Part shown: positions 1-64,000 of the stretch, piece by piece
How the letters are laid out: each line of letters starts with the position of its first letter
Numbering within the stretch: the first letter of the stretch is position 1
From: Gammaproteobacteria bacterium
Lineage (GTDB): Bacteria; Pseudomonadota; Gammaproteobacteria; Steroidobacterales; Steroidobacteraceae
Direction: 5' to 3'
NCBI GenBank assembly: GCA_025350055.1
Contig: JANXYK010000063.1
Coordinates: 1 to 64,000 of the forward strand
Length of the DNA: 64,000 nt
The notes under the pieces: generated by a model
Told to the model about the DNA's origin: nothing
The model's input: the letters and a program-made list of their open reading frames with translations, nothing else
The model's database searches: none
Translations under genes and position numbers: made by a program

Positions 1-777
1 ACGGCGGTCGCGGAGTACGGTGACCAAGCGCCCGACCTTGAGAAGGCCCTGCAGGACGCGCGCCGAGCGATTACCGTGACGCCGACGCTGGCCGAAGCCC
101 ACGTGGCGCTAGCTTATTTCCACAGATCCACTCTTGATGCCAAGGGGGCGGATGAGGAATACAAGCGCGCGTTAGCCCTCGCGCCCGGAAACGCGGAAGT
201 GTTACGGGCCTGGGGATGGTTTGAAGTAGCGATGGGACACTTCGATGCGGGTATTGCAGCCGTCCGCCGTGCGCTGGCGCTCGATCCGCTGAATCCAGAA
301 AATCACCTCCGCCTCGGGGACGTTCTGACTTGGGCACGCCGCCCGGGCGAAGCGCTCGCGGCATATCCAGACGCGGCTCGCTTGGCGCCTGAAAACCCCT
401 TGCCGCTGTTCGGTAGCGCAATGGCGTACTACGACCTCGGACAAATCGATACCGCGCGGACGCTGTGCGAGCGAATGCGCGCAGCCTGGTATTCAGACAT
501 GTGCCTCGCGCTGGCTTACCATCGCTCCGGGAGGCAGCAAGATGCCGAGGCCAGGCTGAGGAAGTTTAAGGACCGGTTTGGCAAGGATGGCGCGTACGGG
601 TATGCCGGAATTTATGCTCAGTGGGGCGATATTCCGCAAGCGCTCAGTTGGCTGGAGACGGCCTATCGCCAGCGCGACACGGATCTGTTGTTGCTCAAGA
701 CTGATCGGCTGATGGACCCGCTGCGCCAAGAGCCGCGATTCCAGGCGATCCTCAAGGCGCTGAATTTTCCTGACTGA
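1..777 (+). CDS. TPR-repeat protein, C-terminal part (5' end outside the window)
   Basis: The frame is open from base 1, so the gene starts before the window; the first internal start is the GTG at 76. The visible 258 residues are tandem tetratricopeptide repeats, with Ala/Leu/Tyr spacing such as AEAHVALAYFHRSTLDAKGA followed by the typical ALALAPGNAEVLRAWGW and ALALDPLNPENHLRLGDVL units. The end, LMDPLRQEPRFQAILKALNF, is the usual tail of TPR modules that follow a winged-helix DNA-binding, cyclase or kinase domain in bacterial regulators. That N-terminal domain is not visible, so the activity cannot be named. TPR arrays mediate protein contacts. No neighbour on its strand before rnr. Confidence 0.8.
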   Translation, partial: TAVAEYGDQAPDLEKALQDARRAITVTPTLAEAHVALAYFHRSTLDAKGADEEYKRALALAPGNAEVLRAWGWFEVAMGHFDAGIAAVRRALALDPLNPENHLRLGDVLTWARRPGEALAAYPDAARLAPENPLPLFGSAMAYYDLGQIDTARTLCERMRAAWYSDMCLALAYHRSGRQQDAEARLRKFKDRFGKDGAYGYAGIYAQWGDIPQALSWLETAYRQRDTDLLLLKTDRLMDPLRQEPRFQAILKALNFPD

Positions 778-1053
778 ATATTCGCCGGCTGGGTGTGTTT
801 CCTGGTGCAACGGCTACATGGAAGGGGGCGTCTGGCGCGACAACTTGTACGTCGAAGGTAATCCTGCGTACCGGAGCTAGAAGCATTCGGCGCGAACGCA
901 GACGCTAGAACTCGGCCACAACCAAGCGTCAGCGTGGCCTCAGGACCATAGAAATGCGCAACGCGCAAGTTACGGGTAACAGGGACTCCGAACTCAAAAG
1001 TTACCCGTAAAGTTACCCGGCTGGAGGTATCGCTGCGTGACGCATTCAGGACA
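778..1053. other. Gene-poor stretch downstream of the TPR gene
   Basis: No convincing gene lies between the TPR gene and the small frame starting at 1054. It holds an 11-bp inverted repeat (970-980 and 1000-1010) and a tandem 12-bp near-repeat, AAAGTTACCCGT then AAAGTTACCCGG, ending at 1020. Its lower GC than the flanks and its position beside a tRNA gene would fit the remains of an integrated element, but no integrase or attachment duplication is visible. Confidence 0.5.
970..1010. repeat. 11-bp perfect inverted repeat with GTTACCC core
   Basis: TTACGGGTAAC at 970-980 is the exact reverse complement of GTTACCCGTAA at 1000-1010, with a 19-bp loop. The core GTTACCCG recurs at 1012-1019. GTTACCCG also recurs inside the variable arm of the neighbouring tRNA-Leu (1221-1228), and GGGTAAC at 1175-1181. 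There is no T-run after the stem, so a terminator is less likely than a protein-binding or recombination-type dyad. Function unknown. Confidence 0.6.
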
Positions 1054-1185
1054 GTGTTTAGAAAAGAAATCGATGCAGATCAGGGGATTTCGATACCATA
1101 CGCCGAACTTCAGGCGCGATTCGATGCCCCAAACAGGGACACTTGGTGGCGGCTCAAGTTATTGATTTATAAAGGGGTAACTTGA
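1054..1185 (+). CDS. Possible small protein or gene remnant before tRNA-Leu
   Basis: A GTG at 1054 opens 43 codons ending at TGA 1183-1185, three bases from the tRNA-Leu end. The frame stays open upstream to about 952 without a normal start, giving a peptide with protein-like composition (IPYAELQARFDAPNRDTWWR and a LKLLIYKGVT tail). No ribosome binding site is evident. This could be the 3' remnant of a larger gene or chance. Not recognised. Confidence 0.25.
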   Translation: MFRKEIDADQGISIPYAELQARFDAPNRDTWWRLKLLIYKGVT

Positions 1186-1187
1186 GA

Positions 1188-1272
<85 letters not shown>

Positions 1273-1317
1273 ATCAAGTGGGCGGCGCAATGTACGTAAG
1301 GTGCCAGGAGCTGTCAA

Positions 1318-3345
1318 TTGACTGGTCGAAAGAAAAAACAACGCCGCGCACAACATCCGGCGCGCACAACTGCGCGCGGCGCCACGCGCCATCAGGTTCA
1401 TAAGCCCAAGCACGGTGAGCCCGAGGTTGCCGAGGGCATCGTTTCGCCCAATCGCGCGGGCTTTGGCTTTGCGCGTGTCACGGGCATTGAAGGTGGCGTG
1501 TTCCTGCCGCCGCGCGAAATGGCAGGTCTGGTGCAGGGCGATCGGGTCAGCCTGTCGCTGCACAAGGACGCGCAGAACCGCTGGGTCGGCACGGTCACTG
1601 GAATCATCGAGCGCGGGCTGAGCGCTTTCCTGGGTGTGATTGAACGCCAGGGTTCTGGGCTCGCCGTGCGTGCCGCCGATCGCCGACTGGCGCTGGTGTG
1701 CACCATTCCCAACGGCGGTGCGCACGGTACGCAGCCCGGTGATTGGGTGATCGCCGATATCAAGCGCTACCCCACGGCGGGTGTGGGCGGCGAAGCCTGG
1801 GTGCGCAAGCGCCTCGATCCCGAGCGTCCGGTGGAGATGGCCACGGAAGCCGCGATTGCGCGCTTCGGACTGGCAGTGGAATTCAGCGAGCTCGCGCAGC
1901 GCGAGGCGCAGCGCTGGGGTCATCAGGTCGATCCAGCCGAGGCCGCGCGCCGGGTGGATCTGCGTGAACTGCCGTTGGTCACGATCGATGGCGAGCACGC
2001 GCGCGACTTCGACGATGCGGTCTATGCCGAGCCTTCGGGCACGGGCAAGGATGCCGGTTTCCGGCTGATCGTCGCCATTGCCGATGTCAGCCACTATGTG
2101 CATCCCGGCACGGTGCTCGACACCGAGGCCATGGCGCGCGGCACCTCGGTGTATTTTCCGACCCGCGTGCTGCCGATGCTGCCCACGGCACTCTCGGATC
2201 AGCTGTGCTCGCTGCAGCCGCATGTCGACCGCCTCTGTATGGTCGCGGACATGCAGATCAGTGGGCACGGTGCGCTGCGCGGCTGCAAGGTCTATCCGGC
2301 TGTGATGCGCTCGGCCGCGCGGCTCACCTATGAACAGGCCTATGACATCCTCTTTAAGCACGACGCGGCGGCACGTCTGCAGCTGGGTGCGCTGCCAACG
2401 CGACTCGACCCGCTGGTGGGTGTGTATCGCGCGCTGCTGCATGCGCGCAGCCGGCGCGGCGCACTCAATTTCGATTCGCCCGAGGCCGAGTTCGTGATCG
2501 GCGAGGCCGAGCGTATCCACGGCATCGAATTCAAGAGCCGCAACGATGCACACAAGCTGATCGAAGAATGCATGGTGCTGGCGAACGTGGCAGTGGCGAA
2601 GGAGCTGCAGCGTCTGCACGTGCCCGGGCTCTATCGCGTGCACCAGGCGCCCGAGCAGCGCAAGCTCGATCAGCTGCGCACCACCTTGCATATCCTCGGC
2701 ATCGAACTGCAGCTGCCGGAGGAGGGCGTACGTACGCGCGATCTGGCTTCGATCGCGCCGCGGGTGCGCGATGCGGCGCTACGCCCCTTTGTCGAGACGC
2801 TGGTGGTGCGCTCGCTCGCGCAGGCGCTGTACCAGCCCGAGAACATCGGCCATTTCGGAATGGCACTCACCGACTACGCGCACTTCACCTCGCCGATTCG
2901 CCGCTATCCGGATCTGCAAGTGCACCGGGCGCTGCGCGCCGGGCTCGGCCACGCAGCGCGCGAATCGACGCCCGACAAAGTGACGCTCGAGGCGCTCGGC
3001 GCCGAGCTCTCGCGCCTTGAGAAGCGTGCCGACGAAGCCGATCGCTACGTGAACAACTTCCTCAAGTGCGTGTACCTGCGCGATCGCATCGGCCAGACCT
3101 TCGAAGGCCTGATCACGACCGTGGTCGAGTTCGGCTGCTTCGTGCAGCTGCTCGATGTGAATGTCGATGGCCTGCTGCACATGAGCGCGATGAGCGATGA
3201 CGACTACACGATGACGCGTGATGGCGGCCAGTGGCACGGGCGTCGCACGGGCCGCCGCTTTGCGCCGGGCATGCGCATGCGCGTGCAGGTCGTGTCGGTG
3301 AATCCTGTGGAAGGCATGGTCGATCTGGAGCTGGCGGCGAGCTGA
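1318..3345 (+). CDS. rnr: Ribonuclease R, RNB-family 3'-5' exoribonuclease
   Basis: RNase R degrades structured RNA 3' to 5' in the cytoplasm, including rRNA, and with tmRNA it clears non-stop mRNA. The TTG at 1318 is chosen as start because AGGAG sits at 1306-1310, seven bases ahead. A basic N-terminus (GRKKKQRR) leads into cold-shock-like RNA-binding domains. The RNB catalytic core has HARDFDDAVYAE near residue 230, with the metal-binding aspartates, and an S1 domain from about residue 585 ends the protein. At 675 aa it is shorter than the roughly 810 aa E. coli enzyme, lacking most of the N-terminal helix-turn-helix region and the lysine-rich tail. RNase II is the alternative, but the neighbour rlmB is typical for rnr. 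Confidence 0.93.
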   Translation: MTGRKKKQRRAQHPARTTARGATRHQVHKPKHGEPEVAEGIVSPNRAGFGFARVTGIEGGVFLPPREMAGLVQGDRVSLSLHKDAQNRWVGTVTGIIERGLSAFLGVIERQGSGLAVRAADRRLALVCTIPNGGAHGTQPGDWVIADIKRYPTAGVGGEAWVRKRLDPERPVEMATEAAIARFGLAVEFSELAQREAQRWGHQVDPAEAARRVDLRELPLVTIDGEHARDFDDAVYAEPSGTGKDAGFRLIVAIADVSHYVHPGTVLDTEAMARGTSVYFPTRVLPMLPTALSDQLCSLQPHVDRLCMVADMQISGHGALRGCKVYPAVMRSAARLTYEQAYDILFKHDAAARLQLGALPTRLDPLVGVYRALLHARSRRGALNFDSPEAEFVIGEAERIHGIEFKSRNDAHKLIEECMVLANVAVAKELQRLHVPGLYRVHQAPEQRKLDQLRTTLHILGIELQLPEEGVRTRDLASIAPRVRDAALRPFVETLVVRSLAQALYQPENIGHFGMALTDYAHFTSPIRRYPDLQVHRALRAGLGHAARESTPDKVTLEALGAELSRLEKRADEADRYVNNFLKCVYLRDRIGQTFEGLITTVVEFGCFVQLLDVNVDGLLHMSAMSDDDYTMTRDGGQWHGRRTGRRFAPGMRMRVQVVSVNPVEGMVDLELAAS

Positions 3346-3393
3346 AGCCGGCGCCAGTCACCACAGCCGCATTGAACCAGGACGCACGCTGGC

Positions 3394-4140
3394 ATGGAAC
3401 GCGTTTACGGCATACACACAGTGACGGCGCTGCTCAAGAGCGCACCGGCCCGCGTGCAATGCGTCTACCTGCAAGGCGGCCGGGATGACCGGCGCAGCGC
3501 CGCAATCGAAAAGCTCGCGCAACAGGCGCAGCGACCCGTGGAGCGCGTCGATGCCGATCGCATGCGCACGCTGGTGGGTGAGGTCGCGCACCAGAGCGTC
3601 GTCGCCGAGATCGAAAGCCTCGCGCCCTGGAGCGAAACCCAGCTCTATGAGCAGCTGGCGACAGCCGCCGCGCCGCTACTGCTGGCACTCGATGGCGTGC
3701 AGGATCCGCACAACCTTGGCGCTTGCCTGCGTACCGCCGATGCCTGCGGTGTGCTGGCAGTGATCGTACCGCGCGATCGCGCCGCAACGCTGAATGCCGC
3801 CGCGCGCAAGGTCGCGGCTGGCGCAGCCGAGACCACGCCGGTCGTCACGGTTACCAACCTGTCGCGCTGCCTGACGACCATCAAGGATGCTGGCTTGTGG
3901 ATCGTCGGCGCTGATGCGAGTGCTGCGCAGCCAGCCGCGGCCGTCGATCTGACGGGTCCGCGCTGCCTGGTCATGGGTGCCGAGGGTGCAGGCCTGCGCG
4001 ATCTCACGCGCCGCCATTGCGACTGGCTGGTCAGCCTGCCGTCTCTTGGCGCGGTCGAGAGCCTGAATGTCTCGGTCGCCGCCGGCATGCTGCTCTATGA
4101 GGCGGTGCGACAGCGTCAGCCGGGTCCCCAAAAGCGCTGA
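3394..4140 (+). CDS. rlmB: 23S rRNA (guanosine-2251-2'-O)-methyltransferase RlmB
   Basis: RlmB is a SpoU-class (SPOUT) enzyme that uses S-adenosylmethionine to methylate the 2'-O of G2251 in the peptidyl-transferase P loop of 23S rRNA. The N-terminal substrate-binding domain starts MERVYGIHTVTALL. The three SpoU motifs are present: DPHNLGACLRTADA near residue 103, VMGAEGAGLRDL near 192 and SLNVSVAAGMLLYEA near 222. The length of 248 aa is normal. It follows rnr by 48 bp, the usual rnr-rlmB pair, and precedes the rpsF promoter. Confidence 0.96.
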   Translation: MERVYGIHTVTALLKSAPARVQCVYLQGGRDDRRSAAIEKLAQQAQRPVERVDADRMRTLVGEVAHQSVVAEIESLAPWSETQLYEQLATAAAPLLLALDGVQDPHNLGACLRTADACGVLAVIVPRDRAATLNAAARKVAAGAAETTPVVTVTNLSRCLTTIKDAGLWIVGADASAAQPAAAVDLTGPRCLVMGAEGAGLRDLTRRHCDWLVSLPSLGAVESLNVSVAAGMLLYEAVRQRQPGPQKR

Positions 4141-4168
4141 TTCGGGTCAATCAGGGCCGAAATCCGGT

Positions 4169-4198
4169 TTGCACGCGCCGGGCCCTTTCGAGTATCCT
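4169..4198 (+). promoter_or_regulatory. Likely sigma70 promoter of rpsF-rpsR-rplI
   Basis: TTGCAC at 4169-4174 and TATCCT at 4193-4198 are separated by 18 bp, a fair -35/-10 pair in the gap between rlmB and rpsF. Start sites were not tested. Confidence 0.5.
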
Positions 4199-4324
4199 TG
4201 CGGGCCTTTTTAGGCAGCCCAACCCGAGCTTCCTGGCTACAACCGGGGGCGAAAGTCGGGCTTCTCCTTGCCGTACTGCCTTATGCCTTAGGCGGGCGGC
4301 TCCATAAACCCATAGGGAGCAATT
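4199..4324 (+). promoter_or_regulatory. Long 5' leader of rpsF, possible S6:S18 autoregulatory RNA
   Basis: About 120 bases separate the predicted promoter from the rpsF ATG, more than translation needs, and they can form GC-rich hairpins (for example TTGCCG around 4267 with GGGCGGC near 4291). rpsF leaders in many bacteria bind the S6:S18 complex through a conserved CCG bulge. I can see CCG segments but cannot confirm the motif by eye. GGGAGC at 4315-4320 serves as the ribosome binding site. Confidence 0.3.
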
Positions 4325-4714
4325 ATGAGGCATTATGAAGTGATATTTCTGGTCCATCCGGATCAGAGCGAGCAGGTTCCGGCGATGGTCGAGCGCTACC
4401 GCGGCATGATTGCTGCCGGCAGCGGCCAGGTGCATCGTTTCGAAGACTGGGGCCGGCGCCAGCTGGCGTTCCCGATCTCCAAGGTCCACAAGGCACACTA
4501 CGTGCTGATGAACGTGGAGTGCGACCAGAAGACCCTGGCCGAACTCACCGGTGCGTTCCGTTTCAGCGACGCCGTGCTGCGCCACCTGGTGGTCAACATG
4601 GATGCCGCGGTCACCGAGCCCTCGCCAATGGCGCGAGGTGAGGAAGAGAACGAAGGCCGGCGCGATCGCGACGACGCGGGCGATGACGACGATTCAATGA
4701 ATCTCAATACCTGA
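4325..4714 (+). CDS. rpsF: 30S ribosomal protein S6
   Basis: S6 binds S18 and 16S rRNA on the platform of the small subunit. The N-terminus [15 protein letters not shown] and the segment [14 protein letters not shown] are family hallmarks. The 129-aa chain ends in an acidic tail ([12 protein letters not shown] then DDDDS), matching the glutamylated acidic tail of enterobacterial S6. GGGAGC lies five bases before the ATG. First gene of rpsF-rpsR-rplI. Confidence 0.97.
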
Positions 4715-4746
4715 TCGCCGCCGGCACCATATTCAAGGTCAAACAC

Positions 4747-4977
4747 ATGAACAGTTCACGTTTCGTACGTCGCAAGAAATTCTGCCGCTTCACGGCCGAT
4801 GATGTCGCCCTGATCGATTACAAGGATCTGGGCACGCTCAAGAACTACATCACCGAGACCGGCAAGATCGTGCCGAGCCGTATCACCGGCACCAAGAGCT
4901 TCTACCAGCGCCAGCTGGCCACCGCGATCAAGCGCGCGCGCTTCCTGGCGCTGCTGCCTTACACCGATCAGCATTGA
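4747..4977 (+). CDS. rpsR: 30S ribosomal protein S18
   Basis: 76 aa, normal length. The protein carries [18 protein letters not shown] near the start and [19 protein letters not shown] near the end, both conserved in S18, which pairs with S6 on the 30S platform. It lies 32 bp after rpsF and 9 bp before rplI, in one operon. Confidence 0.97.
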
Positions 4978-4986
4978 GGTTGCGCC

Positions 4987-5442
4987 ATGGATGTCATTCT
5001 TCTGCAGAAAGTCGCGAACCTCGGCACCATCGGTGATCGGGTCAAGGTGAAGAGCGGCTACGGCCGCAATTTCCTGCTGCCTTCGGGCAAGGCGACACTG
5101 GCCACCCCAACAAACGTGGCGCGTTTTGAAGTGCGCCGCGCCGAGCTCGAGAAAATCGCCGGCGAACAGCTGGGCGGTGCGCAGGGCCGTGCTGCGGGGC
5201 TGGCGGATTTCCGCCTCAGCATCACCGCCAAGGCGGGAAGCGAAGGGAAGCTGTTCGGTTCGGTCGGCACCACCGATATCGCCGAGGCCTGCACGGCCGC
5301 GGGTCATCCGGTCACGCGCAGCGAAGTGCGCCTGCCGGCAGGTCCGCTGCGCAGCGTCGGCGAGCATCAGGTGACGCTGCACCTGCATACCGACGTCGAA
5401 GTCACGCTGTCCGTGACCATCGTCGCCGAAGAACAGGCCTGA
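4987..5442 (+). CDS. rplI: 50S ribosomal protein L9
   Basis: L9 binds 23S rRNA near the L1 stalk and reaches along the ribosome surface. The N-terminal domain has [13 protein letters not shown] and the RNA-binding [18 protein letters not shown] long central helix follows, then a C-terminal domain ending in [17 protein letters not shown]. 151 aa, typical. TGAGGT at 4976-4981 overlaps the rpsR stop and provides its binding site. Third gene of the S6-S18-L9 operon, with dnaB next. Confidence 0.97.
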
Positions 5443-5476
5443 GCGTCCTTTAGGCATCAAGGAGCGGTTGCAGCCG

Positions 5477-7273
5477 ATGGCCGAGCCGCTCACGCCGCCG
5501 CACTCTGTCGAGGCTGAGCAGGCAGTACTCGGCGGTCTGCTGATCGATCCGCCGGCCTGGGACCAGGTCGGCGACATAGTGGTGGCCGACGATTTCTATC
5601 GGCCCGACCACCGCCTGATCTTCACCGCCTACGCCGAGCTGGTCACGCAGAGCAAGCCGGCGGATGTCGTCACCACGGCCGAGCAGCTCGAGCGCCACGG
5701 CCGTCTGGCCGATGCCGGTGGGCTCGCCTACCTCGGCACGCTCGCACGCGACACGCCCACCGCTGCCAACATTCGCGCCTACGCGCAGATCGTGCGCGAG
5801 CGTTCGTTGCTGCGCAAACTCATCCACGCCGGCCGCGAGATCAGCAGTGCCGCGCTCGCCAGCGATGGCCGCTCGGCGCGCGATCTGGTGGACGAAGCCG
5901 AGCAGGCCGTATTCGCGATTGCCGAGCAGAGCACCGGGCGGCGCGAGGGCGCCATACGCGTCAACGTGTTGCTGCCGCCACTGATCGATCGCATCGACGA
6001 GTGGCACACCAATCCCAATGCGCTGCGCGGCCTCGCCACCGGTTTCACCGATTTCGACCGCAAGACCGGCGGCCTGCGCCCCGGCGACCTGGTAATCGTT
6101 GCCGGCCGCCCGTCGATGGGCAAGACCACGCTGGCGGTGAATATCGCCGAGTACGCGGCCGTGCATCCGGACATCAAGGCCTCGGTCGCGATCTTCAGCA
6201 TGGAAATGCCCGCCGAGCAGCTGCTAACCCGCATGCTGAGCTCCATCGGTGGCGTGCCGCTCAACGGCATTCGCAGCGGACAAATCTCTGATGAAGACTG
6301 GGTACGTGTAACAGCCGCGACCAGCCAGCTTTCCGAAGCGAAGATCTTCATCGACGAATCCCCGGGCCTGACGCCCACCGAACTGCGCGCCCGCGCACGC
6401 CGCATAAAGCGCGAGCACGGCCTGGGCCTGGTGGTGGTCGACTACCTGCAGCTGATGCAGGTGCCCGGCACAAAAGAAAATCGTGCCACAGAAATCGCCG
6501 AGATCTCGCGCGGCCTCAAGGCGCTCGCGAAGGAACTCGCAGTACCGGTGATCGCACTCTCGCAGCTGAATCGCGGCGTCGAACAGCGTACTGAGAAGAA
6601 GCCGGTGATGTCGGATTTGCGCGAATGCGTCACCGGAGACACGTTGGTGTGCCTGACCGATGGTCGTCGGACACCAATTCGCGACCTCGTAGGTACGACC
6701 CCTGAAGTCTGGTCGGTCAATGAGCAGCAACGGATTATCGCGGCGCGCGCGGACAAAGTCTGGCAAGTCGGCACTAAGCCGGTATTCAAGCTGGAGACAG
6801 CTAGCGGCCGCAGCATTCGCGTCACAGCCGAACACCGCATGCTGGCGAGTAAGGGCTGGACGACCGTCTCGGACCTCAAGCCCAGCGATCTATTGGCGCT
6901 GGTTCGAACGATTCCGCAGCCGCAGCCTGTTGCACCAACGGCGTCGACGCTTGAATGGGATCGGATTGTGGCGATCGTGCCCGACGGCGAAGAAGACGTC
7001 TTCGATCTTACCGTCCCCGGCCCCGCCAACTGGCTGGCCGACGGTCTGGTCACGCACAACTCAGGCGCGATCGAGCAGGATGCAGACATGATCCTCTTGA
7101 TCTACCGCGAAGAGGTGTACGACAAGAACACCACCAAGCGCGGCATGGCCGAGATCGATCTGGCCAAGCATCGCAACGGCGAGATCGGCACCTTCCTGCT
7201 CACCTTCCAGGGCCAGTACAGCCGCTTCTCCAACTACGCCTCCGATGCGTACGCCGAGGGCGTGCTGCGGTGA
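5477..7273 (+). CDS. dnaB: Replicative DNA helicase DnaB containing an in-frame mini-intein
   Basis: DnaB is the hexameric 5'-3' helicase of the replication fork. The N-terminal domain (PHSVEAEQAVLGGLLID) is followed by the RecA-like ATPase with Walker A GRPSMGKT near residue 210, Walker B VVVDYLQLM and SQLNRGVEQR. An intein (bases 6626-7060, residues 384-528) interrupts SDLRE/SGAIEQDAD; removing it leaves about 453 residues, normal for DnaB. The ATG at 5477 is preferred, 12 bases after AAGGAG at 5459-5464. A TTG at 5468 is possible but sits only three bases from that site. It follows rplI, as in many proteobacteria, and its stop overlaps the alr start. Confidence 0.96.
   Translation: MAEPLTPPHSVEAEQAVLGGLLIDPPAWDQVGDIVVADDFYRPDHRLIFTAYAELVTQSKPADVVTTAEQLERHGRLADAGGLAYLGTLARDTPTAANIRAYAQIVRERSLLRKLIHAGREISSAALASDGRSARDLVDEAEQAVFAIAEQSTGRREGAIRVNVLLPPLIDRIDEWHTNPNALRGLATGFTDFDRKTGGLRPGDLVIVAGRPSMGKTTLAVNIAEYAAVHPDIKASVAIFSMEMPAEQLLTRMLSSIGGVPLNGIRSGQISDEDWVRVTAATSQLSEAKIFIDESPGLTPTELRARARRIKREHGLGLVVVDYLQLMQVPGTKENRATEIAEISRGLKALAKELAVPVIALSQLNRGVEQRTEKKPVMSDLRECVTGDTLVCLTDGRRTPIRDLVGTTPEVWSVNEQQRIIAARADKVWQVGTKPVFKLETASGRSIRVTAEHRMLASKGWTTVSDLKPSDLLALVRTIPQPQPVAPTASTLEWDRIVAIVPDGEEDVFDLTVPGPANWLADGLVTHNSGAIEQDADMILLIYREEVYDKNTTKRGMAEIDLAKHRNGEIGTFLLTFQGQYSRFSNYASDAYAEGVLR
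6626..7060 (+). other. DnaB mini-intein (145 residues, no homing endonuclease)
   Basis: The segment starts with Cys1 (CVTGDTLVCLTDG, block A) and ends VTHN, followed by Ser+1 of the C-extein. Block B reads GRSIRVTAEHRML with the TxxH signature. Block F is EEDVFDLTVPGPANWLADGL, close to the Synechocystis DnaB intein. The penultimate His and terminal Asn are intact, so self-splicing is expected. There is no room for a LAGLIDADG endonuclease: blocks B and F are only about 40 residues apart, so it cannot home by itself. Codon use is visibly less GC-rich than the flanking helicase. Splicing would rejoin SDLRE to SGAIEQDAD. Confidence 0.95.
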
Positions 7274-8346
7274 TACGGCTGATCAGCGCGCGCATCGACA
7301 GCAGCGCGCTGCGCGCCAATCTCGTCGAGCTGAAGCGCCGTGCCGGTGGCGCGCGCGTGATCGCAGTGACCAAGGCCAATGCCTACGGCCACGGCCTGGT
7401 GGCCGTGGCGATGTCATTGAACGCAGCCGATGCCTTCGGCGTGGCGCGCATCGAAGAGGCGGCCACCTTGCGCGCAGCCGGCATCGAACAACCCATCGTC
7501 GTGCTCGAGGGCGTGTTCAATGCCGGACAGCTCGCCGAGGCCGCGCGCTTGCAACTCGAGCTGGTCGTTCACGAGCCCGAGCAGATCGCATTGCTCGAGG
7601 AATTCCGCGGCACGTACCGGTTCGGTTTGTGGCTGAAAGTCGATACCGGCATGAATCGCCTCGGCTTCCGGCCCGAAGCCTTTGCGGCCGCATGGGCGCG
7701 ACTCAAGGCGCTGCCCACGCCGCCGCAGATCCTGCGCGTGATGACGCACCTGGCCTGCGCCGATGAAAGCGGCAGCGCGCGCAATGATGAGCAGCTGCAG
7801 CGAGTCACGCCGCTGGTGCGCGCGCTCGACGCCGAGCTCTCGATCGCCAACTCTGCGGCGCTGCTCGCGATGCCGGCGACTCACGCCCAGTGGGTACGCC
7901 CGGGGCTGGCGCTTTACGGCGTATCGCCCTTTGTAGGCCAGGAAGGCGCCGCGCTGGGCCTCAAGCCTGTGATGACGCTGATGAGCACCGTGCTCGCGGT
8001 GCGCAAAGTACGCAGCGGCGAGTACGTGGGATACGGGGCGAGCTGGAGCGCGAAGCGGGACTCGCTGGTCGCAATCGTCGCGGGCGGCTACGGCGATGGC
8101 CTGCTGCGCAGCATCCCGAGTGGCGCGCCGATCATGATCGGCGGGCGCACCGCGCCGATTGTGGGGCGTGTCTCGATGGACATGATCGCCGTGGATGTCA
8201 CCGATCTGCCGCCGGTGCAGCCGGGCGACAAGGCGCAGTTGTGGGGCGGGGCGCTACCGGTCGAGCGGCTGGCCGCCGCCGCCGGCACGATTCCCTACGA
8301 ACTGCTGTGCGGCGTGAGCCAGCGCGTACCGATCGAGCTGGTTTAG
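7270..8346 (+). CDS. alr: Alanine racemase, PLP-dependent
   Basis: Interconverts L- and D-alanine for peptidoglycan. Start GTG 7270 overlaps the dnaB stop (GTGA), giving 358 aa, the family norm. The PLP lysine lies in VTKANAYGHG near residue 35; the second catalytic base is the tyrosine of VGYGASW near 254. The C-terminal barrel carries GRVSMDMIAVDVTD, another family signature. The dnaB-alr order is common in gammaproteobacteria, and the overlap suggests translational coupling. Its end overlaps the convergent FHA gene by four bases. A catabolic paralogue (DadX) is unlikely without dadA nearby. Confidence 0.95.
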   Translation: MIRLISARIDSSALRANLVELKRRAGGARVIAVTKANAYGHGLVAVAMSLNAADAFGVARIEEAATLRAAGIEQPIVVLEGVFNAGQLAEAARLQLELVVHEPEQIALLEEFRGTYRFGLWLKVDTGMNRLGFRPEAFAAAWARLKALPTPPQILRVMTHLACADESGSARNDEQLQRVTPLVRALDAELSIANSAALLAMPATHAQWVRPGLALYGVSPFVGQEGAALGLKPVMTLMSTVLAVRKVRSGEYVGYGASWSAKRDSLVAIVAGGYGDGLLRSIPSGAPIMIGGRTAPIVGRVSMDMIAVDVTDLPPVQPGDKAQLWGGALPVERLAAAAGTIPYELLCGVSQRVPIELV

Positions 8347-9038
8347 CCCTCGAAGAACCCCATCTTCACGCCGGCCAGCTGGATCACATCGTTATCCACG
8401 AGCTTGCGGGCATGCGCGCCGATCGGCACGCCGTTCACCTGCGGATAGTTCTCCGGGCTGTCGGCATCGACGTGCACCAGGAAGTAGCCTTCAGAACGAC
8501 GGGTGATCGCGGCGACCTGCACACCCGGACGGCCGAGCGTGGTGAGGGTCTTGGTGAGTTCCAGCTCGCGACCGGCGAAGGCGCCCGAGAGCACCTGCAG
8601 GCGGGCTTTCTTGATCGCGGGCACACCGTTGCCGAGCGTGCGGCGCGAGGAGGTCGGATCGTCAGTGGCCACGGCCGCGCGGATCTTCTCGACCGGGCGG
8701 GCCGAGGGCTGGATGACCATGGTCTTTTCGAATTCGTCCTGCTGCGCGCTGTCGTCTTCGACGAAGCGCAGTTGGTGGTGACCGCAGGTGACGACATCGC
8801 CGTGCTGCAGGGCGTGCTTCTTGATCAGCTTGCCATTGACGTAGGTGCCGTTGGTGCTGTTCAGATCTTCGAGGAAGGAATCGTTCAGGATGTTGATGAT
8901 CAGCGAGTGGTGCCCGCTGACGGCAGGATTGTCGATGCGGATATCGTTATCCGGGAGGCGCCCGATCGTGTAGCGCTCCTTGTTCATGTTGTACTCAGCC
9001 ATTACCTGGCCGTCGAGACTCAGAATCAGCCGTGCCAT
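8343..9038 (-). CDS. Double FHA-domain protein
   Basis: 231 aa with an N-terminal forkhead-associated domain (residues about 22-92: YTIGRLPDNDIRID, SGHHSLI, LNSTNGTYVNG). A second, more divergent one occupies about 146-226 (TTLGRPGVQVAAI, VNGVPI). FHA domains bind phosphothreonine peptides. The linker contains FEKTMVIQP, a threonine context that could itself be phosphorylated. It lies 18 bp downstream of a PP2C phosphatase gene on the same strand, so the two probably form one operon in reversible Ser/Thr phosphorylation signalling. No kinase gene lies in the window. Targets unknown. Confidence 0.88.
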   Translation of the reverse strand: MARLILSLDGQVMAEYNMNKERYTIGRLPDNDIRIDNPAVSGHHSLIINILNDSFLEDLNSTNGTYVNGKLIKKHALQHGDVVTCGHHQLRFVEDDSAQQDEFEKTMVIQPSARPVEKIRAAVATDDPTSSRRTLGNGVPAIKKARLQVLSGAFAGRELELTKTLTTLGRPGVQVAAITRRSEGYFLVHVDADSPENYPQVNGVPIGAHARKLVDNDVIQLAGVKMGFFEG

Positions 9039-9056
9039 ATTATTTTCGCCTTAGGG

Positions 9057-9881
9057 TTAGCTGAACCAACCCAACATCCTGTCCAACACACTACGACGCG
9101 CCGGGAACGTATCGATCACCTGAGCCAGCAGCACGGAAATGTTGTCCTTGCCGCCGTTGTCGTTCCCTTGCTGAACCAGCTGCTTCGCCACCATATCAAG
9201 GTTAGCACCAAAGGTGTTGATCGTTAAGTGAATATCGTCGTCCTCGACCATATCGGAGAGGCCGTCGGAACACAGCATGTAGACATCGCCACGCTGGGCC
9301 GGGTGTTCCTGGATCTCCACATCGACATTGTTCTCCACGCCCAGGGCGCGGGTCACATAGTTCTTGTTGGCGGCGCGCTGCGCCTCCTCGGGTGTATAGA
9401 AGCCCCGGTCGACCAGCTCCTGCAGCAGCGAGTGATCGAGCGTGACCTGCTCGAAGCCCTGGCCGCGCAACCGATAGAGCCGGGAATCGCCTACATGCGC
9501 GATCGTGATCCGATTGTCGTGGAACAGTGCACCGACCACGGTGGTGCCCATGCCCTCGCAGTTGGGCTGGGTGCGCGCGGTCTGGAAGATGATCTTGTTG
9601 GCGCGGGTGATGGCATCGCGCAGGATGATGGCCGGGCGCGAGAGGTTGGTGCCGGGATCGGTGGCAGTGAGGTCTTCGCGCTCGAGCGCCTCGCGCACCA
9701 GGTTGACGATGGTCTTGACGGCGATGCCGCTGGCGACCTCGCCGGCGTTGTAGCCGCCCATGCCATCGGCCAGCACCAGAAGCCCGAGAGTGGCATCCCA
9801 GGCTATCGTGTCCTCATTGTGTTCACGAACGCGGCCGGTGTCGGTCAGACCGACACACTGCAGCTTGCCCTTCAGGCTCAT
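9057..9881 (-). CDS. PP2C-family serine/threonine protein phosphatase
   Basis: 274 aa, cytosolic, no membrane segment. It carries the PPM metal-binding motifs: TDTGRVREHNEDT near residue 15, LVLADGMGGYNAGE near 37, IAHVGDSRLYRLR, and the late CSDGLSDMV and NGGKDNISVLL. These coordinate two Mn2+/Mg2+ ions and place it with bacterial PrpC/Stp1 enzymes that dephosphorylate Ser/Thr kinases and their substrates. It is the first gene of a pair with the FHA protein. A CRP-type dyad lies 39 bp upstream (9920-9941). Confidence 0.93.
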   Translation of the reverse strand: MSLKGKLQCVGLTDTGRVREHNEDTIAWDATLGLLVLADGMGGYNAGEVASGIAVKTIVNLVREALEREDLTATDPGTNLSRPAIILRDAITRANKIIFQTARTQPNCEGMGTTVVGALFHDNRITIAHVGDSRLYRLRGQGFEQVTLDHSLLQELVDRGFYTPEEAQRAANKNYVTRALGVENNVDVEIQEHPAQRGDVYMLCSDGLSDMVEDDDIHLTINTFGANLDMVAKQLVQQGNDNGGKDNISVLLAQVIDTFPARRSVLDRMLGWFS

Positions 9882-9919
9882 CCCTTGGCCCCGGACATCA
9901 GCGCCGCCGACGTGAAATC

Positions 9920-9941
9920 AAACGTGATCTGCATCACACAA
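9920..9941. promoter_or_regulatory. CRP/Clp-like binding site between PP2C gene and radA
   Basis: The core GTGATCTGCATCACA fits the CRP consensus TGTGA-N6-TCACA in both half-sites, with only the first base of the left arm (C for T) off. Flanking AAA extends the match. It sits in the 312-bp divergent gap 9882-10193, close to the phosphatase start. No other gene or RNA is seen in that gap. No crp gene is in the window, so use of the site is inference. Confidence 0.55.
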
Positions 9942-10193
9942 AACGACCAAAATGGTTCCTTGTGGCGGCCCGCAACAAGCCGACTGCAAACGCTACCACC
10001 TGACCCCGGGCCAAGGCGCGTATGCGTTCACAGATGTACCTTATTGCGCTCCCCGTGACGCCAATAGCGCGGCATCGTACTGGAGTTTGGCGTGCGCGGC
10101 GATGGCCCATGCCCTAGGATCGCCCGGCTGGTCAGATCCGTGGCAAAAACGGCGTCAGCAGGCTCGAGGGGAAGGCTTCAGAGGGCGAGGGCG

Positions 10194-11549
10194 ATGGCGC
10201 GCAATCAGACTGTTTATGTGTGCAGCGCCTGCGGCGGCGAGGCGCCCAAGTGGCAGGGGCAGTGCCCGCATTGCCAGGAGTGGAACAGCCTGGGCCGGTT
10301 TAGCGGCATCAGGCCCGAGAAATCCCTGGCCGCGGCGAACGAATCGATTGCGGTGGCGCTGGTAGCCGTGCCTGCGAGTGATCAGCGACTGAGCCTTGGC
10401 GTTGATGAGCTCGATCGGGTGTTCGGCGGCGGACTGACACCGGGTTCCGTGAGCCTGCTCGGGGGTGAACCGGGCATCGGCAAGTCGACCTTGCTGTTGC
10501 AGGTGGCGGCCACGATGGCTGGCGGCCGGCCGGTGATCTACGCCTCGGGTGAGGAATCCACCGACCAGATCAGCCAGCGTGCGCATCGGCTGGGCTTGCG
10601 CGGCGAGCAGCTGGCTCTCCTCTGCGATAACGCGCTCGAGAGCATTCTCGCTCTGTGCCAGGAGCGGCGCGCGGCACTGCTGGTCATCGATTCGATCCAG
10701 ACCATGGCCACGGCCGATGCCGAGTCGAGCCCCGGCTCGCCGCAGCAGTTGCGTGAATGCACGGCAGCGCTGGTGCGCTTCGCCAAGCGCAGCGGCACTG
10801 CCGTGATCATCGTGGGCCACGTGACCAAGGATGGCGCGATCGCCGGGCCGAAGCTGCTCGAGCACCTGGTTGACACCGTGCTGTATTTCGATGCCGACGC
10901 GGGCAGCCGCTATCGCATGCTGCGTGCCACCAAGAATCGCTTTGGCCCGGTGAACGAGCTTGGTTTTTTTGCGATGTCCGAAACGGGCCTGCGAGAAGTG
11001 AAGAACCCCTCGGCGATCTTCCTCTCGCGCAGCAGCCAGAGTGTGCCCGGGAGCCTGGTGATGGTGGCGCGCGATGGCGGGCGGCCGTTGCTGATCGAGG
11101 TGCAGGCGCTGGTCGATCGCACGCGCTTCGCCGCGCCGCGCCGCGTGGCCCAGGGTGTCGATGCCAACCGCGTGGCGATGCTGTTGGCGGTGATGAGCCG
11201 CCATGCCGGCATCGCGCTCGGCGAGCACGACGTCTACGTGAACCTGGTAGGCGGCCTGACGATCGCCGAGACGGCCACCGATCTGCCGCTGGCGCTTGCG
11301 CTGGTCTCAAGCCTTCGCGGCGTCGCGTTGCCCTCGACGCTCGTGGCTTTCGGCGAGCTGGGTCTCACCGGTGAAGTGAGGCCGGTGCCGTATGGGGAAG
11401 AGCGACTGCGCGAGCTGCACAAGCAGGGGTATCGGCGCGCCGTACTGCCGCGAGCCAATGCACCGCGCGGCGGTATCGACGGACTGGAATTGCTGCCGGC
11501 GGCGACGCTGGCCGAGGCGATCGAGGCGGCTTTTCAGGCCTCTTCCTGA
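10194..11549 (+). CDS. radA: DNA repair protein RadA
   Basis: RadA is a DnaB-like, RecA-type ATPase that speeds branch migration and processing of recombination intermediates. The ATG at 10194 gives VCSACGGEAPKWQGQCPHC, the four-cysteine zinc finger, at the right place. Walker A GEPGIGKST is near residue 92 and the RadA signature KNRFG near 247. The C-terminal third is the Lon-like domain (VNLVGGLTIAETATDLPLAL, LGLTGEVRPV). 451 aa, normal. Its 3' end overlaps the convergent CorC-type gene by 16 bp. Confidence 0.96.
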   Translation: MARNQTVYVCSACGGEAPKWQGQCPHCQEWNSLGRFSGIRPEKSLAAANESIAVALVAVPASDQRLSLGVDELDRVFGGGLTPGSVSLLGGEPGIGKSTLLLQVAATMAGGRPVIYASGEESTDQISQRAHRLGLRGEQLALLCDNALESILALCQERRAALLVIDSIQTMATADAESSPGSPQQLRECTAALVRFAKRSGTAVIIVGHVTKDGAIAGPKLLEHLVDTVLYFDADAGSRYRMLRATKNRFGPVNELGFFAMSETGLREVKNPSAIFLSRSSQSVPGSLVMVARDGGRPLLIEVQALVDRTRFAAPRRVAQGVDANRVAMLLAVMSRHAGIALGEHDVYVNLVGGLTIAETATDLPLALALVSSLRGVALPSTLVAFGELGLTGEVRPVPYGEERLRELHKQGYRRAVLPRANAPRGGIDGLELLPAATLAEAIEAAFQASS

Positions 11550-12868
11550 GTCTCGTCCGGGCGTTCAGGGATAGGGCGCACGCGCACCGTGCGGATCGTG
11601 TTGTCGATGATCTGCAGCACTTCAAACTCCAGCTGGCCGATGCGCATCGAGGTGCCAGCCTCCGGTATGTTCTCGAACTTCTCCAGCAGCAGGCCGTTGA
11701 GCGTCTTGGGCCCGAGGTCCGGCAGCTGCCAGCCGAGCGCCCGATTGAGCGCGCGGATGGTGGTCGAAGCATTGATCAGCCAGGCGCCACTGGCATCGCG
11801 CTGCACGTCCTTGTGGCTGACGCCGCTCGGATCGTTGGTGAACTCCCCGACGATCTCCTCCAGCAGATCCTCGAGCGTCACCAGTCCCTCGATGTCGCCA
11901 TATTCATTGACCACGAAGGCGTGGCGACGCCGGTTGCGCTGAAACTGCGCCAGCTGCTGCATGAGCGAGGTGCCATCGGGCACGAAGTAGGGCTCGCGTG
12001 CCGCCGCCAGCTCGATCAGCCGTTCGCGCGTCATGGTGTCGCGCGCGAACTCCTGCGCGGTACGCTTCATGTGCAAAATGCCGATCAGGTTGTCGAGCTC
12101 GCCGTCGTACACCGGCACGCGGGTGTGCTGCGTCTGGCGCAGGCGCTCGAGCACGTCTTCCCAGTCGGCCGAGATGTCGATGCCGTCGATGTCCTGGCGC
12201 GGAATCATGATGTCGTTGACCGTGATGCGCTCCAGGTCAAGGATCGAGAGCAGCATCTGGCGGTGACGCGCCGGCACCATCGGACTCGCTTCGGCCACCA
12301 CGGTGCGCAGCTCATCGGTGCTCAGCGCCGTGCTGCTCTCCTGGTCGCTGCGCACGCCAAACAGCCGCAGGAACCCATAGGCCGCATGGTTGCTGAACCA
12401 CACGACGGGTGTGGACAGCCACAGCAGTGCGCGGTAGATGTAGGTCGAGCTCAGCGCCACCGATTCGTTGTGGAGCGCGGCATAGATCTTCGGCGCCAGC
12501 TCGCAGAAGATGATGATCACCACAGTGAGCGCACTCATCATCGCGGTCAGCGCATAGGGGTGATTGACCCGCAGGGCCAGCAGGGTGGCGACGGTCGAGG
12601 CCGCGACGCTCGCGAGCGCCAGGATCACCAGGTTCGCGCCCAGCCACTGGTCGGGCTCCGCCAGCAGCCGCTCGAGCATGCGCGCGCGCCGTTCGCCGGC
12701 GGCCGCGCGGGTGCGGATGCGGTAGCGGTTGACCGAGAGCATCGCCACTTCGGTGCCCGAGGAGAAGGCGATTACCACCAACAGGCAGAGCAAGGTGATG
12801 ACGAGTACGGGAGTCGGCGCGGTATCCAAGCAGGCACCCCAAGTGCTGGCATCGAGGCGCCATAGCAT
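11534..12868 (-). CDS. CorB/HlyC-family membrane protein with CNNM and CBS domains
   Basis: 444 aa from the ATG at 12868. The N-terminal DUF21/CNNM domain has hydrophobic segments (VLVITLLCLLVVIAFSSGTE, MMSALTVVIIIFCELAPK). Two CBS motifs follow (DIMIPRQDIDGID; ILDLERI region to VPVYDGELDNLIGILH) and then a CorC_HlyC domain (FVVNEYGDIEGLVTLEDLLE). Members are linked to magnesium and cobalt efflux in the inner membrane. A long upstream extension of the frame is antisense to ffh and is not coding. Divergent from ffh with 40 bp between starts. Transported ion is inferred from family only. Confidence 0.9.
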   Translation of the reverse strand: MLWRLDASTWGACLDTAPTPVLVITLLCLLVVIAFSSGTEVAMLSVNRYRIRTRAAAGERRARMLERLLAEPDQWLGANLVILALASVAASTVATLLALRVNHPYALTAMMSALTVVIIIFCELAPKIYAALHNESVALSSTYIYRALLWLSTPVVWFSNHAAYGFLRLFGVRSDQESSTALSTDELRTVVAEASPMVPARHRQMLLSILDLERITVNDIMIPRQDIDGIDISADWEDVLERLRQTQHTRVPVYDGELDNLIGILHMKRTAQEFARDTMTRERLIELAAAREPYFVPDGTSLMQQLAQFQRNRRRHAFVVNEYGDIEGLVTLEDLLEEIVGEFTNDPSGVSHKDVQRDASGAWLINASTTIRALNRALGWQLPDLGPKTLNGLLLEKFENIPEAGTSMRIGQLEFEVLQIIDNTIRTVRVRPIPERPDETQEEA

Positions 12869-12908
12869 AGAGCTTCCGTGGCCGAGCGCGTGCCGTACAA
12901 TCTGCAGC

Positions 12909-14258
12909 ATGTTTGACCAACTTACCGGACGCTTGGGCAAGGCGATTGCGGCCCTGCGCGGCCGCGGTCGCCTGAGCGAAGACAACATCGCCGAGACCCT
13001 GCGCGAGGTGCGCATCGCGCTGCTCGAGGCCGATGTGGCCCTCCCGGTGGTCAAGACCTTCATCGAAGCGGCGCGCACGCGCGCACTGGGCGCCGAGGTC
13101 GCCGCGAGCCTGAGCCCGGGGCAGGCGCTGATTGGCATCCTGCACAAGGAACTGGTGAGCGTGCTCGGCGGGAGTGCCGCGGGCTTTGCACTCAATGTGA
13201 CACCGCCGCTGGTGGTGTTGCTGGCGGGTCTGCAGGGCGCGGGCAAGACCACCACCGCGGCGAAGCTGGCACGTTGGCTCATTACGACCCATCGCAAGCG
13301 CGTGCTGCTGGTGAGCACTGACATCCGTCGTCCGGCCGCGATCTTGCAGCTCGAACGACTGGCGGCACAGGTGCAGGCCGATTTCTTCCCGGTGCCGGCC
13401 GGTGCTGCGCCTGTGGCGATCGCCGCGGCGGCACTGGAACAAGCGCGCCGCGGCGTCTATGACGTGCTGATCGTCGATACCGCGGGTCGCCTGCACGTGG
13501 ATGCCGAATTGATGGCCGAAGCGCAGGCGATCGACAACGCGGTTGCCGCGCATCAGCGCCTGTTCGTGGTGGATGCGATGGCCGGCCAGGATGCGCTCAA
13601 TGCCGCGAAGGCCTTCAGCGCCACGCTCGAACTCACGGGCGTGATCCTCACGAAAGCCGATGGCGATGCGCGCGGTGGCGTGGCCCTTTCGGTACGGCAG
13701 GTCACGGGTAAGCCGATCGTGTTTCTGGGTGTGGGTGAAAAGAGCGAAGCCCTCGAGCCCTTCGACCCCGAGCGGGTGGCCCAGCGGATCCTGGGCATGG
13801 GCGATGTCGTGGCGCTGGTGGAATCTGTGCAGCGCAACATCGACACCGGAGAGGCCGAGCGGCTGGCCCGCAAGGTGGCCGGCGGCAAGCGCTTTGATTT
13901 CACCGACCTGCGCTCCCAGCTCGAGCAGGTGCGGCGCATGGGGGGTATGAGCGCCGTGATGGACAAGCTCCCCAGCCAGATGGCCGGGAAGGGCATGGCG
14001 CCCGACCAGGCCGACCTGCAGGTACGCCGCCAGATCGCGATGATCGACTCCATGACCCCCGGAGAGCGGCGTACGCCAGCCCTGATCGACGGTTCCCGGC
14101 GCCGGCGCATCGCCCGGGGCGCGGGAGCGCAGGTCCAGGACGTCAACCGGCTGCTCAAGCAGTTCCAGGACATGCAGCGCATGATGAAGCAGCTCAAGGG
14201 CGGCCCGCTGCGCCGGCTCCTGGGCGGGCTGAAAGGGGGCTTCCCGGGGGCCACATAA
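12909..14258 (+). CDS. ffh: Signal recognition particle protein Ffh (SRP54)
   Basis: Ffh binds 4.5S RNA and hydrophobic signal sequences and delivers ribosomes to FtsY at the membrane. The N domain starts [20 protein letters not shown]. The GTPase has [15 protein letters not shown] near residue 107, DTAGRLHVD near 190 and [10 protein letters not shown]. The methionine-rich M domain ends [12 protein letters not shown]. 449 aa, normal. Its RNA partner ffs is also in this window at 36270. The gene precedes rpsP-rimM-trmD-rplS, the classical proteobacterial order. Confidence 0.97.
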
Positions 14259-14271
14259 GTCCTTGAGGGGC

Positions 14272-14300
14272 TTTAAGTCTGGCGGCGCTTTGCGTAGAAT
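14272..14300 (+). promoter_or_regulatory. Likely promoter of the rpsP-rimM-trmD-rplS operon
   Basis: TAGAAT at 14295-14300 is a good -10 box; TTTAAG at 14272-14277 stands 17 bp upstream as a weak -35. The pair lies between ffh and rpsP, where the trmD operon promoter is expected. Confidence 0.45.
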
Positions 14301-14337
14301 CCGCGCTCTTTTTTTGGCTCAGGTTTCCCGGGAATAT

Positions 14338-14592
14338 ATGGTCACCATTCGTCTGACGCGCCGCGGCGCCAAGAACCAGCCCTTCTACCATGTGGTCGTC
14401 ACCGACAGCCGCAAGCGCCAGGGCGGCTCCAGCCTCGAGCAGGTGGGTTATTTCAACCCCGTCTCGCGGGGCAAGGAAGTGCGCCTGAAGCTCGAGCTGG
14501 GGCGTATCGATCACTGGACATCCAAAGGCGCGCAGCTGTCGGATCGCGTGCGCACACTCGTGGATGGCTATCGCAAGCAGGCCGCGGCCTAG
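14338..14592 (+). CDS. rpsP: 30S ribosomal protein S16
   Basis: 84 aa from the ATG at 14338. [25 protein letters not shown]-like TDSRKRQGG and VGYFNP are S16 hallmarks. S16 is needed for 30S assembly. The frame extends upstream to 14263 but has no S16-like sequence there. GGGAA four bases before the ATG is the likely ribosome binding site. First gene of the rpsP-rimM-trmD-rplS operon. Confidence 0.96.
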
Positions 14593-14598
14593 AGGCCA

Positions 14599-15111
14599 GT
14601 GGGCCTAAGCGAACCGCGCAAGGTCGTACTCGGGCGCATCGGTGGCGCCCACGGCTTGCGTGGTTGGCTCAAGGTCGTTTCCTACACCGACCCGATCGAG
14701 AATCTGCTGCAGCACCCAACGTGGCTGCTGGTGCGGGAAGGTGAGTCGGGCCGCGAATTTCGCGTGCGCGATGCCGAGTTTGATGGCCGCTGGTTGCGGG
14801 TCAGCCTGAATGGCATAGAAGATCGTGACGCGGCCGAAGCGTTGCGCGGACTGAACATCGAGGTCGCGCGCGCCGCGCTGGCGCCGGCAGGGCCGCGGGA
14901 ATACTACCGTGATGACCTGCTGGGCTTCAGGGTGAGTAACCTGGCGGGCGTGGAGCTCGGGCAGGTCAGCCACTTCATCGAAGCGCCGGCGACGGCAGTG
15001 ATGGTGGTGCGCGGTGCGCGCGAGCACTGGATTCCGGCGGCAGCGCCGCATCTGGTGAAAGTGCAGCTCGAGCAGCAGGCGCTCGTGGTGGATTGGCCGG
15101 AAGACTTATAG
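14599..15111 (+). CDS. rimM: Ribosome maturation factor RimM
   Basis: RimM assists late assembly of the 30S head by binding S19. The 170-aa protein has the N-terminal LGRIGGAHGLRGWLKV motif, and the C-terminal PRC-barrel starts YYRDDLLGFRVSN and ends with WIPAA near residue 145. The GTG at 14599, six bases after the rpsP stop and preceded by AGAGG, is the start. Operon order as in E. coli. Confidence 0.95.
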   Translation: MGLSEPRKVVLGRIGGAHGLRGWLKVVSYTDPIENLLQHPTWLLVREGESGREFRVRDAEFDGRWLRVSLNGIEDRDAAEALRGLNIEVARAALAPAGPREYYRDDLLGFRVSNLAGVELGQVSHFIEAPATAVMVVRGAREHWIPAAAPHLVKVQLEQQALVVDWPEDL

Positions 15112-15131
15112 TCCGGGGTTGCAGGTAGATC

Positions 15132-15893
15132 GTGGCAGCTGCGAGCGTGCGGATTGAAGTGGTCAGCCTGTTTCCGGAGATGATCCGCGAAGCACTGCGC
15201 CACGGCATCGTGGGTCGCGCGTTGCAGCGCGGCCTGTTGACGGTAGGTACGGAAGATCCGCGTGCGCATACCAGCGACGTGCACCGTACCGTGGATGATC
15301 GCCCTTATGGCGGCGGGCCGGGTATGGTGATGAAGCCCGAACCGCTGTGTGCAGCGATCCGCGCAGCGCGCGGGCGCTTGCCAGAGGGGGCACGCACCGT
15401 GGCGCTGTCGGCGCAGGGTGTGGTGCTGACGCAGCAACGCGTCAGGGAATTGGGTGCGGCCACGGGCCTGGTGCTGGTGGCCGGGCGTTACGAGGGCATC
15501 GACGAGCGCGTGCTTGAAAGCGAAGTCGATCTGGAGCTCTCGATCGGTGACTATGTGCTCTCGGGTGGCGAGTTGCCCGCACTGGTGCTGATCGATGCGC
15601 TGGCGCGATTGCTGCCCGGAGCGCTGGGCGATGAACGCTCGGCGCAGCAGGAGTCCTTCAGCGCAGGGCTGCTCGACTGGCCGCATTACACGCGGCCGGA
15701 AGACTACGCCGGCCGGCGCGTGCCGGCGGTGTTGCTGGGAGGCGATCATGCGGCCATTGACCGCTGGCGTCTCAAGCAGGCACTCGGGCGCACCTGGCAG
15801 CGACGCCCGGAGTTGCTGCAGCGATTGGAGCTGGATGCACAGCGCGCGGCGCTGTTGCAGGAATTTATGAAAGAAGCAGGAACAGACTCATGA
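15132..15893 (+). CDS. trmD: tRNA (guanine-37-N1)-methyltransferase TrmD
   Basis: TrmD methylates G37 of tRNAs reading CNN and GGG-type codons and prevents +1 frameshifting. The SPOUT knot is seen in [11 protein letters not shown] at the start, [15 protein letters not shown] near residue 57, [12 protein letters not shown] near 116 and [15 protein letters not shown] near 135. 253 aa with GTG start at 15132. Its TGA overlaps the rplS ATG by four bases, suggesting coupled translation. Confidence 0.96.
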
Positions 15894-16234
15894 CTAATAT
15901 CATTCAGACCCTGGAAGCCGAGCGCATTACCCGCGCGGTGCCCGATTTCAAGCCTGGTGACACCGTGGTGGTGCAGGTCAAGGTGATCGAGGGCGATCGC
16001 GAGCGCGTGCAGGCCTTCGAGGGCGTGGTGATCGCGATCTCCAATCGCGGCTTCAATTCCTCGTTCACCGTGCGCAAGGTGTCGCACGGCGAAGGCGTGG
16101 AGCGCACCTTCCAGACCCACAGCCCGACCATCAGCGAGATCAGCGTCAAGCGCCGCGGCAATGTGCGCCGCGCCAAGCTGTACTACCTGCGCGATCGCGC
16201 CGGCAAGTCGGCGCGTATTGAAGAGAAGGTCTGA
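15890..16234 (+). CDS. rplS: 50S ribosomal protein L19
   Basis: 114 aa. The sequence has [15 protein letters not shown], the L19 signature [19 protein letters not shown] and [16 protein letters not shown], all conserved. L19 sits at the 30S-50S interface. Start ATG overlaps the trmD stop (ATGA). Last gene of the rpsP operon; sppA follows within 57 bp. Confidence 0.97.
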
Positions 16235-16290
16235 GTACGCTCGCCAGGTTCTTCCACAGGCTGTGGCACGGCCTCGACGTCCTGCGTCGG

Positions 16291-18072
16291 GTGCTGCACC
16301 TGTTGCTGTTGCTGATCATCGTCGCGCTGCTGTTCGCGCTGTTCCGCCAGGCGATTCCGCACCTGCCGGAGCGCGGCGCGCTGGTGATCCGGCCCAGCGG
16401 TGAACTGACCGAGCAGCTCTCGGGCGAGCCGGTGGCCCGCGCGTTGAATGAGGCACAGGGCCAGGGCGCTCCGCAGACCCTGCTGTGGGACCTGACCCGT
16501 GCCATCCGCGCCGCCGCGCATGATCAGCGCATTCAGGCGCTGCTGATCGAAACCGATGACCTCTCGAGTGCCGGCCAGGCCAAGCTCGAAGAGCTGGCGG
16601 CGGCCATCGGCGAGTTCCGCCGCGCTGGCAAGAAAGTCGTCGCGCACGGCAGCTACTTCCTGCAGAACCAGTATTACCTCGCGGCACAGGCCGACGAGGT
16701 CTACCTCGATCCCTTCGGCTTCGTGCTGCTCGATGGCTACGGGCGCTATCGCATGTTCTTCAAGGACGCGCTCGACAAGCTGGCGATCGACGTGCACCTG
16801 ATCCGCGCCGGCAAGTTCAAGAGCGCGGACGAACCCTTCGTGCGCCGTGACATGTCGGCCGAGGACAAGCAGGAAAGCAGCGTCTACCTGCAGGCACTGT
16901 GGCGCGGCTATCGCGACAGCGTGGCGCGCGCCCGTCACCTCGATGCCGAGGCGCTGAACACCTATGCGAACGAGTATGCCGCGGCCGTGACGCGCGCCGG
17001 TGGCGACAGCGCGCAGGTGGCGCTGCAGGCGCACCTGGTCACGGCCCTGCACACCGGTGGCGAAGTCGAGCAGCGCATGACCGAACTGGTTGGGAGCAAT
17101 GCCGACCACCACGGTTTCCGTGCCGTGGGGCTCGAGGATTACCTGAAGGCGGTTGCCGCCAGCACGCGCCTCGCGCGTCACCGTGACGGAGCGATCGGCG
17201 TAGTCATCGCCTCCGGTGAAATACTCGATGGCGTTCAGCCGCCCGGCACGGTGGGCGGTGAATCCACCGCGCAGCTGCTGCGTCGCGCGCGCGATGACGA
17301 CGAGGTGAAGGCGGTGGTGCTGCGCATCGATAGCCCCGGTGGCAGTGTGCTGGCCTCCGAGCAGATCTATCGCGAAGTGCGCGCGCTCCGTGCCGCGGGC
17401 AAACCGGTCGTGGCTTCGATGGGTGATCTCGCGGCCTCGGGCGGTTACTACATCGCGGCGCCGGCCGATGAGATCCTGGCGAGCGCCAACACCATCACCG
17501 GATCGATCGGCGTGTTCGCCACGATCCCCACCTTCGATCGCACGCTCGCCAGGCTGGGTGTGCAAGTCGATGGCGTGGGGACCACGGCGCTCTCAGGCAT
17601 GTTGCGCGTCGACCGGCCGCTGCAGCCGCAGGCCGAGGCGATACTGCAGGCCAGCGTCAATCACAGTTATGCGCAGTTCCTGGATCGTGTGGCTGCTGGC
17701 AGGAACAAGAAGAGTGCCGATATCGACGCGATCGCGCAGGGCAGGGTATGGGCGGGCAGCGACGCGCTACGCCTGGGCCTGATCGATCACACCGGCAATT
17801 TCCACGATGCACTGCAGGCGGCCGCCAGGCGCGCGCACATCGGCAGCGACTACGAAGTTCGGCTGGTCGAGCCTGAGCTCAGCTTCGCGCAGCGACTGAT
17901 GCTGAACATGCGCGACTACGCGGGGCGCGTGCTGCGTGCCACGGGGCTTGCGCAGATCCCGGCGCTGCGCCTGGTTGCACAGCTCGATCCCTGGCAGCAG
18001 GAGCTGGCGCGCTGGCAGCGCTTTTCGGCTGCGCGCGGCACCTATGCCTACTGCTTCTGCGGCGTGCACTGA
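16291..18072 (+). CDS. sppA: Signal peptide peptidase SppA, 67K type (family S49)
   Basis: A membrane-anchored serine/lysine protease that cleaves leftover signal peptides on the periplasmic side. The hydrophobic anchor LHLLLLLIIVALLFALF is N-terminal. The two S49 repeats of the long form follow: the general-base lysine is in KFKSADEPF (residue 177) and the serine nucleophile in DLAASGGYYIAAP (residue 383). 593 aa. The start is uncertain: the frame is open upstream to a CTG at 16231 overlapping the rplS stop, and the residues before 16291 (RFFHRLWHGLDVLRR) resemble the amphipathic N-terminus of SppA, so the true protein may be 20 residues longer. Confidence 0.93.
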   Translation: MLHLLLLLIIVALLFALFRQAIPHLPERGALVIRPSGELTEQLSGEPVARALNEAQGQGAPQTLLWDLTRAIRAAAHDQRIQALLIETDDLSSAGQAKLEELAAAIGEFRRAGKKVVAHGSYFLQNQYYLAAQADEVYLDPFGFVLLDGYGRYRMFFKDALDKLAIDVHLIRAGKFKSADEPFVRRDMSAEDKQESSVYLQALWRGYRDSVARARHLDAEALNTYANEYAAAVTRAGGDSAQVALQAHLVTALHTGGEVEQRMTELVGSNADHHGFRAVGLEDYLKAVAASTRLARHRDGAIGVVIASGEILDGVQPPGTVGGESTAQLLRRARDDDEVKAVVLRIDSPGGSVLASEQIYREVRALRAAGKPVVASMGDLAASGGYYIAAPADEILASANTITGSIGVFATIPTFDRTLARLGVQVDGVGTTALSGMLRVDRPLQPQAEAILQASVNHSYAQFLDRVAAGRNKKSADIDAIAQGRVWAGSDALRLGLIDHTGNFHDALQAAARRAHIGSDYEVRLVEPELSFAQRLMLNMRDYAGRVLRATGLAQIPALRLVAQLDPWQQELARWQRFSAARGTYAYCFCGVH

Positions 18073-18075
18073 AGC

Positions 18076-18097
18076 GCGGCTGCGTCGGCGCAGCCGC
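18076..18097. terminator. Perfect hairpin between convergent sppA and dioxygenase genes
   Basis: GCGGCTGCG and CGCAGCCGC form a 9-bp perfect stem around a TCGG loop. It lies in the 34-bp gap between two converging genes, where a bidirectional terminator is expected. There is no T-run on either side, so intrinsic termination may be weak or aided by Rho. Confidence 0.5.
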
Positions 18098-18106
18098 TGC
18101 ATCGGC

Positions 18107-18916
18107 TCAGCCGTCGAGCTGCACGCACAGCATGCTGATCGAACCCAGGTCGATGCCATCGACGGGAATGCTCGCCACTTCGCCTTCGGCCTGGGCGCCC
18201 AGCACATACAGCAGCGGCAGGTAGTGCTCCGGTGTGGGCACGCTGAGGCGCGCGGCGCTGCCGGGCTTCTCGCCGGGTGCAGCCGCGCCGCCCAGGCGGT
18301 GAAAATCAATCAGTGATTCGTGATCGCCCGCGAGGATCGCGGCGCGTGCCTCATCGTTGAACTGACTCGCCCAGGGGTAGGCGGGCGCATGCTCGTTCCG
18401 CTGCATCACGCGCAGGTTGTGCACCACATCGCCACTTCCCAGCAGCAGTACACCCTCGGCGCGCAGCGCGCGCAGGCGGCGACCGAGCTCGTAGTGCTCG
18501 CGCGGCGGCAGTGTGGCGTCGATCGACAGCTGCACCACGGGGATATCCGCGGCTGGATACAGGTAACGCAGCACTACCCAACTGCCATGATCGAGGCCCC
18601 ACTCATGGTCGCCATGCACCATGGTCGGTGCCAATAGCGCCTGAACGCGGGCGGCCAGCGCGGGATCGCCTGGCGCCGGGTAGCGCAGCTGGTACATCGG
18701 CGCAGGGAATCCGTAGAAGTCGTGGATGGTTGCGGGCTTCTGCGCCTGCGTGACGGCCGTGCCCTGCGTGTACCAGTGGGCCGATACGCACAGGATGGCG
18801 CGCGGACGCGGCAGGCTCTGCCCCAACTGCTGCCACACCGCGCTGTAGCGCGTGGGCTCGATCGCCTGCAGTGGCGAGCCATGGCCGATGAAGAGTGCCG
18901 GGTGCAGGGTATTCAT
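18107..18916 (-). CDS. ygiD: DODA-type extradiol dioxygenase (LigB superfamily, YgiD-like)
   Basis: 269 aa. It has the LigB-fold metal ligands in ALFIGHGSP (residue about 12), CVSAHWYTQG, and later EWGLDHGSWVVLRYLYP, plus LLLGSGDVVHNLR. The best family match is the E. coli YgiD type, which opens the ring of 3,4-dihydroxyphenylalanine with a non-haem metal; the natural substrate here is unknown. Its ATG overlaps the stop of the sixA-like gene by four bases, so it is the probable last gene of the suf transcript. It is distinct from the true protocatechuate LigB at 53477. Confidence 0.85.
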   Translation of the reverse strand: MNTLHPALFIGHGSPLQAIEPTRYSAVWQQLGQSLPRPRAILCVSAHWYTQGTAVTQAQKPATIHDFYGFPAPMYQLRYPAPGDPALAARVQALLAPTMVHGDHEWGLDHGSWVVLRYLYPAADIPVVQLSIDATLPPREHYELGRRLRALRAEGVLLLGSGDVVHNLRVMQRNEHAPAYPWASQFNDEARAAILAGDHESLIDFHRLGGAAAPGEKPGSAARLSVPTPEHYLPLLYVLGAQAEGEVASIPVDGIDLGSISMLCVQLDG

Positions 18917-19368
18917 GGATTGAGGAGTTTTTGCCAGGTGGAGTTGGTGAATTCGATCAGCCAGTAGCCGGCAGTCGGCAGGCCCTCACCGGTGTGCTGC
19001 GCCGCGAGCCCGGCACCCCATTCACTCAGGCCCGGATTGTGACCGACAATCATCAGCCGCAGCGCCTGCGCATGATGAGCCTGCAGCACCTCGCGCAGTA
19101 CCTGGGGCGTGGCGAGGTAGAGTTCCGGCACCGCGATCAGCCGCGCACGCTCGAGTCGCTGTGCTGCGCCGATCAGCGCCGCCGTTTCGCGGGTGCGCAC
19201 CGCCGGGCTGTAGAGCAGCCGATCTGCCTGCCAGGATTGCCGCGCCAGGCGCGCAGCGGCCGCGCGCGCGGCCTTGCGCCCGCTGGCTGTGAGCGGGCGC
19301 TGGAAATCATCGCCATCGAGTGCGGCGGGGCTGGCTTCGGCGTGGCGCAGCAACACTAGTTCGTGCAT
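18913..19368 (-). CDS. sixA: SixA-like histidine phosphatase
   Basis: 151 aa. The N-terminal LVLLRHAEASP is the RHG-type motif of the histidine phosphatase superfamily; RPLTASGRKAARAAAARL, LYSPAVRTRETA and the late MIVGHNPGLSEW complete it. SixA removes phosphate from histidines of phosphorelay or PTS (NPr) proteins in E. coli. It starts 15 bp after sufT on the same strand and overlaps the following dioxygenase gene. Its role beside the SUF genes is unclear. Confidence 0.87.
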   Translation of the reverse strand: MHELVLLRHAEASPAALDGDDFQRPLTASGRKAARAAAARLARQSWQADRLLYSPAVRTRETAALIGAAQRLERARLIAVPELYLATPQVLREVLQAHHAQALRLMIVGHNPGLSEWGAGLAAQHTGEGLPTAGYWLIEFTNSTWQKLLNP

Positions 19369-19383
19369 GGGATCAGTGGCCGT

Positions 19384-19950
19384 TCACCACATCATGCCGG
19401 TTTGCAGCCTGGCGGCTTCGGACATCATCGACTGGCTCCACGGCGGATCGAACACCAGTTCCACGTCCACCTTGCTGACCGTGGGAATCAACTCGATCTT
19501 GGAGCGTACATCCTGTACCAGCACCTCGCCCATGCCGCAGCCGGGGGCGGTCAGCGTCATGCGCACATGCACCGAGCGCTTGTCTTCGGCATCGGCATCA
19601 GCGTTGACGGTGCACTCATACACCAGACCGAGGTCGACGATGTTGATCGGAATTTCCGGGTCGTAGATCGCGCGCATCTGCTGCCAGGCGAGCTCGCGCA
19701 CGTCGTCGCTGGTGGCGCCCGGAGGGAGCGTGGGCGCGATCACCCGTTCCTTGCCGATGGCGTCGGCCTGCTCACCGGCGATGCGATACAGGTTGCCCTC
19801 GATATAGAGCGTGAAGCTGCCGCCCAGGGCCTGCGTGATGTAGCCGGCCAGGCCGCTCTTGAGTGTGATCGGCGTGCCGGCCGGTACCATCACCGCTTCG
19901 ACATCGCGGTTGAGCACCACCGGTTCATTCTCGTAGCCGCGCGAGCTCAT
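19384..19950 (-). CDS. sufT: Iron-sulfur assembly protein SufT (MIP18/DUF59 family)
   Basis: 188 aa from the ATG at 19950, which overlaps the sufU stop (ATGA). An N-terminal beta-rich SufT-specific region (VMVPAGTPITLKSGLAGYIT) precedes the DUF59 domain with YDPEIPINIVDLGLVYE and the TAPGCGMGEVLVQDV cysteine loop. SufT assists maturation of iron-sulfur proteins under high demand. The listed frame extends 31 codons upstream into sufU in another frame and is not used. Confidence 0.93.
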   Translation of the reverse strand: MSSRGYENEPVVLNRDVEAVMVPAGTPITLKSGLAGYITQALGGSFTLYIEGNLYRIAGEQADAIGKERVIAPTLPPGATSDDVRELAWQQMRAIYDPEIPINIVDLGLVYECTVNADADAEDKRSVHVRMTLTAPGCGMGEVLVQDVRSKIELIPTVSKVDVELVFDPPWSQSMMSEAARLQTGMMW

Positions 19951-20413
19951 TCGGTACTCACTGTGGCCGGTGGGGTAGCTGACGCTGCAACTTTGCGCTG
20001 CTCGAGCGCAGCATTCAGCGTGTGCCAGCACAGGCTCGCGCATTTCACGCGGGCCGGGAATTCACGTACTCCCGAGAGCGCCAGCAGCTTGCCCAGCGGT
20101 CGCTGCGGCGTGTACTTGTCGACGGTCAGCAGCTCATGCACGTCGTGATAGAGCGCTGCGATCTCATCCAGCGGTTTGCCGGTGACGGCCTCGCTCATCA
20201 ATGAGGCGGAGGCGACCGAGATCGCACAACCCTGGCCGTTGAAGCGCAACTCGCTCAAGCGCTCGCCCTGCACCCGCAGCGTGATACTCAGCGAATCGCC
20301 GCACAGTGGATTGTGGCCCAGCGCGCTGCCATCAGCCGGTTCCAGGCGCCCGAAATTGCGCGGACTGCGGTTGTGATCCAGGATCACATCGCGATACAGG
20401 TCGCGGGTGTCCA

Positions 20414-20414
<1 letters not shown>
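19947..20414 (-). CDS. sufU: SUF scaffold/sulfur-transfer protein SufU
   Basis: 155 aa. The IscU-like fold shows the three conserved cysteine sites: HNPLCGDS, NGQGCAIS and VKCASLCWH. SufU takes persulfide from SufS through a zinc-bound site. The insertion between the second and third cysteines (near residue 95-105) marks SufU rather than IscU. It overlaps sufS by one base and sufT by four. No sufE or sufA is seen, so SufU is the likely partner of SufS. Confidence 0.94.
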
Positions 20415-21678
<1,264 letters not shown>

Positions 21679-21682
<4 letters not shown>

Positions 21683-22943
21683 TGCCAGGGCTCCGAGAGC
21701 GCCAGGTCGCCCAGGCGCAGCGCCGTGGCCTGCTGCGCGGCACGTCGCAGTGCTTCGGGCTCGATGGACTTCAATACTTCCCCGAGGAAGGCGCTCTTCA
21801 GCAATGCCCGCGCCGCTGCGGGCTCGAGGCCGCGCGCCAGGAGATAGAACAGCAGATCGTCATCGAGCTTGCCGGTCGTGGCGCCGTGGCGTGCCTGCAC
21901 GGCATCAGTGTTGATCGTCAGTTGCGGGCGCAGGTCCACCTCGGCGCCCTGGCCATCGAGCAGGCCTCGCAGCGACTGCACGACCACGGCGTCACGCGCC
22001 TGTGGCGCCACGCGCGTATCGACATTGCAGGCCACATGGGCGCGCTCGTTGGCAAGGCCGCGGAACAGTTGTTGGCTGCGCGTAGCAGGTGCCTCGTGCA
22101 GCACCGTGAGCATCAGATCGTTGAACTGTGGGCCGGCGCCGGCAGCCAGCGCCCGCCAGTCGAGCGAGGCCTGCGCGCCGGCCAGCCGGACCTCTGCGGT
22201 TGAACGCGCGCTGGCACCGCCCACCGCTATGTGGCACAGCTGGTAGCGCGCGCGCGCATGCAGCTGTGCCTGGAGATTGTCCAGCAACAGCGTGGCGCCG
22301 CTCACCGCAAACAGTCGCTGGTGCTGCAGCTGCGCACCCTCTGCAAGGGTCACATCGATTCGGGTGCCCGCCAGGCCCGGCTGTCGTGCGCCACCCAGAT
22401 GGCGCTCGACCAGCTGGCATTGCACGCCAGGGGCGACACGCAGCGTGAGATTCAGGTAGCTCGCAGGGGCGGAGGGCGAGGTGAGTGAAACAATCTCCAG
22501 TGCGAGCGGGGCCAGTGCGAGCGGGGCGTCGATCGCCAAGGTCAGCGGCTCGGTGGCGAACGCTGTGGCGATGAGTCCCAGGCGCTGGTCGGACACGGCC
22601 TCGAGTCTGGCGAGGTTCTCCACGCCAGGGCGAACTGCAAGCGCCAGCGCCTCGGCGCTGGAATGCTCGCGCTGCACGCGACCGTCGACGAGCACCAGGC
22701 GCGAGTAACCGGGGAGCGGTGCCGGCAGTGCGAGCGCCTCAGGTGCTGTCGCCAAAGCTGGCGTGGCCGCAGCCGGCAAGAAGCTGGGCAACTGCTCGAG
22801 CGCACGCAGGTTGGCATAGCGCCAGCTGTCCTCGTTGCGCGCAGGCAGTCCGACGCTACGCAGGCTCTGCGCCGCGGCCTGGCGCACGGCCCCGGTGCCC
22901 GCGCCCAGGCTCGCGAATTCACCCAGCAGGCGCTCGAGTGCGC

Positions 22944-22947
<4 letters not shown>
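21679..22947 (-). CDS. sufD: Fe-S cluster assembly protein SufD
   Basis: 422 aa, a normal length. SufD pairs with SufB to form the scaffold with SufC. The C-terminal half holds the SufBD core, with DAVQARHGATTGKLDDDLLFYL, RGLEPAAARALL and the ending IEPEALRRAAQQA. The N-terminal half is divergent, as usual in SufD. It overlaps sufC and sufS by four bases each, consistent with coupled translation of complex partners. Confidence 0.94.
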
Positions 22948-25152
<2,205 letters not shown>

Positions 25153-25156
<4 letters not shown>

Positions 25157-25650
25157 GGTTTTTCCGTTCGCGTGGAAACCGCCGGCACTGGCAGTTCACG
25201 CGGGCCGCGCAGCTGGCGCTCGAGCGCGCCGAAGCGGGTGGTCTGCACGCCCATGCCCGCGAGTTCCAGCAGGGAGATCTCCTGCAGCGAGCGGCGGATG
25301 GCAATGTTCACGCGCTGCCACGCGCGACCGACGCCGCAGGTGCTTTCGATGCCGCACTGATGGGTGTGCTGGGCGCATTCGGTCAGAGCCATCGGACCCT
25401 CCAGCGCATCGAGGATCTGCGCCGCGCTGATGTCGGCCGCGGGTCGCGCCAGGCGGTAACCGCCATGCAAGCCGCGCGTCGAGCTCACCAGGGCGCTGCC
25501 GTGCAATTGTTTAAGCAGTTTGCTGACCGTGGCGGCGCCCAGCCGGGTCTGGGCCGCGAGCTGTGCGGCCGTTAGCTGCCGTTCCGGCTCGGCGGCGAGC
25601 CTGGCCAGCAGTACGGTCGCATAGTCGGTCAATTTGCTGATGCGCAACAT
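25153..25650 (-). CDS. Rrf2-family regulator of the SUF operon
   Basis: 165 aa from the ATG at 25650; GGAG sits five bases ahead, so this is preferred to the GTG at 25656. The winged helix ([40 protein letters not shown]) is IscR-like. Three cysteines in [19 protein letters not shown] would ligate a [2Fe-2S] cluster, as in IscR. It opens the operon and overlaps sufB, and an IscR-type operator covers the promoter, so it probably represses the operon when clusters are plentiful. Confidence 0.93.
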
Positions 25651-25666
25651 CGCCACTCCAATCTGG

Positions 25667-25699
25667 GACTATTTTAGTACTATTTAGCCCGGCAATAAA
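25667..25699 (-). promoter_or_regulatory. suf operon promoter with IscR-type operator
   Basis: On the minus strand, TTTATT (25699-25694) and TAAAAT (25676-25671) lie 17 bp apart. TACTAAAATAGTC (25679-25667) matches the IscR type 1 core GACTRWWWYAGTC at 12 of 13 positions and overlaps the -10 box. Binding there would block transcription, fitting autorepression by the Rrf2 protein just downstream. Confidence 0.6.
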
Positions 25700-25768
25700 G
25701 ATGGGCGACAAAGAGTGCGGCGACAATGAGCTTTGCTATGCTTGCGCCCCCATTTTGGAGGCAGCCGA

Positions 25769-26791
25769 ATGAGTGCGGAAAGTCTGGAAAGCATAGCGGC
25801 GGCGATGATCGCCCCGGGCAAGGGAATTCTGGCGGCTGACGAGAGCTCCGGAACCATCAAGAAGCGCTTCGACAAGATCAACCTGGAGTCGACTGCCGAG
25901 AGCCGCAGGGGCTATCGGGACCTGCTGTTCAGCACGCCCGACATGGCGAAGTCGATCAGCGGCGTCATTCTCTATGACGAGACGCTGCGCCAGAAGACGG
26001 CCGCCGGCGTGCCGTTCCCGACCTACCTCGCCTCGATGGGCGTGGTGCCGGGCATCAAGGTCGACGCGGGTGCCAAGGCGCTCGCCGGCTTCCCGAACGA
26101 GACCATTACCGAAGGGCTCGATGGCCTGCGCGAGCGGCTGATTGAGTACTACGGCCTGGGCGCGCGCTTCGCCAAGTGGCGTGGCGTGATCGATATCGGT
26201 GCGGGATTTCCGACCGCCTACGCGATCCATGCCAACGCACATGCGCTGGCGCGCTATGCGGCGCTCTGCCAGGAACAAAAGATCGTGCCAATCGTCGAAC
26301 CCGAAGTACTGATGGACGGCGCGCACACCATCGAGCGCTGCGAACAGGTGACCAACGATGTTTTGGCCGAAGTGTTTGCGCAGCTGCACGCCGCCGGCGT
26401 GCGTCTCGAGGGCATCATCCTGAAGCCGAACATGGTGATCTCGGGCAAGCAGTGTACGCAGCGCGCCACGCCGGCGCAGGTGGCGGCAGCCACGCTGCGT
26501 TGCCTGAAACGTCATGTGCCAGGCGCGGTGCCAGGCATTGCCTTCCTCTCGGGCGGCCAGTCGCCTGCCGAAGCCGCGCTGCATCTGTCGCTGATGAATG
26601 CCAGCAAGAACCTGCCATGGCAACTCACCTTCAGCTACGGCCGCGCATTGCAGGATGCCGCGCTGACCGCCTGGGGTGGCAAGAGCGGCAATGAGGCCGC
26701 CGGGCAGCGTGAGTTCGCGCGCTGGGCGCGCATGAATTCGCTGGCGCGCACCGGCGGCTACCAGGCTGGCATGGAACAGCAGGCGGCCTGA
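25769..26791 (+). CDS. Class I fructose-bisphosphate aldolase
   Basis: 340 aa from ATG 25769, with TTGGAGG seven bases ahead. GKGILAADESSGTIKKRFD near residue 18, PIVEPEVLMDG near 175, GIILKPNMVISG with the Schiff-base lysine near 217, and AFLSGGQSPAEA near 258 are signatures of the vertebrate-type Schiff-base aldolase. It splits fructose 1,6-bisphosphate into two triose phosphates in the cytoplasm. This class I form is metal-independent, unlike the class II enzyme of many gammaproteobacteria. It is divergent from the suf operon and precedes mlaF by 25 bp. Confidence 0.95.
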   Translation: MSAESLESIAAAMIAPGKGILAADESSGTIKKRFDKINLESTAESRRGYRDLLFSTPDMAKSISGVILYDETLRQKTAAGVPFPTYLASMGVVPGIKVDAGAKALAGFPNETITEGLDGLRERLIEYYGLGARFAKWRGVIDIGAGFPTAYAIHANAHALARYAALCQEQKIVPIVEPEVLMDGAHTIERCEQVTNDVLAEVFAQLHAAGVRLEGIILKPNMVISGKQCTQRATPAQVAAATLRCLKRHVPGAVPGIAFLSGGQSPAEAALHLSLMNASKNLPWQLTFSYGRALQDAALTAWGGKSGNEAAGQREFARWARMNSLARTGGYQAGMEQQAA

Positions 26792-26816
26792 TGCGCCGAT
26801 CGCAGGCGCTGATGCA

Positions 26817-27650
26817 ATGACTGAGTCCACCACGCCTGCCGCTGTTGCGGTCGATCCCATCGTCGATGTCCGTGGCGTCAGCTACGGCGTCGGCGGCCGC
26901 ATGATCTTCAGTGGCCTGGACCTGCAGGCGCAGCGCGGTGAGATCACCGCGGTGATGGGCCCGAGCGGCACTGGCAAGACCACCTTGCTGCGGCTGCTGA
27001 TGGGCGCGATCGCACCCGCCAGCGGCCGCGTGGCCGTGTTCGGCGAGGACATCAGCGCGCTCGATCGACGTGGGCTCTATGCGCTGCGCCGCCGCGTCGG
27101 CATGCTGTTCCAGAACGGCGCGCTGCTGACCGATCTCTCGGTGTTCGAGAACGTGGCCTTTCCGCTGCGCGAGCACACACGGCTGCCAGAACCGCTGTTG
27201 CGCCGGCTGGTACTCATGAAATTGCAGGCCGTGGGCTTGCGGGGTGCCGCTGAGCTCAACACTGCGGCACTCTCCGGCGGCATGGCGCGGCGCGTGGCGC
27301 TGGCGCGGGCAATAGTCATGGATCCGGAGCTGCTGATTTACGATGAACCCTTTGTCGGCCTCGATCCGATTTCACTGGGCGTGATCCTGCGGCTGATCCA
27401 GTCGCTCAACGCCACGCTCGGCATCACCAGCATCGTGGTCACGCACGATGTGGACGAGATCAGCCGCGTGGCCCATCGCAGCTTCCTGCTCGCCGGCGGC
27501 AAGGTTGTGGCTACAGGCAGTCCCGCGCAATTGCGCGCCACCGCGGCGCCGGTGGTGAACCAGTTCATGAACGGTCTGCCCGATGGCCCCGTGCCCTTTC
27601 ACGTACCCGCGAGCGACTATCGCGAGCAACTGCTGGGAGCCGACTGGTGA
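26817..27650 (+). CDS. mlaF: Phospholipid ABC transporter ATPase MlaF
   Basis: Energises the Mla system, which keeps phospholipids out of the outer leaflet of the outer membrane. 277 aa: Walker A MGPSGTGKTTLLRLL near residue 48, signature ALSGGMARRVALARAI, Walker B LLIYDEPFVGLDPIS. The last segment (NQFMNGLPDGPVPFHVP) is typical of MlaF. It overlaps mlaE by four bases (GTGA). First gene of mlaFEDCB. Confidence 0.95.
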   Translation: MTESTTPAAVAVDPIVDVRGVSYGVGGRMIFSGLDLQAQRGEITAVMGPSGTGKTTLLRLLMGAIAPASGRVAVFGEDISALDRRGLYALRRRVGMLFQNGALLTDLSVFENVAFPLREHTRLPEPLLRRLVLMKLQAVGLRGAAELNTAALSGGMARRVALARAIVMDPELLIYDEPFVGLDPISLGVILRLIQSLNATLGITSIVVTHDVDEISRVAHRSFLLAGGKVVATGSPAQLRATAAPVVNQFMNGLPDGPVPFHVPASDYREQLLGADW

Positions 27651-28420
27651 GCGCGGCCGCGCCATATCATTTGCGCCTGGCCGATACCTTCCTGAAGGTG
27701 GGGCGCGTCGCCATGTTCCTGGTGCGCACGGGCAGCCAGTGCCTGCCGGCGCTGCGTCGTCCGCGGCTGCTGATCGCACAGATCTACAACGCCGGGGCAC
27801 GCTCGCTCATCATCGTGATGCTGTGCGGATTGTTTGTCGGCATGGTGCTGGCGCTCCAGGGCTACGACCTCTTGCAACGCTTCGGCTCGGAATCGGCGCT
27901 CGGCGTCGCGGCGGCGCTGGGGCTGGTCAAGGAGCTGGGCCCGGTGATCACGGCCCTGTTGTTCGCGGGCCGGGCGGGCACTTCGCTGGCTTCGGAAATC
28001 GGCCTGATGCGTGCCACCGATCAGCTCAGCGCGATGGAGATGATGGCGGTCGATCCGGTGCGCCACGTCGTGGTGCCGCGTTTCCTGGGCGGCATCATTG
28101 CCGTGCCGTTGCTCACGGCGATCTTCGATGCAATCGGCATCTTCGGCGCGCAGATGATCGGCGTCGGTCTGCTGGGCGTGGAGTCGGGCTCCTTCTGGTC
28201 GCAGATGCAGAGCGCGGTGACCACGGCCGATATCCGCGAAGGCTTGGTGAAGAGCCTGTGCTTCGGCGCGGCTTGCAGCCTGATGGCGGTTTATGAGGGA
28301 TTTCATGCCGAGCCGACCGCCGAGGGCGTGGGTCTCGCGACCACGCGCACGGTGGTCAGTTCGGCTATCTTGACGCTGCTGCTCGATTACATGCTGACAG
28401 CGGCATTCCTGGGTTCCTGA
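27647..28420 (+). CDS. mlaE: Phospholipid ABC transporter permease MlaE
   Basis: 257 aa, inner-membrane permease with about five hydrophobic segments. LALQGYDLLQRFG, the conserved KELGPVITALLFAGRAGTSL and ATDQLSAMEMM motifs define the MlaE/YrbE family. GTG start overlaps mlaF. Works with MlaF, MlaD and MlaB as the inner-membrane complex. Confidence 0.95.
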   Translation: MSAAAPYHLRLADTFLKVGRVAMFLVRTGSQCLPALRRPRLLIAQIYNAGARSLIIVMLCGLFVGMVLALQGYDLLQRFGSESALGVAAALGLVKELGPVITALLFAGRAGTSLASEIGLMRATDQLSAMEMMAVDPVRHVVVPRFLGGIIAVPLLTAIFDAIGIFGAQMIGVGLLGVESGSFWSQMQSAVTTADIREGLVKSLCFGAACSLMAVYEGFHAEPTAEGVGLATTRTVVSSAILTLLLDYMLTAAFLGS

Positions 28421-28432
28421 AGGAGCAGACGC

Positions 28433-28921
28433 ATGGCTGACAACAAACGCGCGCTGGAGCTGGGTACCGGCATGTTCGTGCTGCTGGGTTTTGCGGCGCT
28501 CGGATTCCTGACCACCCAGTTGCCGGGAAGCGGCGTGCAGCTGCGGCGCGAGGGCGCCAGCATTCACGTCACGGCACGCTTCGACAATGTCGGTGACCTG
28601 AAAGTGGGCGCACCGGTGACCATGGCAGGCGTGCGCATCGGGCGCGTCGACTCGGTGGGTTTTGATGCGGCTGAGTTCAAGGCCGTAGTGGCGATCTCCA
28701 TCGACAAGCGCTATGACAAGATCCCGGACGACAGCGATGCGGCCATTCAGACTTCGGGCCTGCTGGGCGCCAAGTACATTGGTATCGGCCCGGGCGGGGC
28801 CACAACTTTCCTGGCCGACGGCGGTCAAATCCAGTTTACGCAGTCAGCGCTGGTGCTGGAAAATCTGGTCAACAAGCTCTTCGCCGGCCTGGCTGGCAAG
28901 AAGGATGGCGATGCAAAGTAA
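28433..28921 (+). CDS. mlaD: MCE-domain protein MlaD
   Basis: 162 aa. One N-terminal membrane anchor (GMFVLLGFAALGFLT) precedes a single MCE domain: VTARFDNVGDLKVGAPVTMAG, GRVDSVGF and TSGLLGAKYIGIGPGG. MlaD forms a hexameric ring in the periplasm through which lipid passes. Twelve bp after mlaE; its 3' end overlaps mlaC by 11 bp. Confidence 0.95.
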   Translation: MADNKRALELGTGMFVLLGFAALGFLTTQLPGSGVQLRREGASIHVTARFDNVGDLKVGAPVTMAGVRIGRVDSVGFDAAEFKAVVAISIDKRYDKIPDDSDAAIQTSGLLGAKYIGIGPGGATTFLADGGQIQFTQSALVLENLVNKLFAGLAGKKDGDAK

Positions 28922-29621
28922 CCACCAGGCGGTTGCGGGCCGCGGCTATCTAATGCTGACGCGGCGGACATTCACGTGGCCCTTGCTGTTCGCAGCGGCC
29001 ACGCTGCTGGCGCTGGCACCGCAATGGCTGCCCGCTGCCGACGCGCCTGCCAGCGAGGCCGCGAAGCCGCTGGTCGATGACAGCGGCCCGGGCGTGCTGA
29101 TCGATTCGGTGGCGCACGCCATGCTCAGTGAGCTCGACGCGCATCGCGCCGAATACAAGCGCGAGTCGGCGCGCGTCGATGCGATGGTCGATCGCATCCT
29201 GCTGCCGTACTTCGATACCGACTACGCGGCGCGCATGGTGCTGGCGCGCCATTGGACCGCGGCCAACCCCGAGCAGCGGCGCCGTTTTGTCGCGGCCTTC
29301 TATCATTCGCTGTTGTCGAACTATGGTGCCGCGCTGGTCGATTTCACCGGCGATCGGCTCAAGGTGCTGCCCTTCACGGGCGATGCGGCGGCCACCACGG
29401 CCACGATCCGCACTCAGGTGCGCAAGAGCGATGGTTCCAGCGTGGACGTCAACTACAGCCTGCACCGTACCGCCGCCGGCTGGCGCGCCTGGGATGTGGT
29501 GATCGAAGGCATCAGCTACGTGAAGAGCTTTCGTGACGATTTCAACGCCCAGATCGAGCAGCAGGGCGTGGATGCGCTGATCACACGGCTCGAGAAACAG
29601 GGCATTACCAAGAAGTCGTGA
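28911..29621 (+). CDS. mlaC: Periplasmic phospholipid-binding protein MlaC
   Basis: 236 aa from the ATG at 28911, chosen because AAGGA lies six bases before it; an ATG at 28953 is the alternative and lacks a binding site. The signal region holds LTRRTFTWPLLFAAATLLALA, ending near AADA. TRRTF resembles a twin-arginine motif, so export by Tat cannot be excluded. The mature part shows FDTDYAARMVLARHW, NPEQRRRFVAAFYHSLLSNYG and GWRAWDVVIEGISYVKSFR, typical of MlaC, which shuttles lipid between MlaA and MlaD. Confidence 0.93.
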   Translation: MQSNHQAVAGRGYLMLTRRTFTWPLLFAAATLLALAPQWLPAADAPASEAAKPLVDDSGPGVLIDSVAHAMLSELDAHRAEYKRESARVDAMVDRILLPYFDTDYAARMVLARHWTAANPEQRRRFVAAFYHSLLSNYGAALVDFTGDRLKVLPFTGDAAATTATIRTQVRKSDGSSVDVNYSLHRTAAGWRAWDVVIEGISYVKSFRDDFNAQIEQQGVDALITRLEKQGITKKS

Positions 29622-29634
29622 GCAGGACAGTGCA

Positions 29635-29949
29635 GTGACAGATCAGGGCGAAAAAGCTGTCGGCCAGTTGCACTCGGACGGTGCCGGCCGTTTCCGGCTC
29701 AGCGGCGTCGCTACGCTGAATACCGTGGCAGCACTGCGCAGTGCCGGCTTGCAGGCCTTCGCGGCCAGCAAGGATGCGATCACGCTCGACCTGGCGGCGC
29801 TTACGCGCGTCGATAGTGCGGGGCTGGCGCTGTTGATCGATTGGCTGGCCTGGGCGCGCTCCAGCAGTCGTGAGCTGCGCTTCGTTGCGCTGCCCGATTC
29901 ACTGCGCGCACTGGCGCGTCTCAGCGACGTCGAACCCTTCCTGGCCTGA
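29635..29949 (+). CDS. mlaB: STAS-domain protein MlaB
   Basis: 104 aa, cytoplasmic. The STAS fold is seen in DAITLDLAALTRVDSAGLAL with the conserved aspartate-serine pair, and the LLIDWLAWARSSSRELRFV helix. MlaB stabilises and activates MlaF. GTG start at 29635, 13 bp after mlaC. Last gene of mlaFEDCB; mlaA faces it from the other strand. Confidence 0.9.
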   Translation: MTDQGEKAVGQLHSDGAGRFRLSGVATLNTVAALRSAGLQAFAASKDAITLDLAALTRVDSAGLALLIDWLAWARSSSRELRFVALPDSLRALARLSDVEPFLA

Positions 29950-29967
29950 GCCCATCCGGGTTCGCGC

Positions 29968-30702
29968 TCAGTCAGGCGGCGGCGCTTCCTCTTCCAGTGG
30001 CGCATCCGCATCGGCGCCCTTGGCGGCCGTGGCCCCGTCATGCACCTGGAATTCGCGGCGCTGCAGCCAGGCGCTACGTACCAGCGCGTAGGGATCAAAG
30101 GCCTGGTCCAGCAGCGCATCTGAATCCAGCAGTCTGGCGCGCAGTTCTACCGCGTTGGTGACCCACAGGCCATAGCGTACATAGTTGTCGGTCAGGTAGT
30201 GGCGGGCATCGCCATAGTCGTCGACGAGCTTGCTGGGCGCGTCGCGCACGGTTGAAGGTCCGAGCAACGGCAGCACCAGGTAGGGGCCGCTGTGTACACC
30301 CCATTTGCCCAGCGTCTGGCCGAAGTCCTCGTCATGTTTTATCAGGCCCGCAACGGTCGCAGGATCGAACAGGCCGAGCCCGCACACTGTATTGATGAGC
30401 AGCCGCGCGACATCGCGTCCGCCATCGGCAAATTTTCCCTGCAAGAAATCATTGACGATGACGTTGGGGTAGGCGAGGTTGGAGGCGAAGTTGCTGAGGC
30501 CGCGTCGCGCCGGCCGCGGTACCACCGCGCGCCAGGCCTTGGCAGTCGGCCGCAGCACCGCGCGGTCGGCGGCGTCGTTGAATTTGTACATGCTGCGATT
30601 GAAGCGCTCGAAGGGGTCGCGCGCATCACGCGGACTAGAAGGGAGCGTGGCGCAGCCGCTCACCAGCAGCAGCGCCGGCAGTAGCAGTCGGTATCGGCTC
30701 AT
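29968..30702 (-). CDS. mlaA: Outer-membrane lipoprotein MlaA (VacJ)
   Basis: 244 aa. A lipoprotein signal ends at VSGC (cysteine 17). The MlaA signature follows: RDPFERFNRSMYKFND, YPNVIVNDFLQGKFADGGRD, DFGQTLGKWGVHSGPYLVLP and GPSTVRDAPSKL. MlaA sits in the outer membrane with porins and removes misplaced phospholipids. It faces the mlaFEDCB operon, so all Mla parts are in this locus. A proline- and acid-rich C-terminal tail ends the chain. Confidence 0.95.
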   Translation of the reverse strand: MSRYRLLLPALLLVSGCATLPSSPRDARDPFERFNRSMYKFNDAADRAVLRPTAKAWRAVVPRPARRGLSNFASNLAYPNVIVNDFLQGKFADGGRDVARLLINTVCGLGLFDPATVAGLIKHDEDFGQTLGKWGVHSGPYLVLPLLGPSTVRDAPSKLVDDYGDARHYLTDNYVRYGLWVTNAVELRARLLDSDALLDQAFDPYALVRSAWLQRREFQVHDGATAAKGADADAPLEEEAPPPD

Positions 30703-30738
30703 GCCGCGATCTTAACAGCGCCGGCGGCAGGCAAATGA

Positions 30739-32313
30739 TCAGGGCCCGAAATTGCCGCCACCTTGCCGCTGCTGCGCGGCGCCGCCACGCGTCAGGCGCT
30801 GCTCGCGCAGCCAATCGCGGATTTCCTCGAGGCGCGCACGAAAGCGCTGGCGCTGCACCGAGCTGAGGTTGGGCGAGGCCAGCGCCAGCTCGAGCTGCTG
30901 GTTGGCCAGCGCCAGGTCGCCGTTGCTGATGTCGAACTCCGACATGTAGTAATACGCATCGCCGGCATCGCCAGCCGCGCTGGCGGCCAGCGCAGTCATG
31001 CGGATCTGATCGGGCGTCGGTTGCGTGTTGTTGAATACATCGAGCAGCAGCGCATGCGCCTGGCTGGCGTGCCCGGTCTGCATCAGGGTATCGGCGTAGC
31101 GCACCGCCAGCGGCACGTTGCGTGGGAACAGCGCCATGGCCCGCTCGAACAGCACCAGCGCTGCCGCCGACTGGTGATCGGCCTGCAGCGCCTGGCCGAG
31201 TGCGGCGTAGAGCGAAGTGATCTGCGGATATTTCGCCGACAGATCGCTGAGCGTGGTCACCGCGCTGGCCGCGCGAGCAGTGCGCAATTGCGCCAGCGCT
31301 TCGCCATAGCGCTCCGGATCGCTGAGCGGCTGGTGATCGCGCCGGCGCGCGTAGTAGACATTCATGTCGGTATCGGGTGAGGCCGACAACACGCGCACGC
31401 GCTCGCGCATCCACGCGAACAGCATCGACTCATTGATTTGCGTGGCGTGCTCCTGCACGGAGCGGGCGCGCGCCTCGGCGATGCGATCGCGCGTGACCGG
31501 GTGGTTGCGCAACATGTCGAACGGGCCGGCCATTTCGTCCAGGCCTTCGCGTCGCCCCATCGCCTCGAAGAAATCGGCCATCGCCGTGGTGCGAAAGCCC
31601 GCGCCCGCCAGCAGGCTGATGCCGACCCGATCGGCCTCGGCTTCCTCGCCGCGCGTAAAATTCATGCTCTGCTGCAGGGCCACGCCCTGGCTCATTGCCA
31701 CGGCCCCTTCGATGGCCTGGCCGCCTGCACCGCTGGCCGCGCCGATCAGCACCGCCGCCAGCATCGCCGCCATGGTGCCCATCGACATGCGGCTCTGTGC
31801 CAGGATCGAGCGCGCCAGGTGGCGCTGGCGCACGTGCGCGGTTTCATGCGCGAGCACGCCGGCCAGATCCGATTCGGTTTCGGTCAGCAGTATCAATCCG
31901 GAGTTCACGCAGATGAAGCCGCCATAGGTGGCGAAAGCGTTGATCTCCGTAGAGCGCACCACGAAGTACTGGAAGTTCTGGTCGTCATCGCGCGCTTGTG
32001 CAGCCAGGCGCGAGCCCAGGTGCTGGATGTAGTCGCTGAGCTCCGGATCTTCCAGGATCAGCTCCTGGCCGCGCAGTTGCCGCATCGCCATCAGGCCGAT
32101 CTGGTACTCATCGCTCTTGCTGAGGATGGCGTTCTCGGGCGAACCCATGTCGGGCAGCTGGCTGGCGACCGCAGTCGTGTCGCCCACGCCATGGCCAATG
32201 ATGGGATTGCTGACCGGCTCGGCCGCCTGCGCGGCCAGCGTCAGCATGCAGCCGAACAGCGCGGCGCAGCGGCGCCAGAGCGACAGGTGGGGTGTAGCGG
32301 GAGGAGTGCGCAT
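30739..32313 (-). CDS. bepA: Periplasmic M48 metalloprotease/chaperone BepA with TPR domain
   Basis: 524 aa. A signal peptide ends near AAQAAEP. The peptidase has HETAHVRQRH (zinc ligands, near residue 157) and EEAEADRVG as third ligand. TPR-like helices from about residue 330 on mediate contact with the BAM complex. BepA promotes LptD assembly and removes stalled outer-membrane proteins in E. coli. Located 36 bp upstream of mlaA on the same strand, another envelope-quality gene. Confidence is high for the family, moderate for BepA as against LoiP/YcaL. Confidence 0.9.
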   Translation of the reverse strand: MRTPPATPHLSLWRRCAALFGCMLTLAAQAAEPVSNPIIGHGVGDTTAVASQLPDMGSPENAILSKSDEYQIGLMAMRQLRGQELILEDPELSDYIQHLGSRLAAQARDDDQNFQYFVVRSTEINAFATYGGFICVNSGLILLTETESDLAGVLAHETAHVRQRHLARSILAQSRMSMGTMAAMLAAVLIGAASGAGGQAIEGAVAMSQGVALQQSMNFTRGEEAEADRVGISLLAGAGFRTTAMADFFEAMGRREGLDEMAGPFDMLRNHPVTRDRIAEARARSVQEHATQINESMLFAWMRERVRVLSASPDTDMNVYYARRRDHQPLSDPERYGEALAQLRTARAASAVTTLSDLSAKYPQITSLYAALGQALQADHQSAAALVLFERAMALFPRNVPLAVRYADTLMQTGHASQAHALLLDVFNNTQPTPDQIRMTALAASAAGDAGDAYYYMSEFDISNGDLALANQQLELALASPNLSSVQRQRFRARLEEIRDWLREQRLTRGGAAQQRQGGGNFGP

Positions 32314-32337
32314 CGGTAGTACGACAGTGCCGCGCGG

Positions 32338-33744
32338 CTAAAGTTGCTCGGAGGCGTAGTCGACCAGGCGCGAGCGCTCGCCACGCACCAGCGTGACGTG
32401 CCCGGCGTGCGCCCAGCCGCGGAAGCGGTTGACGACATAAGTGAGCCCCGAGGTCATCTCGGTCAGATAGGGCGTATCGATCTGCGCGATGTTGCCCAGC
32501 GCGATGAATTTGCTCCCCGGCCCGGCACGCGTCACCAGTGCCTTCATCTGCTTGGGCGTGAGGTTCTGCGCTTCGTCAAGAATGATGAAGCGGTTGAGGA
32601 AGGTGCGGCCGCGCATGAAATTCAGCGAACGTATCTTGATGCGGTTGCGCAGCAGATCGTTGGTGGCGGCGCGGCCCCAGCTCCCGCCTTCCTCGCTGCG
32701 GGTGAGCACCTCGAGGTTATCCATCAGTGCGCCCATCCAGGGTTCCATTTTTTCCTCTTCGGTGCCGGGCAGGAAGCCGATGTCCTCGCCCAATGGAATG
32801 GTCACGCGCGTCATGATGATTTCGGCAAAGCGGTTGCGCTCGAGCGTCTGCACCAGGCCCGCGGCCAGTGCCAGCAGTGTCTTGCCGGTGCCGGCGGGGC
32901 CGAGCAGCGAGACGAAATCGATCTCGGGGTCGGTGAGCAGGTTGAGCGCGAAATTCTGCTCGCGGTTGCGCGCCGTGATGCCCCACATCGCATGCCGCTC
33001 GCTGCGGAAATCGCGCACCAGCTCGAGCGTGGCGGTGCTCTCCAGTTTCTTGCGCACCATGGCCTCGATGCCGGCTGGCGCATCCTCGTGCAGGAATTCG
33101 TTGACGTGCCAGTCGGTCACGGCCGGGCCCTTGAGCTCGTACCAGGTGCGATCGCCTTCTTTCCAGGAGCGCATCTCGCTGCCGTGCTGTTCCCAGAAGT
33201 CGGCCTGCAGTTTGCCGACGCCGGTATACAGCACATCAGCATCTTCAATGGTCTTGTCGCTGTAGTAGTCCTCGGCATGCACGCCGACCACGGCGGCCTT
33301 GATGCGCAGGTTGATGTCCTTGGACACCAGCGCCACGCGCGCGTCGGCCTGCTGCTTCTGCAGCGCCAGGGTCTGGCCGAGTATCAGGTTGTCATTGCCG
33401 GAACCGGGCAGGCTGTCGGGCAGGCCACTGCTCAAGGTGCTGGTCTGGAAGAACAGCCGGCCGCTCGCCGGCCGCTTGCTGTGATTGCCGTTCAACTCGT
33501 TGGGAATGCGCAGGCCCGCGTCGATCTGCTCCTTGGTGACTCCCCGGATCAAGTCGTCGAGGAAGCGGGTGGCCTGGCGCACGTTGCGCGACTGCTCGGA
33601 CAGGCCTTTCTTGTTGGCGTCGAGTTCCTCGAGCACCACCATCGGCAGATAGATATCGTGTTCCTCGAAGCGGAATATGGCTGTCGGGTCGTGCATCAGC
33701 ACGTTGGTATCCAGCACGAACAGCCGGCGTTGCTTGTTCTTCAC
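32338..33744 (-). CDS. PhoH-family protein with N-terminal PIN domain
   Basis: 468 aa from the GTG at 33744, which overlaps the bcp stop (GTGA). The PIN nuclease domain starts RLFVLDTNVLMHDPTAIFRF and includes LPMVVLEELDANKKG. The PhoH ATPase has Walker A GPAGTGKTLLALAAG near residue 283 and Walker B FIILDEAQNLTPKQMK. PIN-PhoH proteins (PhoH2) act as RNA helicase/ribonucleases in actinobacteria; the role here is inferred. Downstream in the gcvR-bcp-phoH block. Confidence 0.93.
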   Translation of the reverse strand: MKNKQRRLFVLDTNVLMHDPTAIFRFEEHDIYLPMVVLEELDANKKGLSEQSRNVRQATRFLDDLIRGVTKEQIDAGLRIPNELNGNHSKRPASGRLFFQTSTLSSGLPDSLPGSGNDNLILGQTLALQKQQADARVALVSKDINLRIKAAVVGVHAEDYYSDKTIEDADVLYTGVGKLQADFWEQHGSEMRSWKEGDRTWYELKGPAVTDWHVNEFLHEDAPAGIEAMVRKKLESTATLELVRDFRSERHAMWGITARNREQNFALNLLTDPEIDFVSLLGPAGTGKTLLALAAGLVQTLERNRFAEIIMTRVTIPLGEDIGFLPGTEEEKMEPWMGALMDNLEVLTRSEEGGSWGRAATNDLLRNRIKIRSLNFMRGRTFLNRFIILDEAQNLTPKQMKALVTRAGPGSKFIALGNIAQIDTPYLTEMTSGLTYVVNRFRGWAHAGHVTLVRGERSRLVDYASEQL

Positions 33745-34220
33745 AGGGCTTTGGCGGCCTCCAGTACCTCGTCCGCGTGGCCGGTGACCTTGAGCTTGCG
33801 CCACTCGCGACGCAGCTTGCCTGCGGCATCGATCAGGAAAGTGCTGCGTTCGATCCCCAGCACCTTGCGGCCGTACATATTCTTCATGCGGATCACATCG
33901 AAGCGCTTGCACACGGCGCCGTCTTCATCGGCCAGCAACTCGAAGCCGAAGCCGAACTGGTCGCAGAACTTGTGATGCGCGGCGAGCGTATCGCGCGAGA
34001 TACCAAACACGCGCGCGCCGGCGCGCTTGAATGCCGGCAGCAGGCGCTGGAAATCCTGGCCCTCGAGCGTGCAGCCTGGCGTGTTGTCGCGCGGGTAGAA
34101 ATACAGCACCACGGCTTGACCGCGCTGCGCGCGCAGGCTGAAGGCCGTGCCGCCGGTGGTCGGCAGGCTGAAGTCGGCCACCACGCGATCCAGTGCCGGT
34201 GCGGCTGCCTTGGCGCTCAA
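33741..34220 (-). CDS. bcp: Peroxiredoxin Bcp/PrxQ
   Basis: 159 aa from the TTG at 34220, which overlaps the gcvR stop (TTGA); no better start follows before the domain. It reduces peroxides using the peroxidatic cysteine in PRDNTPGCTLEG near residue 47, with FYPRDNTPGC the Bcp hallmark. The second cysteine five residues on in E. coli Bcp is replaced (GCTLEGQ), so any resolving cysteine must lie elsewhere, for example in KFCDQFGF or GAVCKRF. The gcvR-bcp pair is conserved in gammaproteobacteria. Confidence 0.93.
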   Translation of the reverse strand: MSAKAAAPALDRVVADFSLPTTGGTAFSLRAQRGQAVVLYFYPRDNTPGCTLEGQDFQRLLPAFKRAGARVFGISRDTLAAHHKFCDQFGFGFELLADEDGAVCKRFDVIRMKNMYGRKVLGIERSTFLIDAAGKLRREWRKLKVTGHADEVLEAAKAL

Positions 34221-34768
34221 GATTTCACCGGTTCGAGTATCGCATCGAGATTGAGTGAATCGCAGTAGTCCATGAATTCTTCGCGCAGCTGCGACACCGG
34301 GAGCCTGGAGGGTACGTTGATGCTCATCTGCACTGCAAACATCGGTGCGCCGGTGTGCGCGGCCGCGTAGCAACGCGTGGCGACCTCGCCGATGTCGATG
34401 CCGCGGGTGGCGAAGAAACCGGAGAGACCGGCCACGATGCCGGTCTGGTCCAGGCTCACGATGTCGATGGAGTAGGGCACCAGGTCGCGACGGGTCGTGC
34501 GGGCGTCGGTACGCCGCAGGTGCACGCTGAGTGTGCCGTTGGCCGCCAGCCGCCCGAGTTCCGACTCGATGCGCGCCAGGTTGTGCCAGTTGCCGGTGAC
34601 CAGCAGCAGCATCGCGAATTCATTGCCCAGGGTCGCCATGCGGCTCTCGGCGATGCTGCCACCGCAATCGGTGATGACCTTGGTCAGATCGTGCACCATC
34701 CCGGTTCGATCGCTGCCGATGGCCGAAATCGCCAGATGTTGCCGGTTGGGAGCATTGGGTTCGTTCAC
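34217..34768 (-). CDS. gcvR: ACT-domain regulator, GcvR-like
   Basis: 183 aa from the GTG at 34768. Two ACT domains are visible: LAISAIGSDRTGMVHDLTKV with CGGSIAESRM at the start, and IVSLDQTGIVAGLSGFFATR with IDIGEV from about residue 95. GcvR binds glycine and blocks GcvA activation of the glycine cleavage genes in E. coli. It is divergent from dapA and upstream of bcp, the usual gammaproteobacterial arrangement. No gcvTHP genes are present here. Confidence 0.85.
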   Translation of the reverse strand: MNEPNAPNRQHLAISAIGSDRTGMVHDLTKVITDCGGSIAESRMATLGNEFAMLLLVTGNWHNLARIESELGRLAANGTLSVHLRRTDARTTRRDLVPYSIDIVSLDQTGIVAGLSGFFATRGIDIGEVATRCYAAAHTGAPMFAVQMSINVPSRLPVSQLREEFMDYCDSLNLDAILEPVKS

Positions 34769-34894
34769 GGCCGGAAGTGTACCGGAACGGGGCTTGCTTC
34801 GGGCCGCACAGCACCCGTAACATCGCGCGCTCTTGCTCATTTTCGGCCCATTTGCGGCCCAAGTGCGCCGCGGGGGCGCTAATCCAGAGGAACA

Positions 34895-35797
34895 ATGTTT
34901 TCAGGCAGTCTGGTTGCGATCGTGACGCCCATGCGGGCCGATGGAACCATCGATTTCGAGGCCTGGGATCGCCTGCTCGACTTGCACCTGGCCAACGGCA
35001 CGGCCGGCATCGTGGTCGGCGGCAGTACCGGCGAATCCGCCTGCCTGAGCGACGCGGAATTGCTGCAGCTGCTGGCGCGGGCCCGCAGCCGCCTGCAGGG
35101 GCGCTTGCCGCTGATTGCCGGTGTCGGCGGCAGCAGTACCGCGAGCGTGGTCACGCGCGTGCGCGCGCTGGTCGCCACCGGGGTCGATGCCCTGCTGGCC
35201 GTCACGCCGGCCTACAACAAACCCACGCAGGAGGGTCTGTACCTGCATTTTGCCGCCATTGCGGCCGCCGCGTCCGCACCGGTGCTGTTGTACAACGTGC
35301 CCAGTCGCACGGCGGTCGATCTCTTGCCGGCCACCGCGGCACGCCTGGCTGAACTACCGGCGATTGCCGGCATCAAAGAAGCCGTGAGCGACATGGCCAG
35401 AGTCCGCGAACTGCTGCGTGTACTGCCGGCGCGTTGCAGCGTGCTCTCGGGTGATGACTCGAGTGCCTGCGAAGCCGTGCTGGCCGGCGCGCATGGCGTG
35501 ATTTCGGTGACTGCGAACGTGGTGCCGGCAGCGATGGCTGCGCTGATGAGCACCGCGGCGCGCGGCGAGCGCGCGCGTGCCGAAGCGCTGGATTCGCCCC
35601 TGGCCGCGCTGCACCGCGACCTCGGCGCGGAGTCGAACCCCATTCCGGTGAAATGGGCATTGGCGGAAATGGGGCTGATCGGTCCCGGCATCCGCCTGCC
35701 ACTCACCTGGCTCAGCGAGAATGTGCGTCCACGCGTGCGCGCGGCACTCGATTCAGCGCTGGCTTCCGCTTTCCCCACACAGGCACTCAGCGCATGA
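34895..35797 (+). CDS. dapA: 4-hydroxy-tetrahydrodipicolinate synthase
   Basis: Condenses pyruvate with aspartate semialdehyde, the first step of lysine and diaminopimelate synthesis. 300 aa. GSLVAIVTPMRADGTIDF at the start, VVGGSTGESACLS near residue 42, the tyrosine of YNVPSRTAVDL near 133 and the Schiff-base lysine in AGIKEAVSDM near 161 are all as expected. GAGG stands six bases before the ATG. Its stop overlaps a small lipoprotein gene, the place taken by bamC in many relatives. Confidence 0.96.
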   Translation: MFSGSLVAIVTPMRADGTIDFEAWDRLLDLHLANGTAGIVVGGSTGESACLSDAELLQLLARARSRLQGRLPLIAGVGGSSTASVVTRVRALVATGVDALLAVTPAYNKPTQEGLYLHFAAIAAAASAPVLLYNVPSRTAVDLLPATAARLAELPAIAGIKEAVSDMARVRELLRVLPARCSVLSGDDSSACEAVLAGAHGVISVTANVVPAAMAALMSTAARGERARAEALDSPLAALHRDLGAESNPIPVKWALAEMGLIGPGIRLPLTWLSENVRPRVRAALDSALASAFPTQALSA

Positions 35798-36072
35798 CAT
35801 TACCGCTCCGCTTTCTCGGCCGCTCCACCTGCCTGGGCCTCGCGGCCCTGATGCTGTATGGCTGCAGCATGCATCGCCACCGGATTTCGAGCTGTCGCGA
35901 GAACAACACCGTGGTCACAAAAGCGCAGAATAATCCGCCGCTCAAGGTGCCGCCGGGTCTCGACGCCCCGGATACGCGCAATGCCATTAAGGTGCCGGAT
36001 CTGAACGAGCCGGAGCGGCCGCGTGGCAAGAACGAGCCCTGCCTGTCGCAACCGCCTAGCTACAAGGGTTAG
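35794..36072 (+). CDS. Short BamC-like lipoprotein
   Basis: 92 aa from the ATG at 35794, overlapping the dapA stop by four bases. A signal with lipobox LYGC (cysteine 24) is followed by an unstructured stretch with NPPLKVPPGLDAPDTRNAIK, like the lasso segment by which BamC binds BamD. The two helix-grip domains of full BamC (about 340 aa) are absent: the gene ends 50 residues later and no BamC-like sequence follows before the tRNA gene. Either a reduced BamC or an unrelated small lipoprotein. Position after dapA supports the former. Confidence 0.65.
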   Translation: MTLPLRFLGRSTCLGLAALMLYGCSMHRHRISSCRENNTVVTKAQNNPPLKVPPGLDAPDTRNAIKVPDLNEPERPRGKNEPCLSQPPSYKG

Positions 36073-36137
36073 AGCAGCGCTCTGGTACAATTGCCGCTGC
36101 TGCGCCCGTGAGAGCTGCATCCGCAGCATAGGGCGAA

Positions 36138-36163
36138 TTTACATTAAGAAAACCTTGTAATAT
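36138..36163 (+). promoter_or_regulatory. Likely promoter of tRNA-Ser and ffs
   Basis: TAATAT at 36158-36163 is a strong -10 box eight bases before the tRNA. TTTACA at 36138-36143 is the only -35-like hexamer but stands just 14 bp away. The A/T-rich 36139-36170 contrasts with GC-rich flanks. Confidence 0.4.
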
Positions 36164-36170
36164 GTTGAAA

Positions 36171-36262
36171 GGAGAGGTGGCCGAGCGGTCGAAGGCGCTG
36201 GACTGGAATTCCAGTAACATCTTCACGGGTGTTCGTGGGTTCGAATCCCACCCTCTCCGCCA
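36171..36262 (+). tRNA. tRNA-Ser (anticodon GGA)
   Basis: 92 bases beginning GGAGAGGTGGCCGAGCGGTC and ending with encoded CCA. Acceptor stem GGAGAGG pairs with CCTCTCC. The anticodon arm is CTGGA-CTGGAAT-TCCAG with anticodon GGA. A long class II variable arm and GTTCGAATC T-arm follow. Seven bases separate it from the SRP RNA, so the two may be cotranscribed. Confidence 0.97.
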
Positions 36263-36269
36263 ATGTTCC

Positions 36270-36388
36270 GTGGTGGTCCGCGCCGGTTCCTTCGCGACGA
36301 CGAACCGCCAATCCCGTCAGGCCCGGAAGGGAGCAGCGGTAACGGTGATGTCGTGCGCCGAAGTTCGGCCGGCGCGGGCTGCCTCCAC
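36270..36388 (+). ncRNA. ffs: Signal recognition particle RNA (4.5S)
   Basis: The conserved apical loop reads GTCAGGCCCGGAAGGGAGCA (36318-36337), including the GGAAG tetraloop region and the AGCA Ffh-binding bulge. The ends pair: GTGGTGG-CCGCGCCGG near 36270-36286 with CCGGCGCGGGCTGCCTCCAC at 36369-36388, giving a long hairpin of about 119 nt. It lies between tRNA-Ser and dnaX, a usual place. It binds Ffh, encoded at 12909. Exact ends are estimated from pairing. Confidence 0.93.
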
Positions 36389-36412
36389 CGCGTCTGGCGG
36401 CGCGTAGCATCG

Positions 36413-37987
36413 ATGGCCTATACAGCCCTGGCACGCCGCTGGCGGCCGCGCACATTTGCCGAGATGACCGGCCAGGAACATGTGCTGCGCGCGCTCAGCA
36501 ATGCGCTCAATACCGATCGCGTGCATCACGCCTTCCTGTTCGCCGGCACGCGCGGGGTCGGCAAGACCAGCGTGGCGCGCATCCTGGCCAAGTGCCTCAA
36601 TTGCGAGCGCGGCGTCAGCGCCGAGCCCTGCGGCGAATGCGCCAGCTGCCGCGAAATCGATGCGGGCCGCAGTGTCGATGTGATCGAGGTGGATGCCGCT
36701 TCACGCACCAAGGTGGATGACACGCGCGAGCTGCTCGACAACGTGCAGTACGCGCCGACCCGCAGCCGCTACAAGGTCTACCTGATCGACGAAGTGCACA
36801 TGCTGACTACGCAGTCGTTCAATGCCTTGTTGAAGACGCTGGAAGAACCGCCGCCGCATGTGAAGTTCCTGCTGGCCACCACCGATCCGCACAAACTTCC
36901 GGTCACGGTGCTCTCGCGCTGCCTGCAGTTCAACCTCAAGCGGCTGTCGATGCCGCTGATCCGGGCCAGGCTCAAGCACATACTCGAGGCCGAGGGCATC
37001 GCCTTCGAGGCAGCCGCGTTGCAGCTGCTGGCGCAGGCGGCGGACGGGAGCCTGCGCGATGCGCTCTCGCTGCTCGATCAGCTGCTGGCCTTCGGCAATG
37101 GCGCCGCGCGCGAGGCCGAGGCACGGACGATGCTCGGTACGGTGGCGGTCGATCACGTCGCGCAGATTGCGCGCCTGCTCGCTGCCGCGGATCCCGCCGC
37201 GCTGCTCTCGGGCCTGCAGCCGCTCGAGGAACTCTCGCCCGATTTCGGTGGCCTGCTGGATCAACTCGCCGCGCTGCTCGAGCGCGTAGCCCTGCAGCAA
37301 TTGCTGCCCGATTACGCGGGTGATGAACTGTTCGAGCCCGAACTGGTCCGGGATCTGGCCACACGCCTCGCCGCTGAAGATGTGCAGCTCTACTACCAGA
37401 CCGCCATTCTCGGACGACGCGATCTGGCGCTGGCTCCTGATCCGCGCACCGGGTTTCGCATGACGCTGATGCGCATGCTGGCCTTCCGTCCCGATGGGCT
37501 CGGGCAGCCCGGCGTTGTGCGTGGTGCAGCGCCGGCTCCTGCCGCTACGCAGGCTCCTGCTGCTGCCATGGCTGCTGCTGGCGCCGTGGCAGCAGGTGCC
37601 GGGCAACTCGACTGGGCCGCGCTACTCAGTGCGCTGGAAGTCGACGGCCCGACGCGCATGCTGGCGCAGAACTGCGTGCTGTTGTCGCGTGCGCCGGGCC
37701 TGCTGCAATTGCAACTCGATCCGCGCCAACAGGGCGCGCGTACCCGCTCGCGCGAGGAGAAGCTGGCGCAGGCGCTCTCGCGCCATCTGGGCGAAACCCT
37801 GCGCCTGGAGATCGAAGTGGGTGCGAGCGCTACCGAGACGCCGGCGCAGACCGGTGAACGGCAAAGCCAGGAAGTGCTGGCAGTCGCGCGTGCGCAGTTG
37901 CTGGCCGAGCCTACAGTGCAGGCATTGCAGGAGCGCTTCGCGGCGACACTCAATCCCGATTCAGTACGGCTGCGCGGTCCTGGTTGA
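36413..37987 (+). CDS. dnaX: DNA polymerase III subunit gamma/tau
   Basis: Clamp-loader ATPase that ties the replicase together. 524 aa. [18 protein letters not shown] start, Walker [17 protein letters not shown] near residue 45, zinc-binding cysteines ([18 protein letters not shown]), [20 protein letters not shown] and the [13 protein letters not shown] sensor motif. An Ala/Pro-rich linker near residues 365-395 leads to the tau-specific end. I see no A-rich slippery site, so a separate gamma form is not obvious. Followed by ybaB and recR. Confidence 0.96.
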
Positions 37988-38038
37988 TACCGCGACCCGC
38001 ACGCTGTCATCCAGCTACAGACACTCAGGAGCAAGCCC

Positions 38039-38362
38039 ATGCGCGGCGATATCGGCAACATGATGAAACAGGCCCAGGCCCTGCAGGACAACATGCAGAA
38101 GGTGCAGGCGGAAATAGCCCTGCTGGAGATCACCGGCGAAGCCGGCGGCGGCATGGTCAAGGTCACGATCAACGGGCGTCACGAGGCGCGGCGCGTGCAG
38201 ATCGAACCGAGCGTGCATGGCGAGGATCGCGAGATGCTCGAGGATCTGCTGGCGGCGGCATTCAACGATGCGGTCCACAAGCTGGAAGCGGCCACGCAGG
38301 CGAAGATGAGCAGTGCCATGGGTGGCATCAAACTCCCGCCCGGCATGAAGATGCCGTTCTGA
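38039..38362 (+). CDS. ybaB: YbaB/EbfC nucleoid-associated protein
   Basis: 107 aa. The sequence has [38 protein letters not shown] and [18 protein letters not shown], typical of this small DNA-binding dimer. It sits between dnaX and recR, as in most gammaproteobacteria. AGGAGCAAGCCC before the ATG supplies the binding site. Its stop overlaps the recR start by one base. Confidence 0.96.
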
Positions 38363-38958
38363 TGCAGCATTCGCCGGCGCTGGCAGCCCTGATCGATGCC
38401 CTGCGCGGCTTGCCGGGGGTGGGCCCGAAGAGCGCCCAGCGCATGGCCTTCAATCTGCTGCAGCAAGGTCGCGGCAGTGCGCAGACGCTGGAGAAGGCCC
38501 TGCAGCGCGCGCTCGAGCGGGTCGGTCGCTGCCGCCAGTGCCGCATGCTCACAGAAGGCGAGCTGTGCAGCGTGTGCGCGAATCCGCAGCGCGATGCGGC
38601 GCTGCTGTGTGTGGTCGAATCGCCGGCCGACGTGGTGGCCATCGAGCAGTCCGGCGGCTATCGCGGTCGCTACTTCGTGCTGATGGGGCATCTCTCGCCG
38701 CTCGATGGCATCGGGCCCGAACAACTGGGCGCCCGCGAATTCGAGGCGCTGCTGGCAGCAGGCCAGGTGCGCGAAGTGATCCTGGCCACCAATCCCACCG
38801 TGGAAGGGGAGGCCACGGCGCATCTGCTCTCGCAGCTGGTGCGCGCCCACAAGCTGCAGGCCAGCCGCATCGCGCACGGCGTGCCGGTGGGAGGTGAGCT
38901 CGAGTACGTGGATGGCGGCACGCTCGCACATGCGATGGCCGGGCGGCTGGCGCTCTAG
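38362..38958 (+). CDS. recR: Recombination protein RecR
   Basis: 198 aa. Loads RecA at gaps together with RecO and RecF. The helix-hairpin-helix [17 protein letters not shown] is followed by the zinc finger [16 protein letters not shown] near residues 57-72 and the Toprim domain ([35 protein letters not shown]). It ends four bases short of the convergent rsgA stop. Confidence 0.97.
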
Positions 38959-38962
38959 CTTT

Positions 38963-39904
38963 CTAGCTCTTCCTGCGCCCGCGTGGCGCGCGCGCCCGCA
39001 ACTGCTGGTGCAGCCGGTACAGTCGCCGGTAACTCTCGTAGCGACGCGCACTCATGCTGCCCTCATCGACGGCAGCGCGTACCGCACAGTCGGGTTCCTG
39101 CAGGTGGGCGCAATCGGCGAAGCGGCAACGCGGCGCGAGCAGCGCCACTTCGGCGAACCCCAGCGTGCGCGCATCGAGGTATTCCAGCGCCGGCGCGAAG
39201 TCACGCACACCCGGCGAGTCGATCAACGCGCCGCCGCCCGGCAGATCGTGCAGGCAGCTCACGCTGGTGGTATGACGCCCCTCATCGCCTTTTAGCAGTT
39301 CGCCGACCGCGGCATCGGCGCCGGGTACCAGAGCGCGCAGCAACGACGACTTGCCGACGCCCGATTGCCCGACCAGCATCGACCGCTGGTTCTGCAGCCT
39401 CGCCTTGAGTGCCGTAAGTCCGGCGCCGCTTTGCGCACAACAGGAGAGTAGTTCGCAACCCGCGGCCGTGTAGGCTGCGAGTTCGGCGCGCACCCCCGGG
39501 GAAAACTCCAGATCGGCCTTGTTGGCGAGCAACAGTGCAGTCAACCCAGCGCTGTGCGCTGCCGCCAGGTAGCGATCGACTACGAACAGATCAGGTTCAG
39601 GGAGCGGGGCCAGCACCACGGCCAGGCAGTCGAGATTCGCGGCCACCAGCTCGGGCCGGCCGCGGGCGTTGGTGCGATAGAGCGCCGAGCGGCGCGGTGC
39701 TATCGCGTCGAGTTGCCATTGATCATGGCGCGCATCGTAATTGCAGTGGACCTGGTCACCGCAGGCGAACTGCAGCTCGCGACCGGTGGCGCGCGCCAGT
39801 ACCGCGGTGCCATCCGCCAGGCGCACCCGCGCCATGCCGCCATGCGAAACCAGCACCAGCGCGAGCGAACGATCTGCGGAGTTCACCCTGCTATCATGCC
39901 TCAT
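38963..39904 (-). CDS. rsgA: Small-subunit biogenesis GTPase RsgA
   Basis: 313 aa from the ATG at 39904; the GTG at 39886 is an alternative. RsgA is a circularly permuted GTPase that checks 30S maturation. An OB fold is N-terminal. G4 LANKADLEF precedes G1 [15 protein letters not shown], then G3 DSPGVRDF, the order expected after permutation. The C-terminal zinc site is [16 protein letters not shown]. Divergent from orn, 16 bp between starts, the common arrangement. Confidence 0.95.
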
Positions 39905-39920
39905 TGGCAGGAGGTCGCGC

Positions 39921-40469
39921 GTGAGCAGCAAGGAAAACCTGATCTGGATCGATCTGGAAATGACCGGGCTCGACCCGGACAATGACAGCATCATCGAGAT
40001 CGCGACGCTGGTGACCGACAAGGACCTGCAGCTGGTGGCCGAAGGCCCGGAGCTTGCGATCCACCAGAACGAGGCGGCGCTTGCGCGCATGGACGAATGG
40101 AACCAGCGTCAGCATGGCGGCAGCGGCCTGCTGCAGCGGGTGCGCGAGAGCAACATCACGGTGCTCGAAGCGCAGCAACGCACGCTCGAGTTCCTCGCGC
40201 GTCATGTGCCGTCCGGGGCCTCGCCGATGTGCGGTAACAGCATCTGCCAGGACCGGCGCTTCCTGGCGCGCTCGATGCCGACGCTCGAGCGCCATTTCCA
40301 CTATCGCAATCTCGATGTCAGCACGCTCAAGGAACTCGCGGCACGCTGGTATCCATCAGTGAAGGCCGGGTTCACCAAGGCCGCGGCCCATCGCGCGATG
40401 GCCGACATCCACGAGTCGATCGCCGAACTGCAACACTACCGGGCACGACTGTTCATTGCAGCGACGTGA
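39921..40469 (+). CDS. orn: Oligoribonuclease
   Basis: 182 aa, DEDDh exonuclease that degrades 2-5 nt RNAs including pGpG. GTG start at 39921 with GGAGG (39910-39914) six bases before. [21 protein letters not shown] holds the first two acidic ligands, [16 protein letters not shown] the third, and [15 protein letters not shown] the histidine and last aspartate. The family usually uses ATG; the strong binding site and the conserved MSSKENL-like N-terminus support this GTG. Confidence 0.96.
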
Positions 40470-40531
40470 CGCGGGTCGCGCCCCGACCGACACGAGCCTG
40501 TTCTTTACAATACGCGTGCTATATTCGGGCC

Positions 40532-40972
40532 GTGTACGCTGACTGCAATCTGCCGGTTTCCTGGCGCACGGCGCCACGCAGCTTTCCGGCCCTGATGGGC
40601 CTGTACGAAAGCAATTACCTGCGCCTGGCGCGGCTGGCAGGGAATCTCGCAGCACTGGTCGGCACGCGCGTTTCGCGGGTGCCTGGCGACTGTGACCTGC
40701 TGCTCACTGTGCACGAGCGTGCCCGCTACACCAGCGAATTGCGGCTGACCTACCTGCTGCCGGCGCTCGAGCGCGAGTGCAGCCTGGAGCGTGTGCCCGA
40801 CCTGCGCTTGCGGCTCTACCACGATGCCAGGCTCCTGGCAGTGCATGAACAGCCGGGCGGTGAGGCAGATCGTGAACTGGATCGGCGCTGGGCCAGCAAT
40901 CTCCTGCTAAATAAGTGGCTGGATTACTGCGTCGGCCGTGGGCACCACTTCGCGCCTGCACAAGCCGCCTAG
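40532..40972 (+). CDS. DUF1249-family protein (YqiB-like)
   Basis: 146 aa from the GTG at 40532. The order of motifs matches E. coli YqiB: FPALMGLYESNYLRLARLAG, ERARYTSELRLTYLLP, LRLRLYHDARLLAVHEQ and LNKWLDYCVGRGHHF. Function unknown. The frame reaches back to a GTG at 40466 overlapping the orn stop, but the extra 22 residues cover TACAAT (40507-40512) and TATATT (40520-40525), which look like promoter DNA. The ATG at 40594 would cut the conserved start. Confidence 0.8.
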   Translation: MYADCNLPVSWRTAPRSFPALMGLYESNYLRLARLAGNLAALVGTRVSRVPGDCDLLLTVHERARYTSELRLTYLLPALERECSLERVPDLRLRLYHDARLLAVHEQPGGEADRELDRRWASNLLLNKWLDYCVGRGHHFAPAQAA

Positions 40973-40986
40973 AGTCACCCACTGTC

Positions 40987-42030
40987 ATGCGCTGGCTGGC
41001 GCAAACCATGAAATTCATCAGGCAACTCGGCTTCCTGCAGGTCGCGTTTAAGTCGACCCGTCCCGAACAGGAAGACGGTCGCATCATGCACCTGTTCCGC
41101 AATCGCATCGAACTGAAGAAGTCTTTCAGCGGTGCGGTCGAGGAAGTCCAGCGCCTCAAGGACCGGGTCAAGCAGCAGGAAGGCGCCACCGCGCGCGTGC
41201 AGGAACTGCTGCAGGAACTTGAGGCGCGCCTCAGCAGGCCCGAGAGCGCCTATCCCACGCTGGTCTACTATCACTTGCGCGAGTTGTGGACGCTGGGTCG
41301 TGACTTGTTGCGCCAGTTCCTGACCGAACTCGAGTCGCAACAGCTCGATCGTGAACGTCGCCAGTTCTTCGCCGATTTCAATCGTCGCCAGTTCGCGCGC
41401 CGCCAGTCCGCGGAGCAGGCTTGCCTTGAGGCTACGGCCGCGGCGGCCGATGCGCGCTCACGCGTGTCCGAGCTGGAGCGGCGCCTCGCTACGCTGCAGC
41501 GCTTCTGGCATTACTTCAAGCGCCGCCAGGCACACGCGCAACTGCATGCCGCCAACGTGCAGGCCTTGCTGGCGGATCAGGCTCTGGGCGAGGCGCGCAG
41601 CGCACGCGATGCCATCGAAAGTGAGCAGGGCAATTTTGCGGGTCTGTCGGCCGAATCACGGCGCGCCATCAATCTGGCGACAATTGCCTACGGGCAGGCG
41701 CTGTACGAGCGCCTGGCCCATGCCAAGCTGGCCGAGCACAGCCAGCAGGCCGCGGCCGACAGCCAGCCTGCCGCGGATGTCTACGGCGATCGCCTCGCCT
41801 GCGAGCGCCTGATCGGTGATATCCAGCGGGCGCGCACGCTGCTCGAGCAGCGCAAGGATGTGCTGACCGAGATCAAGCTGCGCGCCGACAGGATGCGTGC
41901 CATTGCCCGCTACCGGCAGGCCACCGATGTGGTGCCGGAAGCCGAGAGCCTGAGCGGCGGCAACGTGGGCGTCGCCTCGCGGGTACTGCTGGATGACACC
42001 TGGGATATCGCCCGGGTGTTGCTGCGCTGA
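40987..42030 (+). CDS. Unrecognised coiled-coil protein
   Basis: 347 aa from the ATG at 40987, 14 bp after the DUF1249 gene. No signal peptide or membrane segment. Rich in Ala, Glu, Gln and Arg with heptad-like segments: VEEVQRLKDRVKQQEGATAR (about residues 52-71), a second near 120-190 (RVSELERRLATLQRFWHYF) and a third at 265-315 (IQRARTLLEQRKDVLTEIK). Short conserved-looking bits are FLQVAFKSTRPEQEDG near the start and SRVLLDDTWDIARVLLR at the end. I do not recognise the family. The neighbour pattern suggests cotranscription with the DUF1249 gene. Confidence 0.75.
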   Translation: MRWLAQTMKFIRQLGFLQVAFKSTRPEQEDGRIMHLFRNRIELKKSFSGAVEEVQRLKDRVKQQEGATARVQELLQELEARLSRPESAYPTLVYYHLRELWTLGRDLLRQFLTELESQQLDRERRQFFADFNRRQFARRQSAEQACLEATAAAADARSRVSELERRLATLQRFWHYFKRRQAHAQLHAANVQALLADQALGEARSARDAIESEQGNFAGLSAESRRAINLATIAYGQALYERLAHAKLAEHSQQAAADSQPAADVYGDRLACERLIGDIQRARTLLEQRKDVLTEIKLRADRMRAIARYRQATDVVPEAESLSGGNVGVASRVLLDDTWDIARVLLR

Positions 42031-42055
42031 GCGCAGGCCCGGCACCGACTGGATA

Positions 42056-44200
42056 TCAGGGATTGCGCGCCGGCTGCGTGCGCGTGCCCGGGCTGTCGGA
42101 GGCCGTCAGCGGCGCGGCGCTGTTGTTCTGCGTCAGCATCGCGGCAATGCGCGCGGCCTCGGCAAGCACCACATCGGGTTGTTCATCGGCTTGCGCATCG
42201 GCCAGCGCCTTGAGCGCGCTCATGCCATCGGCCGCACGACGCGCGTTTTCGCGCTGCAGTGCCTGCTGTTCCTGCACATCACGTTCGTGCATGCGGGTCT
42301 GCAGGTTGAGCGAGAGCGAGTGATCCTTGCGGGTCTGCTCGAGTGAGCTGAGCGCGGCCACCAGCCACTGGTAGTCGGCATCGTGCGCAGCGTGCGTGCC
42401 CTGGTCGCGCGCCAGTGTCTGCACGGTTTCCGCCAGCGGCGTGGTCGCATGGAAAGGGACCGCCGCAATTCGATCCCAGGGCAGGGGCAGCTCCAGCGAG
42501 CTCTCACCCACGTCATGGACATTCACGCGCGAGGGCAGTGCGATGTCGGGTTCGACGCCGCGCAGCTGCGTGCTCTCGCCGGTGACGCGATAGAACTTGC
42601 CGATCGTGACGGTCAGCTGACCATCGGTCGACTGGTGCGACCAGCGATCGAGCGGGATCAGGTTCTGCACCGTGCCCTTGCCGAAAGTCGTCTGGCCCAC
42701 GATCACGCCGCGGTGGTAGTCCTGGATTGCGCCCGCGAAGATCTCGGAGGCGGAGGCGCTGGTGCGATCGACCAGCACCGCCATCGGACCGCTGTAGATC
42801 TGTCCGGGGCCGAGGTCGGGCAACACATCAATGTTGCCGCCCGTATTCTTGAGCTGCACTACTGGCCCGTGACCGACGAACAATCCGGTCAGCGCCTGGG
42901 CCTCGGGCAGGAAGCCGCCACCATCGCCGCGCAGGTCGAGCACCAGCGAGTCGACGCCGCCGCTGGCCTGCAGCTCATCGAGCAGCCGGTGCACATCGCG
43001 CGCGGTGGTGCGATAGTTCGGATCGCCGGCATTGCGGGCGTCATTGTCTTCGTAGAAGCCGGGCACGGTAATCACGCCGACGCGCAGCATGCGATCGCCG
43101 AGCTTGATCTGGCGTACTTCTTTTTTCGCCGCCTGGTTTTCCAGCGTGACTTTGCCGCGTACCAGTTCGATGGTGTGCTGCGTGGTGCCGGGCGCCGCAC
43201 CGGCCGGCAGGATCTGCAGTCGCACCACGGTGTCGATCTTGCCGCGAATCAGCTGCACCACATCGTCCAGGCGCCAACCGACCACATCGGTCAAGGAGCC
43301 ATCCCGACCCTGGCCCACGGCCATGATGCGATCGCTGGGCTTGATGGTGGCCGCGGCCGCCGCCGGCCCACCGGGCAGCAGCGAGCTGATGGTGACGTAG
43401 TCGTCCACGAGCTGGAGTGAAGCACCGATGCCCTCGTAGCTCAGGCTCATCTGGATGCGGTATTCCTCGGAGCTGCGCGGCGAGAAATAATTGGAATGCG
43501 GGTCATAGACCGCCGCATAGGCGTTCATCAGCGATTCGAACACATCGTCGCCATTGACCTGGCCCACCCGCTGCAACACGTGCTCGTAGCGCTTGCGCAG
43601 CGTGTCGGCGGCTTCTGTCCAGCTCTTGCCGGTGAGCATCAGCGAGAGTGCATCGCTCTTCACGCGCAGGCGCCACAGCTCGTCGAGCTCGGCGCGATCC
43701 TTGGGCCAGGGCGCCTTCTCGCGATCGAAGTTGAAGCTCTCGTTTAGCTTGAAATCCGGTTCCTGGTCGAGCTGGCTGATCGCGAACTTGATGCGCTCGC
43801 GGTTGCGCTGCTGCAGGCGCGCGAAGATTGCAAAGGCCGGTTCGACCTGGCCGGTGTGGATCATGTCGTCAAAGGAAGTGCGCAGGTTCTGGAACGAAGT
43901 CACGTCGCTGGTCAGGAAATAGCTGTGCTGGCCGTCGAGCGCATCGAGGTAGCGCTCGAACACCTGGGCCGAGAAGTCATCGTCGATGGGGCGGCGGCTG
44001 TAGTGCCATTGCTCTAGAATGCTGGCGATGCGTGGCGCCAGCAGCTGTTGGCGGATCGTCGGCCGCAGGGCGCCATCGGGCAAAGCCATGCTGGCAACCG
44101 GCGCGCCGCTCGAGCCGGTCGCGGCGAGCAGCAACAGGCAGGTGCCGCCCACACCCAGGGGCAGCAACGCGCGGTACAGTCGATTGGAAACTCGGGCCAT
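42056..44200 (-). CDS. prc: Tail-specific protease Prc (carboxy-terminal processing, S41)
   Basis: 714 aa. A signal peptide ends near GSSGAP. The periplasmic enzyme has a Prc N-terminal helical domain (SRRPIDDDFSAQVFERYLDA), a PDZ domain (LSYEGIGASLQLVDDYVTIS to SDRIMAVGQG) and the S41 core. The serine nucleophile lies in VDRTSASASEIFAGAI near residue 480 and the lysine in TTFGKGTVQNL near 505. Prc trims the tail of PBP3 and degrades SsrA-like tagged proteins exported to the periplasm. Lies alone on this strand. Confidence 0.95.
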   Translation of the reverse strand: MARVSNRLYRALLPLGVGGTCLLLLAATGSSGAPVASMALPDGALRPTIRQQLLAPRIASILEQWHYSRRPIDDDFSAQVFERYLDALDGQHSYFLTSDVTSFQNLRTSFDDMIHTGQVEPAFAIFARLQQRNRERIKFAISQLDQEPDFKLNESFNFDREKAPWPKDRAELDELWRLRVKSDALSLMLTGKSWTEAADTLRKRYEHVLQRVGQVNGDDVFESLMNAYAAVYDPHSNYFSPRSSEEYRIQMSLSYEGIGASLQLVDDYVTISSLLPGGPAAAAATIKPSDRIMAVGQGRDGSLTDVVGWRLDDVVQLIRGKIDTVVRLQILPAGAAPGTTQHTIELVRGKVTLENQAAKKEVRQIKLGDRMLRVGVITVPGFYEDNDARNAGDPNYRTTARDVHRLLDELQASGGVDSLVLDLRGDGGGFLPEAQALTGLFVGHGPVVQLKNTGGNIDVLPDLGPGQIYSGPMAVLVDRTSASASEIFAGAIQDYHRGVIVGQTTFGKGTVQNLIPLDRWSHQSTDGQLTVTIGKFYRVTGESTQLRGVEPDIALPSRVNVHDVGESSLELPLPWDRIAAVPFHATTPLAETVQTLARDQGTHAAHDADYQWLVAALSSLEQTRKDHSLSLNLQTRMHERDVQEQQALQRENARRAADGMSALKALADAQADEQPDVVLAEAARIAAMLTQNNSAAPLTASDSPGTRTQPARNP

Positions 44201-44327
44201 GCGGCTTAGGACTCTCTGGTGTTGGGGAAATTCAGTTGTTGCAGTCTCAGTGTGACATTTTTGCGGGTAAACGGGCAGTCACCGACCGCACAATTGTGGA
44301 AAGACCGGAACTTCGCGTGAAATCGCG

Positions 44328-44681
44328 ATGAAACCCCTGGCGGTGCTGCTCGGCATCATCACCGGCTCGGCCGTGGCCCTGGCAGTGTCGCTGGCGCTGA
44401 CGGGCATCGTATTCGTGTTGCTGCCCGAATACGGCGCGCGCATCGCGCCCGAGCGGGCGCCGCTGCTGACCGGTCTGGTCTGGTCGTGGAGCCTGGCGGC
44501 GCTCGCGGCCGCCAGTTTCGTCGGTGAATTGCGTGGGGCGCGCTGGCGCATTGCCTGCCAGCTGCTGCTGCTCATCGTGCTGGCGGCACTGGCATGGCGC
44601 TACTGGCCCCGGCAGGGGCCTTATGCCTTGCCTTCTGCAGCGTCCGCGTGGTCGTCAGCGGCCGCGACCCTGCCAGGCTGA
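44328..44681 (+). CDS. Small membrane protein, unknown function
   Basis: 117 aa with three hydrophobic stretches: LLGIITGSAVALAVSLALTG, WSWSLAALAAASFVG and ACQLLLLIVLAALAWRY. No family recognised. Divergent from prc with a 127-bp gap in which I see no clear promoter. Its 3' end overlaps the small convergent gene at 44655 by 27 bp. Confidence 0.65.
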   Translation: MKPLAVLLGIITGSAVALAVSLALTGIVFVLLPEYGARIAPERAPLLTGLVWSWSLAALAAASFVGELRGARWRIACQLLLLIVLAALAWRYWPRQGPYALPSAASAWSSAAATLPG

Positions 44682-44912
44682 TTTGGGGCGCCGTCCCAGG
44701 CGGCTGTTGTAGGGGTCGACGCCGGCGTTGTGGGTGCTCAAGGTGAGCCTGGAAATCACCAGTGCAGCCTTGATGTTCGCCATCATGTATTCGCGCTGGC
44801 GATCGGGCTCGGCCTCGTCCACGGGGCCGCTATCACGGCTGTTGACATAAATGCTGTCGCGGTCGTACGGCACTGGCTTGGACTCCTGCGAATTCACCTT
44901 GGCTGACAGCAT
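44655..44912 (-). CDS. Small soluble protein, unknown function
   Basis: 85 aa from the ATG at 44912. Polar, with SKPVPYDRDSIYVNSRDSG, then REYMMANIKAALVISRLTLS and the end NAGVDPYNSRLGRRPK. The frame extends further upstream through the membrane gene at 45007 in another frame, and that part looks noncoding. Not recognised; a real gene is likely because of its balanced composition. Confidence 0.5.
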   Translation of the reverse strand: MLSAKVNSQESKPVPYDRDSIYVNSRDSGPVDEAEPDRQREYMMANIKAALVISRLTLSTHNAGVDPYNSRLGRRPKSAWQGRGR

Positions 44913-45006
44913 ATTGGACCTGTCGCCAAACGGCGCCAACGGGTCCGGAAGCGGCAAACTGTGACGCAGTTCTAGTTCCTGGCGCGGGTCGCCATCAGCC
45001 GAGGGA

Positions 45007-45303
45007 CTACTTGCGGTGCTGCCAGCCCCAGCGCAGTGCACGCCACAACCACACCGCGGCATACGGACCCAGGGCCACCAGCCAGAATGCCAGCGAGCCG
45101 TGGAGCAGACCGAGCAGGTAGTCGCGCCACAATGTGAACGGCCCGCCGCCGGCATAGGCGCCCAGCGTGCTGCTGCCCACCGCGAATATCAGCCAGGGCA
45201 TGACCAGCAGACCGATGGCGAGACACAGCAGCAGCGTGAGGATTTCCCGCCTGGCGCCACGCGTGCGCCGGAAGCGTCGCCAGGATTGCATCAACGAAAC
45301 CAT
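45007..45303 (-). CDS. Small membrane protein, unknown function
   Basis: 98 aa. A basic start (SWRRFRRTRGARREI) is followed by hydrophobic LTLLLCLAIGLLVMPWLIFA and LLHGSLAFWLVALGPYAAVW segments, joined by AYAGGGPFTLWRDYLL. Positive-inside rule puts both ends in the cytoplasm. No family recognised. It sits 56 bp from the divergent Gfo/Idh gene. Confidence 0.65.
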   Translation of the reverse strand: MVSLMQSWRRFRRTRGARREILTLLLCLAIGLLVMPWLIFAVGSSTLGAYAGGGPFTLWRDYLLGLLHGSLAFWLVALGPYAAVWLWRALRWGWQHRK

Positions 45304-45359
45304 GCGCTCAGCTACTCCTCGGCACGAGGCCGGTGGTCGATCAGGGCATAATACCCGGC

Positions 45360-46304
45360 ATGGACAAACTGCGCGCTGCGGTGATCGGTGTCGGTTATCT
45401 GGGCCGCTTCCACGCCCAGAAATACGCCGCGCTCTCCGAGTGCGTGCTGCAGGCGGTGGTCGATCCGCAGGCCGAGACCGCCGCGAAAGTGGGCGGCGAG
45501 CTCGGCGTGGCGGCGCTCAGCGATTATCGCGAGCTGCTGGGCAAGGTCGATGCGGTCAGCATCGTCACGCCGACCGCGCTGCACTTCGAGATTGCCCGCG
45601 CCTTCCTCGACAGCGGCGCGCATGTGCTGGTGGAGAAACCCATCACCGAGACCGTGGAGCAGGCCCGCACGCTGACCGAGCTCGCGCGCCAGCGTGGTCG
45701 GGTGCTGCAGGTCGGTCACCTCGAGCGATTCAATCCGGTGGTGATCGCCGCCGAACCCGTGCTGCGCGCGCCGCGCTTCATCGAGTGCCAGCGACTGGCG
45801 CCGTTTCGCGAACGCGGCACCGATGTGAATGTGGTGCTCGACCTGATGATCCATGACCTGGATATCGTGCAGAGCATGGTGGGCAGCGAGATCATCGCAG
45901 TCGATGCCATCGGCACGCCGGTGTTCTCAAGTGAGATCGACATCGCCAACGCGCGCATCCGCTTCGCCAACGGTTGCGTCGCCAATGCCACGGCGAGCCG
46001 CGTGAGCCTGAAGACCGAACGCAAACTGCGCATTTTCCAAGACGATGCCTATCTGTCGCTCGACCTGCAGCAAAAGATCCTTACCGTGATCCGCAAACAG
46101 CCGGTGGGTGAGGGCGAAGCGCGGCTGCCCGTCAGCATCGAAGAGCGCTCCTTCGACCAGGGCGATGCACTGCGCAGCGAGATCGTCGCCTTCATCGCCA
46201 GTTGCCGCGGCGAGGCGCCGGTCGTGGTCACGGGCGAGGATGGCATGCGCGCCTTGCGCACCGCGGTCACTATCAGCAATGCAGTCAATGGGGGAGCTTC
46301 GTGA
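45360..46304 (+). CDS. Gfo/Idh/MocA-family NAD(P)-dependent oxidoreductase
   Basis: 314 aa from the ATG at 45360. The Rossmann motif AAVIGVGYLGRFHAQKYA is N-terminal; VSIVTPTALHFEIA and VLVEKPITETVEQA carry the family EKP lysine. DLMIHDLDIVQSMVG provides the catalytic-region histidine. Substrates of the family are sugars and related alcohols; relatives such as GnnA oxidise UDP-GlcNAc for amide-linked lipid A, but no lpx gene is near, so the substrate is unknown. Overlaps the amidase gene by four bases. Confidence 0.85.
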   Translation: MDKLRAAVIGVGYLGRFHAQKYAALSECVLQAVVDPQAETAAKVGGELGVAALSDYRELLGKVDAVSIVTPTALHFEIARAFLDSGAHVLVEKPITETVEQARTLTELARQRGRVLQVGHLERFNPVVIAAEPVLRAPRFIECQRLAPFRERGTDVNVVLDLMIHDLDIVQSMVGSEIIAVDAIGTPVFSSEIDIANARIRFANGCVANATASRVSLKTERKLRIFQDDAYLSLDLQQKILTVIRKQPVGEGEARLPVSIEERSFDQGDALRSEIVAFIASCRGEAPVVVTGEDGMRALRTAVTISNAVNGGAS

Positions 46305-47224
46305 ATCAAGCCATGCCGCAAGGCACGTCGGCCTCGACACCGCTGGTGGTGGCCGCGACCCAATTCGCCTGCAGCTGGGATCTGCCGGCCAACATCGCCA
46401 ACGCGGAGCGACTGGTGCGCAAGGCGGCAGCAGGCGGCGCGCGACTGATCCTGCTGCAGGAACTGTTCGCCACCCCGTACTTCTGCATCGAGCAGGATCC
46501 GGCCTGGCTCGAGCTGGCGCAGCCCGCCAGCGATTGCGCGCTGCTGCGGCAGTTCGCGGCACTGGCGGCCGAACTCAAGGTGGTGCTGCCGGTGAGTTTC
46601 TTCGAGCGCGCCAACAACGCCTATTTCAATTCGATCGCGATCATCGATGCCGATGGACGGAATCTGGGCATCTATCGCAAGACCCATATTCCCGATGGGC
46701 CCGGCTACCAGGAAAAATTCTATTTCAGTCCTGGCGACACGGGCTTTCGCGTCTGGGATACCGCCGTGGGTCGCATCGGTGTGGCGATCTGCTGGGATCA
46801 ATGGTTTCCGGAGAGCGCACGCGCAATGGCGCTCAAGGGCGCGGAAATCCTGCTGTATCCGACGGCGATCGGCAGCGAGCCGCCGCCGGCGCCAGCCATC
46901 GATTCGCGTCGCCACTGGCAGCGCGTGCAGCAGGGGCACGCGGCGGCCAATGTGATGCCGTTGCTGGCTTCGAACCGCATCGGCATCGAGCGCTCGCGAC
47001 AGAATCCTGAAGGACTGCACATCAATTTCCACGGCAGCTCGTTCATCGCCGATGAGACCGGCGCGCTGGTGGCGGAAGCGCCAGGCGATCAGGAGTCGGT
47101 TTTGCTGGCGACATTTGATCTGGCGCAGCTGCGCCGACGTCGCGATGGCTGGGGTTTGTTTCGCGATCGGCAACCCGATCAATACCGCGCGCTGGGCAGT
47201 CGCACGGGCGAGATCAACAGCTGA
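46301..47224 (+). CDS. aguB: N-carbamoylputrescine amidase (nitrilase superfamily)
   Basis: 307 aa from GTG 46301 with GGGGAG five bases before. The nitrilase triad is in place: Glu in LILLQELFATPYF, Lys in YRKTHIPDGPGYQEKFYF, and Cys in GVAICWDQWFPESARAMAL. DGPGYQEKFYFSPGDTGF is diagnostic of AguB, which releases putrescine from N-carbamoylputrescine. AguA (agmatine deiminase) is not in the window. The overlap with the oxidoreductase gene suggests coupling. Confidence 0.9.
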   Translation: MNQAMPQGTSASTPLVVAATQFACSWDLPANIANAERLVRKAAAGGARLILLQELFATPYFCIEQDPAWLELAQPASDCALLRQFAALAAELKVVLPVSFFERANNAYFNSIAIIDADGRNLGIYRKTHIPDGPGYQEKFYFSPGDTGFRVWDTAVGRIGVAICWDQWFPESARAMALKGAEILLYPTAIGSEPPPAPAIDSRRHWQRVQQGHAAANVMPLLASNRIGIERSRQNPEGLHINFHGSSFIADETGALVAEAPGDQESVLLATFDLAQLRRRRDGWGLFRDRQPDQYRALGSRTGEINS

Positions 47225-47254
47225 ATTTGAACGCAGCGCATTAACTGCAATCAT

Positions 47255-47284
47255 TTGCAAGGCCAACAATAACGAACCTATACT
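47255..47284 (+). promoter_or_regulatory. Likely promoter of the MarR gene
   Basis: TTGCAA at 47255-47260 and TATACT at 47279-47284 are 18 bp apart, the best sigma70 pair seen in this window, 51 bp before the marR ATG. The spacer is A-rich and could hold the regulator's own site. Confidence 0.55.
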
Positions 47285-47335
47285 GTTCTGAGCGACGCGC
47301 ATGCCGGCCAGATCCGGTCAATGTGAGGGCGGAAT

Positions 47336-47863
47336 ATGGTGGCGACGGCATTGGGTGAGCGGGCAAGTCCCGCTGCGACGCGGTCACGAAGCCGGCGCAC
47401 GAGCGCACGGGGCGAGCGCGTCGAGCGCGCTGAAGGCGCCAAAGTCGATCTCGGTTGCCTGCCACGCCTGCTCGGTTACACACTGCGACGCGCTCACCTG
47501 GCCTCATGGCGCCAGTACGTCGCCGTAATCGGCGAACAGAAATTGCGCCCCGGGCTCTTCAGCCTGATGGTGCTGGTGGGCTCCAACCCCGGCATTGCGC
47601 AGATTGAACTGGGCACCCATCTCGGCATCGACAAGGCGAGCATCGTGGCGTTGCTCGACCGCCTGGAGAAGGCCGGTCTGCTCGAGCGCTGTCGCTCGGT
47701 GCGCGACCGGCGCCGCCAGGGTATTTTCCTCACCAACAAGGGCAGCGCCGAACTGGAAACCCTGATCGTGCAGGTGCGCTCGCTCGAACGGCAGATGGCC
47801 AGCCGCTTCACGCGCGCGGAGATGGAGCAACTGCTGGACTTGTTGCAGCGCCTGTACGGTTGA
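47336..47863 (+). CDS. MarR-family transcriptional regulator
   Basis: 175 aa. A basic, low-complexity N-terminus (about 35 residues with RSRSRRTSARGERVERAE) precedes a winged helix: LFSLMVLVGSNPGIAQIELG, IDKASIVALLDRLEKAGLLE and the wing RDRRRQGIFLTNKG. MarR proteins are dimeric repressors of stress or aromatic-compound genes. It is transcribed away from aguB and meets hemD. Relation to the lig genes 4 kb away is possible but unproven. Confidence 0.88.
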   Translation: MVATALGERASPAATRSRSRRTSARGERVERAEGAKVDLGCLPRLLGYTLRRAHLASWRQYVAVIGEQKLRPGLFSLMVLVGSNPGIAQIELGTHLGIDKASIVALLDRLEKAGLLERCRSVRDRRRQGIFLTNKGSAELETLIVQVRSLERQMASRFTRAEMEQLLDLLQRLYG

Positions 47864-47864
47864 T

Positions 47865-48680
47865 TCAGCCTGCGGCCAGCAGCCGCGCCAGTTCCGATGA
47901 CAGCGGCTTCATCGACCAGCTCGATTGCGGCATGCCATCGATGCGCACACCGCGCGCTCGCAGGGCCTCGGCGACCACCGGACCGACCACCGCTACCTGG
48001 GTATTGGCCAGCGCGGCACACACCCTCGCCGCGGGCGCCACGGCGAACAGCCGCTCGATCTGTGCCTTGCTGGTGAAGGCGATGGCATCGACACTGGCAG
48101 CGTGCAGCTGTTCGAGCAGCGCCAGCACCGCGGCGTCATCAATGGCACTGGCATAAACGTAGGGTGCCACTGTGTGCACCTGCGCGCGCTTGCCGCGCAG
48201 GAAGTCCTGCAATTTCAGATTAGGTTCACTGCCATAGAGCTGCAATCCCACGCGGCGTGCGCTCAGGTCCAGATCGGCAAGGCTCGCGATGACGCCATCG
48301 GTGGTGGGCGCACTCGCCTCGATGGCAGGCGCAAGGCCGAGTTCACGCAATGCGCGCGCGGGCTTCGGGCCGCGGGTGATGGTGCGCACCTGCGCCAGCC
48401 TCTGCAGGAACTGCGCTCGCAGTGAGGGCTGCCAGCGCGCCAGGCAGGCGAGCAGGCGGCGCAGGCCTTCCCCGGTCAGCAAGATCAGATCGTCGCAGGA
48501 TCCGTCGCAGAATTGCTGTAACCAGGCCAGTACGGGTTCGGGATCCGGCGCATCGAGGATCGCGACCAGCGGCACTCGCAATACGCGCGCTCCGCGCCGC
48601 TCCAACAGCGCGCTGAACAGGTCCAGTTCACGTGCTTCGGGCACGGCGATCAGGCGATTGTGCAGGGGCTGGTCTGACAT
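47865..48680 (-). CDS. hemD: Uroporphyrinogen-III synthase
   Basis: 271 aa. Cyclises hydroxymethylbilane to uroporphyrinogen III in haem synthesis. The divergent HemD fold is recognised from RLIAVPEARELDLFSALLERRG at the start, ILLTGEGLRRLLACLARW, the TITRGPKPARALRELGL motif and the late DAIAFTSKAQIERLF with NTQVAVVGPVVAEALRARG. No hemC or hemX adjoins. It converges with marR, one base apart, and diverges from cysD. Confidence 0.87.
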   Translation of the reverse strand: MSDQPLHNRLIAVPEARELDLFSALLERRGARVLRVPLVAILDAPDPEPVLAWLQQFCDGSCDDLILLTGEGLRRLLACLARWQPSLRAQFLQRLAQVRTITRGPKPARALRELGLAPAIEASAPTTDGVIASLADLDLSARRVGLQLYGSEPNLKLQDFLRGKRAQVHTVAPYVYASAIDDAAVLALLEQLHAASVDAIAFTSKAQIERLFAVAPAARVCAALANTQVAVVGPVVAEALRARGVRIDGMPQSSWSMKPLSSELARLLAAG

Positions 48681-48750
48681 GGCGGGCTAGAATAAGGATA
48701 TGCCCGGCGCGAGGCTATAAAATCGCAGCCCGGTTGGTGCCAGGGAACCC

Positions 48751-49653
48751 ATGAATCGATTGTCACATCTGGAGCGGCTCGAGGCCGAGAGCATCCACAT
48801 CATGCGCGAGGTCGTGGCCGAGTGCGCGCGCCCGGTGATGCTCTATTCCATCGGCAAGGACAGCTCGGTAATGCTGCACCTGGCGCAGAAGGCCTTCTAT
48901 CCGGGTCGCCCGCCGTTTCCGCTGCTGCATGTGGATACCACCTGGAAGTTCCGCGAGATGATCGCCTTCCGCGACGCCACCGCGCGGCGCGTGGGCATGG
49001 ACCTGATCGTGCACGTGAACCCCGAAGGCGTGGCGATGGGCATCAACCCCTTCGTGCACGGCTCGGCGGTGCACACCGACATCATGAAGACCCAGGGCCT
49101 GAAGCAGGCGCTCGATCGCTATGGCTTCGATGCCGCCTTTGGCGGCGCGCGCCGCGATGAGGAGAAGTCGCGCGCCAAGGAGCGGGTGTTTTCACTGCGC
49201 TCGGCCCAGCACCGTTGGGACCCGAAGCGCCAGCGTCCGGAGCTCTGGCGCCTGTACAACGCACGCCACAACCCCGGCGAGAGTCTGCGCGTGTTTCCGC
49301 TCTCCAACTGGACCGAGCTGGATATCTGGCAATACATCTACCAGCAGGAGATTCCGCTCGTGCCGCTGTACTACGCGGCCGAGCGCCCGATCGTCGAGCG
49401 CGACGGCGCGCTGATCATGGTGGACGATGCACGCCTGCCGCTGCAACCGGGCGAGCAGCCGCGCCTACGCAAGGTGCGCTTCCGCACGCTGGGTTGTTAC
49501 CCGCTGACGGGCGCGATCGAGAGCGAAGCCGCGACCCTGCCGCAGATCATCGAGGAAATGCTGGTGGCCACCACCTCCGAGCGCCAGGGCCGCGTGATCG
49601 ATCGCGACGCCGGCGCCTCGATGGAGCGCAAGAAGCAGGAAGGCTATTTCTGA
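48751..49653 (+). CDS. cysD: Sulfate adenylyltransferase subunit 2
   Basis: 300 aa. Forms APS from sulfate and ATP with CysN. The PP-loop is [20 protein letters not shown] near residue 31; [20 protein letters not shown] and [16 protein letters not shown] are family signatures. TATAAAAT at 48714-48721 may be its -10 box. Its TGA overlaps the ATG of cysNC by one base. Confidence 0.97.
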
Positions 49654-51584
49654 TGAGCCCTGCAGACACCGCAGCGCAGCCCACGACGAAGACGCTGGAT
49701 GCCTATCTGGCGGCACAGAATCGCAAGGAACTGCTGCGCTTCATCACCTGCGGCAGCGTGGACGATGGCAAGAGCACGCTGATCGGCCGCCTGCTGTACG
49801 AGGCGCGCGCACTGTTCGAGGATCAGCTCAGTGCCCTGGAGAGCGATTCGAAGCGCGTCGGCACTCAGAACGGCGAGCTCGACTTCGCTCTGCTGGTGGA
49901 TGGGCTGAGCGCCGAACGCGAGCAGGGCATCACGATCGATGTGGCCTATCGCTTCTTCGCCACCGAGCGGCGCAAGTACATCGTCGCCGATACGCCGGGG
50001 CACGAGCAGTACACGCGCAACATGGTGACCGGCGCCTCAACAGCCGAGCTCGCGATCATCCTGATCGATGCGCGCAAGGGCGTGCTCACCCAGACCCGGC
50101 GCCACAGCTACCTGGTCTCGCTCCTGGGCATACGCCGCGTGGTGCTGGCGATCAACAAGATGGATCTGGTCGACTACTCGCAGAAGCGTTGCGCAGCCAT
50201 CGAGGCCGAGTACCGGCAATTCGCCGCACAGATCGGCCTCAATGAGATCACCTGCATACCCCTCTCGGCCTTGCGTGGCAACAACGTCATCAAGGCCGGC
50301 GAAGCGATGCCCTGGTATCGCGGGCCTTCACTGCTCGAGTACCTCGACTCCGTTCCGCTGGATGGCGCAACGACCGAAGCGCCGTTCCGGATGGCGGTGC
50401 AGTGGGTCAGCCGGCCCAACCAGGAATTTCGCGGCTTCGCCGGCCTGATCACGGGCGGCAGCGTGCGACCCGGCGATGAGGTGGTGGCGCTGCCTTCGGG
50501 CAGGCGCAGCACGGTCAAGCGCATCGTCACGGCCGATGGCGATCTCGGGCAGGCGCAGCGCGGACAGTCGGTCACGCTGACGCTCACGGATGAGATCGAC
50601 ATCAGTCGCGGTGACCTGCTCGCGGCCGCTGCAGCGCCAGCAGGTGTGGCCGACCAGTTCGAGGCCACCGTGGTCTGGATGAGCGATGAGCCGCTGCTCA
50701 CCGGCCGACCCTACCTGCTCAAGTGCGGTACCGCGACGGTCTCGGCCTCGCTGGTGCGGCTGCACCATCGCGTGGACGTCAACACGCTCGAGCAGCAGCC
50801 GGCCAACGAGCTCAAGCTCAATGAGATCGGCGTCGGCCAACTGAGCCTGGATCAGCCGCTGGCTTTTGATCGCTACGAGAGCAATCGCGATACCGGCGGC
50901 TTCATCCTGATGGATCGCCTGAACAACAGTACGGTAGGCGCGGGGCTGCTGCACAAGGGCTTGCAGCGCAGCGAGAACGTGCAATGGCAGGCGCTGGATG
51001 TCAACAAAGACAACCGCGCCGCGCAGAAAGGACAGCGGGCCTGTGTGTTGTGGTTCACGGGTCTCTCCGGCGCCGGCAAGTCGACCATCGCCAACCTGGT
51101 GGAGAAGCAGCTGTACGCGCTGGGCCGCCACACCTATCTGCTCGATGGCGACAACGTGCGCCACGGCCTGAACTGCGATCTGGGGTTCACCAACGCCGAT
51201 CGCGTGGAGAACATCCGCCGCGTGGGTGAGGTGGCAAGGCTCATGGCCGATGCCGGCCTGATCGTGCTGGTGTCCTTCATCTCGCCGTTCCGCAGCGAGC
51301 GAGAGATGGCGCGCTCGTTAATGCCGCCGGGTGAGTTCATCGAGATCCATATCGATACCAGCCTGGCGGAAGCCGAGCAGCGCGACCCAAAAGGCCTATA
51401 CCGCAAGGCGCGCGCCGGGCAGTTGCGCAACTTCACGGGCATCGATTCCCCGTACGAGGCGCCGGAGAATCCCGAGATCCACATCCGTACTGCGAATGTG
51501 CCCGCGGCCGAGGCGGCCGACCAGATCGTGGCCGCGCTGCGCAACGCCGGCATGATCGATCGCGACTGGGTTTTCCTGCCTTAG
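49653..51584 (+). CDS. cysNC: Sulfate adenylyltransferase subunit 1/APS kinase fusion (CysN-CysC)
   Basis: 643 aa from the ATG at 49653. The N-terminal GTPase has [17 protein letters not shown] near residue 35, [17 protein letters not shown] near 113 and [10 protein letters not shown] near 168. From about residue 455 the APS kinase follows: [18 protein letters not shown] near 466 and [20 protein letters not shown]. The protein thus couples APS formation to PAPS formation. Fused CysNC is common in proteobacteria. The lig gene ligI begins nine bases after its stop. Confidence 0.96.
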
Positions 51585-51593
51585 GTCACCACC

Positions 51594-52469
51594 ATGATTC
51601 CCACCTGCAAGGCGCCCGATCCCGACACGCGTCGCCCTCGTTTCCAGCCGCCGCCGAACGCCTGCGATGCGCACTGCCATATCTTTGGACCCGGCGATCG
51701 CTATCCCTACGCGGCCGATCGCAGCTACACGCCGCCGGATGCGCCGCTGGCTCACTTGCAGGCGCTGCAACGCACGCTGGGGCTGTCGCGCGCGGTGCTG
51801 GTGAATGCCAGTTGCCACGGCGCCGACAACAGCGTGATCGTCGATGCGATTGCCGGCAGCGGAGGCCGCTATCGCGGTGTGGCCAATGTGGACGGCAGTT
51901 TCTCGGCCGACGACTACCGTCGACTACACGAGCAGGGTTTTCGCGGCGTGCGCTTCAACTTCGTGCGGCACTTGGGCGGCGTGCCCGATATGGACGAACT
52001 GCGTCGTGTGCTCGGGCACATCGAGCCGCTGGGCTGGCATGTGGACCTGCACTTCGATGCCCAGGATCTGCCGCAATACGACACGATGCTGAGCGCACTG
52101 CCGGTGCCATTCATCATCGATCACATGGGTCGCGTGCCCACCAGCCAGGGCCTGCAGCAGGCACCGTTCCAGGTGCTGCTGGCCCTGCACCGGCGTAACC
52201 GCAACTGCTGGGTGAAGATCAGCGGCGCGGAGCGCATCGCCAGCGAAGGGCCGCCCTTCACCAGCGCAGTGCCCTTTGCGCAGGCACTGGTCGAGGCCGG
52301 TGCGGACCGGATCCTGTGGGGCACCGACTGGCCGCATCCAAACATTGCCCGGCACATGCCCAATGACGGCGACCTGGTGGATCTGTTGCCCTTGATGTTG
52401 CCCGATGAGGCCACCCGGCGAATGGTGCTGGTGGATAATCCGCATCGTCTGTACCAGTTCAGGTCTTAA
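51594..52469 (+). CDS. ligI: 2-pyrone-4,6-dicarboxylate hydrolase LigI
   Basis: 291-aa amidohydrolase that opens 2-pyrone-4,6-dicarboxylate to 4-oxalomesaconate. CDAHCHIFGPGDRYPYA carries the metal-type histidines, and SYTPPDAPLAHLQALQRTLG, FIIDHMGRVP and RILWGTDWPHPN (catalytic aspartate) match LigI. Its neighbours ligC, ligA, ligB, ligJ, ligU and ligK are the other steps of protocatechuate 4,5-cleavage. Only nine bases separate it from cysNC, with no clear promoter between. Confidence 0.94.
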   Translation: MIPTCKAPDPDTRRPRFQPPPNACDAHCHIFGPGDRYPYAADRSYTPPDAPLAHLQALQRTLGLSRAVLVNASCHGADNSVIVDAIAGSGGRYRGVANVDGSFSADDYRRLHEQGFRGVRFNFVRHLGGVPDMDELRRVLGHIEPLGWHVDLHFDAQDLPQYDTMLSALPVPFIIDHMGRVPTSQGLQQAPFQVLLALHRRNRNCWVKISGAERIASEGPPFTSAVPFAQALVEAGADRILWGTDWPHPNIARHMPNDGDLVDLLPLMLPDEATRRMVLVDNPHRLYQFRS

Positions 52470-52483
52470 GGACACGAGCGCAC

Positions 52484-53431
52484 ATGAAGATCTGCATGGC
52501 AGGGCAAGGGGCTTTCGGCATCAAGCACCTCGAGGCGATCCGCCAGATTCCGGGCATCGAAGTGGTCAGCCTCGCGGGTGGCAGCGCCGACTCGACGCGC
52601 GAAGTGGCGGAGAAGTTTGCCATTGCGCACTGGTCCCTTGATCTGGCCGAGTGCCTCACGCAGCCGGGCGTCAGCGCCGTGATCCTGACCACGCCGACCC
52701 AGATGCATGCCCAGCAGGCGATCCAGTGCATGCGCGCCGGCAAGCACGTGATGATCGAGATCCCGATGGCCGACAGCCTGAAGGATTCCGAGGAGATCGT
52801 GCGGGTGCAGCGCGAGACCGGACTCATTGCGATGGCCGGCCATACGCGCCGCTTCAATCCCAGCCACCAGTGGGTGCACGCGCGCATCAAGGCCGGCGAG
52901 CTGAAGGTGCTGCAGATGGATGTGCAGACCTATTTCTTCCGCCGCACCAATACGAACGCGCTCGGCAAGCCCCGTAGCTGGACTGACCATCTGCTTTGGC
53001 ACCACGCCTGCCACACCGTCGACCTGTTCCAGTACCAGACCGGGCAGGTGGCCAGCAAAGTGCAGGCGCTGCAGGGTCCGATCCATCCGACACTCGGTAT
53101 TGCGATGGACATGAGCATCGGGCTCGCCGTGCCCTCGGGCGCGATCTGCACGCTGTCGCTGTCATTCAACAATGACGGGCCGCTGGGCACCTTCTTCCGC
53201 TACATCTGCGACCACGGCACCTACCTCTGCCGTTACGACGATCTGTTCGACGGCAAGAACAATCAAATCGATGTGTCGAAGGTGGCAGTGTCGATGAACG
53301 GCATCGAGCTGCAGGACCGGGAATTCTTTGCGGCGATTGCCGGGCAGCGCGAACCCAACGCCAGCGTTGCGCAGGCGCTCGAGGCCATGCGCACGCTCGA
53401 CCGCCTCGAGCAGTGCCTGAACAAAGCCTGA
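52484..53431 (+). CDS. ligC: 4-carboxy-2-hydroxymuconate-6-semialdehyde dehydrogenase LigC
   Basis: 315 aa. It oxidises the ring-cleavage product hemiacetal to 2-pyrone-4,6-dicarboxylate with NADP. The Gfo/Idh Rossmann motif is MKICMAGQGAFGIKHLEAI; IEIPMADSLKDSEEIV replaces the usual EKP, and GHTRRFNPSHQWVH and HLLWHHACHTVDLFQYQTG are LigC hallmarks. Fourteen bp after ligI on the same strand. Converges with ligB across a hairpin at 53459. Confidence 0.95.
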   Translation: MKICMAGQGAFGIKHLEAIRQIPGIEVVSLAGGSADSTREVAEKFAIAHWSLDLAECLTQPGVSAVILTTPTQMHAQQAIQCMRAGKHVMIEIPMADSLKDSEEIVRVQRETGLIAMAGHTRRFNPSHQWVHARIKAGELKVLQMDVQTYFFRRTNTNALGKPRSWTDHLLWHHACHTVDLFQYQTGQVASKVQALQGPIHPTLGIAMDMSIGLAVPSGAICTLSLSFNNDGPLGTFFRYICDHGTYLCRYDDLFDGKNNQIDVSKVAVSMNGIELQDREFFAAIAGQREPNASVAQALEAMRTLDRLEQCLNKA

Positions 53432-53458
53432 GCCCGCCTTAGCACGGCCCGGGCCGGC

Positions 53459-53477
53459 GCGGCCCGCCGTGGGCCGC
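53459..53477. terminator. Hairpin between convergent ligC and ligB
   Basis: GCGGCCC and GGGCCGC form a 7-bp perfect stem around GCCGT in the 45-bp gap between the ends of ligC and ligB. The last base is the ligB stop end. There is no T-run, so it may be a weak bidirectional terminator. Confidence 0.4.
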
Positions 53478-54334
53478 TACTGACGCAGCGGTTCGAGCAC
53501 CTGCACGGCCGAGGCCGTGTTCGAAATCGGTATGTGGTAGTTGCGGTACACCTGCCGGGCCGTGCCCGCCATCGCGCCGCGCGCCGCCATCCAGTTGAGG
53601 ATCTCTACGCCCTGCGTCCGGGCCAGCGACACCAGGTCGTGAACGCTGTAGTGCTGCAGGGCCTCCGGATCGGCAATCAGCGTATTCAGGCACTGCTGGT
53701 CGAATTCGCGGTTGATGAAACCGGCGCGTGCGCCATCGAGCTGGTGCGAGAGGCCACCCGTGCCCATCACCACCACCCGTGATTTCTCCGGCCATGCGGC
53801 CAGTGCGCGCCCCACGGAGCGCCCGAGTGCCAGGCAGCGCTTCATCGTCGGCAGCGGGTGCTGCACGGTATTGATGCAGATCGGCACCACCCGGATCGGA
53901 TAGACCATGCGTCCGGGGTACAGCAGTGCCAGCGGAATCGAGAAGGCGTGATCGACGTTCATCTCCTGGCAAGTCACCGGGTCGAACTCGTCTGCCACCA
54001 GCTGCTCGATGATGTGCCAAGACAGCTCAGGATGCCCCTGGAAGGCGCCCAGGCTCGGAATGCCCCAGCCCTCGTCGGTGTTCAGGTACTGCGGGGCCGC
54101 GCCGACCGCGAAGGTCAGCATCTTGTCGAGGAAGAACTTCAGGCCATGATCGTTATAAAACATAACGATCGTGTCGGGCGCGACCTTGTCCAGCCAGCTG
54201 CGCACCGGCGGGTAGCCGTCGAAGAAGGGTTTCCAGTAGGCGTCCTGCTGCAGGTTCTGGGCGATGGCCTTGCCGATCGCCGGTACGTGCGAGGTGCCGA
54301 TGAAGCCGACTATCTGTGCCGTGGTTGCGCTCAC
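53477..54334 (-). CDS. ligB: Protocatechuate 4,5-dioxygenase beta subunit LigB
   Basis: 285 aa from the GTG at 54334, overlapping the ligA stop (GTGA). The class III extradiol active site is clear: GFIGTSHVPAIGKAIA with the first iron histidine, MFYNDHGLKFFLDKM, and VVVMGTGGLSHQLDG. The enzyme needs LigA and Fe2+ and cleaves protocatechuate between C4 and C5. As given, the frameshifted ligA runs into this frame, which would make a 392-residue fused ORF; the GTG is the natural start. Confidence 0.94.
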   Translation of the reverse strand: MSATTAQIVGFIGTSHVPAIGKAIAQNLQQDAYWKPFFDGYPPVRSWLDKVAPDTIVMFYNDHGLKFFLDKMLTFAVGAAPQYLNTDEGWGIPSLGAFQGHPELSWHIIEQLVADEFDPVTCQEMNVDHAFSIPLALLYPGRMVYPIRVVPICINTVQHPLPTMKRCLALGRSVGRALAAWPEKSRVVVMGTGGLSHQLDGARAGFINREFDQQCLNTLIADPEALQHYSVHDLVSLARTQGVEILNWMAARGAMAGTARQVYRNYHIPISNTASAVQVLEPLRQ

Positions 54335-54655
54335 TTGCCCGCTCGCAGCAGTTTTGCCTTGAAGGCATCCAGGCTCATGCCGGTCTGTTGTGCGCCGACA
54401 TCCTGCACATTCAGGCCGAAAATGCCCGCCAGCTTGGCGAGGTAGTAGATGTTGCCGCCGGCGACGATCATCGCCAGCACGTTGCGCTTCGGTCAGTTGG
54501 TAGCGCCGGCAGTAGCCGGGCTCGTCGGCCAGGAACGCGGCGCGGTTCTCGGCGTTGTTGAACGAGTAGCACATGCGGTTGAGTGCATAGCCCTTCATGG
54601 CTTCGTGGCCATTGAACAGAGTGGTGCCGGGAATATCCTGGATGCTGGCGTTCAT
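54331..54655 (-). pseudogene. ligA: Protocatechuate 4,5-dioxygenase alpha subunit LigA, frameshifted
   Basis: The N-terminal part, IQDIPGTTLFNGHEAMKGYA to YQLTEAQ, is LigA-like from the ATG at 54655. The frame is then lost at 54477-54486; VLAMIVAGGNIYYLAKLAGI and the rest to AKLLRAGK continue in another frame to the TGA at 54331-54333. Two missing bases in a CGCG run (read as CG) would restore a 108-aa protein. LigA caps the LigB active site, so loss would impair the dioxygenase. A sequencing error is a real possibility because ligB and the whole pathway are intact. Confidence 0.85.
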
Positions 54656-54718
54656 GCTGGTGACCCTCCGGGTGCAATCTGCTCGCGGATGAAGGCCATG
54701 GCGATACGCAGTTTCCGC

Positions 54719-54736
54719 AATCTATCGGTTAAGATT
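54719..54736. promoter_or_regulatory. Dyad in the ligA-ligJ divergent gap, possible LysR-type operator
   Basis: AATCT-N8-AGATT forms a perfect 5-bp dyad midway between the divergent ligA and ligJ starts, flanked by CCGC and CCCGC. TAAGAT within it (54730-54735) could be a -10 box for ligJ. LysR-type regulators such as LigR bind T-N11-A dyads in this kind of gap. No lysR gene is in the window, so this is inference. Confidence 0.35.
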
Positions 54737-54779
54737 CCCGCAACCACATCGGCTCGGGTAGCGCAGGGCGGCCAAGCAC

Positions 54780-55808
54780 ATGATCATCGATTGCCACGGA
54801 CATTACACGACCGCGCCCGCGGCGCTGCAGCTGTTCCGCGACGCGCAGCTGGCCGCCTTCAAGAGTGGCGGCGCAGGCAGCGCAGGCCCGATTGAGATCA
54901 GCGACGATCAGATCCGTGCCAGCCTTGAGAATGCGCAGCTCAAATTGCAGCGCGAACGGGGCACCGACCTGACGGTATTTTCGCCGCGTGCCTCGGCGAT
55001 GGGTCATCACCTGGGCGATGAGCGCATCAGCCAGGGCTGGACGCGCCAGTGCAACGATCTGATCGCGCGCGTGGTCGGCCTGTATCCCGACAATTTCATC
55101 GGCGTGTGCCAGTTGCCGCAGTCACCTGGCGTACCGGCGGCCAACAGCGCCGCTGAACTGGAACGCTGCGTGCGCGAGCTCGGCTTCGTGGGTTGCAACC
55201 TCAATCCCGACCCCTCGGGCGGCCACTGGACCAGCCCGCCGCTGACCGATCGTCACTGGTATCCGCTGTACGAGAAGCTGGTGGAATTCGACGTGCCGGC
55301 CATGGTGCATGTGAGTGCCAGCTGCAACGCGAACTTCCACGCCACCGGTGCCCATTACATCAATGCCGATACCACGGCCTTCATGCAGTTCATCACCAGC
55401 GACCTGTTCAAGGATTTTCCGACCCTGCGCATGATCATTCCGCATGGCGGCGGGGCGGTGCCCTATCATTACGGGCGCTATCGCGGGCTGGCGCAGGACC
55501 TGAAGCGCCCGCCGCTGCAGGAGTCGGTGCTGCGCAACGTCTATTTCGACACCTGCGTGTATCACCAGGCCGGCATCGACCTGCTGGCGCGGGTGATTCC
55601 GATCGAGAACATCCTGTTCGGCTCCGAGATGGTCGGCGCGGTGCGCGGCATCGATCCGACCACCGGGCACTACTACGATGACACCCGGCGCTACGTCGAT
55701 GCGCTGGCGATCAGTGACGCCGATCGTCAACGGATCTACAGCGGCAATGCGCGTCGCGTGTTTCCGCGGCTGGATGCGCGGCTGAAATCGCGCGGTGTGA
55801 CGCCGTGA
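54780..55808 (+). CDS. ligJ: 4-oxalomesaconate hydratase LigJ
   Basis: 342-aa amidohydrolase-superfamily hydratase that adds water to the oxalomesaconate to give 4-carboxy-4-hydroxy-2-oxoadipate. MIIDCHGHYTTAPAAL at the start, FSPRASAMGHHLGD, GCNLNPDPSGGHWTSPPLTD and MIIPHGGGAVPYHYGRYRG with the metal histidine match LigJ. It is divergent from ligA. Its TGA overlaps the copper-chaperone start by four bases (GTGA). Confidence 0.95.
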   Translation: MIIDCHGHYTTAPAALQLFRDAQLAAFKSGGAGSAGPIEISDDQIRASLENAQLKLQRERGTDLTVFSPRASAMGHHLGDERISQGWTRQCNDLIARVVGLYPDNFIGVCQLPQSPGVPAANSAAELERCVRELGFVGCNLNPDPSGGHWTSPPLTDRHWYPLYEKLVEFDVPAMVHVSASCNANFHATGAHYINADTTAFMQFITSDLFKDFPTLRMIIPHGGGAVPYHYGRYRGLAQDLKRPPLQESVLRNVYFDTCVYHQAGIDLLARVIPIENILFGSEMVGAVRGIDPTTGHYYDDTRRYVDALAISDADRQRIYSGNARRVFPRLDARLKSRGVTP

Positions 55809-56290
55809 GCGCCGTGAGCGCGGTGCGCGCGGTGCTGCTGGCGATGATAGCAGCGCTGACCACGCTCGCGGCGCTACCGGCAGCCGCTGGGGCAACCGCT
55901 GACCTGCGCGTGCTGGCGGCGCACGCGCCGGCCACGCCAGCAGCGGCCACCACTGCCGCGGCTTACATCACCGTGCACAATGTCGGCGCCACCAGCGATC
56001 AGTTGTTGCGGGTCACTACGCCGGTCGCTGCAGAAGTGCAATTGCATCGCTCGCAGCTCGATGGCGCGGTTGTGCGGATGCGTCCCGTGGCCTCGCTCGA
56101 GGTGCCGATCGGTGGCAGCATCGAAATGAGCGCAGGCGGTACCCACCTGATGTTGATCGGGCTGAAACGGCCGCTGAAGGCGGGCGAGCAGTTTCCACTG
56201 CGCCTGGAGTTTGCACGCGCAGGCGTGCTCGAGGCCGCGGTGAAGGTGCTGCCCGCGGGCGGCGCGCAGCGGGGAGCAACGCAGCCCTAG
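55805..56290 (+). CDS. PCu(A)C-family periplasmic copper chaperone
   Basis: 161 aa from GTG 55805. A signal peptide ends near AAGATA. The copper-binding motif H-X10-M-X21-H-X-M is exact: His in VQLHRSQL, Met in VVRMRPV, and GTHLM at the end of the spacing. Such proteins carry Cu(I) to cytochrome oxidase. It is tightly coupled to ligJ and overlaps the convergent ligU end by four bases. A copper chaperone has no known role in the Fe-dependent ring cleavage here. Confidence 0.9.
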   Translation: MSAVSAVRAVLLAMIAALTTLAALPAAAGATADLRVLAAHAPATPAAATTAAAYITVHNVGATSDQLLRVTTPVAAEVQLHRSQLDGAVVRMRPVASLEVPIGGSIEMSAGGTHLMLIGLKRPLKAGEQFPLRLEFARAGVLEAAVKVLPAGGAQRGATQP

Positions 56291-57396
56291 ATGCCGGGGC
56301 CTTGCCAGAGCGCGGACGGCACCATCACGTTGCCTTCCATCAATACGCGCGCGGTGCGCAGTATTCCCGAGCGGCCGACCCGAAAATCCGCAGCGCTGCT
56401 GCCTGAAACATCGAGCGTGACCGTGAATTCGCCGCTCGGGTGTTCCACCGAGAGCACCAGCGGCGAGCCTGATGGCACTCGCGCAATGCCGGCGGTGACC
56501 GAGCCGGGCAGAGCGCAGGCGGTGGCCACGCTCACTGCCCCCAGCACGCCGATTGCGGCATGGCAGCGATGCGGAATGAAGGTGCGCGTGCACACGTCGC
56601 CGCCGTCGCGCGGCGCGGCAATCAGCGTCATCTTCGGCACCACGCGCGCACTGACATCGCCCAGGCCCATCAGCACACCGGCTTCCAGGCGCAGCGCCTC
56701 GAGCCGCGTCTTGAACGCGCGATCCGCATCGAGTTCCGCTGGGCTCTCGTAACCGGTCTTGCCCATGGAAGCAGCCGGAATCACCACCACCGGCATGCCG
56801 TTGTCGATGCAGGTGACTTCGATGCCGGTGGCAACATCGTGTGCCCGGCCGGTGGGCAGCAGGCCCTTGCATACGGAGCCGGCAGTGTCGAGAAAGTCGA
56901 TCGCGATCGGCGCCGCCGTACCTGGCACACCGGCTATCGCCGTTGCTCCGTCGTAACGCACCTGACCGCCCGGCGTCTGTATCTGCGCGACGGCAAGGTT
57001 GCCGGTGTTCACCATGTGTATGGATACGGGCGTCAACGGATCGCGCGCCCTCACCAGTCCACGCTCGATCGCAAAGGGACCGACCGCCGCCAGCATGTTG
57101 CCGCAATTCGGGCTCACATCGACCTGCGGCTTGTCGATCAGTACCTGGGCGAACAGGTAGTCAATGTGGGTGCCAGACCTGGTCGAGGGGCTGACGATCG
57201 CGACCTTGCTGGTCAGAGGTTCGGCGCCGCCCACGCCATCGATCTGCCGTGGATCAGGCGAGCCCATGATCGCCAGCAGCACGCGATCGCGCAGCGCGGT
57301 GTCGGATGGCAGATCGCTGGCCAGCAGCAGCGCGCCCTTGGAGGTGCCGCCGCGCATCAGCATGCAGGGCACAGGCGTCTGGCGCATGGCGCTCAC
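56287..57396 (-). CDS. ligU: 4-oxalomesaconate tautomerase LigU (PrpF family)
   Basis: 369 aa. Isomerises the keto form of 4-oxalomesaconate to the substrate of LigJ. The PrpF/LigU fold shows MLMRGGTSKGALLLASDLP at the start, SPNCGNMLAAVGPFAIERG near residue 95 and HRCHAAIGVLGAVSVATACA near 277, and the enzyme has the AcnD-accessory PrpF layout. Its location between lig genes favours LigU/GalD over PrpF. Thirteen bp after ligK on the same strand, so ligK-ligU is one unit. Confidence 0.92.
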   Translation of the reverse strand: MSAMRQTPVPCMLMRGGTSKGALLLASDLPSDTALRDRVLLAIMGSPDPRQIDGVGGAEPLTSKVAIVSPSTRSGTHIDYLFAQVLIDKPQVDVSPNCGNMLAAVGPFAIERGLVRARDPLTPVSIHMVNTGNLAVAQIQTPGGQVRYDGATAIAGVPGTAAPIAIDFLDTAGSVCKGLLPTGRAHDVATGIEVTCIDNGMPVVVIPAASMGKTGYESPAELDADRAFKTRLEALRLEAGVLMGLGDVSARVVPKMTLIAAPRDGGDVCTRTFIPHRCHAAIGVLGAVSVATACALPGSVTAGIARVPSGSPLVLSVEHPSGEFTVTLDVSGSSAADFRVGRSGILRTARVLMEGNVMVPSALWQGPGI

Positions 57397-57409
57397 CGCC
57401 GGCAGAGCC

Positions 57410-58075
57410 TCACAGGTACTTCAGCCCCAGCGCCGCCAGCTTCTCGCGCATCTTGTAGAGATCGAGCCCGAGTTCCCCCGCTGCGAGCCGGCGCCGGTTG
57501 TCTTCCTCGTTGGCAATGCGCGCCTCGGATGCGTGCGCAACCGTCGCGGCCTGCGAGCGCGGAACCACGACCACGCCGTCATCATCGGCGACGATCACAT
57601 CGCCGGCTTCGACACGCTGCGCGGCGCAGATCAGGGGAACGTTCACCGCACCCAGGCTGGCCTTGATCGTGCCCTGGGCGCAGATGCATTTGCTCCACAC
57701 CGGAAACCGCATCTGGGTCAGCGTCGCCACATCGCGCACGCCGGCGTCGATCACCAGTGCGCGTACGCCGCGTGCCTTGAGCGAGGTGCCCAGCAGGTCG
57801 CCGAAGTAACCATCGCTGCAGGGTGAGCTGGGCGCCACCACCAGGATATCTCCGGGCCGGCATTGCTCCGCGGCGACATGGATCATCCAGTTGTCGCCCG
57901 GCGTCACGAGTGCCGTTACTGCCGAACCCGCGACGCTGGCGCCGGCATAGATCGGCCGCAGGTAGTGCGCGAGCAGCCCGGTACGGCCCTGGGATTCATG
58001 CACGCTGGCCACGCCGCAGCGCGCCAGCCGGTCGATCACCGCGCCATCGGCGCGCGCGATGTTCTGGATCACCAC
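57410..58075 (-). CDS. ligK: 4-carboxy-4-hydroxy-2-oxoadipate aldolase LigK
   Basis: 221 aa from the GTG at 58075. Class II, RraA-like aldolase that splits the last pathway intermediate into pyruvate and oxaloacetate and can decarboxylate oxaloacetate. [21 protein letters not shown] near residue 25, [19 protein letters not shown] near 95, VIDAGVRDV near 119 and [11 protein letters not shown] near 140 match the family. The start is uncertain: the frame is open to an ATG at 58177, and GGAGA lies before an ATC at about 58108. The family starts near this GTG. Confidence 0.92.
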
Positions 58076-58191
58076 GTGGCGTTCAATGGGGGCGTTGCCG
58101 GGGCTGTTGATGGCGGCTCTCCGTCCGGGAGTACAAATTGCACGCCGAAGTCTAGATACTGTCGGTCCTGCTGTCACCCCGAGGTCGGCTC

Positions 58192-58578
58192 ATGTTCAAT
58201 TCAGCCTTGCTGGTCGCTGCGGGCGCCGCGTGTGGCGCCGTGTTGCGCTGGCTGCTGGGCATGGGGCTCAACGGGCTGTTCCCGGCCATTCCGCTGGGTA
58301 CCCTCGCAGCGAATCTGCTCGGCGGTTACCTGATGGGGTTGATGATCGCGCTGCTTGCGCTGCCGCTGGCGAACGCGCCCGAGTTGCGGCTGTTGATGGT
58401 GACCGGGTTTCTCGGCGGTCTGACGACTTTCTCCGCTTTCTCGGGCGAAGTCGCGCGCCTGATCCAGCAGGGACGCACGGCAATGGCGGGCGCCGAGATC
58501 CTGTTGCACGTGGTGGGTTCGGTGAGTCTCACGCTGCTGGGCATCGCCACCATCATGTGGCTGCGCCGCGCTGCCTAG
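58192..58578 (+). CDS. crcB: Fluoride channel Fluc/CrcB
   Basis: 128 aa with four hydrophobic helices. GAACGAVLRWLLGMGLNG, the GTLAANLLGGYLMGLM segment (Asn, pore) and VTGFLGGLTTFSAFSGE with the TTFS phenylalanine box identify Fluc. It exports fluoride from the cytoplasm as a dual-topology dimer. I looked for the crcB (fluoride) riboswitch upstream and did not see it. Converges with osmC, overlapping four bases. Confidence 0.94.
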   Translation: MFNSALLVAAGAACGAVLRWLLGMGLNGLFPAIPLGTLAANLLGGYLMGLMIALLALPLANAPELRLLMVTGFLGGLTTFSAFSGEVARLIQQGRTAMAGAEILLHVVGSVSLTLLGIATIMWLRRAA

Positions 58579-59063
58579 GGCTGCGGATCGGACGCCGCCG
58601 GCGCCTCGGCATAGGGCGCGGCTACTGCGTCCACGCGATCCAGATCGAGCTTCGCGTCCAGCGTCACGGGCACCTGCAAGGCCCGGGTGATCGGGCTGCT
58701 GTTTTTGGCGCCGAGTGCCAGCTCGGCGAAATCCGCGGCATCGACATCGGGTACTGCCGCACGCACCTCGAGGTGCACGGCGCTGATCGACCAGGTGCCC
58801 GCTGTCTCAGTGAAGTTGACCAGCGCCTGGGTGCTGATGCGCGTGGGCGCCAGCCCGGCCTGGCTGAGCGCCGTGCACAGTGTCAGCGTGAAGCAGGAGG
58901 CATGCGCAGCCGCCAGCAGTTCCTCGGGGCTGGTGCCCGGATTGGCGGTGAAGCGACTGGCGAGCACATAGGGCACGCGATCGAGCGCGCCGCTGTGCGA
59001 CATGATCGATCCGTCGCCGGTGCGCGCCGCGCCGAACCACACTGCTGAAGCGGTACGTTTCAC
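58575..59063 (-). CDS. osmC: OsmC-family protein lacking the second cysteine
   Basis: 162 aa. The start KRTASAVWFGAARTGDGSI, TSPEELLAAAHASCFTLTLC with the peroxidatic cysteine near residue 57, and TRISTQALVNF match OsmC, a thiol peroxidase for organic hydroperoxides. The second cysteine, in the usual NCPVS motif, is a serine here (AKNSSPITRAL). Peroxidase activity by the standard disulfide route would therefore be altered. An Ala/Pro-rich tail ends the chain. Confidence 0.85.
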   Translation of the reverse strand: MKRTASAVWFGAARTGDGSIMSHSGALDRVPYVLASRFTANPGTSPEELLAAAHASCFTLTLCTALSQAGLAPTRISTQALVNFTETAGTWSISAVHLEVRAAVPDVDAADFAELALGAKNSSPITRALQVPVTLDAKLDLDRVDAVAAPYAEAPAASDPQP

Positions 59064-59199
59064 CGGCGCAGGATAACAACTATTGCGGCCGACCGGCAGT
59101 CGTCACCGCCCGCGGGTGCAACGAACGCCGCCACGCACGGCGACCTGAATTCTCCTATTCTCATCTCGCCTTACACGCATGCACGAGTGGAGCCTACTC

Positions 59200-60264
59200 A
59201 TGAAGCGCCGGGATTTCCTGCAGGGCAGTTCGTTGGGTGTGGTTGCTGCGGCCACCGCGGCACTGGGTAACTGGTCCGCAGCAGAGGCGGGCGCCGATGC
59301 CGGCGCGCACGCGCACGCGCATCCGCGACCATTGACCGACGTGCGTGGCAAGGTTGCCTTCATCACCGGTGGTTCCAGCGGCATTGGGCTCGGCATGGCG
59401 CAGGCTTTCTCCGAGGCTGGCATGAAGGTCATCTTCACCTACATGAATAGCGCGCATCGCGATGAGGCCCTGGGCCATTTCAAATCCGGCAATGCCGGCG
59501 TGCACGCGATCAAGCTGGATGTGACCGATCGCGCGGCAATGCGTCGCGCTGCCGATGAGGCCGAGAGCGTGTTCGGCAAGGTGCATCTGCTGTGCAACAA
59601 CGCCGGCATCGGCCTGCGCGCACCAGCCAGCGAGGCCAGCTTCCAGGACTGGGACTGGGGACTGGGCGTGAACCTGGGTGGCGTGGTGAATGGCATCGCG
59701 ACCTTCCTGCCGCGCATGAAAGCGCATGGCGAGGGCGCGCACCTGATGACCACCGGCTCATCGGCGAGCTTGGTGGCGGGCAATGTGGGCGTTTACGTGA
59801 CTTCGAAATATGCAGTGATGGGCCTGATGGAATCGTTGTGCGATGAGCTCCACGGCCAGAACATCGGCGTGTCGATCTACTGCCCGGGCCTGGTGAAATC
59901 GAACATCGCCGCTTCGGAGCGCAACCGGCCCGATTCCCTGCGCGTGGAAGGCATGGCGGCGCCCGCGCCCGACAATTCACCGGCGATGCAGGAGTTCATG
60001 CGCCGCTTCGCCGAGGTGGGCATGGAGCCGCTCGAAGCCGGGCGGCTGGTGCTCGAGGGCATCAGGCGCAACGACCTGTACATCCTTTCGCATGGCGAAT
60101 TCCGCCAGGTGATGCAGGAGCGCGCCGAGGCCTTGATGGCCTCGCTCCCTGCCGCGCCGCCGCCGCCTGCCCGCGCGGCGCTCACGCGCACCTACACCAC
60201 TGACATCTACGCGCGTGAGCGCGACTGGCGCAACGCTACTCGACGACCTCGTCGCTCTGTATGA
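59200..60264 (+). CDS. Tat-signal short-chain dehydrogenase/reductase
   Basis: 354 aa from the ATG at 59200; GGAG lies eight bases before, so the ATG at 59179 is not used. A twin-arginine signal MKRRDFLQGSSLGVVAAATAALG begins the protein. The SDR domain has ITGGSSGIGLGMA near residue 60, NNAGIG, the serine in TTGSSASLVAGN and the YVTSKYA catalytic tetrad. NAD(P)H is not normally available in the periplasm, so export would be unusual. It ends overlapping the EthD-like gene by 29 bp. Confidence 0.87.
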   Translation: MKRRDFLQGSSLGVVAAATAALGNWSAAEAGADAGAHAHAHPRPLTDVRGKVAFITGGSSGIGLGMAQAFSEAGMKVIFTYMNSAHRDEALGHFKSGNAGVHAIKLDVTDRAAMRRAADEAESVFGKVHLLCNNAGIGLRAPASEASFQDWDWGLGVNLGGVVNGIATFLPRMKAHGEGAHLMTTGSSASLVAGNVGVYVTSKYAVMGLMESLCDELHGQNIGVSIYCPGLVKSNIAASERNRPDSLRVEGMAAPAPDNSPAMQEFMRRFAEVGMEPLEAGRLVLEGIRRNDLYILSHGEFRQVMQERAEALMASLPAAPPPPARAALTRTYTTDIYARERDWRNATRRPRRSV

Positions 60265-60655
60265 CGGGCATGCCGTTGGTGAAATTCTTCACGTCGTCGA
60301 TCAGGGTCTGGGTGTACTTGGCGGCCGCGGCGTCGAAGACCTTCTGCGAGCCGATATAGATATTGATGACTGCGATGTACGGCACCGGCGAGCCATCCTG
60401 CGTGGAGACGCCGCGACGCAGCTCGAGTTTCTTGATGCCCTTGCCATAGAGCCGCTCGATCAGCGTCTTGTGCTTCTTGAAGTAGTAATCGAAATCGAAG
60501 GTGATGCCGGGCTTGTTCGGATACAGCACGGTGATGCATCGCTGGGCCACTTTCTTCTCCGCTGCAACGCTGCCCAGGGGCAGGGCGACGCACAGTAGTG
60601 TAGCCAGTGCCGGGAGGCTCAGCGAACGCAACTGCAATGACAGGGGCCGTGACAT
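60236..60655 (-). CDS. Secreted EthD-like dimeric alpha/beta-barrel protein
   Basis: 139 aa from the ATG at 60655, with AAGGAA six bases before it. A signal peptide (LQLRSLSLPALATLLCVALP) ends near VAAEKK. The mature part resembles EthD: ITVLYPNKPGITFDFDYYFKK with histidine KKHKTLIERL, then IAVINIYIGSQKVFDAAAAK. EthD-type proteins aid the degradation of ethers or other compounds by unknown means. It sits 19 bp downstream of the broken PQQ dehydrogenase, on the same strand. Confidence 0.8.
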   Translation of the reverse strand: MSRPLSLQLRSLSLPALATLLCVALPLGSVAAEKKVAQRCITVLYPNKPGITFDFDYYFKKHKTLIERLYGKGIKKLELRRGVSTQDGSPVPYIAVINIYIGSQKVFDAAAAKYTQTLIDDVKNFTNGMPVIQSDEVVE

Positions 60656-60674
60656 GATTGATTCCTTGTGTGGG

Positions 60675-62577
60675 TTAGTGACCATCAAGCGATAGCGCCA
60701 GCAGTGCGTTGCCCGGTTGACCGACCAGGCGACCGTATCCCGAATTGAGCAGCAGCATGCCCTCGGCCAGCACCGCGCCGCCGAGGTCCAGCGATCCGCC
60801 GCGCGCGGGCACACCATTGACGGTGCGGTAGCTGCGGCCGGTATCCAGATCCCAGCGCAGTTCGCCGCGCTCGCTGTCGTAGGCGCGCAGATGGCCGTCG
60901 AGCGAACCGGCGAACACGATGCCCGGCATGCTGCTGGCGGCCTGCACGTAGGCATTCAGGCAAGGTTTTGCCTTCCAGTGGCAGCGCTCGACCGGTGCCG
61001 TCACTTGCCAGCGCAGCCTGCCGGTAGCGAGGTCGAGCGCGGCCAAGCCAGCGTGTGCGGCTGCGGGCGGAGCGAGAGCATCGGAAATCGGCGCATACAC
61101 TTGGGTTTCATCCGCTGCCGAACCCCACTCGATGCCACCCAACGGACCGCCGGCGCCAAGTCGCGTCTGCCACACGATCGCCCCTGCCTGCGCCGTATCG
61201 AGGGCATACACCACGCCGGATTTCTGGCTGGCGATCAGCAGGCGTCGACCATCGGGCAGATCGCGCAGGATCGCCGAGGCGCCAAAATCGAGATCGGCTC
61301 CTGGAGAGGCCGGGCAGTTGGCACTCCCGCCCAGATCACAGCTCGCCGCAGTGGCGCCAGCGGGGCAGGCCAGTGGCCGCGCGCAGCTCAGGTTGAAGTT
61401 GTCAGCGGGCGTTAGCTGGCGCGACCACAGCAGTGCGCCCGTATCCATGCGCAGCGCCAACACTGCATCGGTAGTGGCGGCAGGCTCGGCGGTATAGGAG
61501 TTGCCGGTGCCGACATAGATGATGCCGCGCTCGGTATCGAGTGTCGGCGAATTTCAGATGGCCGCGCCCGCCGGGCCGTGCAGCTGCGTACCTGCATCGC
61601 TGAGGCGCAGCGGCTCTGGTGCGCTCAGGGTCTTTGCGACCCAGATTGGCACGCCGGTGCGCACATCGAGCGCCTGCAGGCTGCCCACGAAAGTGCAGCA
61701 GGGGTAATGGCTGTCGGCAGCGACGATCTCCTCGAACGAAGATACCGGCACATAGACCACGTCGCCGTGCAATTTGAGCGCGCCGGTGATGCGCGCCTGA
61801 GCGGGAGCATCGACCCGTCGCTTCCACAGCAGCTGGCCATCGGCGGCCTGTAAGGCATACACATTGCCGGCATCATCGCCAAAGTAAAGCGCTGTCAGAC
61901 CGCCGACATTGCCAATAGCGATAGCACTGCGCACGGCGGTCTCGGCGCTGTAACTCCAGTGCACGCAACCGGTAGCCAGATCGAGCGAATGCACCCGTCC
62001 ACTGGAACTCGTGACATACACGCGCCCCGCCACGATCACGGGCTGGCCGTACACATAGGAGCCGCGATAGCCGAAGGCCCACTTGAGGCGCAGACGCGGC
62101 AGATCGGCGGCCCTGAATCCAGGGTTCGGCGCGTAACGTGTGTTGCTGTGATCGCGTCCCCAGCCGTTCCAGTCATCGCTGGCGGGCGCCAGCAGGGTAT
62201 GCATGCGATTGGCATCGCGCGCTGAACGGGGCTCGCGCGCGCAGCGATTGGGCTCGTCGACGGCCGCGGTGCGCTCGACCGGCATGCGCCCGGTTGAGAA
62301 ACCAGGCGATACCCTGCATCTGGAACACGCGCAGGCCGCTGGCCTGCGCGTGCATCGTGCCGCTGTGCATGGCCTGCACCAGTTGTTCGGGCGAGCGCTG
62401 GCGCAGCGCGCCGATACCGGGAATACGGCCAGCGGGTCTGGCATGGCAGGAGAGGCAACGCTGCGCGAAATTCAGTTCGCCACCCGAGATGTCATCGCGA
62501 TCGGCGGCCGCCAGCACGCGGCCGCCGGGCAGCAGGCACAGCAGCAGGGTCAGAGGTAGCGCGGCGGCACTGCTCAT
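60675..62577 (-). pseudogene. PQQ-propeller dehydrogenase with N-terminal cytochrome c, disrupted
   Basis: Three pieces make one gene. From ATG 62577: signal peptide, then a cytochrome c domain with RCLSCHARPAGRIPG. An extra base at about 62294 (reading CTCAACC where CTCACC keeps frame) shifts to the piece with DDWNGWGRDHSNTRYAP and propeller repeats (VYVTSSSGRVHSLDLATG). A TGA at 61554-61556 replaces a tryptophan codon in AAI*NSPTLDTERGIIYVGTGN, and the same frame continues to 60675. Layout matches polyvinyl-alcohol dehydrogenase-like quinoproteins. Two separate lesions suggest decay, or sequence error. Confidence 0.85.
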
Positions 62578-62679
62578 GGCTTGGGCCTGCCAGTGGGGCA
62601 GCGGCAGACTAAGCGGGCGCGGCAAGGTTCGCAACCGCTGCGCGCGGCGCTAAGATGTCGCCAGCAAAGGAGTGCGACC

Positions 62680-63510
62680 ATGGCGAAACCTAAAACCTGG
62701 ACGGCGCATCGCGATGCCGTGCGCATCGTCCCATTGCACTATCCGAAGCCCGGCTACTCGATCGACCAGCTCGCCACGGCGCAGTCGGTCGCGGGCAGCA
62801 ATGATCCTTATGACGGCAAGCTGCATTTCGCCACTGCCAATGCACACTTAAGCTACCGCGGCGGTCCGCTGCTGACGCGTCCCCAGGTGCAGGTGGTTTA
62901 CTGGGGCGGGACGTGGCAATCCTCGGCATCCGCGCAGTCGCTGATGCACGGGCTCGATCAGTTCTTCCGTGACATCCTGGTCAGTCCGTTAATGGATCAG
63001 CTGGCCGAGTACAGCGTCGGCGCGAAGCGCATGGGCCACGGCAAATTCATCGGCAGTCTCGTGCGCAGCGACCATGCGCCGCAGGGCAGCGTGACCGACA
63101 GCGCGGTGCGTAGTCAGCTGCAGCGCTGGATCAAGGCCGCGGCGCTGGCAAAGACCGGCGCACAGACGCTGTATTTCATTTTCCTGGAGCCGGGCATCAT
63201 CTCGATCATGGGCGGCAGCCGTTCCTGCCAGAACTACTGCGGATACCACAACGCCGCGGGCCGCATGTATTACGCGCTGATGCCCTATCCGTCGTGTGCC
63301 GGCTGCCTTGGCGGAATGTCGGTGCTCGATGCATTGACCGCCACCAGCTCGCACGAGTTGTGCGAAGCGATCACCGACCCGGTGCCTGGCACGGGCTGGT
63401 ATGACGACAACAACGGCGAGATCGGCGATATCTGCGCCTGGCAGTTCCGGAAATTGGGCGCGCACACCGTGCAGCTCGAATGGTCGAACGCGCAGCGGCG
63501 CTGCGTCTGA
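62680..63510 (+). CDS. Unrecognised protein with HELCE motif, EXORDIUM-like features
   Basis: 276 aa from ATG 62680 with AAAGGAG eight bases ahead. VQVVYWGGTWQ is early; SCQNYCGYHN, YPSCAGCLGG and the motif SSHELCEAITDPVPGTGWYD followed by GEIGDICAW form the C-terminal half. A HELxxE motif with downstream acidic EIGD suggests a metal-binding, protease-like site and recalls bacterial relatives of the plant phosphate-induced/EXORDIUM family. No clear signal peptide. Six or more cysteines suggest disulfides, hence export is possible. Function unknown. Confidence 0.7.
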   Translation: MAKPKTWTAHRDAVRIVPLHYPKPGYSIDQLATAQSVAGSNDPYDGKLHFATANAHLSYRGGPLLTRPQVQVVYWGGTWQSSASAQSLMHGLDQFFRDILVSPLMDQLAEYSVGAKRMGHGKFIGSLVRSDHAPQGSVTDSAVRSQLQRWIKAAALAKTGAQTLYFIFLEPGIISIMGGSRSCQNYCGYHNAAGRMYYALMPYPSCAGCLGGMSVLDALTATSSHELCEAITDPVPGTGWYDDNNGEIGDICAWQFRKLGAHTVQLEWSNAQRRCV

Positions 63511-63552
63511 GCGTTTCGCAGCGCTGGCGCCGGTGCGCGCCAGCGCGGGAAT

Positions 63553-63905
63553 TGGTGGAGCCGGGGGGAATCGAACCCCCGTCCGCAAGCCCTAGACTTC
63601 AGGATCTACGCGCGTAGCTGACTCATTGGTTCTCATCCGTCGCTACCCGAGCAGCAGGGAAGACGCCAGACCAGCGACGGTGTCTCTTAACGGTGTCACC
63701 CCGTCGCACGGTGAACCGCGATCCTATGAGCGCGTCCCCAGATATGGTGGCATAGGCACCAGCCAGTCTGAGGTCAGCCGTGTTAAGCGGCTAGAGCGTA
63801 GTTGTCGTCGTTGGCAACTAAAGTTTGCAGCAGTTATTAACGAGGGCCACTGCGCCTCGGCACGCCCCTGAAGGTTCGTAACCCACGTCGAAACCGGTCG
63901 GCCCC
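63553..63905 (-). ncRNA. ssrA: Transfer-messenger RNA
   Basis: Minus strand, about 353 nt from GGGGCCGACCGGTTTCGACG to an encoded CCA. The tRNA-like ends pair and the T-arm GGGGGTTCGATTCCCCC is present. The tag frame at 63815-63783 encodes the degradation tag ANDDNYALAA with its stop, close to the E. coli ANDENYALAA. tmRNA frees ribosomes stalled on broken mRNA with SmpB, and RNase R encoded at 1318 helps. It converges with the HELCE gene. Confidence 0.96.
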
Positions 63906-64000
63906 TTCAAAGTACCGCGCAATGATACCACGTCGCCATGGGCGCCGGATGTGCGCCCCGTCGCGCCAGCCGGGTGCCGAATCGCTGCCCCCTGGCGCTC
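63906..64000. other. Upstream of ssrA, no gene seen
   Basis: The last 95 bases hold no convincing ORF. On the minus strand TATCAT and TACTTT occur within 30 bases of the tmRNA start and may belong to its promoter, but no -35 is clear. Confidence 0.4.

Follow-up and report, generated by a model that had tools for sequence, protein, structure and literature searches.

A frame break in the ligA gene of a Steroidobacteraceae lig cluster: a probable short-repeat deletion of about 23 bases

Background

The lig cluster studied here lies in a stretch of 64,000 nucleotides of a draft gammaproteobacterial genome, hereafter the window, and its ligA gene, which would encode the alpha (small) subunit of a LigAB-type protocatechuate 4,5-dioxygenase, an enzyme that opens a lignin-derived ring, is split over two reading frames. 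How much of the gene is missing, by which event it was lost, and what is left of the enzyme are the questions that this locus raises. We address them by comparison with homologous genes, with a structural model and with the remainder of the genome; a broken ligA is not a topic in the accessible part of PMC12455638.

Homologues, model and coding scan

The homologues are the LigA stretches contained in fetched loci, which were drawn from the window's own genome, from its relatives and from a species-wide genome collection; many search hits without a locus were left unaligned. From 108 phmmer rows, eight rows of the broken gene itself (window, L002, L003 and L033) and 10 exact duplicates were removed, and two of the remaining 90 (L042 and L032) were set aside since their left flank is uncovered. 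The 88 rows thus retained comprise a near branch of 52 sequences (>55% identity) and 36 more distant ones. The structural model is the AlphaFold2 model of one intact homologue, L092. Coding signals were followed along 242,895 bases of the own genome with a home-made scan whose sensitivity is uncalibrated.

The ligA frame break

LigA homology, read on the minus strand, begins at the ATG at 54655, reaches E-A-Q(-R) in a first frame and continues as (R-N-)V-L-A-M-I in another. The right piece, which reads RNVLAMIVAGGNIYYL... up to the TGA at 54318-54316, is therefore in a frame other than that of the left piece. The features concerned are the following:

54480..54655, minus strand: left piece of ligA, 59 residues (M...TEAQR), protocatechuate 4,5-dioxygenase alpha-subunit family by partial matches to PF07746 and NF009918/PRK13378 and by homologue alignment
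54316..54486, minus strand: right piece of ligA, RNVLAMIVAGG... to TGA 54318-54316, PF07746 profile positions 40-86, 62.4 bits
54480..54486, minus strand: deletion junction CGCAACG, putative remaining copy of a direct repeat of 7 bases, the homologues being about 23 nt longer here

Positions 1-38 and 40-86 of the 87 in the PF07746 LigA profile are matched above cut-off, in two frames, and a single continuous LigA frame is absent, the break lying at 54480-54486. Independently of homology, the coding-signal scan places the frame switch at 54484; together with the two-frame match, this establishes that the break is real in the given sequence. A first-pass annotation had called a ligA frameshift at 54477-54486 and a normal GTGA overlap between the ligA stop and ligB, and both are borne out, since the junction falls inside that interval and the TGA at 54318-54316 overlaps the GTG at 54319-54317. 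The best family scores were obtained with PRK13378 for the left LigA piece and with PRK13364 for LigB, and the TIGR02792 score of the broken piece is below cut-off. This ligA is a broken gene and not a working member of the LigA family.

Size of the lesion

In all the 88 homologues covering the site, the distance from the Q of "EAQ" to the V of "VLAM" is exactly eight residues, which in the near branch (n=52) are mostly R/K-E/A-A-I/V-R-x-R-N/D. In the window, one base remains between the corresponding CAA and GTG codons, a spacing as short as this being found in 0/88 homologues, so that about 23 bases are missing (seven codons plus two bases, 23 nt). The frame had been described as exactly restorable by two bases, and a deletion or sequencing error of this size was accordingly the initial proposal. 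Adding two bases does open a LigA frame, but with one codon where every homologue has eight; the repaired protein would be seven residues short, within and just after a predicted helix, and we reject a two-base loss on the basis of this spacing, as it can hardly be right. The earlier observation is correct in place and wrong in size. More generally, the apparent repair of a frame by two bases can hide a larger deletion, which comparison with homologues reveals.

Age of the lesion and state of the cluster

The 52 near homologues share 47 columns of at least 90% conservation beyond the gap, and the window LigA retains 46 of them, which indicates little or no decay since the break and makes the event look recent. 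An old, decayed pseudogene was considered and rejected on the same count, the conserved columns remaining in the two halves. The annotation's option of a very recent mutation fits these data: there is a single lesion and the rest of ligA is conserved. Compared with the near branch, the window LigA has a median identity of 0.73 in the right half (26 of the 52 others are lower) and of 0.62 in the left half (10/52 lower); the latter value, being on the low side, might reflect a slight relaxation of the left half.

The other lig genes were also said to be intact, and this holds for those examined in the window, which are open and family-matched over most of their length:

51594..52469, plus strand: amidohydrolase-2, likely ligI (name inferred), PF04909 215.9 bits, NF042924 277.9 bits (under its cut-off of 500)
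52484..53431, plus strand: GFO/IDH/MocA oxidoreductase, likely ligC (name inferred), PF19858 305.8 bits and PF01408 76.1 bits, all NCBIfam matches under their cut-offs
53477..54319, minus strand: ligB, catalytic beta subunit, 280 aa, intact, GTG start overlapping the ligA stop, PF02900 186.1 bits, NF009901 470 bits (cut-off 290)
54780..55808, plus strand: amidohydrolase-2, likely ligJ (name inferred), PF04909 189.9 bits, no NCBIfam match
56287..57396, minus strand: 4-oxalomesaconate tautomerase (ligU), NF033377 532 bits (cut-off 440)
57410..58177, minus strand: 4-carboxy-4-hydroxy-2-oxoadipate aldolase (ligK), TIGR02798 356.8 bits (cut-off 304.5)

The LigB matches to PF02900 and NF009901 are nearly full-length and above cut-off. 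Aligned to 1b4u_B, the window LigB keeps the H, H, H and E of the motifs SSH, YNDH, GTGGMSHQL and GVEL, which we take to be the metal ligands and the catalytic histidine.

Junction repeat and proposed mechanism

Read in the left frame, the junction CGCAACG (54486-54480, minus strand) gives (A)-Q-R; read in the right one, it gives R-N plus the first base of V. Given eight codons between the flanks, the two possible placements of this heptamer start 23 bases apart, which is the missing length. The double reading is no general property of the family, since L090 is the only one of the 88 homologues whose left flank gives R-N when read in the right-hand frame. The exact heptamer is found at the expected right place in 18/88 homologues and at the expected left place in one (L090 again), and in 4/88 the sequences at the two places differ by a single base. 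The longest exact repeat at 23-base spacing measures six bases in one homologue, five in two and at most four in the other 85; the LigA family as a whole is thus not deletion-prone at this site. We infer the second CGCAACG copy and the size of the deletion from the homologues, and for the window's lineage only.

The sequence of events would then be the following. Two CGCAACG copies would once have stood 23 bases apart, (i) one in the A-Q-R codons and (ii) the other in the R-N-V codons. The copies most likely mispaired by slippage or underwent some other event independent of RecA, which would have kept one copy and removed the other with the intervening bases. In the accessible part of PMC4158980, direct-repeat deletions ranging from 9 to 228 bp are described as common in adapted E. 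coli mutants, together with three deletions without repeats in the same mutants. The loss of about 23 bases in ligA falls inside this 9-228 bp range (PMC4158980, same part), and the ligA lesion resembles slipped-strand deletions of bacteria in its putative short junction repeat, in the loss of tens of bases and in the presumed retention of one copy. It differs from them in that the second copy is reconstructed and the parent sequence absent. No undeleted ligA parent, and no sister strain carrying one, was found in a set of 217 family genomes that includes the own one, where the nearest DNA is 71% identical. A scan of genome contigs with LigB confirmed 36 relatives, with 56-66% identity in the best segment; its list may omit records very near the window's genome.

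We therefore estimate at roughly 0.8 the probability that ligA carries a recent and ordinary loss-of-function deletion of about 23 bases between short repeats, perhaps tolerated through a paralogue.

Assembly or amplification artefact

The main competing explanation is that ligA is intact in the population and that the contig records an artefact of assembly, amplification or consensus building, through a chimeric path or template switching between repeats. The draft genome comprises 76 contigs, and two other candidate frame breaks were detected in the 242,895 bases scanned. Base-calling errors, however, do not usually remove 23 bases, and the overlap that assemblers normally need is far longer than a shared stretch of seven. 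Moreover, a yield of three candidate breaks from 82 same-strand switches over 242,895 bases, although obtained with an uncalibrated scan, argue against an indel-rich assembly. Of the sequence error that the first-pass annotation had offered as an option, the usual one- or two-base kind thus does not fit the size of the loss, and an assembly or amplification artefact, or a mixture of strains, is unlikely while keeping an appreciable minority of the probability.

One of the other candidate breaks lies in the window itself, at about 62292-62350 on the minus strand, in a gene for a PQQ/beta-propeller protein (61554-62444); a cytochrome-c-like N-terminal part, in which C-x-x-C-H is recognisable by eye, is found just upstream in another frame.

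Consequences for the enzyme

The LigAB protocatechuate 4,5-dioxygenase of known structure (1b4u/1bou) belongs to the same two families; the window LigB matches residues 4-277 of 1b4u_B, and the intact homologue L071 aligns to 1b4u_A without a gap. The window alpha subunit differs in being broken at the place of 1b4u_A residues 71-78, to which the missing residues align (hand count from the alignment). In the L092 model (mean pLDDT 87.7), these are residues 59-66 and comprise the greater part of helix 56-64 together with the turn that leads to the next helix. The ligA start is no longer in frame with anything 3' of the break, the counterpart of F103 in 1b4u_A (hand count) included. For the Sphingobium enzyme, the accessible text of PMC10094722 places the active site at the alpha-beta interface and reports F103A and F103S as inactive. 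The ligAB copy of the window probably cannot form a normal alpha-beta enzyme.

The shift also creates an open frame that continues into ligB:

53477..54655, minus strand: fused LigA'-LigB open frame, 392 aa, made by the deletion (open-frame reading)

It consists of 59 LigA residues, 53 out-of-frame residues and the 280 residues of LigB, with no stop before ligB, and ribosomes starting at the ligA start would make this chain and no normal alpha subunit.

An intact paralogous pair of LigA and LigB, both above family cut-offs, is present on another contig of the own genome (C13, 89136-90261). It belongs to the same families as the window ligAB and differs from it in falling in another branch: its LigA scores 184.3 with TIGR02792 (cut-off 108.6) and its LigB 489.7 with PRK13366 (cut-off 317). 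The C13 pair could supply the downstream genes of the window cluster, which are intact, and the cell may tolerate the loss of ligA thanks to it. The suggested meaning is that this organism has only just lost one of its two copies of ligAB.

Two functional readings of the fused frame were weighed against the short-repeat deletion as a simple loss of function. It is very unlikely that the frame works through a long-tailed or internally started LigB which would borrow the C13 alpha subunit, giving a hybrid dioxygenase with a changed substrate range. We likewise regard as very improbable that the fusion has been selected, either as a single-chain enzyme of 392 aa or for the pairing of LigB with the C13 alpha subunit. 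The frame is open throughout, LigB is intact, and single-chain relatives with two domains do exist (NF009912 alpha/beta, the gallate dioxygenase NF009904, and 3wku), but the LigA part is truncated and is followed by 53 out-of-frame residues. In addition, in 37/88 homologues an identical shift would keep the frame open for more than 150 nt beyond the ligA stop, so that a fused frame of this kind is unremarkable and often expected by chance; selection for the fusion is accordingly a weak explanation.

Finally, a programmed +1 frameshift joining the two LigA frames, the remaining option of the annotation, is scarcely credible. Skipping one base after CAA would indeed link the frames, but the product would be without the eight residues found in 88/88 homologues, which are themselves single-frame at the site, and, as the lost residues make up the greater part of a predicted helix, a normal LigA is not regained by any ribosomal shift. 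The RNA at 54380-54540 does not fold more strongly than shuffled sequences (z -1.15; 32 of 200 shuffles fold as well), and neither an in-frame stop nor a known shift signal was seen by eye at the junction. The spacing in the homologues, the ordinary fold and the lost helix led us to reject this option.

Other LigB-family matches

Three further LigB-family matches were observed in the own genome. On C13 (47668-48416), a PF02900 gene is split over two frames, with the first 38 profile positions unmatched, and looks like a decaying pseudogene. At 58248-59066 of contig C5, a LigB-family dioxygenase occupies one open frame (266.9 bits, profile positions 2-268 of 269), and its neighbours, judged by eye, resemble genes of a ring-cleavage pathway. 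In the window itself, at 18302-18829 on the minus strand, a weaker match (89.4 bits, profile positions 37-218) lies in a frame of 292 aa.
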